From positions 1-58,350 of the forward strand of contig NZ_JADEXQ010000030.1 in assembly GCF_015207035.1 (NCBI RefSeq): a stretch of DNA of 58,350 nucleotides, written 5' to 3'. Source of the stretch: Romeriopsis navalis LEGE 11480. GTDB lineage: Bacteria; Cyanobacteriota; Cyanobacteriia; Leptolyngbyales; Leptolyngbyaceae. The notes beneath the pieces were generated by a model. The model saw only the letters and a program-made list of their open reading frames with translations, searched no databases and was not told the origin of the DNA. The position numbers were made by a program, and so were the translations under genes. Positions 1 to 58,350 of the stretch are shown here, one piece after another (position 1 is the stretch's first letter; every line of letters starts with the position of its first letter).

Positions 1-786
1 TTGAATGGCTGGGACTACGCCATTGCGGGTGAAGGGAATGGTACAGGCGGTAGCGTGTTTGATTATCGCGGGATTGCGATTAAAGATAACGGTGACTCGA
101 TTACGGTTGCGCTCAACAGTAATATGGACCTCCAAGGTAAAGTCTGGGGCCGTCGTCGCGAAGTCATCAATCATGGTGATATGTTCTTCAACTTCACTGG
201 CAAGAGCTTCAAGGAAGCCAGTGATGCGGGTGAGCTTGTCGGTATTAACTTTGCGCAATACGGTTCGCAAACTGGTGCGGCTTCTACTGGTGTCTACACC
301 GGTGTGAGTGCGAAGAATACCACGCGTCAAAACTACGGTTGGCATAACCTGAATAGTTGGAAGAATGCGGTCAAGCATGATGATGGTTCCAACAACAACT
401 CCTACGGTGACTTGACCTCTGATAACAGCTACTTTGCGGGTCAGCATACGGGTACGAAGACTATCCTGAATGCGATTGATTCGGGTACGAAAGTCGGGAA
501 TATCTCGATGCTTTTGAGCAATGATCTGAGTTCTCAGGGCCTTGATTTTGGCCATTTCGGTGCGGATGGTACACAGACGTTTGGTTTCACCTTCCAGAAA
601 ACGGATGACTTCAAGATTGGCTCCTACGTTGCGAACTTGTTTATGGAGTGTGGTAACGATGGTGTCGCGATCGCAGGAGCGTTGAAGCACGGCGATAAGA
701 AAGTACCGGAGCCCGCAATGATGTTGGGTCTGGCAGGAGTCAGTGGTTTGGGCTTGATGCGTCGTCGTCGCCAGCGCAAAGGCTAG
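1..786 (+). CDS. PEP-CTERM sorting domain surface protein, 5' end outside the window
   Basis: The reading frame is open at base 1, so the start and any signal peptide are probably upstream. The visible 261 residues are rich in Gly, Asn, Asp and Ser, as in an extracellular beta-rich protein. They end with a PEP-CTERM tail: a V-P-E-P motif near residue 236, a short hydrophobic helix (MMLGLAGVSGLGLM) and a run of arginines. In this family the tail is processed by an exosortase and the protein goes to the outer surface or matrix. The body resembles the cyanobacterial exosortase-dependent XDD-type proteins, which is a tentative match from memory. The gene is followed by a long hairpin and faces the next gene tail to tail. 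Confidence 0.85.
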   Translation: MNGWDYAIAGEGNGTGGSVFDYRGIAIKDNGDSITVALNSNMDLQGKVWGRRREVINHGDMFFNFTGKSFKEASDAGELVGINFAQYGSQTGAASTGVYTGVSAKNTTRQNYGWHNLNSWKNAVKHDDGSNNNSYGDLTSDNSYFAGQHTGTKTILNAIDSGTKVGNISMLLSNDLSSQGLDFGHFGADGTQTFGFTFQKTDDFKIGSYVANLFMECGNDGVAIAGALKHGDKKVPEPAMMLGLAGVSGLGLMRRRRQRKG

Positions 787-827
787 GTCTGGCTTAGCTT
801 AATTCCTCGATTTTATGGAGTTGAGTG

Positions 828-875
828 GGGTTTGGCTCAATCGCTGAGATGGCCTAATTGAGTTGAGCCAAACCC
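828..875. terminator. Long hairpin after the PEP-CTERM gene
   Basis: Arms GGGTTTGGCTCAA (828-840) and TTGAGCCAAACCC (863-875) are perfectly complementary over 13 bp around a 22-base loop. It lies between two convergent genes, so it could end transcription from either side. No T-run follows on either strand, so intrinsic termination is likely but not certain; an mRNA-stabilising or REP-like role is possible. Confidence 0.55.
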
Positions 876-943
876 TGAAAATGGGCGGAAAGCTGTAGAC
901 TCTGACAACACAAAATTTCTTTTAACGCAAACGACTATTTTCG

Positions 944-1558
944 TTATGGATTCACCGATCGCTGCTTCCACACCCCATTTTCGCGGGTGTAGAGGCAGCG
1001 ATTTTGGGGATTGCCTTTGAGTTCGAGATGATCAACGGCGATCGGTGTCAGTAGCAGCAAACAAAAATCATCCAGTGGTTGCTGGGCGTCTAATGGCTCA
1101 GGTGTAAAGGCGCTTTCGTCGTCGCGATCGGCCTTCGGGGATGGCCATGCAAAACTGGAACGAGCATTATCCGAGAGGTTATGCCAGGTGGTGCGCCGGA
1201 GTTTTTGCCAGGCGGCATCGGATGTGTCGGCGGTTGCTGTTCCCACGATCATCAGGGGACCGCTCAGCCGAAACTGCTCACGCGTCTTGGGAAAATACCA
1301 GCACAGCTCACCTGCTGGTTGTGGCTCAATCTGGCTGGTTTTCTGACTGCGCCGATCGGTAATAAATTTCAAGTCATTACAATGCCCTGCGACTGCCTGA
1401 TCGACAAATCCCCGAAAGACGATTGTTCGATTCGCCGGTTTGCCATCTTGTGTAACTGTCGCTAATTGGGCATAGCGGGCATAAACTAGCGATCGGTTGC
1501 GGTGTAATGCTCTGGATAGGGGTGATCGCCAAGGTGCGAGAGCAGCAGATTCACCCAT
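944..1558 (-). CDS. Pyridoxamine 5'-phosphate oxidase-like FMN flavoprotein (cyanobacterial PPOX family)
   Basis: The 204-residue protein has the split-barrel flavin-binding organisation: an N-terminal stretch with Y-A-R-Y-A-Q-L-A-T-V and G-K-P-A-N-R-T-I-V-F-R-G-F that forms the FMN-facing strands, a middle segment with T-D-R-R-S-Q-K, and a C-terminal V-D-H-L-E-L-K-G-N-P-Q-N-R dimerisation segment. It belongs to the pyridoxamine-phosphate-oxidase-related proteins common in cyanobacteria. Whether it oxidises pyridoxamine phosphate or another substrate cannot be read from the sequence. The ATG at 1558 is well placed. It lies 72 bp downstream of the ParA gene on the same strand, so co-transcription is possible. 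Confidence 0.8.
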   Translation of the reverse strand: MGESAALAPWRSPLSRALHRNRSLVYARYAQLATVTQDGKPANRTIVFRGFVDQAVAGHCNDLKFITDRRSQKTSQIEPQPAGELCWYFPKTREQFRLSGPLMIVGTATADTSDAAWQKLRRTTWHNLSDNARSSFAWPSPKADRDDESAFTPEPLDAQQPLDDFCLLLLTPIAVDHLELKGNPQNRCLYTRENGVWKQRSVNP

Positions 1559-1630
1559 GTATCAAACCCCAATGCCGCTTGCCGAAAGAGATGATTGGTT
1601 GTAGTTTGCGACTCATTCCGACTAAATTTG

Positions 1631-2572
1631 CTAATCCCCTAAATTTGTCAGGGCGAACTTGCTCGCTGGTTCATTTACGCGGGCCAAGACATTGAGTTTT
1701 TGCATAAACTCCTCGCCGAGTTGTTTAAATGCCTTGCCCCCCGGACATTTGGGGTTGCTGAGGACAACTGGTGTGAACGAATCAACGGCTTTGGAAACAT
1801 TCACATCCATGGGAATCCGCACATTGAATAGCTTTGTATGACTGAAGTCATCGTTCAGGCGCTTCATTACTTGCTTGTAATAACGGCCAGTGAGGAAATT
1901 ATTCGAGACGGAGAAGACGATGCCCAACATTTGCAAGTTGACACTGGGATCCGCCTTATGGGCTTCTTTCAACCGCGCAATTCGCCGTTCTAGTAACTGA
2001 ATCCCGATCAAGGATAAGGGCTCGGGCCGAGCCGGAATCAGGTAAAAATCACTGGCTAACAGCGCACTCCGTGTGATCAAGTTGTATCCTGGGGCGCAGT
2101 CGAGGATGATAATGTCGTATTCCGAATGCACGGTGTTGAGAATGCTGCGGACGAGGTTACGCTCAAAGCCGTTCCAGACAGCTTCGAAGTCCATCTCGCC
2201 TTGTTGGACAGCTCGACGATGCAACATCTCGGAAACTAAAAATTCGTCATACAGATCGATATCCCCGGGTAAAAGGCTTAAGCCTGGGACATTACAGCGG
2301 TAATTGCAGATGGTATCTCGGGCCTGATTAAACAGATCTGGGTCCGACAGAATGGCGCGGTGAATCAGGTAGCGCAACGATCGCTTATCGGCGCGGAGCT
2401 TCGCAAATTCGCCAGGGGGCATCAAACTTAGCGTGGCGCTGATCTGTGTATCGAGATCAACAATCAGCACGCGTTTGTTTTGATCCTTCGCCAGGGAAGC
2501 GGCCAAGTTGACTGTCATCGTGGTCTTGCCCACGCCGCCCTTCATATTGGTCGTTGCGATGACGAATGCCAT
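1631..2572 (-). CDS. ParA/MinD-type ATPase (orphan)
   Basis: A deviant Walker A motif K-G-G-V-G-K-T-T lies at residues 12-19, with the signature lysine of the ParA/Soj/MinD family. The switch regions V-D-L-D-T-Q and I-I-L-D-C-A-P-G-Y follow. Such proteins move DNA, plasmids, carboxysomes or membrane complexes by ATP-dependent dimerisation. The 313-residue length is typical. No ParB, McdB-like partner or parS-like repeats were seen beside it, so the cargo is unknown. It is transcribed away from the radical SAM gene. Confidence 0.85.
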   Translation of the reverse strand: MAFVIATTNMKGGVGKTTMTVNLAASLAKDQNKRVLIVDLDTQISATLSLMPPGEFAKLRADKRSLRYLIHRAILSDPDLFNQARDTICNYRCNVPGLSLLPGDIDLYDEFLVSEMLHRRAVQQGEMDFEAVWNGFERNLVRSILNTVHSEYDIIILDCAPGYNLITRSALLASDFYLIPARPEPLSLIGIQLLERRIARLKEAHKADPSVNLQMLGIVFSVSNNFLTGRYYKQVMKRLNDDFSHTKLFNVRIPMDVNVSKAVDSFTPVVLSNPKCPGGKAFKQLGEEFMQKLNVLARVNEPASKFALTNLGD

Positions 2573-2756
2573 AGCCTACCCCTTGAGAATTTATGCTGCT
2601 GCCATTTTGGCCGAAATTCTGAGTTCTGGAAAACAACTATACAGGAATTTGTGTACCACTTGATTTTATGGCAGTTGAAAGGATAACGCAGGATGACTAA
2701 AACGGTTCAAATAAAGTGCTAGCCTAGATAGGCAAAATTTCCGGCCAACCTTGCTT

Positions 2757-4373
2757 GTGAGCGCTTCTCCCTTCCACGACGAACGGTTACTGTTTACACC
2801 GTTGCAGCCGGAGTCCGATGCAATTCCGCTAATTTTTGCGTTTCCGAATGAGTATACGATCGGCATTACGAGTTTGGGTTACCAAGTGGTCTGGGCCACC
2901 TTTGCCCAGCGGTTGGATGTTGATGTGGCGCGATTATTTACGGATATTCAAGAGCCGCTACCGCAGCAAGCCGAGTTATTGGGCTTTTCGGTTTCGTGGG
3001 AATTGGACTATGTGAATATCCTCGGCATGTTGGAGTCCCTCGATTTGCCGATTTGGGCTAAGCAACGTCAAGATCACCATCCCTTGATATTTGGGGGCGG
3101 ACCAGTCTTGACGGCGAACCCGGAACCCTTTGCGGAATTTTTTGATGTGATTTTGTTGGGGGATGGGGAGCTCCTGCTGGGGGAGTTTATTGACGCCTAT
3201 AAGGCGGTGCGGGGTGCCGATCGCCAAACCCAACTGCGTCACCTGGCCCAAGTGCCGGGGATTTATATTCCCAGTTTGTATGCTGTGACGTATCAGGACG
3301 CGGCTGGGGCGATTGCCGTGATTCAACCGCTGGAGTCAGAGATTCCGGCGACGATTCAAAAACAGACTTATCGCGGTAATACGCTCTCGACCTCGACCGT
3401 CGTGACGGATAAGTCGGCCTGGGAAAATATTTATATGGTCGAAGTGGTGCGCAGTTGTCCCGAGATGTGCCGCTTTTGTTTGGCCAGTTACTTGACGCTG
3501 CCCTTCCGGACGCCGGATTTAGCGGCATCGTTAATTCCCGCCATTGAACAAGGCTTGACCGTCACCGATCGCATTGGCCTCTTGGGGGCTTCGGTGACAC
3601 AGCATCCGGAATTTGATGCGTTGCTGGATCACTTAAACCAACCGCAGTTTGATGATGTGCGTGTGAGTGTCGCTTCGGTGCGGACGAATACCGTGACCGA
3701 GAAGCTGGCTCAAACGTTAGTGAAACACGATACAAAATCCATCACGATCGCCGTTGAAAGTGGGAGCGATCGTGTGCGTGAAGTGATCAACAAGAAGTTG
3801 CAAAATGATGAAATCACTAGTGCTGCGATTAATGCTAAAGCCGGTGGTTTGAGTAGTTTGAAACTCTATGGCATGGTTGGCATCCCGAGCGAAACGATGG
3901 AGGATGTGGAGCAAACGGCATTGATGCTGAAGTCGCTGAAAAAAACGGTGCCAGGTTTGCGTCTTACTTGGGGGTGTAGTACTTTTGTGCCGAAAGCACA
4001 TACGCCGTTTCAGTGGTTTGGCATTAACCGTGATGCGGAGAAACGCCTGAAATTTTTGCAAAAGCAGTTGCGCCCTAAGGGCATTGAATTTCGGCCCGAA
4101 AGTTATAATTGGTCCGTGATTCAAACCCTGATTTCCCGTGGTGATCGACGGTTAGCGCCATTGCTCGAATTAGTCCGGAAATACGGCGATACGTTGGGCA
4201 GCTATCGACGGGCCTTTAAGGAATTGCGTGGAACGTTGCCGGGGTTAGATTTCTATGTCTATGCGGATTGGTCGCAGGATCAAGTTTTACCCTGGGACCA
4301 TCTCCAAGGACCATTGCCCAAAGCAACATTGCAAAAGCATCTAGAAACGGCCCAAGCGAGTTTCTCTGTTTAG
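2757..4373 (+). CDS. B12-binding-domain-type radical SAM protein
   Basis: About 540 residues. The N-terminal 200 residues look like a cobalamin-binding-type Rossmann region (F-P-N-E-Y-T-I-G, then F-S-V-S-W-E-L-D-Y and F-G-G-G-P-V). The radical SAM core follows, with cluster cysteines C-P-E-M-C-R-F-C (the CxxxCxxC pattern, near residues 236-243) and an E-S-G-S-D-R SAM-contact segment. Members bind a 4Fe-4S cluster and cleave S-adenosylmethionine; the substrate is unknown here. The start is TTG at 2751 or GTG at 2757; no nearby ATG fits. It shares a promoter region with the divergent ParA gene. Confidence 0.85.
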   Translation: MSASPFHDERLLFTPLQPESDAIPLIFAFPNEYTIGITSLGYQVVWATFAQRLDVDVARLFTDIQEPLPQQAELLGFSVSWELDYVNILGMLESLDLPIWAKQRQDHHPLIFGGGPVLTANPEPFAEFFDVILLGDGELLLGEFIDAYKAVRGADRQTQLRHLAQVPGIYIPSLYAVTYQDAAGAIAVIQPLESEIPATIQKQTYRGNTLSTSTVVTDKSAWENIYMVEVVRSCPEMCRFCLASYLTLPFRTPDLAASLIPAIEQGLTVTDRIGLLGASVTQHPEFDALLDHLNQPQFDDVRVSVASVRTNTVTEKLAQTLVKHDTKSITIAVESGSDRVREVINKKLQNDEITSAAINAKAGGLSSLKLYGMVGIPSETMEDVEQTALMLKSLKKTVPGLRLTWGCSTFVPKAHTPFQWFGINRDAEKRLKFLQKQLRPKGIEFRPESYNWSVIQTLISRGDRRLAPLLELVRKYGDTLGSYRRAFKELRGTLPGLDFYVYADWSQDQVLPWDHLQGPLPKATLQKHLETAQASFSV

Positions 4374-4426
4374 TGGGGGCGATGGATATTAGCGATGTGC
4401 TGCCCGCCGAATAGCCGCATCATCGA

Positions 4427-5332
4427 ATGGAGAATGAAATTTTGGATGTTCTGATTACAGCGGTATTGCCGATCGCCCTTGTGGCATTAGTTGGATTTTG
4501 CGTTGGGCGGACGTCGGATTTGGATATGAAGACCCTATCGCGGGTGGTGATCTATGCATTGCTACCGGCGTTGGTGTTTACGAGTTTGGCCTCGATGACA
4601 TTATCGTTAAGTGTCGCGTTATCGATCGTTGCCACATTTTTGCTCCATATGACTGTGCTATACCTGCTGGTGTTAGCTATCAGTCGGGGATTGCAGTTGT
4701 CGGTGGACGCGCATAAGAGTTTGCTCGCAACGACGCTGTTTGCGAATGTGGGCAATATGGGGTTGCCGTTTGTGTTGTTTTCCCTGGGGCCAGTGGGATT
4801 GGAGCGGGCGGTGGTGTATTTGGTTTGCTGGAGTCTGATGATTGCCAGTGTGTTTCCGATTATGCTTAAAGGGACAGGGATTCAGGCGGGGTTGCAGTTG
4901 ACCTTGCGGCTGCCGGTATTTTGGGCGGCGATGGCCGGATTGGGTTTGCAGCTTTGGGGCGGAGATTTGCCGCAGGCACTCGATCGTGGGAGTCAGTTAT
5001 TGGCTGGCGGGGCAATTCCGATCGCGCTGTTGACCTTGGGGATTCAGCTTTCGAAGACGCAGTTTGTGTTTGGTCGGTATGAATTCTTTGGAGCGGTGCT
5101 GCGACTGGTTGTGTCGCCGTTGTTGGCGTTGGGGATTGGCCGGGGACTAGGCTTAAGCGGCTTGGATTTGCAGGTGTTGGTGTTGCAGTCGGCAATGCCG
5201 GTGGCGGTGAATTCGTTGATTTGGGTGACGGAGTTGGGGGGCGATACGGTGCGGGTGGCTCGGACGATCGTCCTTTCAACCTTGTTGAGCTTGGGCACGC
5301 TACCGGGGATTTTGTGGCTGATGACGCGATGA
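4427..5332 (+). CDS. AEC (auxin efflux carrier) family transporter
   Basis: The 301-residue protein is almost entirely membrane helices, about ten, arranged as the two five-helix halves of the AEC/BASS fold. Family-like signatures are V-F-C-V-G-R-style polar breaks after helix 1, L-F-A-N-V-G-N-M-G-L-P-F in helix 4 and S-A-M-P-V-A-V-N in helix 9. AEC members are permeases for small organic acids or metabolites, and bacterial substrates vary. It follows the radical SAM gene by 53 bp on the same strand and may be read with it. The ATG at 4427 starts the first hydrophobic segment cleanly. Confidence 0.85.
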   Translation: MENEILDVLITAVLPIALVALVGFCVGRTSDLDMKTLSRVVIYALLPALVFTSLASMTLSLSVALSIVATFLLHMTVLYLLVLAISRGLQLSVDAHKSLLATTLFANVGNMGLPFVLFSLGPVGLERAVVYLVCWSLMIASVFPIMLKGTGIQAGLQLTLRLPVFWAAMAGLGLQLWGGDLPQALDRGSQLLAGGAIPIALLTLGIQLSKTQFVFGRYEFFGAVLRLVVSPLLALGIGRGLGLSGLDLQVLVLQSAMPVAVNSLIWVTELGGDTVRVARTIVLSTLLSLGTLPGILWLMTR

Positions 5333-5365
5333 AGCCCAGCGTCTTTTGGCGATTTGTCGATCGGT

Positions 5366-5608
5366 TTAATTCATGGCCAGCCGTTGGATCAGCGTGTCTA
5401 CCTGAACTGACGATAGAACAATCTGGCCAGAATCGCACATCATCACGGTACGGGTTCGACGGCCATAGGTTGCATCAATCAGTCCGCCGCGCGCCCGCGC
5501 TTCCACGATAATCCGCTTAACTGGGGCCGATTCAGCGCTGATCACGCTTCTAATCCGCTGTGATGCGACAACATTACCAAAGCCGATATTGATGAGTTGA
5601 AAATCCAT
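5366..5608 (-). CDS. RemA-like protein (DUF370)
   Basis: This 80-residue protein matches the compact DUF370/RemA family: an N-terminal I-N-I-G-F-G-N-V-V segment, S-A-P-V-K-R-I-I, then [13 protein letters not shown]. In Bacillus RemA binds DNA as a ring-forming regulator of biofilm matrix genes. Cyanobacteria have short homologues of uncertain role, often conserved as single-copy genes. The conserved basic segment around D-A-T-Y-G-R-R is intact. A GAGAAG sequence lies upstream of the ATG at 5608. Confidence 0.85.
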
Positions 5609-5648
5609 GATTGCTTCTCTGATGGGACAAGGTAAAGCGGTTTAGGTC

Positions 5649-6032
5649 CTACTCGCCTGTGACCTCGAAGTCATCTTCGCGCAGTTTGGCGGTGCCATCG
5701 GGTTGTAGTACCCATAATTCTTGATGAATCAGGCCACTGGCTTGGTTCATTTTCCAATTCGCACTCAAGACAGCCGAATTTGCATCAATTACCGCGATCG
5801 TTTGATCCAGATACTCGACGGCCGCAAAGCCATCGTTCATGATTTTCTGCCAAAATTCGGCAATTTCGGCGGTGCCGGTGAATGTCCCAAACGGTCGGGC
5901 GTGCATCACCGCATCGGCTTCGTATTGGGCCGCACAGCCATTGGCGTCACCGCAGTTAAAGGCCGCTTTCCAGATGGCACTGCCTTGGAGCACGGCGCTG
6001 ACAACGAGATCTTTCTGGGCTGGACTGACCAT
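5649..6032 (-). CDS. NTF2-like/SnoaL-like small protein
   Basis: The 127-residue protein has the shape of the NTF2/SnoaL/DUF4440 fold: an N-terminal helix with W-K-A-A-F-N-C-G-D-A, then Y-E-A-D-A-V-M-H-A-R-P-F-G-T-F-T-G and curved strands ending in E-D-D-F-E-V-T. These proteins are small cone-shaped binding or enzyme domains, and function cannot be assigned from the fold. It is divergent from the LysR-type gene with a gap of about 100 bp, which is the classical layout for a regulator and its target. Confidence 0.7.
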   Translation of the reverse strand: MVSPAQKDLVVSAVLQGSAIWKAAFNCGDANGCAAQYEADAVMHARPFGTFTGTAEIAEFWQKIMNDGFAAVEYLDQTIAVIDANSAVLSANWKMNQASGLIHQELWVLQPDGTAKLREDDFEVTGE

Positions 6033-6132
6033 AAGTTACCTTGAATCACAATTTTGAAGTTGTCATTCGCAATCATAAGTCGAGGATTAGAATAGAAAAA
6101 GTAGGTAATCAAGAAAGGTTTGTTCTAAAAAA

Positions 6133-7074
6133 ATGAACAATATGATGAACTATCTGCGTCATATGGTGATTTTTGCCCGGGTTGTGGAATGTGGTTCGAT
6201 TAGTGCGACGGCGATCGCGCTTGATTTGTCGAAGTCTGTGGTGAGTCAGCATTTAAAGTCACTGGAGCAGGAATTGGGTGTGATTTTGCTCAATCGCACG
6301 ACGCGGCGCCAGGTCTTGACGCCAGCGGGACGTGATTTTTATGAGCAATGTTTGCGATTGAATAGCATTACGCAGCAAGCCTGGGATGCGGCGCGGGAAA
6401 CGCAGCAGTTGCCGATGGGTTTGGTGAGTATTAGTGTGCCCCATGCGTTGATTGGGCCGATCGTGGCGCCGGCGATCGGGGCGCTGACGGCGCAGTACGA
6501 GAGGATTACACCGACAATTTTGGCAAATGATCAGCGGATTAACCTGATTGAGGAAAATATTGATTTAGCGATTCGGGTCGGTGAAACGGGTGTGAGTGGC
6601 GATCGGCAAGTGCGGCTGGGGCAATTTCGCGATGTCTTGTGCGCGAGTCCACAGTACATCGCACAACATCAGCTCACGTCAGCGGTGTTGATTGATTCTC
6701 CGGAGCGTTGTTTGCAGTGTGACTATATCGCTAACGATTGGCAGGGGACGCAGATTACCCATCACGCCTGGCATAAAACGACGCGGCAACTGATCACGCT
6801 GGAGTTTGTGGGCAATCGGTTTGTTGACTCGTTGCCAACGGTGTTAGCGATGGCGAAGGCGGGGGCCGGATTGGCACTCATCCCGGATTTTGTCTTTAAT
6901 ATGTGTCAGCAGCAGCGAACGTTAGCCAATGTGCTACCGGAATATGAATTTGTGCGATTGCCTGTGCATGCGCGGCATGCGTTTGGTAAACAACCGCCTA
7001 CGGTTGTGCGACTCTGCATTGAGGCAATTAAACAGCAGATCGATGGGTTTTCGGATGGCGCGGATGCCGACTAA
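6133..7074 (+). CDS. LysR-family transcriptional regulator
   Basis: A winged helix-turn-helix fills residues 1-65 (F-A-R-V-V-E-C-G-S-I-S-A-T-A, then S-K-S-V-V-S-Q-H-L-K and L-L-N-R-T-T-R). A periplasmic-binding-like effector domain follows to residue 300. The full length of 313 residues is usual. The effector region has the pattern of the group often called CrgA-like (L-I-E-E-N-I-D-L-A-I-R-V-G). It is transcribed divergently from the NTF2-like gene at 5649-6032, its most likely target together with itself. Confidence 0.88.
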   Translation: MNNMMNYLRHMVIFARVVECGSISATAIALDLSKSVVSQHLKSLEQELGVILLNRTTRRQVLTPAGRDFYEQCLRLNSITQQAWDAARETQQLPMGLVSISVPHALIGPIVAPAIGALTAQYERITPTILANDQRINLIEENIDLAIRVGETGVSGDRQVRLGQFRDVLCASPQYIAQHQLTSAVLIDSPERCLQCDYIANDWQGTQITHHAWHKTTRQLITLEFVGNRFVDSLPTVLAMAKAGAGLALIPDFVFNMCQQQRTLANVLPEYEFVRLPVHARHAFGKQPPTVVRLCIEAIKQQIDGFSDGADAD

Positions 7075-7148
7075 ATTGGCGGCGCATAAGCTGTGGGTGT
7101 GAGTTGTAGGTTGGGATATCGCTGTTGTCGAGTTGACTATCATTCATT

Positions 7149-7490
7149 GTGAACAAACAATTTGGGTTTCTGAGCCAGCGTCAAATCGTTGCCCTTGTCG
7201 GGAGTGTGCTTTTGACGGGGTCATATATCATTTTGCGACTGCCATTGCCGGAAGTGCTGTCTGTGCCCCAATTTTTTGTGGGTCTGGCGTTGCATATCCC
7301 GGCCACGATCGTGGCAATTCCACTTTTGTTAATTCTCGATGCGGCTGCGCCGTCCGGTTCGATTATTGAGTTTGGCACTTTTTGGATTACGGTAAAGCAG
7401 TGGTGGGTTTGGCCGTTGCTATTGACCTACTATTATCTGCTGATTTTTGTGCCGTTGAAATTATTCGCCTTGATGCTGAAGCAGCGCTGA
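7149..7490 (+). CDS. Small membrane protein of unknown function
   Basis: Not recognised. The 113-residue protein has three hydrophobic segments (about residues 12-35, 42-65 and 85-108) and a basic C-terminus. The GTG at 7149 is the only reasonable start; no ATG occurs near the N-terminus. It follows the LysR gene on the same strand by 74 bp but there is no further link. Confidence 0.55.
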   Translation: MNKQFGFLSQRQIVALVGSVLLTGSYIILRLPLPEVLSVPQFFVGLALHIPATIVAIPLLLILDAAAPSGSIIEFGTFWITVKQWWVWPLLLTYYYLLIFVPLKLFALMLKQR

Positions 7491-7671
7491 ATCTTGGGTT
7501 TATCACTGCGTTCGATCGATGATTCATCGCCTCAGTCATGTCGATGCTGTGGCTGATTCGGTTGCCGTGGGGTTGAGATGATTTGCTTAATGCCGATATC
7601 CTGCAAGAATTTTGCGGCAGATGCAAAGCGAGGCAGTAGGCTGGAGAATAGATTTTTCCGCAATTTATTTT

Positions 7672-8550
7672 ATGAGTCCTTTTCCTTCTGTCACGCCGAT
7701 CGTGCCCCCAAGTATCATCCTTGATCCAATGATCCAAGACTGGCTGCGGGAGGACATTGGCCGGGGCGATCGCGCAACTCAAGCACTCCTCGCGGGGGGA
7801 CGGCGGGAAAGCCAAGCGACTTGGGTGGCAAAACAGGATGGTGTGATTGCGGGGATGCCGATCGCTGCGCGGGTATTTCAGTTGCTGGATGCCGATGTGA
7901 AGTTTGAGATTTTGGTAGCTGATGGAACGGCGGTTAAGGCCGGGACGACGATCGCTCAGCTCTCTGGCGGGTTTGACACCTTGCTGATGGGGGAGCGAGT
8001 TGCGTTGAACTTGGGGATGCGGCTGAGTGGAATTGCGACGGTGACACGGCAATATGTGGAGCAGATTGCCGACTTGCCGACACGGTTTGCGGACACGCGC
8101 AAAACGACACCGGGACTACGGTTAGTGGAGAAATATGCGTCCCAGGTAGGTGGTGCAGCGAATCATCGGATGGGCTTGGATGACTCCGCGATGATTAAGG
8201 AAAATCATATTGCGGCAGCGGGGGGCATTGAACAAGCGATCGCCCTAGTGCGGGCACATATTCCCTATCCCATGACGATTGAAGTGGAAACCGAAAACCT
8301 GGAGCAGGTGCGAGAAGCCTTTACCCACGGGGTGGATATTATCATGCTGGATAATATGGATTTGCCAACCATGGCTGAAGCCGTGCAAATGATTCGAGCA
8401 CATAGCGATTGGATTCGTATCGAAGGTTCGGGCAACGTGAGCCTGGAAACGATTCGTGGCATTGCCGAAACCGGTGTGGATTATATTTCCAGTAGTGGGC
8501 CGATTACGCGATCGACCTGGTTAGATTTGAGTATGCGGTTTAGTGCATGA
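7672..8550 (+). CDS. nadC: Nicotinate-nucleotide pyrophosphorylase (carboxylating), quinolinate phosphoribosyltransferase
   Basis: NadC converts quinolinate and PRPP to nicotinate mononucleotide, CO2 and pyrophosphate in de novo NAD synthesis in the cytosol. The sequence shows the N-terminal sandwich domain with W-L-R-E-D-I-G-R-G-D, then the barrel with the characteristic A-D-T-R-K-T-T-P-G-L-R substrate-binding segment, I-K-E-N-H-I and a C-terminal I-E-G-S-G-N-V-S phosphate-binding turn followed by I-S-S-S-G. From the ATG at 7672 the length is 292 residues, typical for the family. An upstream in-frame TTG at 7612 would add a non-homologous extension and is not preferred. Confidence 0.93.
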   Translation: MSPFPSVTPIVPPSIILDPMIQDWLREDIGRGDRATQALLAGGRRESQATWVAKQDGVIAGMPIAARVFQLLDADVKFEILVADGTAVKAGTTIAQLSGGFDTLLMGERVALNLGMRLSGIATVTRQYVEQIADLPTRFADTRKTTPGLRLVEKYASQVGGAANHRMGLDDSAMIKENHIAAAGGIEQAIALVRAHIPYPMTIEVETENLEQVREAFTHGVDIIMLDNMDLPTMAEAVQMIRAHSDWIRIEGSGNVSLETIRGIAETGVDYISSSGPITRSTWLDLSMRFSA

Positions 8551-8570
8551 ATTTTAACCAAATACGGCTT

Positions 8571-11500
8571 TTAGCTGAGTGCACCTAAGGCTTGTAGGGA
8601 TGCTTTTTGAGCTAAAGTTAGTCCAGTCGCACCCTGAATATTCATTGATTCATAAAGACGTGGTGCGCGCATTACTTGTAGACATTTGCCGGTTTGTGTA
8701 TCCCATAGTCTAACGGTTTCGTCATAACTTGCAGTTGCAAGAATTTCGCCATCGGGACTGAAGGCAACAGAGCCAATTGTATTCTTATGTCCTGTTAACG
8801 TGAAGACACAATCCAAGGTTTCTGAATCCCAAATTTTGGCTGTTTTGTCGAAACTACCGCTGGCAAAAAGGTGATTTTTAGGTGAGAAAGCGACAGTCCA
8901 GCTGGGTTTACTATGTGCCTGAAAAGTTTTGATTAATTGGTAGGTTTGCAGATTCCATACGTGTAATCGCCCTTGCGTATCGCTGCATACCATAGTGTTG
9001 CCGTCAGAGCTTAAAGCAAGTTGATAGATTTCGCCATCACCCATCGATAAGGTTCTGAGACACTCACCGGTTTGATAATCCCAAAGTTTTACAGTGGTAT
9101 CGAGGCTACTAGTGATCAGCAATTTCCCATCTGGCGTAAAGATATTGGCACAAACGAAGAACTGATGTCCTTCTAGCACTCTCGTACAAAGCCCCTTTTC
9201 CCAATCCCACAATCGCGTTGTCATATCAAAGCTACTACTGGCAAGACAAGTTCCATCGGGACTAAAAGATAGCTGCCATACCTGGTCTTTATGCGCGCTG
9301 AGGATGCGAATTTGCTGCTCCGTTTCAAAATTCCAAAGGTAAATCTTGGAGTGAGCACCAGCTACGAGAATTGGTTTGTTGGGGTGAAAACTCACAAATT
9401 GAATATCAAAGGCTGCGCCTTTGAGTATTTTGATACATTCGCCAGTGGCAATATCCCAAATTCGGACAACTCGCTCCCCCCCAGCACTTGCGAGATATTT
9501 ACCGGTGGGATGAAATGCCGTTGACCAGTTCCCTTGGGTATATCCCTTTAAAGTCTTTAAGCTGTGGCCAGAATTAATATCCCATAGGCGTACAATTTGA
9601 TCTTCGCTGCCGCATGCTAATAAGGGATGGCACGGATTAAACGCGACGCTCAAGACTCTTGCCGCAAAGTCGTGAAATGTCTTTAAACACTGTCCTGTTT
9701 GCATGCTCCAAATCCTGACCGTTTGGTCATCGCTGGCGCTGGCAATGAGTTGATCCTCAGGGCTGATCGCAACGGACCACAGGAGATTTTGGTGTCCCTT
9801 TAATGTCTGGATACATTTGTCAGTTTTGAGATCCCAAAGTTTAATTGTGCGATCAAGGCTGCCACTTACGAGGGTTTGTTGGTCGGAGCTCAATGCGAGA
9901 GTAGAGACTCCAGCTTGATGGCCTGTAAGGGTTTTAATACAATCACCCGTGGTTAAATCCCAAAATTGAATGGTACTTGCACTTGTGCTACTGCTAATCA
10001 GTTGCTGATCATTATGTGTAAATAAAACCGCACGCATCCGATTCTCTACATTATTTGGGTCCTGCAAAACACGTAAGCAATCACCAGTTTCAACATCCCA
10101 AAGGCGAATTGTAAAATCCTCACAACCACTTGCCAGCTTTTCCCCATCCGCACTCCAGGCCAACCCCCATGTTCGCTGTGTATGCCCCTGGAGTGTTTTG
10201 ATCAGGTGTCCAGTCTGAGCATTCCAAATTTTTATCAGGTAGTCATCCCCACCACTGACCAGCTTCTGACCGTCGGGGCTAAATCCGACAAACCATGTCC
10301 ATCCTTCATGGGCCGACCACGACTGCAAACGTTGACCAGTCTCAACTTGCCAGAGATGAATTTCACCGTTGGCATCACCACCAACCAGGGTATTGCCATC
10401 GGGGCTGAAGGTGACTGAACGAAGTCCGCTAAAGAATTCACTAAAAACCGATTTACTCAAATCGGTATTGGCTAAGTTGACATGATGGAGTTTTTGAGCC
10501 GGTAAATATGCCTGCCAAATTGGTAAATTAGAAAAGTCCTGGCCGGATAGATCAATCTGCAACTCACACATCATGTTGAGGAGATTCCCACCAGCATAAC
10601 CAACAGTTTCGATGGGTTGTGCACGAAGTTCGTCTAGTAGCTTTTGCAGTTGGTGTTTGAAGTTGTTGAGTTGTCCACTATCACGAATGAGTTTGTCGAG
10701 TAGTGGTTGGGAGATTAAACGGATTTGTGATTCTCTTACGAAATCCTGGGCTTGGGCTTTGATCAGCGCATAGCGACTGAGAAAACCTAATTCTTGCTGT
10801 TCAAACCCCGCATAGAACTGTGCGATCAGTCTTTCAGTCATATATTCCATAACGACTGGCTGTTGGCAGAATTGTCCCTTCTTTGCTTCGATTAGAGAGC
10901 GTCCGTGGAGTGATTCGATCGCTTCGAGTAATGTCCGCTGGGAGACTTTTGGAATAATGTCCTCATGCAGTTCGGATAAGGTTGTCCAGTCGCGGTTAAT
11001 TGCGAGCCAATACATGACTTTTTGTTCGAGTTCGGAGAGGCGCTGGAACTGTTGTTCAAGTAAGTCCCAGATGTTCCCAAAGACTAAAACACCTTGATTG
11101 AGGAATTCTGAAATGTCTCCAGAGAATAGATTACGGATTGTCGCACTGACAATATTTAGTGCCAGCGGGTTACCAGAGTAATGTTCGATCAGGCTCGGAG
11201 CATGCCGTGCTAAATCAACTAAGCCCTTTCCCTGAAGGAGCTTTTGGCCTGTGTTTGCTGGCAGTCCGTTGAGCAAGAGAGAGCGTACAGTTGTGCTGTT
11301 TCCCTCACGGGTTTGTAGCCCGATCGGTTGTTCACGACTGGTAAGGATTAAGCTGCTCTGATGTGCTTCATTGGCAATACTTCGCAGCATTTGGCCGTAT
11401 CCTTCGTATCCCAGGCGATAGTTGCCGCTGTGATCTCCGCTTTGCAGAATTGACTCCGCGTTATCGAGAATTAACAGACAGCGATGTTGACGCAGGTTAG

Positions 11501-12176
11501 TGATTAAAGCGGCAATCTGTGCATCGATATTTGGTGGGAGGTTCGCTGTTTGTTGGTCCGTGAGAAAAAGCAACAGATCCCGTAATAAATCCGCAAATGG
11601 GGGGGCATTGCGTAGCGATCGCCAAAAGACAGATTCAAATTCTCCTTGCAGATTTTGGGCGACTTGGGCTGTGAGCGCAGTTTTGCCAATGCCGCCCATT
11701 CCGACAATAGTAATAAGTTTACAGTTATCTTGAGTAATCCAATTCTCTACGGTTGTAAACTCCTCAGTCCGACCATAAATGCTCGGTAGTTCGATTACTT
11801 CTCCCCAGTCTTGGCGCCGTAGTGGGTTAATGCGCTTTGGTGTAGGTTGGATTTTCTGGGTGTTTACTGGTGTCTCGGTTTGAGTGGCCAGTAGCGGTTG
11901 CTTAGAGGTGCTGCTTTGATCGAATCGGTTAGCATATCGTCGTAAAGTTGAACGGAAGCTGGATTTGCTGACTGGCTCCCCGAGCGCTTCGGAGAGCATG
12001 CGCCAGATTTGTTGTCCTACATGTCTGATGTAGCAAGGTTCATAACCTGTTATGTCGGCGATTTGCGAGTAAGACTTACCGTCCCAGGCATGACAGAGTA
12101 TGAGTTCCTGTAGATCTGTCAAATTAACAGGCGAAATGCTGGCCTCAATGAGACCAAGAGCTTTCTCAATGTCCAT
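8571..12176 (-). CDS. STAND NTPase: HTH, NB-ARC and 14 WD40 repeats
   Basis: This 1201-residue protein has three parts. Residues 1-85 form a helix-turn-helix-like domain (L-I-L-C-H-A-W-D-G-K-S-Y-S-Q-I-A-D-I-T-G) of the kind found at the N-terminus of cyanobacterial vMAP-like proteins. Residues about 135-430 are an NB-ARC ATPase with Walker A G-M-G-G-I-G-K-T at 159-166 and Walker B L-L-I-L-D-N-A. From about residue 585 I count fourteen WD40 units, enough for two seven-bladed propellers. STAND proteins are usually closed sensors that oligomerise on ligand binding. There is no catalytic effector domain, so a separate effector or DNA binding would be needed. It is divergent from the amidase island. 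Confidence 0.9.
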   Translation of the reverse strand: MDIEKALGLIEASISPVNLTDLQELILCHAWDGKSYSQIADITGYEPCYIRHVGQQIWRMLSEALGEPVSKSSFRSTLRRYANRFDQSSTSKQPLLATQTETPVNTQKIQPTPKRINPLRRQDWGEVIELPSIYGRTEEFTTVENWITQDNCKLITIVGMGGIGKTALTAQVAQNLQGEFESVFWRSLRNAPPFADLLRDLLLFLTDQQTANLPPNIDAQIAALITNLRQHRCLLILDNAESILQSGDHSGNYRLGYEGYGQMLRSIANEAHQSSLILTSREQPIGLQTREGNSTTVRSLLLNGLPANTGQKLLQGKGLVDLARHAPSLIEHYSGNPLALNIVSATIRNLFSGDISEFLNQGVLVFGNIWDLLEQQFQRLSELEQKVMYWLAINRDWTTLSELHEDIIPKVSQRTLLEAIESLHGRSLIEAKKGQFCQQPVVMEYMTERLIAQFYAGFEQQELGFLSRYALIKAQAQDFVRESQIRLISQPLLDKLIRDSGQLNNFKHQLQKLLDELRAQPIETVGYAGGNLLNMMCELQIDLSGQDFSNLPIWQAYLPAQKLHHVNLANTDLSKSVFSEFFSGLRSVTFSPDGNTLVGGDANGEIHLWQVETGQRLQSWSAHEGWTWFVGFSPDGQKLVSGGDDYLIKIWNAQTGHLIKTLQGHTQRTWGLAWSADGEKLASGCEDFTIRLWDVETGDCLRVLQDPNNVENRMRAVLFTHNDQQLISSSTSASTIQFWDLTTGDCIKTLTGHQAGVSTLALSSDQQTLVSGSLDRTIKLWDLKTDKCIQTLKGHQNLLWSVAISPEDQLIASASDDQTVRIWSMQTGQCLKTFHDFAARVLSVAFNPCHPLLACGSEDQIVRLWDINSGHSLKTLKGYTQGNWSTAFHPTGKYLASAGGERVVRIWDIATGECIKILKGAAFDIQFVSFHPNKPILVAGAHSKIYLWNFETEQQIRILSAHKDQVWQLSFSPDGTCLASSSFDMTTRLWDWEKGLCTRVLEGHQFFVCANIFTPDGKLLITSSLDTTVKLWDYQTGECLRTLSMGDGEIYQLALSSDGNTMVCSDTQGRLHVWNLQTYQLIKTFQAHSKPSWTVAFSPKNHLFASGSFDKTAKIWDSETLDCVFTLTGHKNTIGSVAFSPDGEILATASYDETVRLWDTQTGKCLQVMRAPRLYESMNIQGATGLTLAQKASLQALGALS

Positions 12177-12215
12177 AAGCTAGAGCACTTAACTTATTTT
12201 AGGTGTGAATATATC

Positions 12216-12245
12216 TCTATAGTTGTGCCTGAAGTTGCATGGCAA
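12216..12245 (-). promoter_or_regulatory. Possible promoter of the STAND gene
   Basis: On the minus strand TTGCCA (12240-12245) and TATAGA (12216-12221) are separated by 18 bp and lie about 40-70 bp upstream of the ATG. The match to a sigma-70 promoter is moderate. One AGCACA-type repeat overlaps the -35 element. Confidence 0.35.
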
Positions 12246-12312
12246 AGCACAAAATTAGCACTTTTTAACAATGTGATTATCTAGGGAAAGCACAATTCAG
12301 CACAATTTAGCA
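12244..12312. promoter_or_regulatory. AGCACAA/TTAGCA direct repeats upstream of the STAND gene
   Basis: Units AAAGCACAAAATTAGCAC (12244-12261) and AAAGCACAATTCAGCAC (12287 onward), continuing as AGCACAATTTAGCA to 12312, give three AGCACAA elements at 12246, 12289 and 12299. They cover and lie upstream of the likely -35 region. This looks like an operator array. The HTH at the N-terminus of the STAND protein makes autoregulation possible, which is inference. Confidence 0.45.
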
Positions 12313-12625
12313 TAGCGACAAGCATCGTCTTAATTTTATTCTACTGATGGAATAGCTCAATCAAACCCATCTGTATGTGGTGACATTGCTCCGGCACTAC
12401 CACACCAGGAGGATGTAAAAAAGCCTCAAAGTTCCGCTATACGTATGTTCTGGAGGAGACTAAGCGTTGTCTAAAATGATTAACCTGAAGTGGTTTCAGA
12501 GGTTTGTTGCCCCTTTGATGATGTCTAACCACGTATAGCAATGTGAAACTCCTCGGCAAACCTAGCCTGCAGAATCCGAGGTTAAGCCTGTTTAGGATTT
12601 AACCGTCTCAAACCCGATCTCTATA

Positions 12626-12637
12626 AGCACATGTGCT
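12626..12637. promoter_or_regulatory. Perfect palindrome AGCACATGTGCT upstream of the lipoprotein gene
   Basis: A 12-bp perfect dyad lies 61 bp before the ATG at 12698. Its half-site AGCACA is the same hexamer that is repeated in front of the STAND gene. A shared regulator for both sides of the intergenic region is a reasonable inference. Confidence 0.4.
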
Positions 12638-12697
12638 GTGTGAGAAATTGTGATGTGATACTTCATTAGTTCACAGTAGGAATGTTCGTTTTGAAGG

Positions 12698-13615
12698 ATG
12701 TTAATAGTGGGAAATCGAAATAAGGTTAGTTCAGTTATTTTTCTGCTCCTAATTACACTTCCCGTATTAGGTTGCACGCGTGGAAAAGCAAATGCTCTAG
12801 TGCTGGCTGCAAGATCCTTCGAAGTGAATTCGCTGCAAACGATTAATGCTTACGATCAGCTCTTTAGAGAATATAAATCACTCAAAAGAGATACGGAAGA
12901 TGAAGTCTTTCGGAAGTCTTCTAGCGCAATTAGAGAATCCGCGACTAATGAAAAAACCTCGGATTTAAAAAAGAGACTGATTCAAGCTTTAAGTAATAGA
13001 GCCTATGAAATGAAAGCCGGAGAATTTGAAAAAGAATTTGATGATATACGATTAGTATATACCTCTATACGAGATACTTATTCCTCCTTGCCTGATGGGA
13101 GTATTCTTGGTGCTAGATATGTAGTTTGTGGTCGAGGTGTGGTGGCTAAGGCCACTAATCAACTTATTAACTTTGCAAAGCGGCTAGATTCTAGGCCACT
13201 GTATCCTCTATCACTGCAGAAAAAAGTCGCTGAATATAAGAATGCCGTTGTGCAAGATAAAGAGGCGGAAGCAAGGTTGCTGTTTAAAGACATTGCTGCA
13301 TCTATTGCTAGCTATGACAAAAAGCATGAAGAACTGATGCAGTTGACTGTAATAGCCGTGGAAGATGGTGCGAGATTATATGAGTTATTGGAGAATTATA
13401 ATTCTGTATCTGCATCTGAAATACTAAGTTTAGTACAAGAAAATTTGAGTTTTATTGGATCTCTACAGGGTCTTGATACGGGTGCTGCAAAATTACGCTT
13501 AGAAAATATAGAAAGAAAATTTGAAAGTGAACGATATTGGCAAAGGATTAAGGATAAGCCAATCATTGAGCTATCTAAGTGCGATGTTAAGTTAGAAAAC
13601 CTAGAAGGTGCGTAA
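12698..13615 (+). CDS. Lipoprotein of unknown function, helical
   Basis: A hydrophobic signal segment (residues 10-25) ends in a lipobox L-P-V-L-G-C with Cys26, so the mature protein should be lipid-anchored. The remaining 280 residues are charged and rich in Lys, Glu and Leu, with the look of long helices, and contain three further cysteines at most. No family was recognised. The gene is AT-rich. It is the first gene of the rightward cluster; the next gene begins one base after its stop, so the two are probably one operon. Confidence 0.7.
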   Translation: MLIVGNRNKVSSVIFLLLITLPVLGCTRGKANALVLAARSFEVNSLQTINAYDQLFREYKSLKRDTEDEVFRKSSSAIRESATNEKTSDLKKRLIQALSNRAYEMKAGEFEKEFDDIRLVYTSIRDTYSSLPDGSILGARYVVCGRGVVAKATNQLINFAKRLDSRPLYPLSLQKKVAEYKNAVVQDKEAEARLLFKDIAASIASYDKKHEELMQLTVIAVEDGARLYELLENYNSVSASEILSLVQENLSFIGSLQGLDTGAAKLRLENIERKFESERYWQRIKDKPIIELSKCDVKLENLEGA

Positions 13616-13616
13616 G

Positions 13617-13943
13617 ATGCCAAATAGAAGAAACGAGAGTAATGTCGCAGAATCTCGAGATATACAAGTAGTGGATGAATCAGAAATAGCTTTGGGGCAG
13701 TTGTTTGACAAATTTGTTCAGGCTTCTCCTGGGGAGCAATGGGTTTTACAGCCAGCTATTGAAAAAGTTAGCGCAGAATTAGCTGGGGCTCGGTTTCGTC
13801 TGTTTCAAAGTGATGTTCTGGTTAAGGAAACAGATCTCGTCTTATTGAATCAAATTCGTGAAGAGATAGATAAAGCTGCGGATAATCAGACATTAATTAT
13901 GTCTGCCTTGAAATTGGCTGCTTTTTTAGGCGTATTTGCTTGA
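13617..13943 (+). CDS. Small unknown protein coupled to the lipoprotein gene
   Basis: Not recognised. The 108 residues are mostly helical, with a mildly hydrophobic C-terminal segment (S-A-L-K-L-A-A-F-L-G-V-F-A). The ATG at 13617 directly follows the stop of the upstream gene (13613-13615), suggesting translational coupling. A GTG at 13608 is a less likely start. No signal peptide or known motif is seen. Confidence 0.6.
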   Translation: MPNRRNESNVAESRDIQVVDESEIALGQLFDKFVQASPGEQWVLQPAIEKVSAELAGARFRLFQSDVLVKETDLVLLNQIREEIDKAADNQTLIMSALKLAAFLGVFA

Positions 13944-14068
13944 GGTAGAGACTTTAAAATTGCTGTATTGGAGCCAGGATCATGAATCAGAAATATAGTG
14001 AAAATGTCTTTAGGAGTGTTCTCAATTTCGTATAACCGAGATTGAATTTTATTCCTAAAGTTTTGGAA

Positions 14069-14308
14069 ATGATACTCATGCTGATTACTCATTCGAATCA
14101 GTTTTTTGGGCTTCTACTTCTGGTATTCGGAACCTTTTGCTTTGTTGATGATCCGATTAATGCTGTATCACTCTGTAAGTTCGCCCCCACTTATAAAATT
14201 TCATCATTAGATCAGGCTAAATGTTTATTGCGTCAGTCAAAGTTTTTTGGCCAAGTCGGTGAGAATTTGACTAATACCGAAACTAATGAAGAATCAGTAT
14301 CACCGTAG
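14069..14308 (+). CDS. Small putative secreted protein
   Basis: From the ATG at 14069 the protein has 79 residues, starting with a hydrophobic signal-like segment (F-F-G-L-L-L-L-V-F-G-T-F-C-F-V) and continuing with a short domain holding two cysteines (L-C-K-F-A-P-T-Y and A-K-C-L-L-R). An upstream TTG at 14042 is a weaker start. The tail of this frame overlaps the sequence that is duplicated upstream of the second amidase copy. Function unknown. Confidence 0.45.
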   Translation: MILMLITHSNQFFGLLLLVFGTFCFVDDPINAVSLCKFAPTYKISSLDQAKCLLRQSKFFGQVGENLTNTETNEESVSP

Positions 14309-15128
14309 TAAATCACTTGCGGGAGGAATCTAAATCATGGCTTGGCTTAAATTGACGAAGACTGGATTGTATTTGATGAAAAGTGGTTCTAGCTGTTATG
14401 TAAAGAAAGTCGATGTCTCCTCTTCCAATCAAAATCTATCGGAGCTTCGATTGTCTGTTCCATTGGATTGGTTTTCTGGCCGAGATATTCCTGGTTCTAT
14501 GGTGATTGATTTGGAAAGTGATGAGCCAGAAACTTGCCGAATATCTGCTACTCCTTCTGGGCCAATTGAGACGCCTTTAAGCGGCAAAGTGATTATTCTT
14601 GATCCGGGGCAGGGTGAATTGCAGGGTGGAATTAATGATCCAGGAGCTGTCAATGGAGTATTGGGGCGCAATGAACGAGATGAAGTCCGTAAACAGGCTG
14701 ATATTATTAAAGCGAGACTTGAGAAGAAGGGTACAGTCGTCAAAGTTGTTGAAAATAATACTGACAAAAGTTTGACTGAAATTGGTTCAGAAGGCCGTGG
14801 TTCTGATTGCTTTGTTTCATTGCATTTAACTGCTTTCAATCGCAAAGTTCAAGGACATCAGGTTTTTATACATACTCAAGGTACGCCGACTGATGAGAAG
14901 TTGGCTACTTTGATCAATCAAGAATTAGCTAAAGTACTACCGATTAAGGATGCAGGTGTAAAAAGAATGGGATTAGGAGTTCTAAGGGGTGTGCCATTTC
15001 CAGTTCCTGCAGTGCTGACAGAAAGCTTTTTCATTGATTCGGTTCAGGATACAGTGACTCTCGATAGCTGGAATGAATTGGCGGCAAATGCGATTGCTGA
15101 AGGAATTGAGCAGTGTTTTGCAACATAA
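14292..15128 (+). repeat. Duplication unit, copy 1 (leader plus amidase)
   Basis: The 45 bases before the start codon (from AATCAGTATCACCGTAG) and the whole 263-codon gene recur at 15887-16723 with the same length and no indels in the protein. The unit is interrupted by an unrelated amidase gene between the copies. Confidence 0.85.
14337..15128 (+). CDS. Amidase_3-type N-acetylmuramoyl-L-alanine amidase paralogue with substituted zinc ligand
   Basis: Residues 1-80 are an N-terminal domain I do not recognise, without a signal peptide. Residues 83-262 are an Amidase_3 domain, which cleaves the bond between muramic acid and the stem peptide using zinc. Expected ligands are His in D-P-G-H-G, a Glu and a His, plus a catalytic Glu. 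Here the first is Gln92 (D-P-G-Q-G, codon CAG), while Glu113, His163 and Glu229 remain; S-L-H-L-N-A has become S-L-H-L-T-A (Thr165). The paralogue at 15932 has His92 and Asn165. This copy may be inactive or a binding protein. A GGGAGG ribosome site lies 10 bases upstream of the ATG. Confidence 0.85.
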   Translation: MAWLKLTKTGLYLMKSGSSCYVKKVDVSSSNQNLSELRLSVPLDWFSGRDIPGSMVIDLESDEPETCRISATPSGPIETPLSGKVIILDPGQGELQGGINDPGAVNGVLGRNERDEVRKQADIIKARLEKKGTVVKVVENNTDKSLTEIGSEGRGSDCFVSLHLTAFNRKVQGHQVFIHTQGTPTDEKLATLINQELAKVLPIKDAGVKRMGLGVLRGVPFPVPAVLTESFFIDSVQDTVTLDSWNELAANAIAEGIEQCFAT

Positions 15129-15168
15129 GCCCAAAAGAGTGTTAGAAACTTTAATTAGGAGTTGAATT

Positions 15169-15771
15169 ATGGCAAAGTTTCAAATAGCAAATCGTGTTAC
15201 CTATGCGGATCGCCGTGGTTGGGGTGCGGATTCGAAATATCCACGTAGAGGTTATAGGGTTAATCGAAAAGATAGAGAAACGATATTCATACACCATACG
15301 GTTATTGTGGATAACGATGTGACAAAGAATCAATGGGAGACTGAAGCAGAAGTTTTCTCAAAGATGAGGCAACTGCAGATAATTCGTCAAAAAGATCTAG
15401 GTTCGGATGTGCCCTACAACTTTGTGGTTTTCCTAATGAATACTAATCCCGCATCCATTTACGTATGTGAGGGACGCGGAGAAGATCGAACAGGAGCCCA
15501 TACCCGTGGCCATAATACAAAAGGTATTGGTATTGCACTGCAAGGAAACTTCGAGCATATTTTGACTCCTCTGAGTGAATATATTCCCTTGATTTCGTTG
15601 TTCCTTGGCTGGCTAAAATTTGATCCTAATGGGCCTAATTATGGTGGTCCATATGCTCCGATGTCTAATTTAAATGAAATAAGCTATCACCAGAAAGTGA
15701 GTAACACTGCATGTCCAGGTAAACATGTGATCGAGATTATTCCCCGGCTGAAATATATCAATCCAAGATGA
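15169..15771 (+). CDS. PGRP/Amidase_2-type peptidoglycan amidase
   Basis: The 200-residue protein is a single peptidoglycan-recognition-protein/T7-lysozyme-like domain. The zinc ligands seem present: His42/43 in F-I-H-H-T, His174 in S-Y-H-Q and Cys182 in T-A-C-P-G; the eight-residue spacing of the last two matches T7 lysozyme. D-V-P-Y-N-F-V-V and H-N-T-K-G-I-G-I-A-L-Q-G-N-F are typical core strands. The N-terminal R-R-G-W-G-A-D is also PGRP-like. No signal peptide is visible. It lies 40 bp after the first amidase with AGGAG before its ATG. Confidence 0.88.
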   Translation: MAKFQIANRVTYADRRGWGADSKYPRRGYRVNRKDRETIFIHHTVIVDNDVTKNQWETEAEVFSKMRQLQIIRQKDLGSDVPYNFVVFLMNTNPASIYVCEGRGEDRTGAHTRGHNTKGIGIALQGNFEHILTPLSEYIPLISLFLGWLKFDPNGPNYGGPYAPMSNLNEISYHQKVSNTACPGKHVIEIIPRLKYINPR

Positions 15772-15886
15772 TTCTCCTATGCTCTATTTGTCTCCATCTA
15801 GTCGATAAATGGTTTTCATTTATGTTATAGATCCGGTAGGTGTAGTGGAGTTTGATTGCTATTTTCTGAGAGCTTAGGTTCTAAAT

Positions 15887-16723
15887 AATCAGTATCACCG
15901 TAGTAAATAATTTGCGAGAGGCATCTAAATTATGGCTTGGCTTAAATTGACAAAGACTGGATTGTATTTGATGAAAAGTGGTTCTATCTGTTATGTAAAG
16001 AAAGTCGATGTCTCCTCTTCCAACCAAAATCCATCGGAGCTTCGATTATCTGTTCCATTGGATTGGTTTTCTGGTCGAGATATTCCTGGTTCTATGGTGA
16101 TTGATCTGGAGAGTAATGAGCCAGAAACTTGCCCAATATCTGCTACTCCTTCCGGCCCAATCGCAATGCCTTTAAGTGGCAAAGTGATTGTGCTTGATCC
16201 AGGACATGGTGAGTTTCATGGTGGAATTAATGATCCAGGAGCTGTCAATAAAGCATTGGGACGAAATGAACGAGATGAAGTCCGTAAGCAGGCTGATATT
16301 ATTAAAGCGAAACTTGAGGCAAAAGGAGCAATTGTCAAAGTTGTTGAAAACAATACTGGCAAAAGTCTGAGTGCAATTGGTTCAGAAGGTCGTGGTTCTG
16401 ATTGCTTTATTTCATTACATTTGAATGCTTTCAATGAAGAGGTTCAACGCCATGAGGTGTTTGTGCACACTCAGGGTACACCGACTGATGAGAAACTAGC
16501 TGGTTTGATTAGCCAAGCATTAGCTAAAGTACTGCCGATTCCGGATGCGGGTGTAAAAAGAATGGGATTGGGAGTTCTACGGGGAGTTCCGCTTCCAGTT
16601 CCTGCGGTATTGACGGAAGGATTTTTCATTGATTCGGTCAAGGATACAGCAACCCTAGACAACTGGAATACATTAGCTGCAAATGCTATTGCTGAAGGAA
16701 TTGAGAATTTTCTGACGGCGTAA
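15887..16723 (+). repeat. Duplication unit, copy 2 (leader plus amidase)
   Basis: The second copy of the unit at 14292-15128, including the same 45-base leader. Divergence is moderate, with most third positions kept, so the duplication is not very recent but probably occurred in this lineage. Confidence 0.85.
15932..16723 (+). CDS. Amidase_3-type N-acetylmuramoyl-L-alanine amidase, intact active site
   Basis: 263 residues, colinear with the gene at 14337. The Amidase_3 domain has the full set of expected residues: His92 in D-P-G-H-G, Glu113 in N-E-R-D-E, His163 in S-L-H-L-N-A and Glu229 in V-L-T-E-G-F. The N-terminal 80 residues form the same unknown domain (M-A-W-L-K-L-T-K-T-G-L-Y-L-M), which could be a wall-binding, inhibitor or targeting domain. 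There is no Sec or Tat signal, so export would need lysis, a phage-like or contractile apparatus, or an unknown route. Confidence 0.88.
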   Translation: MAWLKLTKTGLYLMKSGSICYVKKVDVSSSNQNPSELRLSVPLDWFSGRDIPGSMVIDLESNEPETCPISATPSGPIAMPLSGKVIVLDPGHGEFHGGINDPGAVNKALGRNERDEVRKQADIIKAKLEAKGAIVKVVENNTGKSLSAIGSEGRGSDCFISLHLNAFNEEVQRHEVFVHTQGTPTDEKLAGLISQALAKVLPIPDAGVKRMGLGVLRGVPLPVPAVLTEGFFIDSVKDTATLDNWNTLAANAIAEGIENFLTA

Positions 16724-16851
16724 AGACCTAAGCCCTGACTGCCTGATACAAGTTATCTCAAGAATCTTATATCAAGGCTGTCTAGAGACTTCTTGAACAT
16801 CTCATATTTGCCCCCATCTACGACTGGAATCATTCATTCATCAGGACAAGC

Positions 16852-16871
16852 ATATCTTTCTTCGAAGATAT
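16852..16871. other. Short perfect hairpin between amidase genes
   Basis: ATATCTT (16852-16858) pairs with AAGATAT (16865-16871) around the loop TCTTCG. No T-run follows. It lies in the 256-bp gap between the second Amidase_3 gene and the fourth amidase gene and may mark a transcript end or processing site. Confidence 0.35.
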
Positions 16872-16979
16872 ATCAGGGCTTTCAGAAGATGTGTCAGGCA
16901 GCCAGGTCTAGTACCTTATTTACCACTTCAACTAATCCCTAAAGCTTTAGAAGTAACACCAAAAAATCTGGATTTTGAC

Positions 16980-17987
16980 ATGTCTATTGAGAAAATCTAT
17001 TTGCACTGGAGTGCAACACCTTATAATTTTGTCAAGGAGGGCGCGTATCATACGATTGTCCAGGGTGATGGCCGCATTTTGAGACTCAGTGGTTATGATC
17101 AATTTACCTTCCATACATTTAGGCGAAACTCAAATGCGGTGGGTATTGCTTGCGCATGCATGGGCGGAATACCGTGGAGAGACTTTCCACCTACACAAAT
17201 CCAGATTGAAAATATGTGCCGTGAAGCTGCGGCACTGGCTAAGCAACTTGGATGGAAACCAGAATCTATTTCAGATCTTCCACATGTGAACCGCGTTTTA
17301 ACGCATGCGGAGGCAGCTGCAAACAGAGATTTTGGAGAGATATCTGCACGTTTATCAACAGGTGTTTCTGATAGTAGTGCTATTCGAAACGGCCTACCCC
17401 ACAATAATTATGGACCCAGTAGATGGCCTGATGGATGGCCGGGTGGAACTGTTGAACGCTGGGATTTTTTTCAAATTAAGGAATCTGACCCTCCAGGCTC
17501 AGGTGGAGACGCGCTGCGCAAAATGATTCGGGAGTTTATGGTTTCACCTACCAAATCACCCTTATCAGAAGCGGAAGAAGTCAAGATTTTATTGAATGGA
17601 GAAAACATTGCAAGTGGTTTCTTGCTAGATGAGAATCGCTACTATGTTAAATTACTTGATCTATTACGCCCTTTTGATATCGAACTTGGAAAAGTAAAGC
17701 CGGGTGAAGATCGATTTATTAACCTTATCTCTAATCAACTAACACCAAAATTTTTAGCTGATTTACCGCTAATTCAGGGATTTCCAACTGTTGACATCTA
17801 CCTTAATCGGCCCATTGACTTGGAAGGTAATCCTGTTGGTGATATTCGCAATCCAATTCGTCCGTTTATTGGTGGTGTCTTAATCGAAAAATCAACTTAT
17901 GTACCTCTTTCCGATTTCTGCAATGAACTTGGAATATCATTCGCAGTTGTTATAGATGATACTCGCTCTATTCGTTTAAGCCGCTAA
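16980..17987 (+). CDS. Amidase_2-like protein with a C-terminal copper-amine-oxidase-N-like domain
   Basis: Residues 1-170 resemble an N-acetylmuramoyl-L-alanine amidase of Amidase_2 type: H-W-S-A-T-P (His9), Y-H-T-I-V-Q-G-D-G, H-T-F-R-R-N-S-N-A-V-G-I-A and L-T-H-A-E-A-A (His109). Residues about 195-335 contain two segments like the copper amine oxidase N-terminal or stalk domain (V-K-I-L-L-N-G-E and S-T-Y-V-P-L-S-D-F), a small module often found on wall-acting proteins. No signal peptide is seen. It is the fourth amidase-like gene in a row and differs in type from the others. Confidence 0.75.
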   Translation: MSIEKIYLHWSATPYNFVKEGAYHTIVQGDGRILRLSGYDQFTFHTFRRNSNAVGIACACMGGIPWRDFPPTQIQIENMCREAAALAKQLGWKPESISDLPHVNRVLTHAEAAANRDFGEISARLSTGVSDSSAIRNGLPHNNYGPSRWPDGWPGGTVERWDFFQIKESDPPGSGGDALRKMIREFMVSPTKSPLSEAEEVKILLNGENIASGFLLDENRYYVKLLDLLRPFDIELGKVKPGEDRFINLISNQLTPKFLADLPLIQGFPTVDIYLNRPIDLEGNPVGDIRNPIRPFIGGVLIEKSTYVPLSDFCNELGISFAVVIDDTRSIRLSR

Positions 17988-18017
17988 TGCAATCACATCT
18001 AAATATAAAAGCTGAAA

Positions 18018-18757
18018 ATGATGTTTAACAAATACGGAAGTCACTCCTTACTGCTGATGATTTTTCTAATAAATTCATCAATATTTCCTGTTATCACTTA
18101 TGCACAAAATCAAAACGGTGATTACTTTAAAGAAACTCTTCCAGTGTGTCCATCTCAGCCAGAGTAAGTCGTTGGTGACTGGCGTGTAGTTACACCTAGC
18201 GGCTTAAACTGTCGGAGTAGGCCAGAAATTGATATTAACGTTATTAGAGTTTTGTCATTTGGAGACTCTTTTAGTGTGCAAACTTCTGAAGGTCGAAACC
18301 AGCATAATGACCCAACTGAATTAGATAGTTCGGGGAACCCATGGTTTAAGCTAACACCTCGTAAAGGGGTAGTTTGTTTCGTAAGAGCCAATAGTAAATA
18401 TATCAGACCTATCTCTTCTAATTCTTCAAGCTCTCAAGATAGAAATGGCGATTACTTTGTAAAGAATCTACCTTTGATAGATGGCACATATTTCTATAGT
18501 AGATGTAGAGTTATTAGTCCTCAACTGAAGTGTCATAGAAGGCCAGGTGAGCAGTTTAACCCGCTTGCAACATTTGTTAAGGATGAACTAGTTGACGTTC
18601 CAGTTAGTTTTGGTAGAATTGCTAATGTCGATCCAATTTACTTGGATTCACAAAAAAACCTTGGATGATTGTCACAGGTTCTAATGTTAGCAGATTTAGC
18701 AATAATGGGGTCTGCTTTATTCGAGCAAACAAAAAGTTTATTTCCCCATCAGAATAA
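18018..18757 (+). pseudogene. Broken secreted protein with two SH3-like repeats
   Basis: An ATG at 18018 starts a signal peptide (L-L-L-M-I-F-L-I-N-S-S-I-F, cut near T-Y-A-Q), then the frame meets TAA at 18165-18167. The same frame continues open to 18668 with G-D-W-R-V-V-T-P-S-G-L-N-C-R-S-R-P, a bacterial SH3-like start. A second repeat begins near R-N-G-D-Y-F and runs into a TGA after a run of seven A (18652-18658). With one extra A the frame continues as K-P-W-M-I-V to the TAA at 18755-18757 and matches the end of repeat 1 (V-C-F-I-R-A-N). Two disruptions suggest a pseudogene; slippage or sequence error could explain the second. Confidence 0.75.
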
Positions 18758-18926
18758 GAGAGATAGATCAGAAAGCTCTGAGAAAAAGATCTAGATTCAA
18801 AAATGATCTAGATTCAAGGTGGCATAGAAGAAAACGGCTATGTCCCGATTCTTGTACCAATAATCTGAAACGCCTATTTCCAAGATATTGTACAAGTATT
18901 CTTACTAGCCCAATCATGTTTACGAT

Positions 18927-21716
18927 CTACTGAGGAGGATTATATTCGATAAACCAATGTTTCAGAATCTCTGCTTGAAATCGATATTTTCTATTTGAAA
19001 AATCCAAGATTTCTTTCTGAATTAATTCATCCATGACATCTTGCTGTGCATTAACTTCTTGTTCATTTGCAATAGAATATAAAGCTTCTATTGACTTTTC
19101 CATTAACTGATTGCGCTCAATATCGGCAAAGAAAAAACTGCCACTGTTCAACGCCTCAGGAACCGCTGCTTCGATATCGGCTAAAGTTGCCAACTGTCGC
19201 CCCGCGGCTGGCTGCTCATTCTTCAGCGCGACAATTTCGGTACAGAGCAGTTGCACCAAAAATGGATGTCCGTGGGTGAGCTGAATAATCCGATCGACCG
19301 CCCCATCCTCATACCGCAAAGCAAAATCCCGTACCGGATGCTCAATCAGTTGCCGTGCTTCCGCCTCACTCAAATAGCTCAAATGCAGCACTTGCAGATT
19401 AATCAAATACCCCGACCAACGCTGAAACTCCTCTAAGGTATGGGTGCCTGCGAGCAAAACACGAAATCGATCGCGGTGCTGAATCAGATTCCGTAGCATC
19501 CCCAAAACAATATCCGCATCAAATCGTCCCGCATCTAATGCGTGATTCAAGGCTTCAAACTCATCCAACATCAGTAGCGCAGTTGCAGGGGCTATCGCCG
19601 CTTCCACTTGGTCAATCCATTCGTCAAATATGGTAAACGGGTCAACGGCTAACTGTTCCCGCGACAACGGCTGAAGCATGATATTACGATATTGCTGAGC
19701 CGACTGCACAATGCCCTTAGCCAAGTTGTAGAGTAATCCCACATGATCACTCGCCGTACTTGCTGGCCCTTGCAAATCAATAAAAAACGGCACAATCTGA
19801 CTCGGCAACAACCGTCCCAAATGATTGAGCAATGAAGTCTTGCCCATGCGCCGTTGACCGTAGAGCAACAGCGAGGAATGCCGCCGATCGCGCAGCAACC
19901 TTTCAATCTGGGCGCTAATCTCCTGACGTCCCACAAAGATTTCCTGTTGTTGGTTCAGCGGAATACCGACGATATAAGGTGACTCGATTTCTTGACTTGT
20001 TTCCGCTTGTTGATCGAGCGATCGTTGTTCAGCTTCCGCCACTCGCAGCCAAGACTGCCACACAGGCCGAAAGCGCGGTGCATAAACTTGATTACTGCGA
20101 GTTAGTTCCCGCCCCATTCCCTCTAAATTTTCAACAAGATGACTTAGCAGGAGCCTTTGGTTATACAGACTCGATTGATTAAAAATTGCCGCCGCATCAC
20201 GGCTAATGCGATTAAAACTCCGTAAAATATCCGTTGCCGGTCCAGCCAGTTCACCGAGACTGAGCCGCTGATGTAGTTGTCTGATCGCCCGCATATCCTG
20301 ACATTGCTCAAGTTGCCTGGCATCGAGCTCAATCTGCGCATCCCTTGCCGCCCAGCGTTGGTTGCTGCTACTAATATGGGCGATCGCCCATTGCCCCACT
20401 TCTGGCACCTGCTCGCACATCAATACCAAATGCCGATCGAGTCCCCACAACAGCAACCGCTGATGCTCATCCCAGAATGTACTGTGCCACAGCAGATAAT
20501 GCCGTGTGAACCGCTGCGATCGCGTTTGCTGTCCATCCAAGCGATACAGCAACAAATTCCACACCTGCTCAAATGGATAAATCAACATCGGTAACCATTG
20601 GGTCAGCGTCAAGCTAAACAGCAAACAGCCCAACGTCACCGGCAGCGAATACCAGAGGGGAATGTTTGTCACGATACTGACCACGATCGTGTAAATCGCA
20701 CTGCTACCGAGGGTCCCAGCAATTGCTCCAGCTTCGACACCCGCGATCGACACGGTTAAGTTATAAGCCAATGCAAATAGCATGGTGAGGAGCATTGCAT
20801 TACCGCTACCGACGGCGAGTCCCCGAATTTCGCCATTCGCCGGATTTGCAATAAAACTAATAACAGTTGAAATAATAATGCTAGCGGCAACGCTAAAAAA
20901 CAGATTTTTCCACCATTGACCACTATGCTTGCCAAGCATTACACCCAACAAAAGACCGAGAACCACCCCAGTAATTAAACGATTACTAAATGCTGTACCC
21001 ATAGGCAATTGACCCAGGGGCAAACGACTCAATAAATCTCCCAAACCGATCGCGACACTCAGTGTTAGACCACTGCCAAGGATGCCGAGCCCAATGCCGC
21101 CGATGCGTTGTCCCACAACGTTGTGGGGACTATTCGTTTCCACACTCGCCGCAACGCTAGCGGCTAATCCGTTCGGCACACTGGCCATGACGATCGGCAG
21201 TGAAATCGTTGCAATCATAACGCGCAAATCACCCCGCTGAAATGCAAAGCCAGTCCGAAAGGTCATTAAGCTATCTGGACCCAATATTCCAAAAATAACG
21301 CCGCCCAGTAGTCCCCCTACCATTGCCGCAATCCAACTCGCAGCGATGCTAATGACTAATCCGCCGAGCATCCCAGTGCTCAGGCAGGCGGTAAATCCGA
21401 CAAATACTCCAAACAAAATATTTGATATTGGTTGACCGAGAATCGCTAATGATAGGGCGATGCAGAGGCTCACCCCGATCGGTAAGACCAGAAATTCCAG
21501 CCAACAGAGGCGTTTTACCAAGGGATGACGACGCTCGGATGATTGCAACTCCGCCAAACAAAAATTGGGACGGAGCGGAATCTGTGCGAGGGACTGCCGC
21601 CATGCGGTGGGTCGGAGCAACAGCCAAGCGAAAACTTCAACTGTGGCGATTAGCCAGTTGTGTGATAGTTGGCGAGTATGACCGCTGATCGGAGTTTCCG
21701 GTTGACTGGCTGACAT
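18927..21716 (-). CDS. Large membrane protein with C-terminal AAA ATPase domain
   Basis: 929 residues. Residues about 75-395 carry some ten to twelve membrane helices rich in Gly and Ala with internal similarity. Residues about 400-590 are a soluble helical linker. Residues about 600-850 form an AAA/STAND-like ATPase with Walker A G-Q-R-R-M-G-K-T-S (620-628) and Walker B L-L-M-L-D-E-F-E (near 714), like the ATPase_2/Orc1-Cdc6-related proteins. A C-terminal winged-helix-like segment follows. It starts 16 bp after the HTH-ATPase gene at 21733, so the two probably form an operon. Function unknown; a membrane-bound sensor or effector fits the shape. Confidence 0.8.
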   Translation of the reverse strand: MSASQPETPISGHTRQLSHNWLIATVEVFAWLLLRPTAWRQSLAQIPLRPNFCLAELQSSERRHPLVKRLCWLEFLVLPIGVSLCIALSLAILGQPISNILFGVFVGFTACLSTGMLGGLVISIAASWIAAMVGGLLGGVIFGILGPDSLMTFRTGFAFQRGDLRVMIATISLPIVMASVPNGLAASVAASVETNSPHNVVGQRIGGIGLGILGSGLTLSVAIGLGDLLSRLPLGQLPMGTAFSNRLITGVVLGLLLGVMLGKHSGQWWKNLFFSVAASIIISTVISFIANPANGEIRGLAVGSGNAMLLTMLFALAYNLTVSIAGVEAGAIAGTLGSSAIYTIVVSIVTNIPLWYSLPVTLGCLLFSLTLTQWLPMLIYPFEQVWNLLLYRLDGQQTRSQRFTRHYLLWHSTFWDEHQRLLLWGLDRHLVLMCEQVPEVGQWAIAHISSSNQRWAARDAQIELDARQLEQCQDMRAIRQLHQRLSLGELAGPATDILRSFNRISRDAAAIFNQSSLYNQRLLLSHLVENLEGMGRELTRSNQVYAPRFRPVWQSWLRVAEAEQRSLDQQAETSQEIESPYIVGIPLNQQQEIFVGRQEISAQIERLLRDRRHSSLLLYGQRRMGKTSLLNHLGRLLPSQIVPFFIDLQGPASTASDHVGLLYNLAKGIVQSAQQYRNIMLQPLSREQLAVDPFTIFDEWIDQVEAAIAPATALLMLDEFEALNHALDAGRFDADIVLGMLRNLIQHRDRFRVLLAGTHTLEEFQRWSGYLINLQVLHLSYLSEAEARQLIEHPVRDFALRYEDGAVDRIIQLTHGHPFLVQLLCTEIVALKNEQPAAGRQLATLADIEAAVPEALNSGSFFFADIERNQLMEKSIEALYSIANEQEVNAQQDVMDELIQKEILDFSNRKYRFQAEILKHWFIEYNPPQ

Positions 21717-21732
21717 GGGTGGTGAGTCTCCG

Positions 21733-22839
21733 CTATCCCCGTCGATAAAATTCTAGCTGTTGCAATCCTTCTGCTTTCCATATGTCATCGGTTTCCTGAT
21801 TGCGCAAAGCCTCGAGGCGGTACTGACAGAGGATTTGAATCAAAAACGGCCAACATTCACTCTGTTCGATAATCCAGGCAATATCCGCCGCATCAAAGGC
21901 GATCGGCGAACTTCCTATCAGTGCTCTTGCATCGGTTTCGGCCAGCGGCCCCAGGTTCGTGGCATAGCCAAAAATATTAAAAAATGGCGAACTATGTCCG
22001 GTATGACTGGCGAGTTCCGTGGGATGTTCATGGCTGGTCAGAATAAAGCTAAGATTGCCATTGCTATGGTTCGAGGCCAGCGATCTCAAACTCTCCCAAA
22101 ACGTATCGTCTAAATCCGAATCCCGCTTCAGCACTGACCCAATTTCATCCAGCAGCATCACCGTCGGTTGCTGTAAGTGAGTGCTCATCAAATCCATAAA
22201 CTGCTCCAGGTCGCAGTGCTCGATATTCACACCGAGGGCCGATAGTAAATGTTTGATCAAGCCATCACGGGTACCGAGACGCGGGTCTTGCAGGTCCACA
22301 AAAATCCATTTGTATTGCTCCGGGTGAAGCAGTCGATCGCCATTTTGATCACCCCGCAACTGCACCGCTGGGATCAGCGTTAGTTGGGCCAAATGCTTCA
22401 GCAAAGAGGTTTTGCCACTTTTGCGGGGACCGATAATCGCAATATTTTGTAGTGGTCGCCGTTTGAGTAACCCAAAGCTGCGGTTGATTTCGCGCGATCG
22501 ACCAAAAAAGCCCATCGGGTGGGAGATCGGATGACTGGGATTAAATGCAGCGATTTCCCCAGTCAGCGGTGCCGCCGTATTCACCACTGTCTCATCCGTG
22601 GCTAAATCCACGACGCTTTGCCAATCAAGCTCAAGTCGTTCGCAGAGCTCACGGAAGTTCTCGTAGTCGATCGCTTCACCCTTCAGAAATTTCTTCACCG
22701 TTGATAGGGATGGTCCCACATCTGCCGCAAACTGCTTTTGACTCGGGTATCCCCGGCGTTTGACCGCAAGGTTTACTTGAGCAATATGCGGCGGTGCAAC
22801 TTTGAGCGATCGGGCCATGAGCCAGGCAATAGACGGCAT
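21733..22839 (-). CDS. HTH-AAA ATPase (STAND-like)
   Basis: Residues 1-80 hold a cyanobacterial XRE-like DNA-binding segment (F-A-A-D-V-G-P-S-L-S-T-V-K-K-F-L) that commonly precedes ATPase modules. The ATPase follows with Walker A G-P-R-K-S-G-K-T-S near residues 137-145 and Walker B V-M-L-L-D-E-I, a sensor-like L-T-S-H-E, and Orc/Cdc6-like lid. The ATG at 22839 has GGGA upstream; ATG 22818 (M-A-R-S-L-K-V-A-P) matches the usual family start and is an alternative; TTG 22851 is least likely. It heads a two-gene unit with the membrane ATPase. The same kind of ATPase in both genes suggests a heteromeric complex. Confidence 0.8.
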   Translation of the reverse strand: MPSIAWLMARSLKVAPPHIAQVNLAVKRRGYPSQKQFAADVGPSLSTVKKFLKGEAIDYENFRELCERLELDWQSVVDLATDETVVNTAAPLTGEIAAFNPSHPISHPMGFFGRSREINRSFGLLKRRPLQNIAIIGPRKSGKTSLLKHLAQLTLIPAVQLRGDQNGDRLLHPEQYKWIFVDLQDPRLGTRDGLIKHLLSALGVNIEHCDLEQFMDLMSTHLQQPTVMLLDEIGSVLKRDSDLDDTFWESLRSLASNHSNGNLSFILTSHEHPTELASHTGHSSPFFNIFGYATNLGPLAETDARALIGSSPIAFDAADIAWIIEQSECWPFLIQILCQYRLEALRNQETDDIWKAEGLQQLEFYRRG

Positions 22840-23016
22840 TTCTATTCCCAATGTCGCCGAAAATTCACCAAAGTCAACCCGAAGTTAACTAAAAGTCAAC
22901 TGCTGGCCAATCCCGAACTCAACTTTTGGCCCGTTGTAATGAGTATATCGAACGCAAAACGGATAGATGACGACTCGAACATATCACCGCCCGAATAAAT
23001 TCGGCGCCCACAACTC

Positions 23017-23316
23017 ATGAAACAGTTTGCCCTGCAACGAAACCTAATTATCTTGCCGCTGCTTTCCTTTAGCCTCTTGGGGGCAAGCCTCCCAGCGATG
23101 GCATCACCGGAGGCCGCGATTGAGGACATCACGTCCAAACTCGAACTCTGCAAAGGGTTTGACACCCCAGCGGAGCGTCAGGAATGCCTGAACCGCGTCC
23201 GGGAATATTGCCTCGCCAACTATTCTCCGGAATTCTGCAAGAAAGTCTTCAAAAAGTTCAAGCAGTCTCAAATGGATGCGCCGAAGCAAGCAAAGCCTGC
23301 TGGCCGTCTGGACTAA
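23017..23316 (+). CDS. Small secreted cysteine-containing protein
   Basis: 99 residues with a Sec signal peptide (hydrophobic 9-22, cut after A-M-A near residue 29). The mature part has four cysteines (45, 57, 65, 74) in a helical, charged context, consistent with two disulfides. No known family was recognised. It is the first of two neighbouring genes for small exported proteins, about 100 bp apart on the same strand, and divergent from the ATPase pair. Confidence 0.65.
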   Translation: MKQFALQRNLIILPLLSFSLLGASLPAMASPEAAIEDITSKLELCKGFDTPAERQECLNRVREYCLANYSPEFCKKVFKKFKQSQMDAPKQAKPAGRLD

Positions 23317-23417
23317 TCGCCCTAGACTAATCGTCCCGTCCGAATCAAACCGCATGACGCAATGAGTTACGTCATGCAATTACACATCCACCACACATTA
23401 AATCAAGGAACCAACCC

Positions 23418-23861
23418 ATGAAAAAGCCAGCAATTCTCCTTGGCGTCGCATCCCTCTTGACCTTTATGGCTCCCTTTGCGACCACCCATGCACCGCAAGC
23501 GGCAGCCCTCGGCAACGCCTGCAAAAACGTCACGATTAAAGTCGATAACAACATCACGAGCAATGGTAGCCCGATCGCCGTCACGGTCAAAAAAGTGAAG
23601 TTCTGGTCGATCGAAGAAGGTGATTGGCTGACGGAAGACTTTACCAATAAAACAGTGCCAGCCGGTCGTCAAAACTACACCGTGGCTTCAGGCCAAAAAG
23701 TTGAGAACGCCGAAGGCGATCGCATCACCAAAATCAAGGTCTATTTCAAAGCCAAGCCCCATACAAAGTGGATTAACTTCACCGTCACGGATTCCAGCGT
23801 CGCCAATCAGACCTGTGTAGCGGGCAAAACCTATACCGCGACAATGAATGGCAACCTGTAA
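23418..23861 (+). CDS. Secreted protein of unknown function, beta-rich
   Basis: 147 residues with a signal peptide (hydrophobic 5-20, cut near A-A-A-L-G). The mature domain alternates polar and hydrophobic residues like a small beta sandwich and has one Cys near each end (35 and 133), probably a disulfide closing the domain. AAGGA lies before the ATG at 23418. No family recognised. Confidence 0.65.
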   Translation: MKKPAILLGVASLLTFMAPFATTHAPQAAALGNACKNVTIKVDNNITSNGSPIAVTVKKVKFWSIEEGDWLTEDFTNKTVPAGRQNYTVASGQKVENAEGDRITKIKVYFKAKPHTKWINFTVTDSSVANQTCVAGKTYTATMNGNL

Positions 23862-24020
23862 TGTCATCGATTGATGCCTGAGTCGTATTTCAGCTTGAAT
23901 TAGATGCTTGGTTTGCCTTAACTGGGCGTTCTCTTCTTTATTGTGTAGAAGGGAGCGCCCTTCCTTGATGCGGTCAGACTGGATGCATCATGTTGATTGT
24001 GTCGTACTGTGAGAATCGCG

Positions 24021-24704
24021 ATGCCTACACTGAGTTTTGTCCTGTACGCCCTACAAGATTTACCGCGTTTAGCGCCGGAGTTTTGTGAAGCCGTACTGGA
24101 GCAATGGATTGCTCAACCCGCCAATGCTTGGTCCAGTTTGGCTTACTGTGGTGTGGGGGGTTGGCTATGGCTCAAACGGCAGCGACAAGATCCCCGCATG
24201 CTCCAGTTTATGGGGCCAATCGCAATTGCGATTGGTGTTTCATCGTTCGCTTACCATGCGCTCTATATCGCGATCGCCCATTTTTTCGATTTGCTGTCGA
24301 TGTTTTTCTTCTCGACCTTGATTTTGGTCTTTAATTTGGTGCGGGCCAAGCTGGTATCGCGGCGGTTACAATTGCCTTTTTGGTCCGGCGTACTGCTGCT
24401 CTCAACCTTTGCGTTAGGCTTTTCCTTGGATGTTGGGCGAGCGTTGTTTGGCCTTGGGGTGGCTTTGGCCTTGGGCTTTGAGCTGTTGCTATTTGTGCGG
24501 CGCGATCCGATCCGATACCGCGACTTTGCGATCGGGTTAGGGCTATTTTTGGTGGCGTTTGTGATTTGGAATCTGGATTTGCATCAGATCATCTGTGACC
24601 CCAATAATCATTTCCTGCAGGGACATGCGATTTGGCATATTTTAACGGCGTTGTCTTTGGTGTTTATCACGCAGTTTTATCGCCAGTTCACCGTCTTGAA
24701 ATAG
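24021..24704 (+). CDS. Ceramidase-like (CREST superfamily) membrane protein
   Basis: About 227 residues with seven hydrophobic helices. The family marks are visible: F-C-E then Q-P-A-N-A-W-S-S-L-A-Y near the N-terminus, S-F-A-Y-H-A-L-Y in helix 3, F-F-D-L-L in helix 4, and C-terminal G-H-A-I-W-H. The His and Asp residues correspond to the zinc site of alkaline ceramidases and adiponectin receptors. Bacterial homologues are membrane hydrolases of unclear lipid substrate. The ATG at 24021 is preferred over an upstream TTG at 23997. Confidence 0.8.
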   Translation: MPTLSFVLYALQDLPRLAPEFCEAVLEQWIAQPANAWSSLAYCGVGGWLWLKRQRQDPRMLQFMGPIAIAIGVSSFAYHALYIAIAHFFDLLSMFFFSTLILVFNLVRAKLVSRRLQLPFWSGVLLLSTFALGFSLDVGRALFGLGVALALGFELLLFVRRDPIRYRDFAIGLGLFLVAFVIWNLDLHQIICDPNNHFLQGHAIWHILTALSLVFITQFYRQFTVLK

Positions 24705-24719
24705 CTGGCAACCGCTGAC

Positions 24720-26567
24720 TTAGCGCCGTGCGATCGGCTTTTTCGGTGCCTGATGTTTCAATCGGAAATAGGCCGCCATCACGTCGCGAACCATCGGTCC
24801 CCCGACTTTACCCCCACTGCCCCCCGATCGTTCCGCAAAGGCCGTCACCACAATCTCTGGTTTGGCCGTTGGGGCATAGGCGGCAAACCAAGTATCAGAA
24901 CCGTCACCGAGGTCTTCGGATGTGCCACTCTTACCCGATACGGAGGGTAGATAGCTGACATCGAGTGCCTCACCCGTGGTGCGTGTGACCACTGCCCGTA
25001 ACCCTTCACGGATCACTTTTAGGGTTTCCGGGCGTAGGTTCATGGGCTTGCGATATTCCCGGTGCTGCTTATTTTTCAAAATATGGGGGCGCACCCGATA
25101 GCCACCATTGGCGGGTACTGCGAACATCGCGGCGATTTGTAAGGGACTTGCGGTCACAAACCCCTGACCGATCGACATATTGATCGAGTCACCCAGCAGC
25201 CATTCCTCGCCAAATTCTTTTTGTTTCCATTTTGCTTGGGGAAGTAGTCCGGCTGCTTCATCTGGTAATGCCACCCCGGTTCGCTCACCGACCCCAAATT
25301 TGTGCATCCACTCGGTGAAAGTATCGCCGTGAATCCGCCCCGCAATTTGATAGAAGAAGGTATCGCTACTGTGCATCAAGGCACCTGCAAAGCCCAAAGG
25401 CCCAAATCCAGCGTGATTCCATTCCCCAAACCTCGTCCCGCCAAAGGTTAAAGACGGGAACGTCTGTAAAACCGTATCAGCGGGCCATTTCCCACTTTCG
25501 ATCGCGGCGGCCGTGGTGACAATTTTGAAGGTACTGGCCGGTGGAAATGCTTGAACCGCTCGGTTCACAAAAGGATGCGGTAGTTTCTGGAGTGCATCCC
25601 ACTCTTTTTGCGTGATCCGTTCCTTTGAGAACATATTCGGGTCAAAGGTCGGCCAACTCGCCATCGCCAGCACTTCGCCGTTGTTCGGGTTCATAACGAC
25701 GATCGCCCCTTTGCGTTTGCCCAGGACTTTCTCAACTTCCTTTTGTAATTCGATGTCGATCGTCAGCTGCAATTCTTTCCCCATGCGGGAGGCTTTTTCG
25801 CCGATCACCTGTACAACTTTACCGGCGGCATCGACTTCGACTGTTTTCCCGCCGCGCTGACCCCGGAGTAGGTGCTCTAGTGACGCTTCAATGCCTAATT
25901 TGCCGTTGACATCCCCACGCTTGTAATCATTCCCGCGCAACCGCTGGTATTCATCCTCGCTGATTTCGCCGGTGTAGCCCAAAATGTGGGCTGCCGCCTG
26001 ACCATGGGGATAGACCCGCGTTGTTTCCGCATCGACCTCCACCCCGCGCAAAATCGGGCCGGCTTCTTCGATCGCCGTCACTTGCGCTGGCGTTAAGTTA
26101 CGTCCGACACGAATTCGATCAATTGATGCCGGTGCTAGTATGCCCAGCCGCTCTTTGAGCTTGCTGGTGGGCTTTTTAATGATTTTAGACAGATATTTCA
26201 GTGTGGCATCCCACTCTTGGGGATTCGATTTGGCGGCGGGCCAGAGAAAGACGGAATGCGATAGCTTACTGCCGATCAGTTCCCGCCCCTTGGCATCTAA
26301 TACGCGGCCGCGCTCGGGCTGTCGGGCAATCAAGCGGATGCGGTTTGCGTCGGCCCGCTCACGCCACTGCTGCCCGTTTAATAGCTGAAGATTGACTAGC
26401 CGCAGACCCAATCCCCCGGCTAAAGCACCAATTGCGAGGCAAGCGAGGGACAGTGCTTTTTGTTTCTGACGACCAACATTCTCATGACTGGCGATGATCG
26501 TCTGCAAGGAGCTGTCTTGAAATACAGATTTGGGTTTTGATTTTGGGCGGGTAGAAAGAAGAGTCAT
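24720..26567 (-). CDS. mrdA: Penicillin-binding protein 2 (class B transpeptidase of the elongasome)
   Basis: PBP2 crosslinks peptidoglycan during cell elongation, anchored in the inner membrane with its domain in the periplasm. The 615-residue protein has one N-terminal membrane helix (residues 38-60), a dimerisation domain (R-L-I-A-R-Q-P-E-R-G-R-V-L-D and R-V-Y-P-H-G-Q-A-A-A-H-I-L-G-Y) and a transpeptidase domain with the active-site motif P-A-S-T-F-K, S-S-D and K-S-G-T-S. The motif S-x-D instead of S-x-N is usual for PBP2. It ends tail to tail with the ceramidase-like gene. TGAAGG precedes the ATG by a few bases. No rodA lies beside it. Confidence 0.93.
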   Translation of the reverse strand: MTLLSTRPKSKPKSVFQDSSLQTIIASHENVGRQKQKALSLACLAIGALAGGLGLRLVNLQLLNGQQWRERADANRIRLIARQPERGRVLDAKGRELIGSKLSHSVFLWPAAKSNPQEWDATLKYLSKIIKKPTSKLKERLGILAPASIDRIRVGRNLTPAQVTAIEEAGPILRGVEVDAETTRVYPHGQAAAHILGYTGEISEDEYQRLRGNDYKRGDVNGKLGIEASLEHLLRGQRGGKTVEVDAAGKVVQVIGEKASRMGKELQLTIDIELQKEVEKVLGKRKGAIVVMNPNNGEVLAMASWPTFDPNMFSKERITQKEWDALQKLPHPFVNRAVQAFPPASTFKIVTTAAAIESGKWPADTVLQTFPSLTFGGTRFGEWNHAGFGPLGFAGALMHSSDTFFYQIAGRIHGDTFTEWMHKFGVGERTGVALPDEAAGLLPQAKWKQKEFGEEWLLGDSINMSIGQGFVTASPLQIAAMFAVPANGGYRVRPHILKNKQHREYRKPMNLRPETLKVIREGLRAVVTRTTGEALDVSYLPSVSGKSGTSEDLGDGSDTWFAAYAPTAKPEIVVTAFAERSGGSGGKVGGPMVRDVMAAYFRLKHQAPKKPIARR

Positions 26568-26969
26568 AAACCTTCAAGGAGAAACGCAACAGAAAATTCA
26601 AAAATGCACACTTAACAGTTCATTCAACAATTGTCCGTTAGGTCTCAACCCATGAAGCGGCCTGCTAGTGCCTGGCTCAAGTAGTGATGAGACAATCGAC
26701 ATGCCGCAGGAAGCACACTGCGAGGCAGAATGCAATCGTTATAAATACGGCAATCTTAAATAACAATAAAGGTTTTTGGGGCAGTTTGTATATTTTTCTT
26801 GTGAATCGGGCATCTTGAGAGGATATGACGATCGGGCAATTTAGCGTTCAAAACCGCTATGTCACTACATAATGAATGTTGTGGCGCAGTATTTTGCTCG
26901 CGTCTACGCTTTAAGTATCTGTGGCATGGGTCGAGGATATTTGGACTTTACCGTCGGGAATTTTCAGCA
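26568..26969. other. 402-bp intergenic region between divergent mrdA and potA
   Basis: No gene is convincing here. It must hold the promoters of both units. An AT-rich stretch around 26750-26800 (with TATAAAT and TTAAATAACAATAAAG) is the most promoter-like part for the pot operon. An in-frame extension of potA to 26859 is possible but lacks family similarity. Confidence 0.4.
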
Positions 26970-28091
26970 ATGTCTCAAGCGGTTACGACTCGTAAACGTT
27001 TTTCTGAAACCAGCGCTGCCGCTGATATCGAACTCCGTCAGGTGTTTAAGGTGTTTGCGGATGATGCGGCTGTGCAAGACGTCAGCCTCACTGTGCAACG
27101 GGGCGAATTTTTTAGTATTTTGGGGCCATCTGGCTGCGGGAAAACCACGACACTACGGCTGATTGCGGGGTTTGAGCAGCCGACGGCGGGTGATGTCTTA
27201 ATTCGGCAGCGATCGATGCTGAATGTCCCGGCCTATCATCGTCCAGTGAATACGGTGTTTCAGAGCTATGCCCTGTTTAATCACCTGACGGTGCGGGAAA
27301 ATGTCGCGTTTGGCCTGCGGATTCAGAAACTCGGTAAAGCGGAAGTGCAGCAACGTGTATCGGCCGCGCTGCGATCGGTGAAGATGACGGACTATGCCAG
27401 CCGCTACCCGATGCAACTGTCGGGTGGTCAGCAGCAGCGGGTGGCCTTGGCCCGGGCCTTGGTCAATCGTCCAGCGGTGGTGCTGTTGGACGAGCCGTTG
27501 GGTGCGTTGGATTTGCAGCTGCGAAAAGAGATGCAGGTTGAATTGGCAGCGTTGCAGCAGGAGTTGGGGCTGACCTTTGTGATGGTGACCCATGATCAAG
27601 AAGAAGCCTTGAGTTTGTCCGATCGGATTGCCGTGATGAACAACGGAAAAATCGAGCAAATCGGCACCCCTCGCGAGATTTACAACTCCCCGGATAGCCA
27701 ATTTGTCGCCGAGTTTATTGGGGATACGAACTTACTCAAAGCCAAGGTGGAAGGGGCACACCCCAATCGCATGTGGCTAAAAACCCAATCCGGCCTGAAA
27801 CTGACGGCCCAGACTGATCCGACGGGTCCCCAGGATGGCCCGGTGGCGGTGAGTATTCGCCCCGAAAAGATCACGCTGATGCAAACCCCGGTCGATCGTC
27901 TGGAAAATTGCTTTGATGGTCAACTGGAGAATGTGATGTATCTGGGGAGTCATCACAACTGCTTTGTGCGACTGCGCTCCGGTGATCAAATCATCGTGCG
28001 CCAGCCCCATGGCAGTACGGTGCCCGAGAAAGGCGCGATCGTTTATGTGGCCTGGGCTGAAGATGCCGCCACTGTGCTTTCTGATGTCTAA
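26970..28091 (+). CDS. potA: Spermidine/putrescine ABC transporter, ATP-binding protein
   Basis: The ATPase has Walker [11 protein letters not shown]-loop, signature L-S-G-G-Q-Q-Q-R, Walker B V-V-L-L-D-E-P and H-loop T-H-D-Q-E-E-A. A TOBE-type C-terminal domain follows (V-S-I-R-P-E-K-I). This arrangement is that of PotA, which drives polyamine uptake from the cytosolic face of the membrane. The ATG at 26970 matches family starts. It is the first gene of a complete potA-potD-potB-potC operon. The solute could also be another cation-like polyamine. Confidence 0.9.
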
Positions 28092-28135
28092 ATTCTGGCT
28101 GATTCCTCGATACGCTTGAGCTAACTATTCGGCAT

Positions 28136-29257
28136 ATGACGATGCAACCCCCCGCTGCCACTCCAATCATGTTTTCCCGGCGACGGTTTATCCAGAACTC
28201 CCTCCTGGGTGTGGCGGGGGCTTCGCTGTCAAGTTGTGGCTGGCGGCTGGCTGATATTCAGAATCAAGCGCCCATGACAGCTAGTCCGGACAAGCTGCAT
28301 ATTTACACCTGGTCTTCCTATACCGATGCCCCCTTAATCAAAGCCTTCAAAGGCGAAACGGGCGTTAAAGGCATCACCGAAATCATGGGGTCAAATGAGG
28401 AAATGATTGCCGCCTTTGAGGCGGGTAAGGCGCGGATGTTTAGTCTGCTTTGTCCGTCCGACTATGCCGTCGAGTTGATGCATGAAAAGCAGTATCTGCG
28501 GCCGATCGACGAAACTCGCGTTGATGACCTTGATAGCCTGTTGCCGAATCTGGCGAAAGTGGGCGTGATCGGGGGTAAACGCTACAGTGTGCCGCTGACT
28601 TGGGGGACGACCGGTTTAATTTACAACAGCGAAAAGATTCCGGAACCGCCCACCGATTGGTCTTATCTCTGGGAGCACAAAGAACAGCTCAAGCGCAAAA
28701 TGACGCTACTCGATGACCCGCGCGAAGTCTTTGGGGCCGTGTTGCACCATCTTGGCCATTCCCAAAACACCGCTGATATGAGCCAACTCAAAGCGGCTTA
28801 CGACAAACTCCAAGAACTCAAACCCAATATTGCCAGTTTTACGACGGATGCTTGGCGTGAACCGCTCGTTGCCGGTGACCTATGGGTGGCGATGGGCTAC
28901 TCCACCGATGCGACGGACTTAATGAAGGAGAACCCGAAAATCCGCTATGTGATTCCCGCGAGTGGCACCAATCTTTGGGTTGATACGATGGTGATTCCGG
29001 TTACGGCGCCTAACCCGGAGTCCGCCTACGCCTGGATTAATTACGTCACGACCCCGGAACGCGCCGCCGAATTGACCGCAAAGTTGGGCTATGTACCAGC
29101 AACCCAAGCGGCGATCGACCTGTTACCTGAACAGGTCCGCCAAGATCCGATTAAGTTTCCGTCCCAGGACGTATTAGCGAGGTGTGAAACGATGCAGACC
29201 TTGCCCCCGGATGTGGCGGCGGCGATCGAAAAATATTGGACCCAGGTGAAAACCTAG
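28136..29257 (+). CDS. potD: Polyamine-binding periplasmic protein (Tat lipoprotein)
   Basis: The N-terminus carries a twin-arginine motif S-R-R-R-F-I-Q and a lipobox-like L-S-S-C, so the folded protein is probably exported by Tat and lipid-anchored. The mature protein starts with L-H-I-Y-T-W-S-S-Y, typical of PotD/PotF-type binding proteins, and has W-G-T-T-G-L-I-Y-N and M-G-Y-S-T-D-A in the ligand cleft. Starts at 28136, 28142 or 28169 are possible; the last begins right at the Tat motif. It follows potA by 44 bp. Confidence 0.9.
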   Translation: MTMQPPAATPIMFSRRRFIQNSLLGVAGASLSSCGWRLADIQNQAPMTASPDKLHIYTWSSYTDAPLIKAFKGETGVKGITEIMGSNEEMIAAFEAGKARMFSLLCPSDYAVELMHEKQYLRPIDETRVDDLDSLLPNLAKVGVIGGKRYSVPLTWGTTGLIYNSEKIPEPPTDWSYLWEHKEQLKRKMTLLDDPREVFGAVLHHLGHSQNTADMSQLKAAYDKLQELKPNIASFTTDAWREPLVAGDLWVAMGYSTDATDLMKENPKIRYVIPASGTNLWVDTMVIPVTAPNPESAYAWINYVTTPERAAELTAKLGYVPATQAAIDLLPEQVRQDPIKFPSQDVLARCETMQTLPPDVAAAIEKYWTQVKT

Positions 29258-29338
29258 GGAAAATCTCAGTTCGAGGCAAAATCTTCAGTTCTGTGGCCCT
29301 GCCCCAACCGACGCATTGCTCCATTATCCCGATTCACC

Positions 29339-30220
29339 ATGACTTCGACGACGCCTAAAACTCAACGTGCGGTCCCGCGGTGGCTAGAACCGCTAGTGTT
29401 ACTTGGCCCGGCTGGCATCTGGCTGCTGCTGCTGTTTGTGTTGCCGATGGGCTTGATTGGCCTATTTAGCCTTGTTGCTGACCTGAAACCAGGGGCGTTG
29501 GTCAACATCACGGGATTGCAAAACTATACCCAGCTATTTGATCCGGTGAATCTCCGGGTGATGGGGCAATCGCTTTTTCTCGCGACCTGTACGACGGTGA
29601 TTTGCTTGATTACGGGTTATCCGGTGGCCTATTGGCTGACCCAAAAGGTGCCGGCGCGGTGGCAAAAAGTCTTGCTGTTAGCATTTGTGCTGCCGCTTTG
29701 GACCTCTTCCCTATTACGCACCTATGCCTGGATTACGATTTTGCGGCCCACGGGTGTTTTGAATACATTCCTCAATGCACTCCGCTTACCCAGTCTGGAT
29801 TTGCTCTATCAACTCCCGGCGGTGCTGATCGGTCTGGTATCGAGTTGGTTGCCATTTATGGTGCTGATCTTGTATGCCTCTTTATCGAAGCTCGATCGGC
29901 GACTGCTGGAAGCGGCAGCCGATTTGGGGGCGACCCCGCGGCAGGCGTTTATGCAGGTGACGATTCCGCAAACACGCGCGGGAATTATTGCCGGGGCGCT
30001 GCTGGTGTTCGTCAATGCGATCGCTGATTTTGTGGTGCCCGAAGTGCTGGGCGGTGCGTCGAGTATGACCGTGCCGCGTTTGATTTTCAGTCGTTTCCTC
30101 TCCAGTGCGTCTAACTGGGGTGTGGGCTCGGCCTGGAGTTTCCTGCTGATTTTGGTCGTCAGTTTGATGATCGTGTTGTTACTCAAGTATGGCGATCGTA
30201 ATGCAAGCAAAGCCCTCTAG
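29339..30220 (+). CDS. potB: Polyamine ABC transporter permease
   Basis: 293 residues with six membrane helices and the EAA-type coupling loop E-A-A-A-D-L-G-A-T-P-R-Q-A-F near residues 195-210, which contacts the ATPase. The family motif is that of PotB. It forms the channel with PotC. It follows potD by 81 bp and overlaps or abuts potC, as expected for an operon. Confidence 0.9.
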   Translation: MTSTTPKTQRAVPRWLEPLVLLGPAGIWLLLLFVLPMGLIGLFSLVADLKPGALVNITGLQNYTQLFDPVNLRVMGQSLFLATCTTVICLITGYPVAYWLTQKVPARWQKVLLLAFVLPLWTSSLLRTYAWITILRPTGVLNTFLNALRLPSLDLLYQLPAVLIGLVSSWLPFMVLILYASLSKLDRRLLEAAADLGATPRQAFMQVTIPQTRAGIIAGALLVFVNAIADFVVPEVLGGASSMTVPRLIFSRFLSSASNWGVGSAWSFLLILVVSLMIVLLLKYGDRNASKAL

Positions 30221-31022
30221 CATGCCCAAAACTAAGTTTTCGTTTCCTTGGCAGACGGCTTTTGCGCTGTTGATGTTGGGGTTTCTCTATCTGCCGATTT
30301 TGGTGATGGCAGTTTATAGCTTGAATGAGTCGGCCAGTAGTGCGAAATGGACGGGGGTGACGCTGAAGTGGTATGCCCGTGCGTTGCAAGATGAGCGGAT
30401 GATGGCGGCGCTTGGGACCAGCTTGCAGGTGGCGGTGATTTCTGTAGCGATTTCGGCGGTGGTCGGGACGCTGATGGCAGTAGGCTTATCGCGGTATCGG
30501 TTCCCCGGTAAAGTGGCGTACCAAACTGTGGCGTATTTGCCGCCGATCGTGCCCGATATCACAATGGGTGTGGCGACCTTGGTGGCATTGGCGACCTTTG
30601 CCGTGCCCTTGAGCTTTTGGACCATCGTGGCGGCGCATGTGGTCTTTTGCCTGGCCTATGTTGCGTTAACCATTAGTACCAGGATTAATGACCTTGACCC
30701 GAACTTAGAAGAAGCGGCGTTAGATCTGGGTGCAACCCCATTTCAGGCCTTTATCAAGGTCTTGTTGCCGGAGCTGTCTCCCGCGATTTTATCCGGTTGT
30801 TTACTGGCGTTTGCCTTGAGTATGGATGACTTGGTCATTTCCAGCTTTACGTCGGGTGGTGGGGCTTCGACGCTGCCAATGGAAATTTTCAGCCGCATCC
30901 GCCGCACGGTGAAACCCGATCTAAATGCGTTGAGTGTGTTGCTATTAGTGATTTCTGGGGGCGCGGCGATCGCCGCTGAAGTAATTCGCTATCGCAGTGC
31001 ACAAAAGCGGTTGCAAGGTTGA
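30189..31022 (+). CDS. potC: Polyamine ABC transporter permease
   Basis: Six membrane helices and the coupling loop E-E-A-A-L-D-L-G-A-T-P-F-Q-A-F identify the second permease. The start is uncertain: ATG at 30189 and 30201 overlap the end of potB, while ATG 30222 begins one base after the potB stop (30218-30220) and gives M-P-K-T-K-F. None has a strong ribosome site, so translational coupling to potB is likely. This is the last gene of the pot operon. Confidence 0.9.
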   Translation: MAIVMQAKPSSMPKTKFSFPWQTAFALLMLGFLYLPILVMAVYSLNESASSAKWTGVTLKWYARALQDERMMAALGTSLQVAVISVAISAVVGTLMAVGLSRYRFPGKVAYQTVAYLPPIVPDITMGVATLVALATFAVPLSFWTIVAAHVVFCLAYVALTISTRINDLDPNLEEAALDLGATPFQAFIKVLLPELSPAILSGCLLAFALSMDDLVISSFTSGGGASTLPMEIFSRIRRTVKPDLNALSVLLLVISGGAAIAAEVIRYRSAQKRLQG

Positions 31023-31073
31023 TGTCCGACCACCTTCACCGGGCAACCTCCGGTTGATCAGTAATCGGACTAT

Positions 31074-31829
31074 TTACTGAGCTTTCTGTACGGCTTGACG
31101 TGCTTCGAGGGAAGGCCAAAAAACAACTTTATTCAGCCATTTATCATTTTTCTCTTGCAAAGTTTGGATGATGTTATCGACGGCTAATACCTGAATTACG
31201 GCTTTGGGATGTTTAATTTGGACTTGTTTGAGTAAGTTTGTGGCATCGGTTTGACTCAGAAATGCGGGAATAATATCGCCGGCCGCCGCTTGGGTTTTGA
31301 TGGCGACGTAGCCCTTATTCGTTGCAAACCGCACGAAGTACAGTGGGACGCCGTTGATCTGCTCGACATTTTTGCCCTGCTGTTTGAGCAACTTTAAGGC
31401 GCTTTGGACTTCACCTTGGCTGGGTCTGAAATTGAATAAGATGCGACCCGGCTGATCTTTGGAATCCTGCACTTGCTTATAGAGTTCACCCAATGGGACG
31501 GGGGTGACTTTCAGCGCCTTGAGCACTGTGTCCTGCTGCGGATTCTTGCCGATGTTGGCCTTTACCTGTTGGACGAAGGCTTGCGCCTCGGCTTGGCTCA
31601 TATAGGCATTTGAGAGGAAGCCACCGGGTACTTCCGCTGATTTTTTCAATGGACGACTCAACGGTACGCCTTGTGCATTGGTAACTAAAAAGACCGGCAC
31701 ACTATTGAGCTTCTCAACGATCGCTTTCTGGGGAATTGCGAATGCGGGGCTGGCGCTACTGACGCAGACGACCGTCGCAATGCTTCCGACTAAACTCAAC
31801 GTTGTACCGAACTGCCCCAATGCTTTCAT
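31074..31829 (-). CDS. tic22: Tic22-family periplasmic protein
   Basis: Cyanobacterial Tic22 is a periplasmic or thylakoid-associated chaperone-like protein related to the chloroplast import component. The protein has a signal peptide (cut near A-F-A) and two related halves: V-P-V-F-L-V-T-N-A-Q-G and V-P-L-Y-F-V-R-F-A-T-N-K-G, each followed by F-L-S and a helix. Length is 251 residues from the ATG at 31829, which has GAGGAACAAC before it. An upstream in-frame start at 31889 is less likely. It faces the pot operon tail to tail. Confidence 0.88.
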   Translation of the reverse strand: MKALGQFGTTLSLVGSIATVVCVSSASPAFAIPQKAIVEKLNSVPVFLVTNAQGVPLSRPLKKSAEVPGGFLSNAYMSQAEAQAFVQQVKANIGKNPQQDTVLKALKVTPVPLGELYKQVQDSKDQPGRILFNFRPSQGEVQSALKLLKQQGKNVEQINGVPLYFVRFATNKGYVAIKTQAAAGDIIPAFLSQTDATNLLKQVQIKHPKAVIQVLAVDNIIQTLQEKNDKWLNKVVFWPSLEARQAVQKAQ

Positions 31830-32043
31830 TGTTGTTCCTCGAACTGATACTGTCATTTTTGGTGTGTGCTGACGTTGAATCATGGGCAACTTTGACTGGG
31901 GATTTTCGCTAATTGATATGCGGCATCGCCAATTGAACTGGCGCTAACCATGCTTTCAATGGTTCGACTGAAAACGATTATAGCGGTGGCATTGACCAGT
32001 TGCCCAGACCACCGCTGCGATTGCACCGATCGATAGTGGTGGT

Positions 32044-32430
32044 TTAGCTTAAGGCGGTGCGAATGGCTTCGATGCGCTTGCGGTTGACGCCAAGGTCCGA
32101 CTTGCCTAAGCGGGAGGCTGATCGCATTTGAATTTGGCCATCACGCACGTAGAATTCCACGTCATCGACGTAGCCCATCAGCTTGGTAGTGAACTCGGCG
32201 TGGAGATAGTCACCGGACTCGGTGATGATGGCGGCGCGTTCCATGCCACCGATGACATTTTTGAGGGCGGCGATCGCTTCGTTGGGGGATTTGTCCCAGG
32301 CGATCGCCTCGATGCCATGTTCTTTGTCGGAGTCGGTGGTGCAGACGCAGTTGGGACTAGCGGGGCAAGCCTTGAGTTTCCCGTCGGTCACACCAAGGTC
32401 AGTCGGGCGTTGGCCGGAAAAGTTAAACAT
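32044..32430 (-). CDS. DUF1499 protein
   Basis: The 128-residue protein has the DUF1499 start C-P-A-S-P-N-C-V-C and the downstream pattern Y-L-H-A-E-F, D-D-V-E-F-Y and S-A-S-R-L-G-K-S-D-L-G-V-N-R-K-R. The family is widespread in cyanobacteria and plastids with no settled function. No signal peptide is visible. Confidence 0.85.
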   Translation of the reverse strand: MFNFSGQRPTDLGVTDGKLKACPASPNCVCTTDSDKEHGIEAIAWDKSPNEAIAALKNVIGGMERAAIITESGDYLHAEFTTKLMGYVDDVEFYVRDGQIQMRSASRLGKSDLGVNRKRIEAIRTALS

Positions 32431-32536
32431 GGGGATGCCTCGTTTTTGAAAGATAAATATTTTAGGGATGCGGGATTTATCCTAACGCTGCCTATGGGAA
32501 ATCGTAAATAGGGTGAGCGGCTTTAGTTTGCGGGGA

Positions 32537-33232
32537 TCAGTTTTTCTTTGGACGGCGGAATTCGTAGGGTTCGCCTTTTGCGCCCCAAACTTGTTCGCCT
32601 TGGGCGTTGAAGCCCTGGTCCCAGGTTTGCATGCCGTTGGGGAATAGTCGGATGCGATTGCGGATGATGGTGGCTCCGCGAAAGTTGGCGGGGCAGCCGG
32701 TGGCTTGGGTTGTGCCGATGAAGCCTTCGTTGGTGGCTTTGAGAAAGACGGAGCAGATGTCGGTGGGGAAGTCACGCTGGCTGATCGTTTTTTGCGCCCG
32801 ATCGCACAGATTTACCCATTGGGTTTTGTCGGTGAGTTTGAAGGAGCGCGATCGGACGGTTTGGGTCAGTGGGCTGGGGGAGATTTCGAGGATGCGTTGG
32901 CGGTAGGGCTGATTGAGGCGGGGGAAGATGGCTTGTTCTTGGTAGAGGAAAGTGTGACCGGGTTTGCTACCGGGGACGTTGATGCGGCAGGTGGTCATGA
33001 CGACGTGGGCGGCGCGGCGTTTTCCGGGTTTGGCGGGTTGGGCGGCCCGTTCGGCGGTGGTGAGGATGCCTTCGAGGTGTTGGACGACGCGATCGACTTG
33101 GTTGGTTAGATCGGCGGTGATCGTGGGATTAGCTGTCTGGTTTGCTGAAGCGGGGGCGGCGGTGAGCAGAGCGGCGAGACTGACGAGGCTGATTGTCATC
33201 CGATCGGTGGCGATATGCAGCCAATTTTTCAT
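32537..33232 (-). CDS. CpcT/CpeT-type chromophore lyase homologue with a signal peptide
   Basis: CpcT and CpeT attach bilins to phycobiliproteins. The core is present: L-Y-Q-E-Q-A, P-Y-R-Q-R-I-L-E-I, W-V-N-L-C-D and the C-terminal W-D-Q-G-F-N-A-Q-G-E-Q-V-W-G-A-K plus Y-E-F-R. From the ATG at 33232 the protein starts with a hydrophobic segment ending A-P-A-S-A-N, which looks like a Sec signal. Phycobilisome lyases act in the cytosol, so this exported or membrane-held relative probably has another role. Cysteines at L-C-D, I-C-S and G-C-P could form disulfides outside the cytosol. Confidence 0.75.
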   Translation of the reverse strand: MKNWLHIATDRMTISLVSLAALLTAAPASANQTANPTITADLTNQVDRVVQHLEGILTTAERAAQPAKPGKRRAAHVVMTTCRINVPGSKPGHTFLYQEQAIFPRLNQPYRQRILEISPSPLTQTVRSRSFKLTDKTQWVNLCDRAQKTISQRDFPTDICSVFLKATNEGFIGTTQATGCPANFRGATIIRNRIRLFPNGMQTWDQGFNAQGEQVWGAKGEPYEFRRPKKN

Positions 33233-33323
33233 GATCCTATTCCCAAAACACACGCATAGAATTTAGTCTAAGTTATATATATGGCCGATTTGGCGAGAGC
33301 ACTGTTTTTAGAGAGATTTGGTA

Positions 33324-33560
33324 ATGGAAGTTAATTGCGCGGTGGAATGTGTTGACGGCTGCAAGCTGGGGGATAAGTGCCCGAATCAGGAGCATGTGGC
33401 GGATACGGCGAAGTTTATTGAAGAGACTTCCCTGGACCAGATGTTGGAGATGGCGGCGGCAGCGGTGGAGCGGCGGCGGATGGAGCGGATGCAGCAGCAG
33501 GAAGCCTCGACACCGCAGTGGGTGTTTCCAGAGGATGGAATTCAGCCGGGGGATGTATAG
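33324..33560 (+). CDS. Small cysteine-rich protein
   Basis: 78 residues from the ATG at 33324. The first 20 residues have four cysteines in the pattern C-A-V-E-C-V-D-G-C-K-L-G-D-K-C, a possible metal-binding or Fe-S motif, followed by a charged helix rich in Met, Arg and Gln. No signal peptide. It starts 4 bp before the Uma2 gene ends its leader, so both may be co-transcribed. Family not recognised. Confidence 0.6.
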   Translation: MEVNCAVECVDGCKLGDKCPNQEHVADTAKFIEETSLDQMLEMAAAAVERRRMERMQQQEASTPQWVFPEDGIQPGDV

Positions 33561-33563
33561 GTT

Positions 33564-34178
33564 ATGGTGCAGCGCCTGACTCAATCGGTCACATTTGACG
33601 AGTTTGTGGATTGGTATCCGACGGACTCGGAGCAGCGCTATGAATTACGCCGGGGAGTGATTGTTGAGAGGTCACAGCCGAGGGGGAAGCATTCGCGAGT
33701 GGCGGGTGATTTGGCGTTTGACTTGGGGGTGGCGATTCGACAAGCCGATTTGCCTTATTTCATTCCGAGGGAATGTATTGTGCGGGGGCTAGATGAGTCA
33801 GGCTATGAGCCGGATCTGATTGTGTTGAATGAGCGGGATTTGGTGGATGATGCGGATTGGGAGCGGGGTTAGATCGTTATCCGGGGGCGATCGGTGCGAC
33901 TGATTTTTGAGGTGGTGTCCACGAATTGGCGGGATGACTACCACCTGAAGTTTGCGGATTATGAGGCGTTGGGGATTGCGGAATATTGGATTGCCGATTA
34001 TTTGGGGTTGGGCGGGCGTCGCTACATTGGTAGCCCGAAGCAACCGACGCTGACGGTGTGCAATCTGGTGGATGGTGAATATGAGATGCGCCTGTTTCGT
34101 GGGGATGATGTGGTGGTGTCGCAGGTGTTGCCGGGTTTAGATTTGACGGCGCGGCAAGTTTTGAAGCTGGCTCAGTAG
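33564..34178 (+). pseudogene. Uma2-family nuclease-like gene interrupted by an in-frame TAG
   Basis: The Uma2 (DUF820) proteins have a PD-(D/E)XK-like fold. The N-terminal part (33564-33872) shows Y-E-L-R-R-G-V-I-V and E-P-D-L-I-V-L-N. After a TAG at 33870-33872 the same frame continues to 34178 with L-I-F-E-V-V-S-T-N-W-R-D-D-Y and Y-E-A-L-G-I-A-E-Y-W-I-A-D-Y, the conserved catalytic half. The two pieces add up to one normal-length gene of about 204 codons. A single base change explains the break. Readthrough or reinitiation at 33894 cannot be excluded. Confidence 0.85.
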
Positions 34179-34215
34179 CTGTAGCAGCTTCAAAACTTGC
34201 GGTGAATTTTAGGGG

Positions 34216-34737
34216 TTACGGTTTGAGTGTTGCGGCACCGAAGGTAGCGTTGAACTTGCGGCACCAAATTGCGACGGATTTGTAGTCATCCACGTCGATG
34301 TTGGCGGGAATGGTGTAGCTTTGTTTGCCGCTGTAGCTTTTGAGTTTGGCGACTTCGATATAATCGCCTTCTTTGATCGGGAATGCGGGTGGCGTGGTTT
34401 CACCAACTACGTCGGCGGAACGGTGCAAGACGACTACTAGGTCGGGGCCGGAGGTTGAGGCGCTAAAGGCTTGATCGAATTCCAGGCTGTGCTGGTTATT
34501 CTTTGTGACCAGTTTAGCGGTGCCTTTGGTGGGATGCTCCGCATCGACGAATTTGCCCGATCGGACGATGGGTGATGCGGTTTTGGGCGATGCGGCATCA
34601 GCGGGAGTGCTGGTGTTGGAGGCTTTGCCGTTTAGTTTTGGTGGTGGCGGCGGAGTGGCTTGATCGGCAGCACAGCTCAATAGGCTAACTCCGACGAAAC
34701 TTAATCCTGTAGTCAGTATGAAACGTCGCGATCGCAT
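34216..34737 (-). CDS. DM13-domain lipoprotein
   Basis: A Tat-like R-S-R-R-F-I and hydrophobic segment end at a lipobox L-L-S-C. A proline- and threonine-rich linker leads to a DM13 domain (residues about 65-174): G-K-F-V-D-A-E-H-P-T-K-G, L-E-F-D, G-P-D-L-V-V-V-L and C-terminal Y-K-S-V-A-I-W-C-R-K-F. The single Cys in that last motif is the feature proposed for a redox role in the family. The ATG at 34737 is preferred over a GTG three bases upstream. Confidence 0.85.
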   Translation of the reverse strand: MRSRRFILTTGLSFVGVSLLSCAADQATPPPPPKLNGKASNTSTPADAASPKTASPIVRSGKFVDAEHPTKGTAKLVTKNNQHSLEFDQAFSASTSGPDLVVVLHRSADVVGETTPPAFPIKEGDYIEVAKLKSYSGKQSYTIPANIDVDDYKSVAIWCRKFNATFGAATLKP

Positions 34738-34852
34738 CACAAATCACCTGGTTATGAGGGGGGATGAAAGTTTGCCGCTATGGGAGAGGGGCAAAGCACC
34801 TAATACTAGCGAAGGCTTTCGGGATGAGTCAACTTGCGATTTATGTCTGGCG

Positions 34853-34999
34853 CTAATTTTCGGTGGTGAGATTGGAAACTCGATCGAATTCTCGTTAGTT
34901 AGCTGTGACCATGATCAGATTATTGGCGCGAGCGGTGGCGGCAATGAGGATGTCGTAGGGGCAGATCGGCTGGCCTTGAGTTTTGCCTTAATGTTCTTC
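34853..34999 (-). pseudogene. Decayed vapC (PIN toxin) remnant
   Basis: On the minus strand the bases near 34990 encode I-K-A-K-L-K-A in one frame, then after a frameshift G-Q-P-I-C-P-Y-D-I-L-I-A-A-T-A-R-A-N-N-L-I-M-V-T in another, followed by an in-frame TAA and R-E-F-D-R-V-S-N-L before a final TAG at 34853-34855. This is the typical C-terminal half of a VapC PIN domain. The N-terminal half is missing, one frameshift and one stop are present. It lies just upstream of an intact antitoxin-toxin pair on the other strand. Confidence 0.75.
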
Positions 35000-35030
35000 C
35001 GTTAGAATAAGCGTAGCTGATGAGGAAGTA

Positions 35031-35333
35031 ATGATGACTTCGCAACTTGAAGCCGCAATTGCGGCGATTCAACCGCTTACTAATACTGAACGCCAACAGC
35101 TGATGCAGATTCTTGCTAGTCGTTCGTCGATCCTGGATGAACTCCAGGATTTGAGTTCTCAGTTTCAGGAAGGGGCTTCACTTGAGCAATTACGTGCCCA
35201 ACAGCAACCAAAGACAGTGAAGAATTTGGCGGAGTTGAAAGCCGATTTTTGGCCTCCAGAAGATTCGATCGAAGATTTTCTCGATTTCCTCTCGAAGACA
35301 CGACGTGATGGAGTTTCTGTTCACCAACTCTAA
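35031..35333 (+). CDS. Antitoxin-like protein of a VapBC-type pair
   Basis: 100 residues, acidic in the C-terminal half, with helix-rich N-terminus (A-A-I-A-A-I-Q-P-L-T-N-T-E-R-Q-Q-L) and the tail D-F-W-P-P-E-D-S-I-E-D-F-L. This type occurs upstream of PIN-domain toxins in cyanobacteria. Its stop overlaps the toxin start (TAATG at 35331-35335), so synthesis is coupled. No clear DNA-binding fold could be named. Antitoxins of this type are expected to block the toxin and autoregulate. Confidence 0.75.
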   Translation: MMTSQLEAAIAAIQPLTNTERQQLMQILASRSSILDELQDLSSQFQEGASLEQLRAQQQPKTVKNLAELKADFWPPEDSIEDFLDFLSKTRRDGVSVHQL

Positions 35334-35731
35334 TGACAACTCTGTTGATTGACACGAATGTTGCTTCCTTTCTTTTCAAAGGCAGTAGCTACGCGAAACC
35401 ATACGAAGTAATTATTGCCGAACACGAACTAGCACTATCGTTTATGACCGTTGCCGAGTTATACCAATGGTCGATCGTGCGTCAGTGGGGTGATCGCCGC
35501 AGGCAGCAGCTAGAGCAATATATATCCGGTTATTTGCTCATTCCGAGCGATCAGCGGCTCTGTCGAGAATGGGCACAAGTTCGGGCAAATGCTGACCAAG
35601 TTGGACGGCCTATTTCTGCTCAGGATGCTTGGATCGCCGCAACGGCTCTCCGACATGACTTGTCTCTGGTAACTCATAACATCAAAGATTTTCAATTTGT
35701 GCCGAATTTGAAACTCATAACCCCAAAATAA
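35333..35731 (+). CDS. vapC: PIN-domain toxin, VapC type
   Basis: The 132-residue PIN domain has its acidic residues in place: Asp7 in L-I-D-T-N-V, Glu42 in V-A-E-L, Asp98 in A-Q-D-A-W-I-A-A-T-A and a further H-N-I-K-D-F end. VapC toxins are magnesium-dependent ribonucleases, often cutting tRNA or rRNA. The gene overlaps the upstream antitoxin gene by one base. It appears intact, unlike the related remnant at 34853-34999. Confidence 0.85.
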   Translation: MTTLLIDTNVASFLFKGSSYAKPYEVIIAEHELALSFMTVAELYQWSIVRQWGDRRRQQLEQYISGYLLIPSDQRLCREWAQVRANADQVGRPISAQDAWIAATALRHDLSLVTHNIKDFQFVPNLKLITPK

Positions 35732-35844
35732 TTTCCGGAATATAGCCCATAAACTCTGTTGGGAATCTATAGAACGGTCATCACGTCATTGACAATGGTT
35801 GGCCGCGCATCTACTCGATTTCTTCTCAGCATCAGGGTCTTTTT

Positions 35845-36285
35845 ATGAAAACTGCACTACTCACAGCCATCTCCGGTTGCGCTATCGCGCTCAGTCTCAT
35901 CACATTCCAACCTGCCGCCACCGCCCAAACCGCACCGCGATCGCCCCAATCCGTCACTCGCGTCAGAGACATCGCCTGGGCCAACCTGAGCGACTTCGAT
36001 CGCCCCACCCATCGCCTCACAACCCAAGCCGTCTCGATCGACACCATGTTCCAAGTCGAAATGGCCCTCACCGAGAATCTCAGTCAGACCAGCGAAGCCA
36101 TCCCCTCCGCCAGAGCACTCGTCCCCGCACCCGTTAATCTGATCGATGCGCTCACCGATTTGCCTGGGACAGTCGATCGTTTCCTGGCCCAAACACCCCA
36201 AGAACCAGAACCGTTCAAGCCCCTCGCATTTTTCGAGATTCCTGGTTTGGAGTCAGGTGTGAAAGTCGGCTTACTGAACTTTTAG
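35845..36285 (+). CDS. Secreted protein of unknown function
   Basis: 146 residues with a clear signal peptide (hydrophobic 5-20, cut near A-T-A-Q). The mature part is polar, without cysteines, and rich in Thr, Pro and Leu. Codon use is C-rich and unlike the toxin genes around it. No family recognised. Confidence 0.6.
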   Translation: MKTALLTAISGCAIALSLITFQPAATAQTAPRSPQSVTRVRDIAWANLSDFDRPTHRLTTQAVSIDTMFQVEMALTENLSQTSEAIPSARALVPAPVNLIDALTDLPGTVDRFLAQTPQEPEPFKPLAFFEIPGLESGVKVGLLNF

Positions 36286-36348
36286 CTGACATAGTGCTTA
36301 CGGCATATGAGCTGAATTCCCGGATGCGAATGAAACAGGCATCATTTA

Positions 36349-36364
36349 AGCTTCCTGGGAAGCT
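36349..36364. promoter_or_regulatory. Operator-like palindrome before the brnTA pair
   Basis: AGCTTCC (36349-36355) and GGAAGCT (36358-36364) form perfect 7-bp arms around TG. The site lies 16 bp before the toxin ATG and next to a TATATT (36369-36374) that could be the -10. BrnTA systems are autoregulated, so this is a good operator candidate. Confidence 0.5.
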
Positions 36365-36380
36365 ACGTTATATTTGAAAG

Positions 36381-36686
36381 ATGGATTACGTGTTTGAGCT
36401 AGAGGAATCCAAGTTTGAATGGGATACCGATAAAGCTCTGAGTAACTACAGAAAACATGGCGTGACATTTGAAGTCGCGGCTGAAGTTTTCTTCGATCCC
36501 TTCCATGTGGTGGGTGATGCCTCAGCGAATCAAGAGCAACGTGATTTTGCTATCGGATATTGTTTTGAGGAAGATTTACTCATCGTCATCCATATTGAGC
36601 GTAGTCAACGCATCCGAATTATTTCGGCTCGTCCAGTAACGCCAAGAGAGCGAAGCATGTATGAAAAAGGCCAATCATCTTTCTAA
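36381..36686 (+). CDS. brnT: BrnT-family toxin
   Basis: The 101-residue protein shows the BrnT core: F-E-W-D-T-D-K-A-L-S-N-Y-R-K-H-G-V-T-F-E-V-A-A-E-V-F-F-D-P and the C-terminal R-I-R-I-I-S-A-R-P-V-T-P-R-E-R-S-M-Y. BrnT is a RelE-fold ribonuclease. The conserved residues H-G-V and R-x-x-S-A-R are intact. Its end overlaps the antitoxin gene by 26 bases in another frame, as is usual for the toxin-first BrnTA order. Confidence 0.9.
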   Translation: MDYVFELEESKFEWDTDKALSNYRKHGVTFEVAAEVFFDPFHVVGDASANQEQRDFAIGYCFEEDLLIVIHIERSQRIRIISARPVTPRERSMYEKGQSSF

Positions 36687-36897
36687 CATCGACGATTTTG
36701 ACATTGATGCGGCTGAGTTGAAATTGCGCCCGCGCCCGAGCACTGCGGTAACGCTACCTGTTCCAGATGATGTGCTGCAATCTCTCCATGAAATTGCCGC
36801 CGATCGCGAGATGTCCCTCGAAGGACTACTCAAACTCTATATTGGTAAAGGGCTACGCAAAGATCTTAGCGATCGACGACATCAGTCACATCCGTGA
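36661..36897 (+). CDS. brnA: BrnA/CopG-type antitoxin
   Basis: 78 residues. The C-terminal part (T-A-V-T-L-P-V-P-D-D-V-L-Q-S-L then M-S-L-E-G-L-L-K-L-Y-I-G-K-G-L-R-K-D-L) is a ribbon-helix-helix-like segment. It starts inside the toxin gene. It should neutralise BrnT and bind the palindrome upstream. A similar protein without a toxin lies at 37343-37594. Confidence 0.75.
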   Translation: MKKANHLSNIDDFDIDAAELKLRPRPSTAVTLPVPDDVLQSLHEIAADREMSLEGLLKLYIGKGLRKDLSDRRHQSHP

Positions 36898-37037
36898 TGC
36901 GATGCTGATGCGATGCCCAACACAGCGCATTGCTACCCGATTTCTGTAGGAGTTGCATGGTGTTTGCCTAGGGTTATGGATCAAGCTCAATTACCAGCGC
37001 GATCGCCATTTCCTGCATCTTTGATTTCTCCGGTAGA

Positions 37038-37313
37038 CTACCAATCCTGCCACTCTGTATGTGTTTCGTAATGCGTAGCCATCTGCTCTGCTTGTGCTTC
37101 TAACATCCGCCGCCGCTCAGCGATCGGCAGCTTCAAAATTGCCTGCCGTTGTTCCAGTGTCAGATTGGTCTCAGCACTGTCGGTTTGCTGCTGGAGGTAT
37201 TGTTGTAGTGCTTCAGCCACTATCGTGTTTGGCGATCGCCCCTGTTGCTCAGCCAAACTCAACAAGCGATCGCGTAATTTTGGTTCAAGCAGCCAATCAA
37301 AGGTGGTTGTCAT
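37038..37313 (-). CDS. Ribbon-helix-helix antitoxin-like protein without a visible toxin
   Basis: 91 residues. L-R-D-R-L-L-S-L-A-E-Q-Q-G-R-S-P-N-T-I-V-A-E-A-L-Q-Q-Y-L is a typical RHH pattern, followed by an acidic helical tail. Starts with ATG at 37313 (a TTG lies three bases upstream). No toxin reading frame follows it in the 140 bp downstream. It may be a solitary regulator or the survivor of a pair. Confidence 0.65.
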   Translation of the reverse strand: MTTTFDWLLEPKLRDRLLSLAEQQGRSPNTIVAEALQQYLQQQTDSAETNLTLEQRQAILKLPIAERRRMLEAQAEQMATHYETHTEWQDW

Positions 37314-37342
37314 CAAATTTTGAGCTTGTGTCTGCTTCTAGT

Positions 37343-37594
37343 TTAGCGAGGACCCGTATGATTTGCGGCGAGATCGTGGAGATCTTTGCGGAGACCACGC
37401 CCAATGTAGAGTTTGAGTGATCCTCCGATCGACATACCTTTATTCTCTGCCACTTCTTTTAACGAAGCCAGAGCAGTTTTCGGCATTTGGACAGGGATTG
37501 TTTCTTGTTCGCGTTTGCGCCAAGTAATTTCGATCGGCTCGCCATCAATCTCATGCTTGCTCATAGTCTCTATCATAACGATTTCATCAGCCAT
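37343..37594 (-). CDS. Orphan BrnA-like antitoxin
   Basis: 83 residues. The C-terminal half (L-A-S-L-K-E-V-A-E-N-K-G-M-S-I-G-G-S-L-K-L-Y-I-G-R-G-L-R-K-D-L) closely resembles that of the antitoxin at 36661. No BrnT-like gene lies next to it. It may be an anti-addiction protein able to counter the neighbouring BrnT, or a leftover. It lies 29 bp from the RHH gene on the same strand. Confidence 0.65.
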   Translation of the reverse strand: MADEIVMIETMSKHEIDGEPIEITWRKREQETIPVQMPKTALASLKEVAENKGMSIGGSLKLYIGRGLRKDLHDLAANHTGPR

Positions 37595-37706
37595 TGCATC
37601 CGCCTAAGCTCTCTATTTCACCAAAGAATAAATCCGCGTCCAAGCGTACCCAGAATCGCTAAACTGTGGGAACATAAGAAATTTGTGACCTCAAGCGATT
37701 GAAGCT

Positions 37707-40595
37707 ATGCCACTGACTGAACCTGGAAGCTATAAGAAGTCCGTCAACCTGCCGAAAACCAAGTTCGACATGCGGGCCAATGCGATTAAGCGCGAGCCAG
37801 AGATTCAGGCAGTATGGCAAGCCGAAAAACTCTACGAAAAGCTGGCTGACTCCAACCCCGGCGAACCGTTCATCATCCACGATGGCCCCCCCTACGCCAA
37901 CGGCGACCTCCACGTCGGCCATGCGCTGAATAAGATCCTCAAGGACATCATCAACAAGTACCAGATACTCCAAGGCCGCAAAGTGCGCTTCGTCCCCGGC
38001 TGGGATTGCCACGGCCTGCCGATCGAGCTAAAAGTGCTGCAAAGCCTGAAGTCCAAAGAGAAAAAAGAACTCACCCCCATCGGCATTCGCAAGAAAGCTG
38101 CTGTCTTCGCCAAGGAAACTGTCGATAAACAGCGCGAAAGCTTCAAGCGCTACGGTGTCTGGGCCGACTGGGATCATCCCTACGTCACCCTCGATCCCGC
38201 CTACGAAGCCGCCCAAATCGGCGTCTTCGGGGAAATGTTCCTCAAAGGCTTTATCTATCGCGGTCTCAAGCCCGTCTACTGGAGTCCCAGCTCCCGCACT
38301 GCCTTAGCCGAAGCCGAGCTGGAATATCCCGAAGGCCACACCTCCAACAGCATGTTCGCTGCCTTTGAACTTAAGAACTTGTCGAAGCCGTTGCAAGCCC
38401 CCTTCGATGACTTTTTGGGTGAACTGGGTGTGGCGATCTGGACCACGACACCCTGGACGCTCCCCGGCAACTTAGCCGTCGCCGTCAATCCTGACTTGGC
38501 CTATGCCGTAGTTGAAGTGGGCGGCGATAACCCCACAAAATATAAGTACTGGCTGGTCGCCAAAGACCTGGTCGAAAGCCTCAGTGAGCAACTGGGCGTG
38601 ACCCTGGAGCCGAAAGCCTCGGCGATGGGTAAGGTGCTGGAAGGCTGTACCTATCAGCATCCATTGTTCGATCGGACCTCTGAGATCATCATCGGCGGCG
38701 ACTATATCACCACCGAAGCCGGTACGGGCCTCGTCCATACGGCTCCTGGCCATGGTCAAGAAGACTATATGGTGGGTCAGCGTTATGGCCTGCCGATTCT
38801 TGCGCCGGTCGATGATGCCGGTAAGATGACGGCTGAAGCGGGGCCATTTGAAGGGCTGAATGTGCTGAAGGACGCCAACCCGGCGATCGCCGAAGCGATG
38901 AAAGCCGCCGGTTCGTTGATCAAAGAAGAACCCTACCAGCACAAATACCCCTACGACTGGCGGACTAAGAAGCCGGTAATCTTCCGCGCTACGGAGCAGT
39001 GGTTTGCCTCGGTTTCGGGTTTCCGGGATGATGCTTTAGCAGCAATCAAGCAGGTCAACTGGATTCCTGCGCAAGGCGAAAACCGCATCACGCCGATGGT
39101 CGCCGATCGCAATGACTGGTGTATCTCCCGTCAGCGTAGCTGGGGCGTGCCGATTCCCGTGTTTTATGACGAGGAAACTAACGAGCCGCTGCTGACCAAG
39201 GAGACGATTGACCATATCCAAGCGATCATTGCCGAGAAAGGCTCCGATGCTTGGTGGGAAATGAGCGTCGAGGAATTGCTGCCGGAGGAATTCCGCAACA
39301 ACGGCAAAACCTATCGCCGGGGCTTTGACACCATGGACGTGTGGTTTGACTCGGGTTCCTCCTGGGCCTCGGTCGTGCAGCAGCGTCCAGAGCTGCAATA
39401 TCCGGCGGATATTTACTTAGAAGGCTCCGACCAGCATCGGGGTTGGTTCCAGTCCAGTTTGCTGACGAGTGTTGCTGTGACCGGCGGTGCGCCTTACAAA
39501 ACGGTCCTCACCCACGGCTTCACCGTTGATGAAAATGGTCGCAAGATGAGCAAGTCCGAAGGCAACGTGGTGAATCCGGCCACGGTGATCCAAGGCGGCA
39601 AAAATCAACAGCAAGAGCCACCCTACGGCGCGGATGTGCTGCGCCTTTGGGTTTCGTCGGTGGACTACTCCAACGATGTGCCCCTCGGCAAGAGCATGCT
39701 GAAGCAGCTCAACGATGTGCGCGGCAAGATTCGCAATACAGCGCGATTCCTCCTGGGGAACCTGCATGACTTCGACCCCGCCAAAAATGCGGTGAAGTAC
39801 GAAGATCTGCCAGAACTCGATCGCTATATGCTGCACCGGATCACGGAAGTGTTTGCCGATGTGACCGAAGCGTTTGAAACCTACCAGTTCTCGCGCTTCT
39901 TCCAGACTGTGCAGAATTTCTGCGTGGTTGACTTATCGAACTTCTATCTCGATATTGCCAAAGATCGCTTGTACATCAGTGCCCTCGATTCACCCCGGCG
40001 GCGCAGTTGTCAGACTGTGATTCAGATCGCCTTGGATAACTTAGCGCGGGCGATCGCCCCTGTGCTTTCCCACCTGGCTGAAGACATCTGGCAATTCCTG
40101 CCCTATGCAGTCGAAGCCAAGTCGGTGTTTGAAGCCGGTTGGGTGCAGATGGACGAGCAGTGGCAGCAGCCGGAACTGGCCGAAAAGTGGGTGAAACTGC
40201 GTGACCTGCGCACCGAGGCGAATAAGGTGTTGGAGCAGGCCCGATCGGCCAAAGACATTGGTTCATCCCTGCAAGCCAAGCTGCTGATTTATGTTGCGGA
40301 TGCCGATTGGAAGACAGTGCTGGATAGCATGAACCCAGCCGATAGTCTGACGGGCAATGCGATCGACGAACTGCGTTATCTCTTCTTGGCTTCTCAAGTT
40401 GAGCTGGTCGATAGCACCGATCGAATTTCTGGAATGAAATATGCAACGCAAACGGAAACGCTGTCGATCGGGGTAGCTGATGCTGACGGCGAGAAGTGCG
40501 ATCGCTGTTGGAACTACTCGACTCACGTTGGTGAATCCGAGGAGCACCCGCTTTTGTGTGAGCGCTGTGTTGAAGCCGTAGACGGTAAGTTCTAA
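37707..40595 (+). CDS. ileS: Isoleucyl-tRNA synthetase
   Basis: Charges tRNA-Ile with isoleucine in the cytosol. The 962-residue protein has the class I HIGH-type motif G-D-L-H-V-G-H-A-L near residue 70, a CP1 editing domain, the K-M-S-K-S motif near residue 615, an anticodon-binding domain and a C-terminal zinc finger with C-D-R-C-W-N and C-E-R-C. Length and order are those of eubacterial IleS. The gene carries many CGATCG sites. A PD-(D/E)XK-like gene follows 18 bp downstream. Confidence 0.96.
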   Translation: MPLTEPGSYKKSVNLPKTKFDMRANAIKREPEIQAVWQAEKLYEKLADSNPGEPFIIHDGPPYANGDLHVGHALNKILKDIINKYQILQGRKVRFVPGWDCHGLPIELKVLQSLKSKEKKELTPIGIRKKAAVFAKETVDKQRESFKRYGVWADWDHPYVTLDPAYEAAQIGVFGEMFLKGFIYRGLKPVYWSPSSRTALAEAELEYPEGHTSNSMFAAFELKNLSKPLQAPFDDFLGELGVAIWTTTPWTLPGNLAVAVNPDLAYAVVEVGGDNPTKYKYWLVAKDLVESLSEQLGVTLEPKASAMGKVLEGCTYQHPLFDRTSEIIIGGDYITTEAGTGLVHTAPGHGQEDYMVGQRYGLPILAPVDDAGKMTAEAGPFEGLNVLKDANPAIAEAMKAAGSLIKEEPYQHKYPYDWRTKKPVIFRATEQWFASVSGFRDDALAAIKQVNWIPAQGENRITPMVADRNDWCISRQRSWGVPIPVFYDEETNEPLLTKETIDHIQAIIAEKGSDAWWEMSVEELLPEEFRNNGKTYRRGFDTMDVWFDSGSSWASVVQQRPELQYPADIYLEGSDQHRGWFQSSLLTSVAVTGGAPYKTVLTHGFTVDENGRKMSKSEGNVVNPATVIQGGKNQQQEPPYGADVLRLWVSSVDYSNDVPLGKSMLKQLNDVRGKIRNTARFLLGNLHDFDPAKNAVKYEDLPELDRYMLHRITEVFADVTEAFETYQFSRFFQTVQNFCVVDLSNFYLDIAKDRLYISALDSPRRRSCQTVIQIALDNLARAIAPVLSHLAEDIWQFLPYAVEAKSVFEAGWVQMDEQWQQPELAEKWVKLRDLRTEANKVLEQARSAKDIGSSLQAKLLIYVADADWKTVLDSMNPADSLTGNAIDELRYLFLASQVELVDSTDRISGMKYATQTETLSIGVADADGEKCDRCWNYSTHVGESEEHPLLCERCVEAVDGKF

Positions 40596-40613
40596 TGTTT
40601 ATCAGGTGCTGTG

Positions 40614-41231
40614 ATGACTCAGACAATTCCAAAACGTAAGAAACCATTTTCTAGCTTCATTTTTAAGGAAGCCTGCCAATATTTGGGCATAAATGAAATT
40701 CAGCGTTGGAACTTGTCGGCGTCGTCTGTGCCAATTATCGAGTTCTTTCAGCAACGTTTAGAACGTCTACAGCGGTTTGATCTTGAGGCATTGGATGTAT
40801 CGCGGACGTTGCTGATTGATGCAATTTGTGAGGAAGGGCTAGAGGGACGCGATCGGCTGAAAGTCTGGAAAGGTACATATCTCGAAGGTGAAGCTGTTTG
40901 CGGTAATGCGGATTATCTCATTGCCGAACGCCGTGCATATTTAGAAGCGCCGTTTGTCTGTGTGATTGAAGCGAAAAAGGATGATTTTGAGCAGGGAGCG
41001 GCGCAGTGTTTAGTCGAAATGAATGCCTGCCAATGGACCAATCAGCAGATGGGAAGGTCGATCGACATTTACGGCATCGTGACGAATGGTGAGGGCTGGA
41101 AGTTTTATCGATTGACAACCCAGAAAGCGGTATTTGAGTCATTGCTCTACGGCATTGGTGAGATGTCAATACTGCTAGGTTTGTTGCGGCATGTTTTCGC
41201 GCAATGTGAGCAGAATCTGAAGTCGGTCTAG
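40614..41231 (+). CDS. PD-(D/E)XK nuclease-like protein of unknown role
   Basis: 205 residues from the ATG at 40614. A central core G-N-A-D-Y-L-I (Asp), V-C-V-I-E-A-K-K (E-x-K) and E-Q-G-A-A-Q-C (Gln) is the layout of restriction-endonuclease-like active sites. Similar proteins are frequent and often multicopy in cyanobacteria. A role in DNA cleavage is inferred only from the motif. It begins 18 bp after ileS. Its stop codon overlaps that of the convergent TPR gene in the tetramer CTAG (41228-41231). Confidence 0.7.
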   Translation: MTQTIPKRKKPFSSFIFKEACQYLGINEIQRWNLSASSVPIIEFFQQRLERLQRFDLEALDVSRTLLIDAICEEGLEGRDRLKVWKGTYLEGEAVCGNADYLIAERRAYLEAPFVCVIEAKKDDFEQGAAQCLVEMNACQWTNQQMGRSIDIYGIVTNGEGWKFYRLTTQKAVFESLLYGIGEMSILLGLLRHVFAQCEQNLKSV

Positions 41232-42127
41232 GTTTTCTTTTGAGACTTCTGGGTGGCGATTTCCTGAAGCATTGCCTTCGCCCATTTATTTGTTGGATCA
41301 AGTTCGAGAACGGTAGTGTAAGCTCTGGTTGCCTTTTCTATATGTCTCCGAGTGTATAGGTGCCATGCTTTAATGCGAAGAATTGCAAGTTTGTGGTCAG
41401 GGTAGCGTTTGAGCAGAAATGCTTCGGTCTGTTGAAGTTCCAACCATTGTTTGTCTCGAATCAAAAGGTCAAGTAGAGCATTGATGGCTTTGCCCTGTGA
41501 AATTAAATCAATGTTGCATGGCATCAAACGAATTGCTTTTTGCAATATCTGAATGGTGTCGTTGGTTTGACCTTTGTAATATAAGAAACGTCCCATACGT
41601 TCATGTATGGCATAGTGATCGGAATGTCGCGCCAGCACGATATTTACGCAGGTAGTTACGCCTGGTCGATATGTCATAAAATCTTCGGCGCTCAATTTTT
41701 CTGAATTTTGCGCAGTGGCTCTTCCCCAAGCATCACAAACACTTTCGTAGGAAAGCCTATTTTTGTTCTCTGGAGTAATCTGGATGGCTGTTTTGTACGC
41801 CGTGATCGCCTGACCAAATTTACCTTGGAAGCGCAGTGCTTCACCTAACTCATAGTATTTTGATCCAGTTGCACCAGATTTATCGATCGCTTGACGCCAT
41901 AGTTTTGCCACGGTTTCATAGTTGCCTTGTTCTGTGGCTGTTTGAATGGCTGTCTTTGAAGCAATCTTCGGGTGTGGTGCAGGGGATGGTGGCGTTCTGA
42001 ATGATGGTTTCGACATAGCTTGTGGTTCAGGTGTGCAAGCTAATTGGGCGATCGCCAGTTTTTGAATGCCCAAGCTGATTCCGAGCAAAATGATTACTTG
42101 AATGGAGATGTGGCGCAAGTGTTTCAT
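41228..42127 (-). CDS. Exported tetratricopeptide-repeat protein
   Basis: 299 residues with a signal peptide (hydrophobic 8-24, cut near A-I-A-Q), a Pro/Ser-rich linker, then about six TPR-like helical pairs, for example G-K-F-G-Q-A-I-T-A-Y-K-T-A-I-Q-I-T-P and H-I-E-K-A-T-R-A-Y-T-T-V-L-E-L-D-P. TPR arrays bind partner proteins; this one should act in the periplasm. The partner is unknown. Confidence 0.75.
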   Translation of the reverse strand: MKHLRHISIQVIILLGISLGIQKLAIAQLACTPEPQAMSKPSFRTPPSPAPHPKIASKTAIQTATEQGNYETVAKLWRQAIDKSGATGSKYYELGEALRFQGKFGQAITAYKTAIQITPENKNRLSYESVCDAWGRATAQNSEKLSAEDFMTYRPGVTTCVNIVLARHSDHYAIHERMGRFLYYKGQTNDTIQILQKAIRLMPCNIDLISQGKAINALLDLLIRDKQWLELQQTEAFLLKRYPDHKLAILRIKAWHLYTRRHIEKATRAYTTVLELDPTNKWAKAMLQEIATQKSQKKT

Positions 42128-42298
42128 TCGGGGGGTGTACGATGACCGTCCGGATTGGTTCTAACTCTAACATTGGTAATTTAGATCATTACTGTTGGGG
42201 TGGGAAAATCGGCTGAATTGCTGAAATGGTCTGCTTTATCTGGTGTTGATTGCTCTTTGAGTGTATTTTGAGTTGGGTTACGCGAGGCTCCACCTAAC

Positions 42299-42793
42299 CT
42301 ACCGGAATTCCTTCAACATATTGAACGATCGTGTACCGACGCGATTGAGCTTATCGCTGCCATCCACATGCTGAAACCCCAACCGTTCATACATCTGAAT
42401 CACTGGATTATCTTCCCGCACACTCAAACTGATAGCGGGATAGGTCGTTTTTGCGCTGTCTAGGATCTGTTGCAGAATTTGTGTGCCGATGCCCTGCCCG
42501 CGATAATCCGGCGCGACGGCCAGGGCTAACTCGGGAATATCATCAGCAATATAGCCGTAGCCTTTTTCCTCGCCTGACCATAACCGTATCCATCCGGCCC
42601 CGATCGCCCGTTCTCCGTCAAATGCGCCAAACCCCAGATCACCGGCACGTCCCCAATCTTCAGCGTAGAGTGTGAGTTCAGAGTTTTGTTTGACACTCCC
42701 AATTGATTGCTCATGGGCCGCATACATCAGCATTTCCCAGACGATCGAGGCATCATTCTTGGTGAGGGGTCGATCGTGATACGACATCATCAT
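42299..42793 (-). CDS. GNAT-family N-acetyltransferase
   Basis: 164 residues with the acetyl-CoA-binding motif V-A-P-D-Y-R-G-Q-G-I-G-T-Q-I-L and the C-terminal M-Y-E-R-L-G-F segment. The substrate is unknown. It starts three bases after the stop of trpE on the same strand, so it is probably read with trpE. Three ATG codons in a row at the start make the exact first codon uncertain by two residues. Confidence 0.88.
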   Translation of the reverse strand: MMMSYHDRPLTKNDASIVWEMLMYAAHEQSIGSVKQNSELTLYAEDWGRAGDLGFGAFDGERAIGAGWIRLWSGEEKGYGYIADDIPELALAVAPDYRGQGIGTQILQQILDSAKTTYPAISLSVREDNPVIQMYERLGFQHVDGSDKLNRVGTRSFNMLKEFR

Positions 42794-42796
42794 TAC

Positions 42797-44341
42797 TTAC
42801 CCGTCATGATTCAAACAACGAATGGCTTCCAAGACGCCTCGCGCTTTATTTAGGGTTTCCTCATACTCACTATCCGGTACGGAGTCAGCTACCAGTCCGG
42901 CCCCCGCTTGCACACTCACAGTATGTTGACCCGCCCCATCAGGCTGCACCACCATGGTTCGAATCGCGATCGCGCTATTCAGCTGCCCCTCAAAGTCATA
43001 GAACCCATAGACGCCAGAATAGACGCCTCGGCGTGTGGGTTCCAAGTCATTGATAATCTGCATTGCTCGAATCTTTGGAGCACCACTGACTGTCCCAGCC
43101 GGGAAACTGGCTTTGAGTAAATCCCAAGCTGTTTTATCTTCCCGGAGCGTACCGACGACATTACTGACGATATGCATGACATGGGAATACCGCTCGATAA
43201 TCATCAGTTCATCAACTTGTACTGTGCCGCTTTGGCAAACCCGGCCCAAATCATTGCGACCGAGATCAACCAGCATCACGTGTTCTGCGACTTCCTTGGG
43301 GTCAGCTAAGAGATCTTGTTCGAGTTCTAAATCTTCCGCTGCCGTCTTACCCCGTTTGCGAGTACCGGCGATCGGCCGCACGAGCGCTTGCTTGGTGCCA
43401 TCGGGGGCATTCTCAGCCTTAACCATGACTTCCGGACTGGAGCCAATAATCTGCCAATCTTGGAAATTAAAAAAGGCCATGTACGGCGATGGATTGACTA
43501 AACGCAGCGACCGATAGAGATCAAACGGTTCTCCCGAAAACTGAGTCGAGAGCTGCTGCGAAATGACAACCTGGAAAATATCCCCGGCTTTGATGTGGGC
43601 TTTGGATGTTTCGACGGCTTCGCAGAAGCTCTCACGGGTGAAATTGCTCTGTATCGGTAGACTTTCGCTAACTTCCTTCGCACCGGCCTGGGGGGGGCTC
43701 CAGTTGAGAAAGGTGGTGCTTTCCGATAGGGGTGATCGGAGTTTATCGACTAATTGCTGAACCTGCGCACAAGCGGCATCATAAGCGGCTTGCGGCTTGG
43801 TTTGGGGGTCGCGCAGATCGGCATAGGCGATCGCCCAAATTTTCCGCTTTACCTGATCAAACACTAAGAGGTGATCAACCTGCATCCATAGACCATCCGG
43901 TGCGTCATCCGCCGTAATCGGATGGACTTTCACGGTTGGTTCAATCCACTGAATCAGTTCATATCCCCAATAACCAAATAGACCGCCAATACCGGGGGGC
44001 AATTCGGGCAGCTTCACCGGATGAAATGGTTCGAGGCAGTTGGATAGGGCCTGAAACGGATCACCTGTAAAGGTATGCTGTTGGCCATCGCGATAGGTCT
44101 GAGTCGTCTGCTCGCCGCGCGCTTCCAATATCCACAGTGGGTTACAGCCCAGCAGACTATAACGTCCTAAGTTCTCGCCCCCCTCCACCGATTCGAGTAA
44201 AAAGCTATAGGGTTGCCCGGCACAGACCCGATACCAAGCTGAAACCGGGGTATCTAAATCTGCCACTAGCTCTTGGTAAACCGGAATAAAATTGCCCTGA
44301 CGTGCTAGGGGCTCAAATTGTGCAAAGCTGGGGAAGGTCAT
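42797..44341 (-). CDS. trpE: Anthranilate synthase component I
   Basis: TrpE converts chorismate to anthranilate, with a glutamine amidotransferase partner encoded elsewhere. The protein shows the N-terminal L-L-E-S feedback-site region (L-L-E-S-V-E-G-G-E-N-L-G-R-Y-S), and the chorismate-binding domain with I-A-G-T-R-K-R-G, P-K-E-V-A-E-H-V-M-L-V-D-L-G-R-N-D and S-G-A-P-K-I-R-A-M. Length is 514 residues from the ATG at 44341. No trpG or other trp gene lies near. The 790-bp upstream region is unusually structured. Confidence 0.93.
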   Translation of the reverse strand: MTFPSFAQFEPLARQGNFIPVYQELVADLDTPVSAWYRVCAGQPYSFLLESVEGGENLGRYSLLGCNPLWILEARGEQTTQTYRDGQQHTFTGDPFQALSNCLEPFHPVKLPELPPGIGGLFGYWGYELIQWIEPTVKVHPITADDAPDGLWMQVDHLLVFDQVKRKIWAIAYADLRDPQTKPQAAYDAACAQVQQLVDKLRSPLSESTTFLNWSPPQAGAKEVSESLPIQSNFTRESFCEAVETSKAHIKAGDIFQVVISQQLSTQFSGEPFDLYRSLRLVNPSPYMAFFNFQDWQIIGSSPEVMVKAENAPDGTKQALVRPIAGTRKRGKTAAEDLELEQDLLADPKEVAEHVMLVDLGRNDLGRVCQSGTVQVDELMIIERYSHVMHIVSNVVGTLREDKTAWDLLKASFPAGTVSGAPKIRAMQIINDLEPTRRGVYSGVYGFYDFEGQLNSAIAIRTMVVQPDGAGQHTVSVQAGAGLVADSVPDSEYEETLNKARGVLEAIRCLNHDG

Positions 44342-44666
44342 AGTGATAGAGAAAATGAAGAGAACGATCGAATCTGTGCGCAATGCCGAACGTTAAGTCA
44401 GATTGAACGGCGCCAGTAAAGCCACCGCAGATCTTGGCAAAAACAGCGGGGCCACGGCACATTTGTCAACGGTGGCGGTGTAGATCGATAGATTCTCTCG
44501 ATGCAAAAAATCACAGGAATGACTGTACTCAAAGGCGATTTGCTGTCCAAATCTTAACGCCTTTCGTTAATGCCATGGGGAAATTTACCGGAATAAATTC
44601 ATAAGAAGTTTGTCGGAACTTTTTACATCGGTGCAATCACGATGGCGCAAACTCTTGTAATATTTA

Positions 44667-44789
44667 GTGGTTAGAAAAAACCACCCTCTAAAGGGCTGTC
44701 CTTGTTTATCAAGGCAGTTGGTTATCCACAGTGTTAATTACGGCGAGTGGCTAATTTCGGTTAGCGGTTGCGCTTAGTTAACAACTGTG
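44667..44789. other. Cluster of adjacent hairpins
   Basis: GTGGTT/AACCAC (44667-44672, 44679-44684), CCCT/AGGG (44684-44687, 44692-44695), CCTTG/CAAGG with outer CTG/CAG (44696-44717), and a long arm CACAGTGTTAA (44727-44737) with TTAACAACTGTG (44778-44789, one bulge) that encloses GCTAA/TTAGC (44750-44754, 44761-44765). The density suggests a structured RNA or regulatory leader upstream of trpE. Confidence 0.5.
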
Positions 44790-44842
44790 TCCCCCCATCA
44801 TCAGGCTCTATAAAGTCAGTCAGGGACTTTTCTACCCTTTAA

Positions 44843-44883
44843 AAAGAAAAACGCCCGACCCTCTAAAGCCCCCAAGGTCGGGC
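44843..44883 (-). terminator. Rho-independent terminator, minus strand
   Basis: GCCCGACC (44853-44860) and GGTCGGGC (44876-44883) form a perfect 8-bp GC-rich stem. On the minus strand it is followed by GTTTTTCTTTTT. It ends either a separate RNA from upstream or a long cobH 3' region. Confidence 0.7.
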
Positions 44884-45010
44884 TGAAATCCGAGAAACAC
44901 TGAAACCACTTAAGGCACTGGACAAACTGTAGTTGCCCCCTAGTTGTTCAGGCCCGCTGTGAGTGTTCCTCGGCTTCGTTCACTATTCTCTTCGAACAAG
45001 TTGCGAACAC
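44843..45010 (-). ncRNA. Candidate structured RNA ending in the terminator
   Basis: On the minus strand from about 45010, GTGTTC and GAACAC (45005-45010 with 44963-44968 on the plus strand) enclose CTTGTTC/GAACGAAG (44994-45000 with 44974-44981), followed some 80 bases later by the terminator. An alternative pairing of GAACAA with TTGTTC (44944-44949) competes. The size, about 170 bases, would fit a small RNA such as a 6S-like RNA, but I cannot identify it. Confidence 0.35.
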
Positions 45011-45130
45011 CCTCCCAAGATGTACGTGTGTTTGTGCGGCTTTTGTCGATTTATTGGCTGTAAGAATCCGTATAACCACCCTGAACAATGGGTGGATTGC
45101 CGACGGAATCGAGATTACGCTAGCGTCGGT

Positions 45131-45760
45131 TTAAATGGCACTATTCGGTTCTTGACCATAGGCTTGCCAAGCGAGCTCGACGAGTCCTGTCGTGAGGGCT
45201 GCCGCTACGACCGCATTGCCTTTACGGCCTTCAGTCCGGATATAGGGCACAAGGGAATCGCTCAATTGGGCTTTCGCCGCTTTGGCATGGACAAACCCAG
45301 CGGGAGTTGCGACGACTAATGCGGGTCGAATTTCTTCTGCGGCAATCAGTTGGGATAAACTTTGTAACGCTGTTTGGGATTCACCCACAATAAAAATTGC
45401 TTCTGGATATCGCCGGGCCAGTGTTTCAATCCCCCAAGCTGACATGCTTTTTCCCTTTTGCGGTCGGGTCGGAGTATTGATCGCCGCATAGATCGGATTT
45501 GCAAAAGTTTGCTGAATTACGGGCGAAATTCCAACCTGTACCATGGGGACATCGACAATAATCGTTGCCCGCGCCGCCAAAGCCGCGGCGCCGGATTGGA
45601 GTGCCGTATCGGAGAAGCGAATTAGATTTTTGTAGTCGTAGTCAGCGGTTGCATAGATCACCCGTCGAACAAGCTCATACTCGGCTGGAGATAAGGTATG
45701 AGCGCCCACTTCACGATCGATGATCGCAAGGCTCTGGGCGTCGGTAATGTGCCACTCCAT
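45131..45760 (-). CDS. cobH: Precorrin-8X/cobalt-precorrin-8 methylmutase
   Basis: Catalyses the methyl shift from precorrin-8X to hydrogenobyrinate (or the cobalt form to cobyrinate) in cobalamin synthesis. The 209-residue protein matches along its length: G-A-A-A-L-A-A-R-A-T-I-I-V-D-V-P-M-V-Q-V-G-I, G-I-E-T-L-A-R-R-Y-P, V-A-T-P-A-G-F-V and G-R-K-G-N-A-V-V-A-A-A. The region that holds the catalytic His in Pseudomonas CobH reads V-I-Y-A-T-A-D here, with Tyr. This may be the rule in cyanobacterial CbiC-like proteins. No other cob genes are adjacent. Confidence 0.9.
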   Translation of the reverse strand: MEWHITDAQSLAIIDREVGAHTLSPAEYELVRRVIYATADYDYKNLIRFSDTALQSGAAALAARATIIVDVPMVQVGISPVIQQTFANPIYAAINTPTRPQKGKSMSAWGIETLARRYPEAIFIVGESQTALQSLSQLIAAEEIRPALVVATPAGFVHAKAAKAQLSDSLVPYIRTEGRKGNAVVAAALTTGLVELAWQAYGQEPNSAI

Positions 45761-45905
45761 AAGCAGTCGAATTTATAGAAGTTTGATTAAATTGAACATC
45801 AATGGCGGGTGGCAGTTTTGAGGCTTAGCGAGGGATTCGCGCAGCGCTGCTAAACTCGACCATCTCAATCAATCATAAAGGAGGAATTGGTCTGCGATAC
45901 ACTTT

Positions 45906-47762
45906 ATGCGTGAACTGGTCTCAGTGGATGGATCGGCGAGTCAAGATTTAATTGCCAATTTGAAATTCAGGGTGCTTCGTCCCATGTTTAACCCCTATTT
46001 ACTGGATATTCGACCGATCGGGCCCACTGATCAACCGCGCTTTAAGAGTTATCTCGTTTCCAGTACGGCGCCAGTGAACGTGGAGCAACCCCCGATTGCC
46101 TGTGAAGGTGGGGATCCGCAACATGGGATTGATGCGATGGCTGAATTTATTACGCAGCATTCGGCAGAGTCAGCAGCGGGTGGGGTCGAAATCCTGATCC
46201 AGATTCATGGTTACAACACGAATGCTGACTATATTGCTGAACGCTATGCGCAGACGGCTGAGTATTTGGCCGAAAAATATCCGCCAACTGATGCGGCGCG
46301 GTTATTTCTCTGTTATCGCTGGTCTTCGGAGCCAGTTTCGAAGCTATTCAAAGATTCGCTGAATATTGCCCAGTCCGCCTTGCCCCAGCTTTTACGGCTG
46401 ATTTCGCAGTCATCGAAATTCGGAGTTTTAACGGCTTTGATCGGTTTAGTGTTTGGTGTTTTATTGGTAATTAGTGAGGGACTGCGATTTGTTGCCTTAC
46501 TATTAGCATTTTTGATTTTGTTGTTTTTAGCGATTGGCTTAAGTATTCCAATTTTGACGCTGCTGCTGTTGCGCTTGTCGAATTATTTTCGTGATGTACA
46601 TCGCGCCGACCAGTATGGGGCTTTAGATTTAGTTGAGTTTATTCGACAGTTAAATCGGGCGGTGGTACAGCAAACAAATGGCCAGTGGGATAAACCGCGA
46701 ATTCGGTTGTCGTTTATTGGTTACAGCATGGGGGCATCAGTCGTGACCCAAGCGGTCCGCATTTTGTCAGATGTGTTTGATCGCCAATCGATTTCGACCT
46801 TGGATATGAGCGATCGCGCCGCCCCGCCGCCCTCAGAAGTCGGGGATGTCTTTCGTTTAGGGCGTTTAGTACTGGTTGCACCGGATATTTCGACCGAGAG
46901 CATTATTTCGGGCCGCGGTAATACTTTGAGATCGTCGATTCGGCGGTTTGAGGAGGCCTATCTTTTTTGTAATGAAGGGGATATGGCGTTGCGGGTGGCT
47001 TCGACGGTGGCGAATTATTTCAGCTTTCCGGCGGCGACCCGCGAAGGTGGTTATCGGCTCGGGGCGATGGCGGTGCGGAAGCCTAACTACCAGAGTGAAA
47101 AAGTGCTGCAATATGGGGTGCTGAATCTGTCGTCGCAAGGTGAATTGGCCGATCGGCGGCATTTTCTAGATTACCTATCGATTCGCCGCGATTTTTCACT
47201 CCGCAAACGCCAGGAAGCTATGTGGGGGCATGATGAATCCCGTCAGGCAGCGGAGAATCGTGATCTGATTCAAAAGCTTGAGCGTAAACCAATTGCGGAA
47301 TTGTTTACTTATTTTGACTGCACGGATTACCAAGAGCCGGTGCAAGATCCCCAACCGGGTCAGCCGCAGACTCAAGGTATCTTGGGCCTTGCCGCTGGGA
47401 AAGCGAGTTTAGGGTATGTGGATTTGCTGAAGTTGCTGATCGCCTTAGTCCAAGGCAAGCTCGATCCCCACGGGGGGTATTTGCAAGATCGGGCCAAATT
47501 TAGCCGTGAGTTAATTTTTGGATTAGGCTCCTTGGGCTTTGGGGGGCTGCTCGATCAGTTCGTCGATAAATCGGAATATGACGCCTGTTATACCCAGGTC
47601 TGCCAACAGGCCAGCAACTTACAGCCACATCAAAAAAAGCGATTAGCCGCCGTGCAGGTCTTTTCACAATTGAACCGCGATCGTGGGATTCAAGTATTGC
47701 TATCACCAGAGCGCTATAACGTTGATGTCAAAGCCGGACGCACAAATCGGCGGGGCTATTGA
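45906..47762 (+). CDS. Alpha/beta hydrolase (DUF900-like) with membrane helices
   Basis: 618 residues. The fold is suggested by the oxyanion segment I-Q-I-H-G-Y-N-T-N and the nucleophile elbow F-I-G-Y-S-M-G-A-S. Two or three hydrophobic helices (residues about 175-225) are inserted between them, so the protein is probably membrane-bound. The C-terminal 200 residues are of unknown type. The substrate is unknown. AAAGGAGG lies 20 bases before the ATG, further than usual. Confidence 0.75.
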   Translation: MRELVSVDGSASQDLIANLKFRVLRPMFNPYLLDIRPIGPTDQPRFKSYLVSSTAPVNVEQPPIACEGGDPQHGIDAMAEFITQHSAESAAGGVEILIQIHGYNTNADYIAERYAQTAEYLAEKYPPTDAARLFLCYRWSSEPVSKLFKDSLNIAQSALPQLLRLISQSSKFGVLTALIGLVFGVLLVISEGLRFVALLLAFLILLFLAIGLSIPILTLLLLRLSNYFRDVHRADQYGALDLVEFIRQLNRAVVQQTNGQWDKPRIRLSFIGYSMGASVVTQAVRILSDVFDRQSISTLDMSDRAAPPPSEVGDVFRLGRLVLVAPDISTESIISGRGNTLRSSIRRFEEAYLFCNEGDMALRVASTVANYFSFPAATREGGYRLGAMAVRKPNYQSEKVLQYGVLNLSSQGELADRRHFLDYLSIRRDFSLRKRQEAMWGHDESRQAAENRDLIQKLERKPIAELFTYFDCTDYQEPVQDPQPGQPQTQGILGLAAGKASLGYVDLLKLLIALVQGKLDPHGGYLQDRAKFSRELIFGLGSLGFGGLLDQFVDKSEYDACYTQVCQQASNLQPHQKKRLAAVQVFSQLNRDRGIQVLLSPERYNVDVKAGRTNRRGY

Positions 47763-47875
47763 TCGGCTAATTCGGCGGTTAAGGATGGCCTAACCCAAAA
47801 AACAATCTTGCTAAGGGGGGACATCACGACTGATGAGTCATCCCAGTTTTGGCGTGGAAATCGATTGAAAACTCT

Positions 47876-47949
47876 TTTCATTTTCCTTTCATTTTTATTC
47901 AAAGCCTGTGCTAGATTGATAGAAAGCATTTCATTTTCCTTTCATTTTT
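47876..47949. promoter_or_regulatory. Phased direct-repeat array before the VWA gene
   Basis: The element TTTCATTTTCC followed by TTTCATTTTT occurs twice, at 47876-47896 and 47929-47949, identical over 21 bases. Inside each, TTTCATTTT is repeated 11 bp apart; the copies are 53 bp apart, about five helical turns. A TGCTAGATT (extended -10 like, 47909-47917) lies between them. This looks like a set of operators on one DNA face. Confidence 0.5.
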
Positions 47950-47970
47950 TGAAATGCGTAGGAGGACAAT

Positions 47971-48591
47971 ATGTCGAATCAAGTGTTGTTGAACCGTGAT
48001 TACACGCTGATTTTAGATAAGAGCGGCAGTATGTCGAGTGTAGACTCGCGATCACCGGGACGGAGTCGTTGGGTGGAGGCGCAGGAGTCGGCCTTGGCGT
48101 TGGCGCGCAAGTGTGAAACCCTGGACCCAGATGGGATTACGGTTTATACGTTTTCCAGTCGATTTAAGCGCTATGACAATGTCACGTCGCGCAAAGTTGA
48201 GCAGATTTTTAGGGAAAATGACCCGGTGGGTTCGACCGATTTAGCGGGGGTTTTACGATCGGCGACCCAGGACTTTTTCCAGCGCAAAGCCAAGGGACAA
48301 GCGAAAATCAATGGTGAGACGATTTTGGTGGTTACAGATGGTGAGCCGAATGATAAGCGGGCTGTCGTGGATGTGATTATCCAAGCGACGCAGCAAATGC
48401 AGCGGGACGAAGACTTGGCCATTTCATTTATTCAAGTGGGGGATGACCCCAGTGCAACGGCTTATTTAAAACTGTTGGACGATGAGTTAGAAGGCGCCGG
48501 TGCCGCGTTTGATATTGTCGATACGGTGACGCTGGATGATATGGCGGATATGAGTTTGGCCGAGGTTTTGCTGAATGCAATCTACGATTAG
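47971..48591 (+). CDS. VWA-domain protein
   Basis: 206 residues, a single von Willebrand A domain. The metal site is complete: D-K-S-G-S-M-S near residue 16, a middle Thr in G-S-T-D-L and V-T-D-G-E-P-N-D. Such stand-alone, unsecreted VWA proteins resemble TerY/TerD-region and MoxR-associated proteins that assemble protein complexes. No MoxR or Ter genes lie beside it. AGGAGG precedes the ATG by 6 bases, a strong ribosome site. Confidence 0.88.
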   Translation: MSNQVLLNRDYTLILDKSGSMSSVDSRSPGRSRWVEAQESALALARKCETLDPDGITVYTFSSRFKRYDNVTSRKVEQIFRENDPVGSTDLAGVLRSATQDFFQRKAKGQAKINGETILVVTDGEPNDKRAVVDVIIQATQQMQRDEDLAISFIQVGDDPSATAYLKLLDDELEGAGAAFDIVDTVTLDDMADMSLAEVLLNAIYD

Positions 48592-48664
48592 CTTGCCGAT
48601 CCGATGTGATGAGTTAACCGATCGCATGGCGTCATTCGATCGCTGCCTGTGGCTACCCTGGTGG

Positions 48665-51600
48665 CTACTGCTCAATCGGTAGTGGTCCAAGAAATTGTTG
48701 AATCAGGGTGACTAATTGTTTTAAGGATACCGGCTTGGCGAGATATGCATTGGCCCCGGCGGCGAGACATTTTTCGCGATCGCCTTGCATTGCTAAAGCC
48801 GTCAGGGCAATAATCGGGAGCTGGCCGCCATGGGTCATGCCGCGAATCTGTTGAATGGCTTCAAAGCCTTTCATGACAGGCATTTGAATGTCCATCAGAA
48901 TTAAATCTGGCAATGTCATTTGCATCTGATCAACCGCCGCTTGACCCGTTTCTGCGGTCAACAGCCGATAGCCTTTGCTGATCAAATAGTCCGAAATGAG
49001 TTGAGTATTTACCGCATTGTCTTCTGCTAGCAAAATCAATGGGGCGGTGCCCGGATTAGGGTTCGGCGCTAAAGCGAAGTTGCAGGACGCGGCGGCACTT
49101 TGTACGGCGGCACTGTGGGCGGCGGCTTCGCTGGGTGATGTCAGCGGTTGTTTTGTGGCATTTTGCTCGGTCAGGGCGATCGTTCGCCACGGCAAGCTAA
49201 TAGTAAAACAACTGCCAACCCCAAGGGCGGTTGTGAGCCCCACTTCTCCACCATGTAGTTCGACGATTCGTTTGACCAAGGCCAGCCCTAGGCCCGTGCC
49301 GTGATACTGGCGACTCAGCTTACTATCGATTTGGATGAACGGTTTGAATAATTTATCAATATGTTCTGGGGCAATGCCGATGCCGGTATCGCGCACCGCC
49401 ATTTGGATACCATCGCGCCCCCCGAGTTCTGGACGTGGCGATCGCCCGGTAATTTCGAGCTTGATCGTGCCATTTTTCGGAGTGAATTTGACCGCATTAT
49501 TCAGTAAATTTAGTAAAACTTGGCGGATACGTCGTTCATCAACAAGGATTAGTTCGTCGTTATAGGGTGGATTAGTCGGTGAAATTGTCAGCTGGATATG
49601 CTTTTTTAAGGCTTGTTCCTTGATAAACGCTAAACTCGATTTGCCGAGTTGCATGATGTTGACTGGGGTGACCTCCAAGACAACTTGGCCGGATTCGATT
49701 TTGGCCACATCGAGAATATCGTTAATCAGCGCTAAGAGATGGTTACCGCTTTGCTCGATCACCTGTACGGCTCGAAGTTGGCGATCGTTGAGTGGTCCGA
49801 AAATCTGCTCTTGGATGCCTTCACTCATCCCCAGGATGGCATTCAGGGGTGTACGCAGTTCATGACTCATATTGGCCAAAAAATCGTCTTTTAAACGGGT
49901 TGCCTGCAATAGTTCTTGGTTGAGCAATTGCAGTTGCAGTTCTATGGCTTTTCGCTCACTAATATCAATTGAGATGCCAATTAATTTGTTCGGATTGCCA
50001 TCTCGGTCGCAATGGGGCGTTGACAGTTCATACATCCAGATTAACGCGCCATCGGCGGCAACGAAGCGATATTCCACACTAAAGGTTGCGTTGTTTTGCA
50101 CTCCTGCTTGGGCCTTCGCCGTTACGGCTTCGCGATCCTCAATGTAGATATGGTTCACCCAAAAGTCGGTTTCTCCTAACCAACGCTCGGTGGAATATCC
50201 GGATAATGCCTCAACTTTATCGCTGATAAATGTAAATTTGCGGCTATCTAAGTCATATTCCCAAACAATGCCATGGACTGATTGAATCAGAGAATAATAT
50301 TTTTGGCGTGACTCCTCGAGGGCGGCTTCGGAGGCTTTGCGATCGCTAATATCAAACACGACACCATCGAGCCAAATCTCGCCATTGGGCTGTTGGATGG
50401 GATGTGAAATTGACTTGATCCACTTCTGTCCACTCGGTGTAACCAGTCGGTGTTCCACATAACAAGGGGTAAGATTTTGGATGGCTTCCGCAATTTGGCG
50501 CTTGACCATTGGCCGATCAGCCGGATGAGCGCTGTTCCAAAGGGATCTTGGGTTGGCCATAATGGCTTCCCGATCAACTTCATAGATTGCCTCAATTCCT
50601 TGATTAATATAACTAAAACGACCGCTACCATCGTTGTCGATGATATATCGATAGACCATGCCAGGTAGGTTTTCGGCAAATTGCTGGAATTGCATTTGAC
50701 TGGCTTGCAGGGCGGCGCTGCGTTCTTCCACCCGTTGTTCCAGATCCTGATTGAGCTGTTCGAGATCCTGATTTAACTGCGCTAAGGCAGCGGTGGTTTG
50801 ATGTCGCTCGATCGCAATACCGGCAATATGTGCCATTTGGGTCATAACATCTAGTTCATCCGCTTGGGGCGATCGAATTTTTGAATAATATAAGGCAAAT
50901 GTCCCCAGCACTCGACCGTCGCTCGCGATTACCGGATGGGACCAACAGCTACATAACCCATGGCTTAGTGCAATTTCCTTATAGTCTTGCCATAAGGGAT
51001 CGGTCTCAATGTCGGTGCTGATCACCGTTTGCTGGCGGGCTACGGCAGTGCCACAGGAGCCAAGACCTTCACCCGTGGGGCAGCCATTGGTCTTGATGAT
51101 GTAATCATCCGGTAGGTCAGGCGCAACAAGATAGCGGAGTTGCTGCTCGCGATCGAGCAATAAAAACGAGCAAAGCGGGCCATCGATCTGTTGTTTAACA
51201 CAGCGAATAATCGCGCCCAATATTTCATTCAACGGCGTATCTTGCGCAATTTTAGCAAGCAGGTGATTTCGAGCGGCGATTGCCACTTCTGTGGCTTTCC
51301 GCGCGCTCACATCGGTGATAAACCCCTCTAAGTACTGCAATTTTCCGGTTGCATCATAATTGCCGCCGCCTCTTTCCCAGACCCACTTTTCCTGTCCAGC
51401 TTTAGTCAAAATGCGATATTCACATTCATAAGGTTGACCCGCAGCGATTGCATTCTGTACGATTTCCCAAACCGAACCAGTGTCATCTGGGTGAATCAAT
51501 TTGCCACAGCTAATGGAACGATCGACTAAATATTCCTCCGGTAAATACCCCGTAATTGCCGTTACCCCAGCGCTAATAAAAACGGGTGTGTAGTCCGGGT

Positions 51601-52231
51601 CATTCAATTCTCGATAAACAAACCCGGGCAAATTGCCCATTAGGTTTAGGAGGTGTTGCTCACTCGCTTGTAGTTGTCGTGTCGTCTTTTGGTGAGCGGT
51701 TAATTCGGCTTGCCGGTCGGCCTGGGGCGTGACCGGTACAGAATTAATTGCTGCTGATTTGGCTAGTTGGTTTTCGCTGGGCTGGTTTGCGCCGGATGGC
51801 TTTGTCGTGCGTTGATCCTGTATGAACGACTGGCTGAGAATTCCAAATACTGCATCTTGAGTCAGGAGACCAAAGAGTTGATCGTGTTCATCCAGAATGG
51901 GTAAATGTCGGATTTGGTGATTTTTCAGCAATGTCAGAACGTGGCTCACAGACGTTAGATCCGATGTGTGGATGGTGATGCTGGGCGGACGCATGACTGC
52001 CGCAATGCTTAATTGTTCTAGCGGTGCGGGCTGTGAGCTAATTTGTACAAGATCGTGTTCGGTGAGCATCCCAACGATGTAATTTCCCTGGGTGACGAGC
52101 ACGCAACTCGCACCTATTTGAGCCATTTGAGTGATTGTGGCAATGACTGTTGTATCAGCCGCTACTGTTAGCGGATCATCGATGATCGCCGCTTGTAGCT
52201 GCTTGGAAATCAAATCATGCGAATCAGTCAT
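48665..52231 (-). CDS. Hybrid histidine kinase with CBS, PAS and GAF sensor domains
   Basis: 1188 residues from the ATG at 52231. Order: a CBS pair (about 10-140), PAS (195-310), GAF (320-480), a short coiled coil, PAS (515-635), PAS (640-765), HisKA with N-M-S-H-E-L-R-T-P (His790), HATPase with N-N-A-V-K-F, D-T-G-I-G-I and G-T-G-L-G-L, and a receiver with L-I-L-M-D-I-Q-M-P (Asp1114). No membrane helices, so it is cytosolic. CBS domains bind adenosine nucleotides; the GAF has Cys residues (C-P-T-G-E-G-L-G-S-C-G) but no clear bilin site. No output regulator is adjacent. Confidence 0.92.
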   Translation of the reverse strand: MTDSHDLISKQLQAAIIDDPLTVAADTTVIATITQMAQIGASCVLVTQGNYIVGMLTEHDLVQISSQPAPLEQLSIAAVMRPPSITIHTSDLTSVSHVLTLLKNHQIRHLPILDEHDQLFGLLTQDAVFGILSQSFIQDQRTTKPSGANQPSENQLAKSAAINSVPVTPQADRQAELTAHQKTTRQLQASEQHLLNLMGNLPGFVYRELNDPDYTPVFISAGVTAITGYLPEEYLVDRSISCGKLIHPDDTGSVWEIVQNAIAAGQPYECEYRILTKAGQEKWVWERGGGNYDATGKLQYLEGFITDVSARKATEVAIAARNHLLAKIAQDTPLNEILGAIIRCVKQQIDGPLCSFLLLDREQQLRYLVAPDLPDDYIIKTNGCPTGEGLGSCGTAVARQQTVISTDIETDPLWQDYKEIALSHGLCSCWSHPVIASDGRVLGTFALYYSKIRSPQADELDVMTQMAHIAGIAIERHQTTAALAQLNQDLEQLNQDLEQRVEERSAALQASQMQFQQFAENLPGMVYRYIIDNDGSGRFSYINQGIEAIYEVDREAIMANPRSLWNSAHPADRPMVKRQIAEAIQNLTPCYVEHRLVTPSGQKWIKSISHPIQQPNGEIWLDGVVFDISDRKASEAALEESRQKYYSLIQSVHGIVWEYDLDSRKFTFISDKVEALSGYSTERWLGETDFWVNHIYIEDREAVTAKAQAGVQNNATFSVEYRFVAADGALIWMYELSTPHCDRDGNPNKLIGISIDISERKAIELQLQLLNQELLQATRLKDDFLANMSHELRTPLNAILGMSEGIQEQIFGPLNDRQLRAVQVIEQSGNHLLALINDILDVAKIESGQVVLEVTPVNIMQLGKSSLAFIKEQALKKHIQLTISPTNPPYNDELILVDERRIRQVLLNLLNNAVKFTPKNGTIKLEITGRSPRPELGGRDGIQMAVRDTGIGIAPEHIDKLFKPFIQIDSKLSRQYHGTGLGLALVKRIVELHGGEVGLTTALGVGSCFTISLPWRTIALTEQNATKQPLTSPSEAAAHSAAVQSAAASCNFALAPNPNPGTAPLILLAEDNAVNTQLISDYLISKGYRLLTAETGQAAVDQMQMTLPDLILMDIQMPVMKGFEAIQQIRGMTHGGQLPIIALTALAMQGDREKCLAAGANAYLAKPVSLKQLVTLIQQFLGPLPIEQ

Positions 52232-52654
52232 GGTTGAATCCGTGCTCAAACTTCCCAGATTTTTTGGATTAAAGCGATTTCTGTCGCTTTAGCACTGTCT
52301 ATGGCAATATGCCCCATTTCGGTCTTTTGTTGTGTGACGAATGGTTGGTTAGTATACCCTATCACCCTTATGGCTGTGCTTTTTCAGGGTTCAGCTCAAT
52401 TTGCACGCACAATGTGGCGAGGAACAAGAGAAAGCACGATCGAGTCGGCATGCGAATGTAATAAACGGTTCGATCGTTGTCGCTAAACTTTTACACAATC
52501 AATCTTCCATCTGGGGACTACCTCAAGTTGTGGTCGTTTAATTGCAATGGCATTAAAGTCAAAATGGCATCAAAGATAACGAACTAGTTGCAGCAAAGCC
52601 GCTTAAAATCGAAAAGCGACAGATTTATTCCTATTGAGCCTTGAGCCAAACATT
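52232..52654. other. Intergenic region between the hybrid kinase and cobW-like genes
   Basis: No gene is supported. Both promoters of the divergent genes must lie here. The only distinct structure is the direct repeat at 52546-52575. Confidence 0.5.
52546..52575 (+). promoter_or_regulatory. Direct repeat upstream of the CobW-type gene
   Basis: AATGGCATTAAAG (52546-52558) and AATGGCATCAAAG (52563-52575) differ at one base and start 17 bp apart. They lie 80-110 bp before the ATG. They could bind a regulator; they do not look like a Zur box. Confidence 0.35.
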
Positions 52655-53629
52655 ATGGTTGTATCGAATCTTCCGACATCAGTACCAGTCACGGTCTTAA
52701 CGGGTTATCTCGGTGCCGGTAAAACTACCTTGCTCAATCGTATCCTCACCCATGAGCATGGCAAAAAGGTCGCTGTGATTGTGAATGAGTTTGGCGAAGT
52801 CGGGATCGATAACCAGTTGGTGGTGGATACCGATGAAGAAATCTTCGAGATGAATAACGGCTGTATCTGTTGCACGGTGCGCGGTGACTTGATTCGGATG
52901 ATTAGCAATCTGATGAAGCGCCGCGATAAGTTTGACCATTTGCTGATCGAAACGACCGGACTTGCTGACCCAGCTCCGGTGATCCAGACTTTTTTTATGG
53001 ATGATGAGGTGAAGGAACAGACGAATCTTGATGCAGTTGTAACGGTGGTCGATACCAAGCATGTGCATCAACATTGGGAAGCGGAGGAAGTGCAGGAACA
53101 AATTGCCTTTGCAGATGTGATTTTGCTGAATAAAACTGATCTCGTTACGTCCGTCGAGCTTGATCAGCTAGAGCAAAAGATTCGCGGGATGAATGCGCTT
53201 TGTCAGATTTATCGCACGCAGAATGCCCAGGTTGAAATGGATTCCATTCTGGGGGTCAAGGCGTTTGATCTCGATCGAGCCTTAGAAATTGATCCTGAGT
53301 TCTTGGGTGAGGATGCCCACGAGCATGACGAGTCGGTGTTTTCCGTGGCGATGACTGAACCCGGCACGGCGGATGCCCAGAAACTACACGACTGGATTGC
53401 GGAATTGTTGCGGACCCAAGGGCCAGATATCTTTCGGATGAAAGGGATTCTGAATATTAAGGGCGACGATCGGCGGTTTGTATTTCAGGGGGTGCATATG
53501 ATTTTTGATGGGGCACCGGATCGGGCGTGGAAAGCCGATGAAGTTCGCAAGAATGAGTTGGTGTTTATTGGCCGGAACTTAGATGAAGCGCAGTTGAAGG
53601 CCGGATTTCAGAGTTGTCTGGTAGGTTAG
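52655..53629 (+). CDS. CobW/COG0523-type GTPase (metal chaperone family)
   Basis: A G3E GTPase with P-loop G-Y-L-G-A-G-K-T-T, the metal-binding G-C-I-C-C-T, the switch L-I-E-T-T-G-L-A-D-P-A-P and L-N-K-T-D. A CobW C-terminal domain follows (R-M-K-G-I-L-N-I then F-I-G-R-N-L). Members deliver zinc or cobalt to targets. The ATG at 52655 gives 324 residues; a TTG at 52634 is an alternative. A WD40 gene begins two bases after its stop. The zinc/manganese-type ABC genes on the opposite strand follow. Confidence 0.9.
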   Translation: MVVSNLPTSVPVTVLTGYLGAGKTTLLNRILTHEHGKKVAVIVNEFGEVGIDNQLVVDTDEEIFEMNNGCICCTVRGDLIRMISNLMKRRDKFDHLLIETTGLADPAPVIQTFFMDDEVKEQTNLDAVVTVVDTKHVHQHWEAEEVQEQIAFADVILLNKTDLVTSVELDQLEQKIRGMNALCQIYRTQNAQVEMDSILGVKAFDLDRALEIDPEFLGEDAHEHDESVFSVAMTEPGTADAQKLHDWIAELLRTQGPDIFRMKGILNIKGDDRRFVFQGVHMIFDGAPDRAWKADEVRKNELVFIGRNLDEAQLKAGFQSCLVG

Positions 53630-53630
53630 T

Positions 53631-54656
53631 GTGTCACAACTCAAGCCGCTTTGGAAAACCACAATTGGCGATTATGTGACGGTGTTGGATTGGTCCGATG
53701 ATTGCTTGGCGATCGCTTCGGCAGCGGGTGAAGTTATCCTGCAATATGCGGATCAAGCGATAGTGCTGCGGGCTGCGGATGGGCAATCAATTGATTGCCT
53801 CGCATTTTCCCACGATCACCAATTTCTCGCGAGTGGCAGCCAAAATTCGCAGGTCAATATTTGGTCCGTTCCCACCGCCACATTAATTACCCCAACGGTG
53901 GTAAAAACGCTGGAATATCCGCGTCATTGGATCGATCGATTAGCCTGGCATCCCCAGCAAAACCAACTGGCATTTAGCCTGGGTAAGCAAGTCCAGGTAT
54001 GGGATGTGACGACCGATCAGGCCGGTGCGCAGTTAAACTTTGCCGGTTCTTCGGTGATGGATCTCGCTTGGCATCCGGCGGGTTTATATTTGGCGGTAAG
54101 CGGTTATTTGGGTACGAAGCTTTGGCGATCGGATGACTGGCTGACCGCGCCACAGATACTCGAAGTGCCTTCTGCAAGCGCTAAGGTCGGTTGGTCAACG
54201 GATGGGCGATATTTTGCATCGGGTAATCTCGATCGGATGATTACGCTGGTGGAAACGGAGCAGTGGGAAAAGCCTTGGGCGATGCGCGGATTTCCGGGAA
54301 AGATTCGGTGTTTAGCTTGGTCGGATAATTTCGCTGGGTCGGATACGCAGTTGTTAGCGGTATCGAGTCAAGAAGGGATCGCCGTCTGGCATTATGTGGC
54401 AGCACAGGAAAATTGGGATTGCCAGGTATTACAGCAACATACTGATTCAGTTCAAGCCATTGCCTTTCAACCCGGCACATCGCTGTTAGCGTCAACCGCG
54501 AGTGATGGTCAGATCGCATTATGGCAAGATGGGCAACTGCTACAGACATTGTCCGAAAACTCTGCCGCTGGTGCCTGTTTAGCCTGGAGTCAGGATGCTA
54601 CACAATTAGCGGTGGGGCGACAGAATGGGCAAATTGAAGTATTTGCAATCGGTTAA
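53631..54656 (+). CDS. WD40 repeat protein paired with the CobW-type GTPase
   Basis: 341 residues forming a single propeller of about seven WD40-like blades (C-L-A-F-S-H-D-H-Q-F-L-A-S-G-S, L-A-W-H-P-A-G-L-Y-L-A-V-S, A-I-A-F-Q-P-G-T-S-L-L-A-S-T). No signal peptide. The GTG start at 53631 comes two bases after the cobW-like stop, so the two are certainly co-translated. This gene pair recurs in cyanobacteria; the WD40 protein may hold the GTPase target. That role is inferred. Confidence 0.82.
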   Translation: MSQLKPLWKTTIGDYVTVLDWSDDCLAIASAAGEVILQYADQAIVLRAADGQSIDCLAFSHDHQFLASGSQNSQVNIWSVPTATLITPTVVKTLEYPRHWIDRLAWHPQQNQLAFSLGKQVQVWDVTTDQAGAQLNFAGSSVMDLAWHPAGLYLAVSGYLGTKLWRSDDWLTAPQILEVPSASAKVGWSTDGRYFASGNLDRMITLVETEQWEKPWAMRGFPGKIRCLAWSDNFAGSDTQLLAVSSQEGIAVWHYVAAQENWDCQVLQQHTDSVQAIAFQPGTSLLASTASDGQIALWQDGQLLQTLSENSAAGACLAWSQDATQLAVGRQNGQIEVFAIG

Positions 54657-54669
54657 AGACCGGAAAAGT

Positions 54670-55548
54670 CTACGGCTTTGTTTTGGTTAGGTTTGTCTTT
54701 GTTAGTTCTGTTTGGGGCAGTTTTGTCTGCGTCAGAATTCCTTGAGATGGGCTGAACAGTAACGCGAGTAGGAATAACCCCGTCGAAATCAGCGAAATCG
54801 TGGGACCCGAGGGCAGGTTTTGGTAGTAGCTCAGGTACACGCCCGAAACGCTGGAAAATAGTCCAATCAAGGCACCTAACAGGATCATATGGTGCAACTC
54901 TTTCACCAACAAATTGGCGGTCAGTGCGGGCACCGTCAGTAAGGCTACAACCAAAATCACGCCAACGGCTTGCATACTGGCAATAATCGTCAGCGTAATT
55001 GCTGCCATAAATCCCACGTAGATTTTGTTCACCGGTAAGCCGATCGCCTGTGCCCCAGTTTTATCAAAGGTATAGAACAGCAGCTCTTTGTAAAACGCGG
55101 CAATCGCGATGAGTACGATCGCGCTGATAATCCCCGTGCGCCAGACATCCAGCCAAGTGACGCTCAAGATATTGCCATACAGAAAGGCATCAAGGTCGAT
55201 CTTATTTTTTAACACCGTGATCAGCATAATGCCCAGCGAAAAGAAGGTCGAAAACGTCAACGCCATTGCAGCATCGGATTTAATCCGCGACTGTGTCCGA
55301 ATCCAGCTAATCAGAAATCCCCCGCATAACCCTGAAACGGCTGCACCAAAGAGCATATCAAGCCTGAGAAAGTAAGAAATCGACAAACCTGGCAAGACGC
55401 AATGGGCCACCACATCCGCGATCATGGTCATGCGCTGCACAATTAGATAGCTGCCTAATGCGGGACAGAGCACACCGATCAGGATACTGATTACCAAGGC
55501 TCGCTGCATAAATTGGTAATTCCAAGGATCAAGCAGAAGATGCAACAT
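54670..55548 (-). CDS. Metal ABC transporter permease (ABC-3 family, Mn/Zn type)
   Basis: 292 residues with eight or nine membrane helices and the family pattern A-D-V-V-A-H-C-V-L-P-G-L near residue 45 and V-A-L-L-T-V-P-A-L-T-A near residue 195. It is of the ZnuB/MntB/TroC group. The C-terminal tail (T-Q-T-K-L-P-Q-T-E-L-T-K-T repeats) is an unusual short threonine-lysine repeat. It lies downstream of its ATPase gene on the same strand. No binding protein is encoded beside it. Confidence 0.9.
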   Translation of the reverse strand: MLHLLLDPWNYQFMQRALVISILIGVLCPALGSYLIVQRMTMIADVVAHCVLPGLSISYFLRLDMLFGAAVSGLCGGFLISWIRTQSRIKSDAAMALTFSTFFSLGIMLITVLKNKIDLDAFLYGNILSVTWLDVWRTGIISAIVLIAIAAFYKELLFYTFDKTGAQAIGLPVNKIYVGFMAAITLTIIASMQAVGVILVVALLTVPALTANLLVKELHHMILLGALIGLFSSVSGVYLSYYQNLPSGPTISLISTGLFLLALLFSPSQGILTQTKLPQTELTKTNLTKTKP

Positions 55549-55596
55549 GGTGGTGAGTTGTGAATATTAGTCGTGGGTTGGGAATATCAACTTTTG

Positions 55597-55623
55597 GCTC
55601 CCCAGAATTTTTCGCTAGGGAGC
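55597..55623. other. Hairpin between ATPase and permease genes
   Basis: GCTCCC (55597-55602) and GGGAGC (55618-55623) can pair around an AT-rich loop, in the 124-bp gap between the two transporter genes. It may set the ratio of the two mRNA parts. Confidence 0.35.
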
Positions 55624-55672
55624 AGTTCGGCCAGTTTGAGGCAAAATTCAAGTTCGTAAAATCATCCTGAAT

Positions 55673-56443
55673 CTAACAAGCCCAATCCGTCTCACTCGGA
55701 TGGTGATGGCCATGATGCTGTGCATATCCCTGCTGCTCGTAAAACACACCACCGTAAGCCTGCAACAAGTTCTCCGGTGTCATTACCTTCTGCGGCGTAT
55801 CGTCAGCAATAATCCGCTGATTTATTAATAGGAGTCGATCGAGCACCCCCATTGCATTACCCCAATCATGGCTACTGACCAGCAGCATTTTGCCCTGGGA
55901 TCGGAGTTCTTCAAACACCTTCACCATGACGGATTCGGTTTTTTTATCGACGCCGGTGAAGGGTTCATCGAAGAAAAATATTTCGGCTTCCTGGGCTAAA
56001 GCCCGTGCCAGGAAAACCCGCTGTTGTTGTCCGCCAGAAAGTTCGCCAATCCGTCGATCCTTGAGGTGTAGCATATCCACCCGTTCTAGGGCTGCCCTGA
56101 CGAGGGCCTTGGCTTGCCGGTTGGGACGGCGAAACCAACCGAGGCTGCGGGCGCGGGACATCATCACGACATGCCACACCGTAATCGGATAATCCCAGTC
56201 GATTTGCGATCGCTGGGGCACGTAGGCGACTTTTTCTAATTGTTGATGCAGGGGGCAGGTGCAATAGTGCACTGCGCCGGCGCTTTTGGGGATGAGGCCC
56301 AACATGGCCTTCATCATAGTGCTTTTGCCTGCACCGTTTGGCCCTAAAATGCCGACAACTTCGCCGGGATGAATGTGAAAACTCACATCCTCCAAGCTAC
56401 GGATATCGCGGTATCGCACGGCTAATTGCTGAACATCTAGCAT
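55673..56443 (-). CDS. Metal ABC transporter ATP-binding protein with His-rich tail
   Basis: 256 residues from the ATG at 56443. Walker A G-P-N-G-A-G-K-S-T, Q-loop P-Q-R-S-Q-I-D-W-D-Y-P, signature L-S-G-G-Q-Q-Q-R, Walker B I-F-F-F-D-E-P and H-loop S-S-H-D-W. The D-W-D-Y-P-I-T-V motif after the Q-loop is typical of Mn/Zn/Fe importers. The C-terminus holds Q-H-H-G-H-H-H-P, a possible metal sensor or store. A Fur/Zur-type box lies 59 bp upstream. Confidence 0.9.
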   Translation of the reverse strand: MLDVQQLAVRYRDIRSLEDVSFHIHPGEVVGILGPNGAGKSTMMKAMLGLIPKSAGAVHYCTCPLHQQLEKVAYVPQRSQIDWDYPITVWHVVMMSRARSLGWFRRPNRQAKALVRAALERVDMLHLKDRRIGELSGGQQQRVFLARALAQEAEIFFFDEPFTGVDKKTESVMVKVFEELRSQGKMLLVSSHDWGNAMGVLDRLLLINQRIIADDTPQKVMTPENLLQAYGGVFYEQQGYAQHHGHHHPSETDWAC

Positions 56444-56501
56444 CGGCTGCTCAAGGTTGAAGCGACGAATATGAGAACGCTGACTCCTCAAAAATCATTG
56501 C

Positions 56502-56519
56502 GAGAATCATTATCATTCT
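56502..56519. promoter_or_regulatory. Fur/Zur-type box before the metal transporter genes
   Basis: GAGAATCATTATCATTCT has the AATCATTATCATT core of the Fur family and AGAAT/ATTCT inverted ends. It lies 59 bp before the ATG at 56443, in promoter position. Fur (iron), Zur (zinc) or a Mur-like regulator could bind; the neighbouring CobW gene favours zinc. Confidence 0.65.
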
Positions 56520-56568
56520 ACAGAGCGGCTCTAATTGTAGCAGGAACGACCGACGAATTTTAAGAATT

Positions 56569-58038
56569 CTACCCGTTATCTTCAGCGCTGGTATTTCCCG
56601 GGCCAGCTTGATTGCGTTTGCGCTCCGCCAGTTGCAGCAGGATTTCCTGGTGTTTCTCTTTGGTGATGGGATAGAAGTAGGCGAGACATAGACCGGCGAG
56701 CAAGATCGCGGTGGGAATTGGCCCGATCGCCCAACGAATCGCATCGATCGCGCTATCCGGTTGCTCCGGCATGACACTCCCCGTTTTCTCGCGGAACCCG
56801 GCAAAGGCCAAGCCTTGGCCCAGGAGAAATAGGCCCAGCGCCAAACCAAACTTTTGCAGCAACACCATAAAGGCGTAAAACACCCCTTCGCGGCGTTGGC
56901 CGGTTTCCAGCTCATCCCACTCAATTACATCGGGCACCATGGACCAGGGGACGAGGTAGGCCACCGACACCCCGAAGCCAGCCAGCACCGCCAGAAAATA
57001 CATCAAGGGCACTTGATCCGGTTTGATTAAAAACAGTCCGAACTGGGCGATTAGCCAAAAGCCATTGCCAAGGAAATAAACAACCTTTTTGCCATAGCGC
57101 CGACTCACCCGTTCCCAGACAAACAGCATGGCCAAGGCTGTTCCCTGAACGGCGATCATCACTTGGGTGAACTGCGCCTCGGACAGCTTCATATAGTTGA
57201 TCACATAGTAGGGAATGATCGAAGCGGTCATTTGGACGGCCAGCCAGGAGCAGAAATAAATGCCGATGACAAACTGGAAGGGGCGGTTATTCAGGGCGAT
57301 CTTGATTTGTTGGCCGATTGGAATCGGTTCTTCTAAGGCTGTTTGGGATGCGACCCGTTGTCGTTCAGCGTTTAAGACGCGCCGCTTCACCCCAAAGACG
57401 CACCAATACAGTGGCAGCGTGGACATGACGGCCGTGACCAAACCGAGCAGGAGATACTGGGTACTCGTGGGGGATGTCTTAAACGTCAAGAAAATGATTT
57501 GCGCCACAATCAGGGACAAAATGCTGCCGCCGATCGAGAAAAAGAAGCGAAAGGTATTCAGGTTGGTGCGTTCGTTATAGTCCTGGGTGACTTCGGGGGT
57601 GAGTGCGGTGTAGGGTAGATTGACGATCGTATAGAAGATATTGAAGATAATCCCGATCGCCACGTAGTAGGCGAACAGCCACCACTGATTCATATTCGGA
57701 TCGCGGCTAAACTGCGGCACGATCCATTGCAAGAAGAAGATAATCCCAAAGGGCAATGCGCCGTAGAGCATCCACGGGAGACGACGGCCCCACTTACTTT
57801 TGGTGCGATCGCTCATGACGCCGACGATCGGGTCGTTAATCGCATCGAAGATTTTGCCAATCATCAGCACCGAACCCGCCAATGCTGGATTCATGCCCGC
57901 GACGTTGGTGAAGAAAAACATCAGGAAAAACGCCAGCAGGTTGGCCGTCATGGCTGGCCCCATATCCCCGGCGCCGTAGGCCAACTTGGTGGCGAAGGAA
58001 AGTTTTTCAGCGGGCGGTGAGGCAGCGGGGTCTTGCAT
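56569..58038 (-). CDS. MFS sugar:cation symporter-like transporter (GPH family)
   Basis: 489 residues with twelve membrane helices. The first loop has the GPH/MelB-like pattern K-I-F-D-A-I-N-D-P-I-V-G-V-M-S-D-R-T and G-R-R-L-P-W-M. Members couple uptake of sugars or glycosides to Na+ or H+. Substrate unknown. The central loop (residues about 205-235) and the charged C-terminus are normal. It is transcribed from its own promoter between 58039 and 58228. Confidence 0.85.
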   Translation of the reverse strand: MQDPAASPPAEKLSFATKLAYGAGDMGPAMTANLLAFFLMFFFTNVAGMNPALAGSVLMIGKIFDAINDPIVGVMSDRTKSKWGRRLPWMLYGALPFGIIFFLQWIVPQFSRDPNMNQWWLFAYYVAIGIIFNIFYTIVNLPYTALTPEVTQDYNERTNLNTFRFFFSIGGSILSLIVAQIIFLTFKTSPTSTQYLLLGLVTAVMSTLPLYWCVFGVKRRVLNAERQRVASQTALEEPIPIGQQIKIALNNRPFQFVIGIYFCSWLAVQMTASIIPYYVINYMKLSEAQFTQVMIAVQGTALAMLFVWERVSRRYGKKVVYFLGNGFWLIAQFGLFLIKPDQVPLMYFLAVLAGFGVSVAYLVPWSMVPDVIEWDELETGQRREGVFYAFMVLLQKFGLALGLFLLGQGLAFAGFREKTGSVMPEQPDSAIDAIRWAIGPIPTAILLAGLCLAYFYPITKEKHQEILLQLAERKRNQAGPGNTSAEDNG

Positions 58039-58228
58039 CGGAATATCTATCCATCAAAGTCAGTCAATGCCGCTAACACTTGTAGCATGGCGGATTGATC
58101 TTGCAGATTAACTTTTGCGCCGCGAGACGTGTCGCTCTCAGAACCGTTGCGAATCATCCAACACCCTTGAGAACCAATGCGGTATGCTACCCAAAACAAA
58201 GTGATCAGACACAAATTATTCAGAATCT

Positions 58229-58350
58229 ATGGCCGACCTGTTCGTATCCTGGGACGATTACCATCAAACGATCGAAGATCTTGCTGCCCAAATTTATACG
58301 TCCGGCTGGGAGTTTAATCAAATTATTTGTCTAGCGCGCGGTGGACTGCG
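58229..58350 (+). CDS. Phosphoribosyltransferase, start only
   Basis: The frame opens with ATG at 58229 and runs out of the window after 40 codons. M-A-D-L-F-V-S-W-D-D-Y and N-Q-I-I-C-L-A-R-G-G-L are the N-terminal pattern of the xanthine/hypoxanthine-guanine phosphoribosyltransferase group (the A-R-G-G segment precedes the active site). The PRPP motif itself lies outside. Confidence 0.75.
   Translation, partial: MADLFVSWDDYHQTIEDLAAQIYTSGWEFNQIICLARGGL

Follow-up and report, generated by a model that had tools for sequence, protein, structure and literature searches.

A constant N-terminal domain of ~65 residues (hereafter the N-domain), joined by a linker that is often Pro-rich to one of about seven unrelated types of wall hydrolase, defines a modular cyanobacterial protein family, as profile searches show at the level of sequence. 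Two of its members, A1 and A3, are encoded in a stretch of 58,350 nucleotides of Romeriopsis navalis LEGE 11480 (hereafter the window), in a run of four amidase-type genes of which, judging from their motifs, probably only three encode active amidases. As originally predicted, and as confirmed by open reading frames (ORF) and Pfam/PHROG matches, these four genes succeed each other on the + strand (14337-17987). A1 (14337..15128, 263 aa) and A3 (15932..16723, 263 aa) each consist of the N-domain and an Amidase_3 domain (Pfam, 2.3e-23 and 9.6e-24, respectively). A2 (15169..15771, 200 aa) is a PGRP/Amidase_2-type amidase without N-domain, whose Amidase_2 match falls slightly below the 26-bit Pfam cut-off (2.5e-5, 25.1 bits) and which also matches solved PGRPs (best 4.8e-6). 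A4 (16980..17987, 335 aa) has an Amidase_2 domain (1.5e-7) and a C-terminal tail (17559-17984), for which the proposed likeness to copper amine oxidases was not recovered, no Pfam match being found at E<=0.1. The common N-terminal domain that had been postulated is present on A1 and A3 and absent from A2 and A4.

Amidases of the AmiC type undergo export and possess AMIN or similar targeting domains. The catalytic domain of A3 resembles cellular Amidase_3 enzymes of the AmiC/CwlD type, as illustrated by its matches to the CwlD model (5.8e-12, under that model's own cut-off) and to solved LytH (4.4e-7), but A1 and A3 have neither AMIN nor, by hydropathy, a signal peptide. The absence of a visible signal peptide from all four proteins, noted from the outset, was upheld, and extended to membrane anchors, by a hydropathy measure (not SignalP), i.e. 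the strongest 12-residue Kyte-Doolittle mean within the first 45 residues. Values for A1, A2, A3 and A4 (0.57, -0.03, 1.02 and 0.27) are all under those of leader-bearing controls, namely the upstream lipoprotein (3.07) and a 607-aa Amidase_3 ORF of the same genome whose start is leader-like by eye (2.13). Similarly, in 72 N-domain ORFs the strongest N-terminal hydrophobic stretch reaches 1.28, versus 2.13-3.07 in these controls. With no leader-like start, and with amidase families the only ones matched, A1-A4 do look different from ordinary AmiC-type enzymes.

The N-domain spans residues ~1-65 of A1 (14337..14531, +; profile match 14337-14525, E 1.9e-25) and the equivalent part of A3 (15932..16126, +), where the profile match is accompanied by a confident AlphaFold2 fold (pLDDT 90.8); prediction of whole A3 from its single sequence gave an unusable model (pLDDT 35). 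No match to the N-domain was found in Pfam, NCBIfam or PHROG, its profile found weak matches only among PDB sequences (best 0.0081), structural comparisons returned no convincing relative (Foldseek best E 0.9 in PDB and 0.3 in BFVD; VIA Z 4.2) and a search of open-licence PMC literature found no paper on it. It is apparently a so far undescribed protein domain. A profile search detected it in 78 of 388 Cyanobacteriia genomes, at least 19 of which have two N-domains fused or <=~2.1 kb apart (counted by eye). Among 73 non-redundant proteins, a single one of which may count in more than one family, the enzyme behind the N-domain is GH24 (38), M15_3 (14), M74 (6, weak), Amidase_3 (5), Amidase_2 (4), GH19 (3, weak) or M23 (1). 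In family f23, 13 loci from 10 genera have a divergent homologous gene, which by eye encodes an M16-type peptidase, at a distance of 59-578 bp from the GH24 form and separated from it by no more than one called ORF, an arrangement that is, going by its synteny, chromosomal and vertically kept. Full-length relatives of A3 (51-52% identical) occur on three Leptolyngbya plasmids.

A1 is a copy of A3 and probably a pseudoenzyme. The two proteins share 222 of 263 residues (84%), and the 5' parts of the corresponding duplication units (14289..14588 and 15884..16183, both +) are 92% identical. DNA identity is 95.5% in the N-domain and 82.2% beyond, with a break at residue 74 that was reached by 3 of 5000 permutations. 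Alignment indicates that the zinc ligands and catalytic Glu of Amidase_3 are kept in A3, the full set being kept neither in A1 nor in one relative from another genome (G584). In A1, the DPGH motif reads DPGQ, and two more motif positions are changed (HLN to HLT and HEV to HQV); the roles of these residues are assumed from the family. It is because the first zinc-ligand His has been lost that A1 is probably inactive. The pairwise dN/dS between A1 and A3 is 0.20, a value that, being pairwise only, does not imply constraint on A1 itself; with G495 as reference, A1 has 12 changes of its own and A3 has 8.

Clusters of different hydrolases were found in five other cyanobacterial genomes, at odds with the possibility that homologues are scattered and never clustered. 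One of them, the single-contig genome G346, encodes a homologue 65% identical to A4 over residues 1-214. In one genus the neighbourhood of the window is repeated, with a divergent NB-ARC/WD40 STAND gene, leaderless hydrolases and an A4 homologue. A2 had no relatives in the other 96 of 97 genomes searched and no plasmid match, and gave one weak phage match (0.001). The amidase part of A4, without its tail, was found in three plasmid records of other bacteria. This domain matches phrog_2588 (6.6e-51) and is 41-44% identical to parts of T4-like cyanophage proteins among the best 15 matches; in the two cyanophage regions viewed, the corresponding gene lies between the gp26 and gp5 baseplate genes. 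By contrast with these proteins, A4 is separate, has 335 aa and ends in a different C-terminal tail.

Upstream of A1 lie a divergent gene for a STAND ATPase with NB-ARC and WD40 domains (8571..12176, -, 1201 aa), a lipoprotein gene (12698..13615, +, 305 aa, lipobox by eye), a gene for a small protein, helical by eye (13608..13943, +, 111 aa), and a possible ORF with a hydrophobic N-terminus (14069..14308, +, 79 aa) that ends 28 bp before A1. The lipoprotein and small protein had been suggested as possible parts of a common cassette with the amidases, and they do form a two-gene unit there. This unit nevertheless recurs, by eye with no amidase alongside, on contig C5 of the window genome and in three other genomes, which speaks against the pair as immunity or holin genes and leaves a role in the cassette at most possible. 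In another genome only the lipoprotein was found, and neither BLAST nor a profile relates the pair of similar appearance in G493 to that of the window. The 79-aa ORF has one hydrophobic stretch; no holin family was matched among the neighbours scanned. In 291 genomes, it was found only in the window itself, apart from one weak match (E 0.002, two stops) discarded because the DNA there looks, on inspection by eye, like a piece of a different gene. Of 111 loci, 6 have a STAND gene next to an N-domain gene, and a single genus accounts for four of these 6 (115 loci were looked at, of which 4 had no called N-domain gene, and overlapping copies of the same regions are included), which led us to reject its adjacency as a general rule. 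The STAND ATPase beside the g58 cluster is, by E-value, not the closest relative of that in the window. A link between the STAND ATPase and the hydrolase cluster is suggestive, and the protein could possibly be a regulator of the cluster.

What might this locus do? A role in lysis or antagonism is possible. The reading that we favour, and that we consider about evenly balanced between right and wrong, is that these are the cyanobacterium's own leaderless endolysin-type hydrolases, cytoplasmic until the membrane is breached, with a route, trigger and target that we infer. The enzymes would be folded and kept in the cytoplasm apart from their substrate, and would act once the membrane opens, either in programmed or stress-induced lysis of the cell itself or when lysed contents meet neighbours. 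Many endolysins of phages infecting Gram-negative bacteria have an N-terminal binding domain. By analogy, the N-domain could be a common adaptor, most simply binding the wall or a shared carrier. Several bond specificities together might dismantle the sacculus faster than one enzyme, A1, apparently dead with its N-domain kept, might sit in the binding site used by the active enzyme and modulate it, and the divergent STAND ATPase may be the switch of the cluster. A constant N-domain on variable enzymes, leaderless starts, clustering, synteny in f23 and the lack of viral matches to the N-domain speak for such endolysin-type enzymes; the lack of a recognized holin-like gene, an A4 without N-domain, an A2 without relatives and the rarity of the STAND neighbour speak against. 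The parallel with phage endolysins, which likewise lack a leader and combine a single peptidoglycan-hydrolase domain with a small additional one, extends to PHROG families, mostly endolysins, that are matched by all of A1-A4. However, N-domain proteins are encoded in chromosomes and plasmids, one form being syntenic, and the phage collections that were searched did not yield the N-domain. Its GH24-type form gave no hit among 50,697 phage records and an exact-peptide screen of IMG/VR was negative, although phages do carry Amidase_3 and A4-type amidase domains without it.

T6SS peptidoglycan effectors have shared N-terminal markers on many lytic domains, and MIX or PAAR-type domains serve as T6SS delivery tags. 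That the N-domain is such a tag, delivering the hydrolases as toxins into competitors through some secretion machine, is an idea we hold to be unlikely, even though a single N-terminal module on many wall-lytic C-termini is what these proteins have in common with effectors. It would be consistent with a cluster in one genus that also encodes a protein that looks lipase-like by eye as well as one of BNR-like type, the latter, in G346, with a weak Tli3-immunity match (0.00061, under cut-off), and with the lipoproteins found upstream in the window and, unrelated, in G493. It would also be consistent with the distribution of a contractile sheath, whose marker (PF04984) was found in 158 of 388 genomes of the class sample, once in the window genome (5.0e-11). 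Assuming that both searches took the same 388 genomes, this marker is commoner in N-domain carriers (49/78) than in non-carriers (109/310; odds ratio 3.1, p 1.6e-5). However, the enrichment stems from f23, in which all genomes available for comparison were carriers: 41 of 58 f23 carriers have the sheath (all 41 f23 genomes in the sheath search being among the 78), whereas outside f23 the proportion (8/20) equals the class background. Furthermore, the 158 sheath genomes do not include G346, which has a hydrolase cluster, T6SS VipB was found in 0 of 9 genomes, no conserved immunity gene was seen between the window and other clusters, and the f23 synteny is unlike that of mobile effectors. We have thus rejected the notion of a contractile-sheath cargo, and the phage-like export system suggested by the original prediction is not supported as a requirement.

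A wall enzyme without a leader does not necessarily act in lysis, because TftA of Nostoc punctiforme (NF050040), a morphogene product with an N-terminal Amidase_3 domain and a glucosaminidase, shapes the tips of filaments (hormogonia), substituted active-site residues being reported (PMC10710843). Like A1 and A3, it is a cyanobacterial Amidase_3 protein, and the window genome has a further Amidase_3 ORF (448 aa) with its catalytic domain right at the start. Nonetheless, we doubt that A1-A4 are comparable enzymes for cell-shape or filament remodelling, which would reach the wall by a route not recognizable from sequence. The C-terminal glucosaminidase of TftA has no match in A1 or A3, both score far under the NF050040 cut-off (29 and 31.6 bits versus 500), and the commonest partner of the N-domain is GH24 (38/73), of the phage-lysozyme class rather than septal amidases. 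An equally doubtful proposal is that the N-domain is a new Sec/Tat-independent address tag that would take nearly every kind of peptidoglycan hydrolase to the wall or outside via some carrier, while the dead A1 and the NLR-like STAND ATPase would control the timing of wall cutting. Least probable are domesticated phage or tailocin lysis enzymes, prophage relics without present cellular role, for which the endolysin families of A1-A4 and the cyanophage relatives of A4 would argue, but against which stand the N-domain's absence from the viral data searched, the lack of phage structural families in a PHROG scan of A1-A4, the lipoprotein, the small protein and a 138-aa ORF, the pairwise dN/dS and the synteny kept elsewhere.

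Other than in phage lysis, the route that takes wall hydrolases without a signal to peptidoglycan is poorly understood. Stressed Anabaena forms ghost cells without peptidoglycan, and the accessible text of the corresponding report names no responsible enzyme (PMC8894136). A domain shared by about seven hydrolase types offers a handle on both issues, being amenable to tagging, deletion, swapping and use as bait, and knowledge of its function might reveal the way in which these enzymes get to a wall. In the sample, family f7 has no member among the 78 carriers; if f7 were the Nostoc/Anabaena family, which is a guess, this might explain why the usual models missed the N-domain. In the window, 19 promoter-like sites versus 18.8 expected from shuffles leave promoters indistinguishable. 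A PADLOC scan of nine window proteins found matches of three ATPase genes to HEAT-ARM_XIII, PDC-S27, STAND_TPR and mad8, and a weak match of A4 to a restriction enzyme (0.0006). Members of the N-domain family are present in Leptolyngbya boryana NIES-2135, Leptolyngbya sp. PCC 7375 and Nodosilinea nodulosa PCC 7104.

As the original prediction held, four amidase genes (A1 to A4) follow one another on one strand of the window. On the plus strand, A1 (14337-15128) and A3 (15932-16723) match Amidase_3 (Pfam, 2.3e-23 and 9.6e-24) and A4 (16980-17987) matches Amidase_2 (Pfam, 1.5e-7), as does A2 (15169-15771), whose match (2.5e-5) lies 0.9 bits under the Pfam cut-off and which resembles solved animal PGRPs. 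The tail of A4, previously read as a copper-amine-oxidase-N-like module, had no match in a Pfam scan. Hydropathy revealed a hydrophobic N-terminus in none of the four, unlike the upstream lipoprotein and a 607-aa Amidase_3 ORF of the same genome, which bears out the absence of signal peptides and the view that these are not ordinary wall maintenance enzymes. A further Amidase_3 ORF of this genome (L004, contig C131 of G000; 448 aa) also has no leader-like start and is TftA-like by layout. Upstream of the amidases are the lipoprotein gene (12698-13615, plus strand, lipobox by eye), an overlapping gene for a 111-aa protein (13608-13943, plus strand), a possible 79-aa ORF (14069-14308, plus strand) and, divergent on the minus strand, a gene encoding an NB-ARC/WD40 STAND ATPase (8571-12176). 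The lipoprotein and small protein do precede the amidases, but the pair of lipoprotein and ~100-aa protein recurs as a two-gene unit without amidases in several Cyanobacteriia genomes (L223:7661-9000, L224, L225, L226). Just downstream of A4, a probable secreted SH3-type protein (18021-18668) looks decayed by eye, with a signal-peptide-like start, a stop near 18165, then an SH3-like segment followed by another repeat. Two further AAA/STAND-like ATPases lie in a row on the minus strand (18927-22851), one of 929 aa (nSTAND1/AAA_22, N-terminal hydrophobic region by eye) and one of 372 aa (AAA, weak HTH match).

The best-supported conclusion is anatomical: A1 and A3 belong to a modular, leaderless family of cyanobacterial wall hydrolases with a constant N-terminal domain (N-domain, the first ~65 residues). 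It is this domain and its company that are new, not the amidase chemistry. The predicted common domain is indeed present, on A1 and A3 only, and the observation reaches further than was first seen: the domain has no match in Pfam, NCBIfam or PHROG, and profile searches found it in 11/97 genomes (the window's own included) and, with a wider profile, in 78/388 Cyanobacteriia genomes from 26/160 genera, with up to four copies per genome, while all four carriers among 140 genomes of the phylum belong to Cyanobacteriia. Carriers include plasmids of Leptolyngbya boryana NIES-2135 and Leptolyngbya sp. NIES-3755 and, among 71 named loci, Leptolyngbya sp. PCC 7375, Nodosilinea nodulosa PCC 7104, Phormidesmis and Halomicronema. 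From the loci, many of which overlap, 174 complete N-domain ORFs were gathered (leaving out contig-end cuts, ORFs <110 aa, masked residues and those with no start codon at the domain) and clustered to 73 proteins, in which W3, L13, M14 and W45 are invariant. A Pfam scan of these (E<=0.01, one member possibly matching several families) found Phage_lysozyme (GH24) in 38, Peptidase_M15_3 in 14, M15_2 in 10, Peptidase_M74 in 6 (weak, best 0.0012), Amidase_3 in 5, Amidase_2 in 4, GH19 in 3 (weak, best 0.0015) and M23, PG_binding_1 and Pro_Al_protease (weak) in one each; L110 matched no Pfam family, and L125 has an SH3-type domain by eye. The peak N-terminal hydrophobic stretch across 72 N-domain ORFs was 1.28. 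AlphaFold2 (44 rows; pLDDT 90.8, pTM 0.78) predicts a small fold, rich in strands and with a single short helix, for which structure searches returned nothing convincing. Three giant proteins (L108, L109, L184; 893-987 aa) were also seen, the first two with two N-domains in a single frame. Outside the family, two of the Amidase_3 proteins that match A3 best lie in very long frames, of 1986 aa (G195, L036:2998-7899; by eye subtilase, LysM-like, Amidase_3, SH3 and M23-like) and 1706 aa (G045).

A1 and A3, with 222/263 residues identical, are by alignment duplicates (dN 0.088, dS 0.434, dN/dS 0.20). When the closest A3 relative (G495, 72% identical) serves as outgroup, A1 has 12 differences of its own and A3 has 8, so that dN/dS alone does not show constraint on A1. 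The first 221 bases of the DNA are 95.5% identical and the remainder 82.2%, a break at residue 74, directly after the N-domain, whose contrast was reached by 3/5000 codon permutations, which suggests exchange or homogenisation of the N-domain half as one unit. In A1, DPGQ replaces the DPGH of A3 and of four other aligned relatives (the histidine of G118 is kept but sits in a different context), HLT replaces HLN and HQV replaces HEV, positions that we take to be catalytic in Amidase_3; A1 is thus probably a dead copy. The G584 relative (L126:7117-7863), a second N-domain pseudo-amidase with Amidase_3 motifs lost, also lacks the histidine and more, apparently independently.

Was the same neighbourhood found elsewhere? 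In part: A2 has no relatives in 96 other genomes searched, and A4 has relatives in 5/97, the window's own included. In genus g58, however, the order is divergent NB-ARC/WD40 STAND, N-domain-M15, N-domain-GH19 (weak), BNR-like, A4 homologue, 121-aa protein and lipase-like (by eye). It is complete in G465; in G601 the 121-aa ORF is not called and the STAND frame is short (601 aa), in G346 a transposase-like gene splits the A4 homologue (L100:10059-12384), and in G282 a contig end leaves only STAND and N-domain-GH19 visible. The A4 homologue is uninterrupted (340 aa) in G465 and G601, and that of G346 is 65% identical to A4 over residues 1-214. By gene order and similarity, the arrangement of STAND, leaderless N-domain hydrolases and A4 thus recurs in a second family. 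A STAND gene is near an N-domain gene in 6/111 loci, of which one is the window, four belong to g58 genomes and one to a Pseudanabaenales bin, although chance may have a share in this, since STAND searches matched 11 times in the window genome and 14 times in G346. The GH24 form occurs, in 13 loci that span 10 genera of family f23, at a distance of 59-578 bp from a divergent gene; the divergent genes are homologous to one another (HxxEH motif, M16-type peptidase by eye), and in 11 loci this gene is the next called ORF, in 2 the next but one. Two N-domains are fused or <= about 2.1 kb apart in at least 19/78 genomes (counted by eye), and a single match each was seen in G011, G441, G452 and both Leptolyngbya plasmids inspected. 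G116 has the domain on both an M74-like protein (by eye) and an Amidase_2. In G495 the A3 relative comes after two proteins that lack the domain, a glucosaminidase-Amidase_2 and one that matches PG_binding_1 weakly (M74-like by eye).

Within the collections searched, phages share parts of the set but not the N-domain. A4 matches 98 phage records, nearly all cyanophages (best 15: 41-44% identity over 55-62% of A4), and in the two regions viewed, both from T4-like cyanophages, the gene sits between gp26 and gp5. Where phage Amidase_3 endolysins match A3, they do so in its catalytic part and not in the N-domain (20 matches listed, the two longest starting at residue 41). A screen of IMG/VR for exact short peptides, which distant forms can escape, found no N-domain relatives, and a GH24-type N-domain query had no match in 50,697 phage or 72,556 plasmid records, negatives that hold for close relatives only, since a search of the latter with the A3 protein did turn up three Leptolyngbya plasmids.

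From the lack of a leader, the endolysin-type classes and the several bond specificities side by side, we infer that N-domain hydrolases would act as the cell's own lysis enzymes, comparable to endolysins and silent as long as the membrane is intact. A morphogenetic role is a serious rival, because TftA, a Nostoc filament-tip protein, shows that an Amidase_3 protein is also able to shape filaments (PMC10710843). Under stress, Anabaena produces ghost cells that lack peptidoglycan (PMC8894136), and a tie between them and the N-domain hydrolases is speculation. Cyanobacterial sigma-like proteins that combine NB-ARC and WD40 parts have been described (PMC11119718), but the first 300 residues of the window STAND protein have no sigma or HTH domain in Pfam, which makes regulation by it no more than a guess. 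As to a phage-like export role, a contractile sheath (PF04984) is found in 158/388 genomes (49/78 N-domain carriers versus 109/310 non-carriers, all 41 f23 entries of this separate search being among the 78 carriers), but in 8/20 carriers outside f23, the single-contig genome G346 is not among the matches, and VipB was found in 0/9 genomes, so that being cargo of delivery machines is not required, although it is conceivable in particular strains, including that of the window, whose genome has one PF04984 match (5.0e-11).
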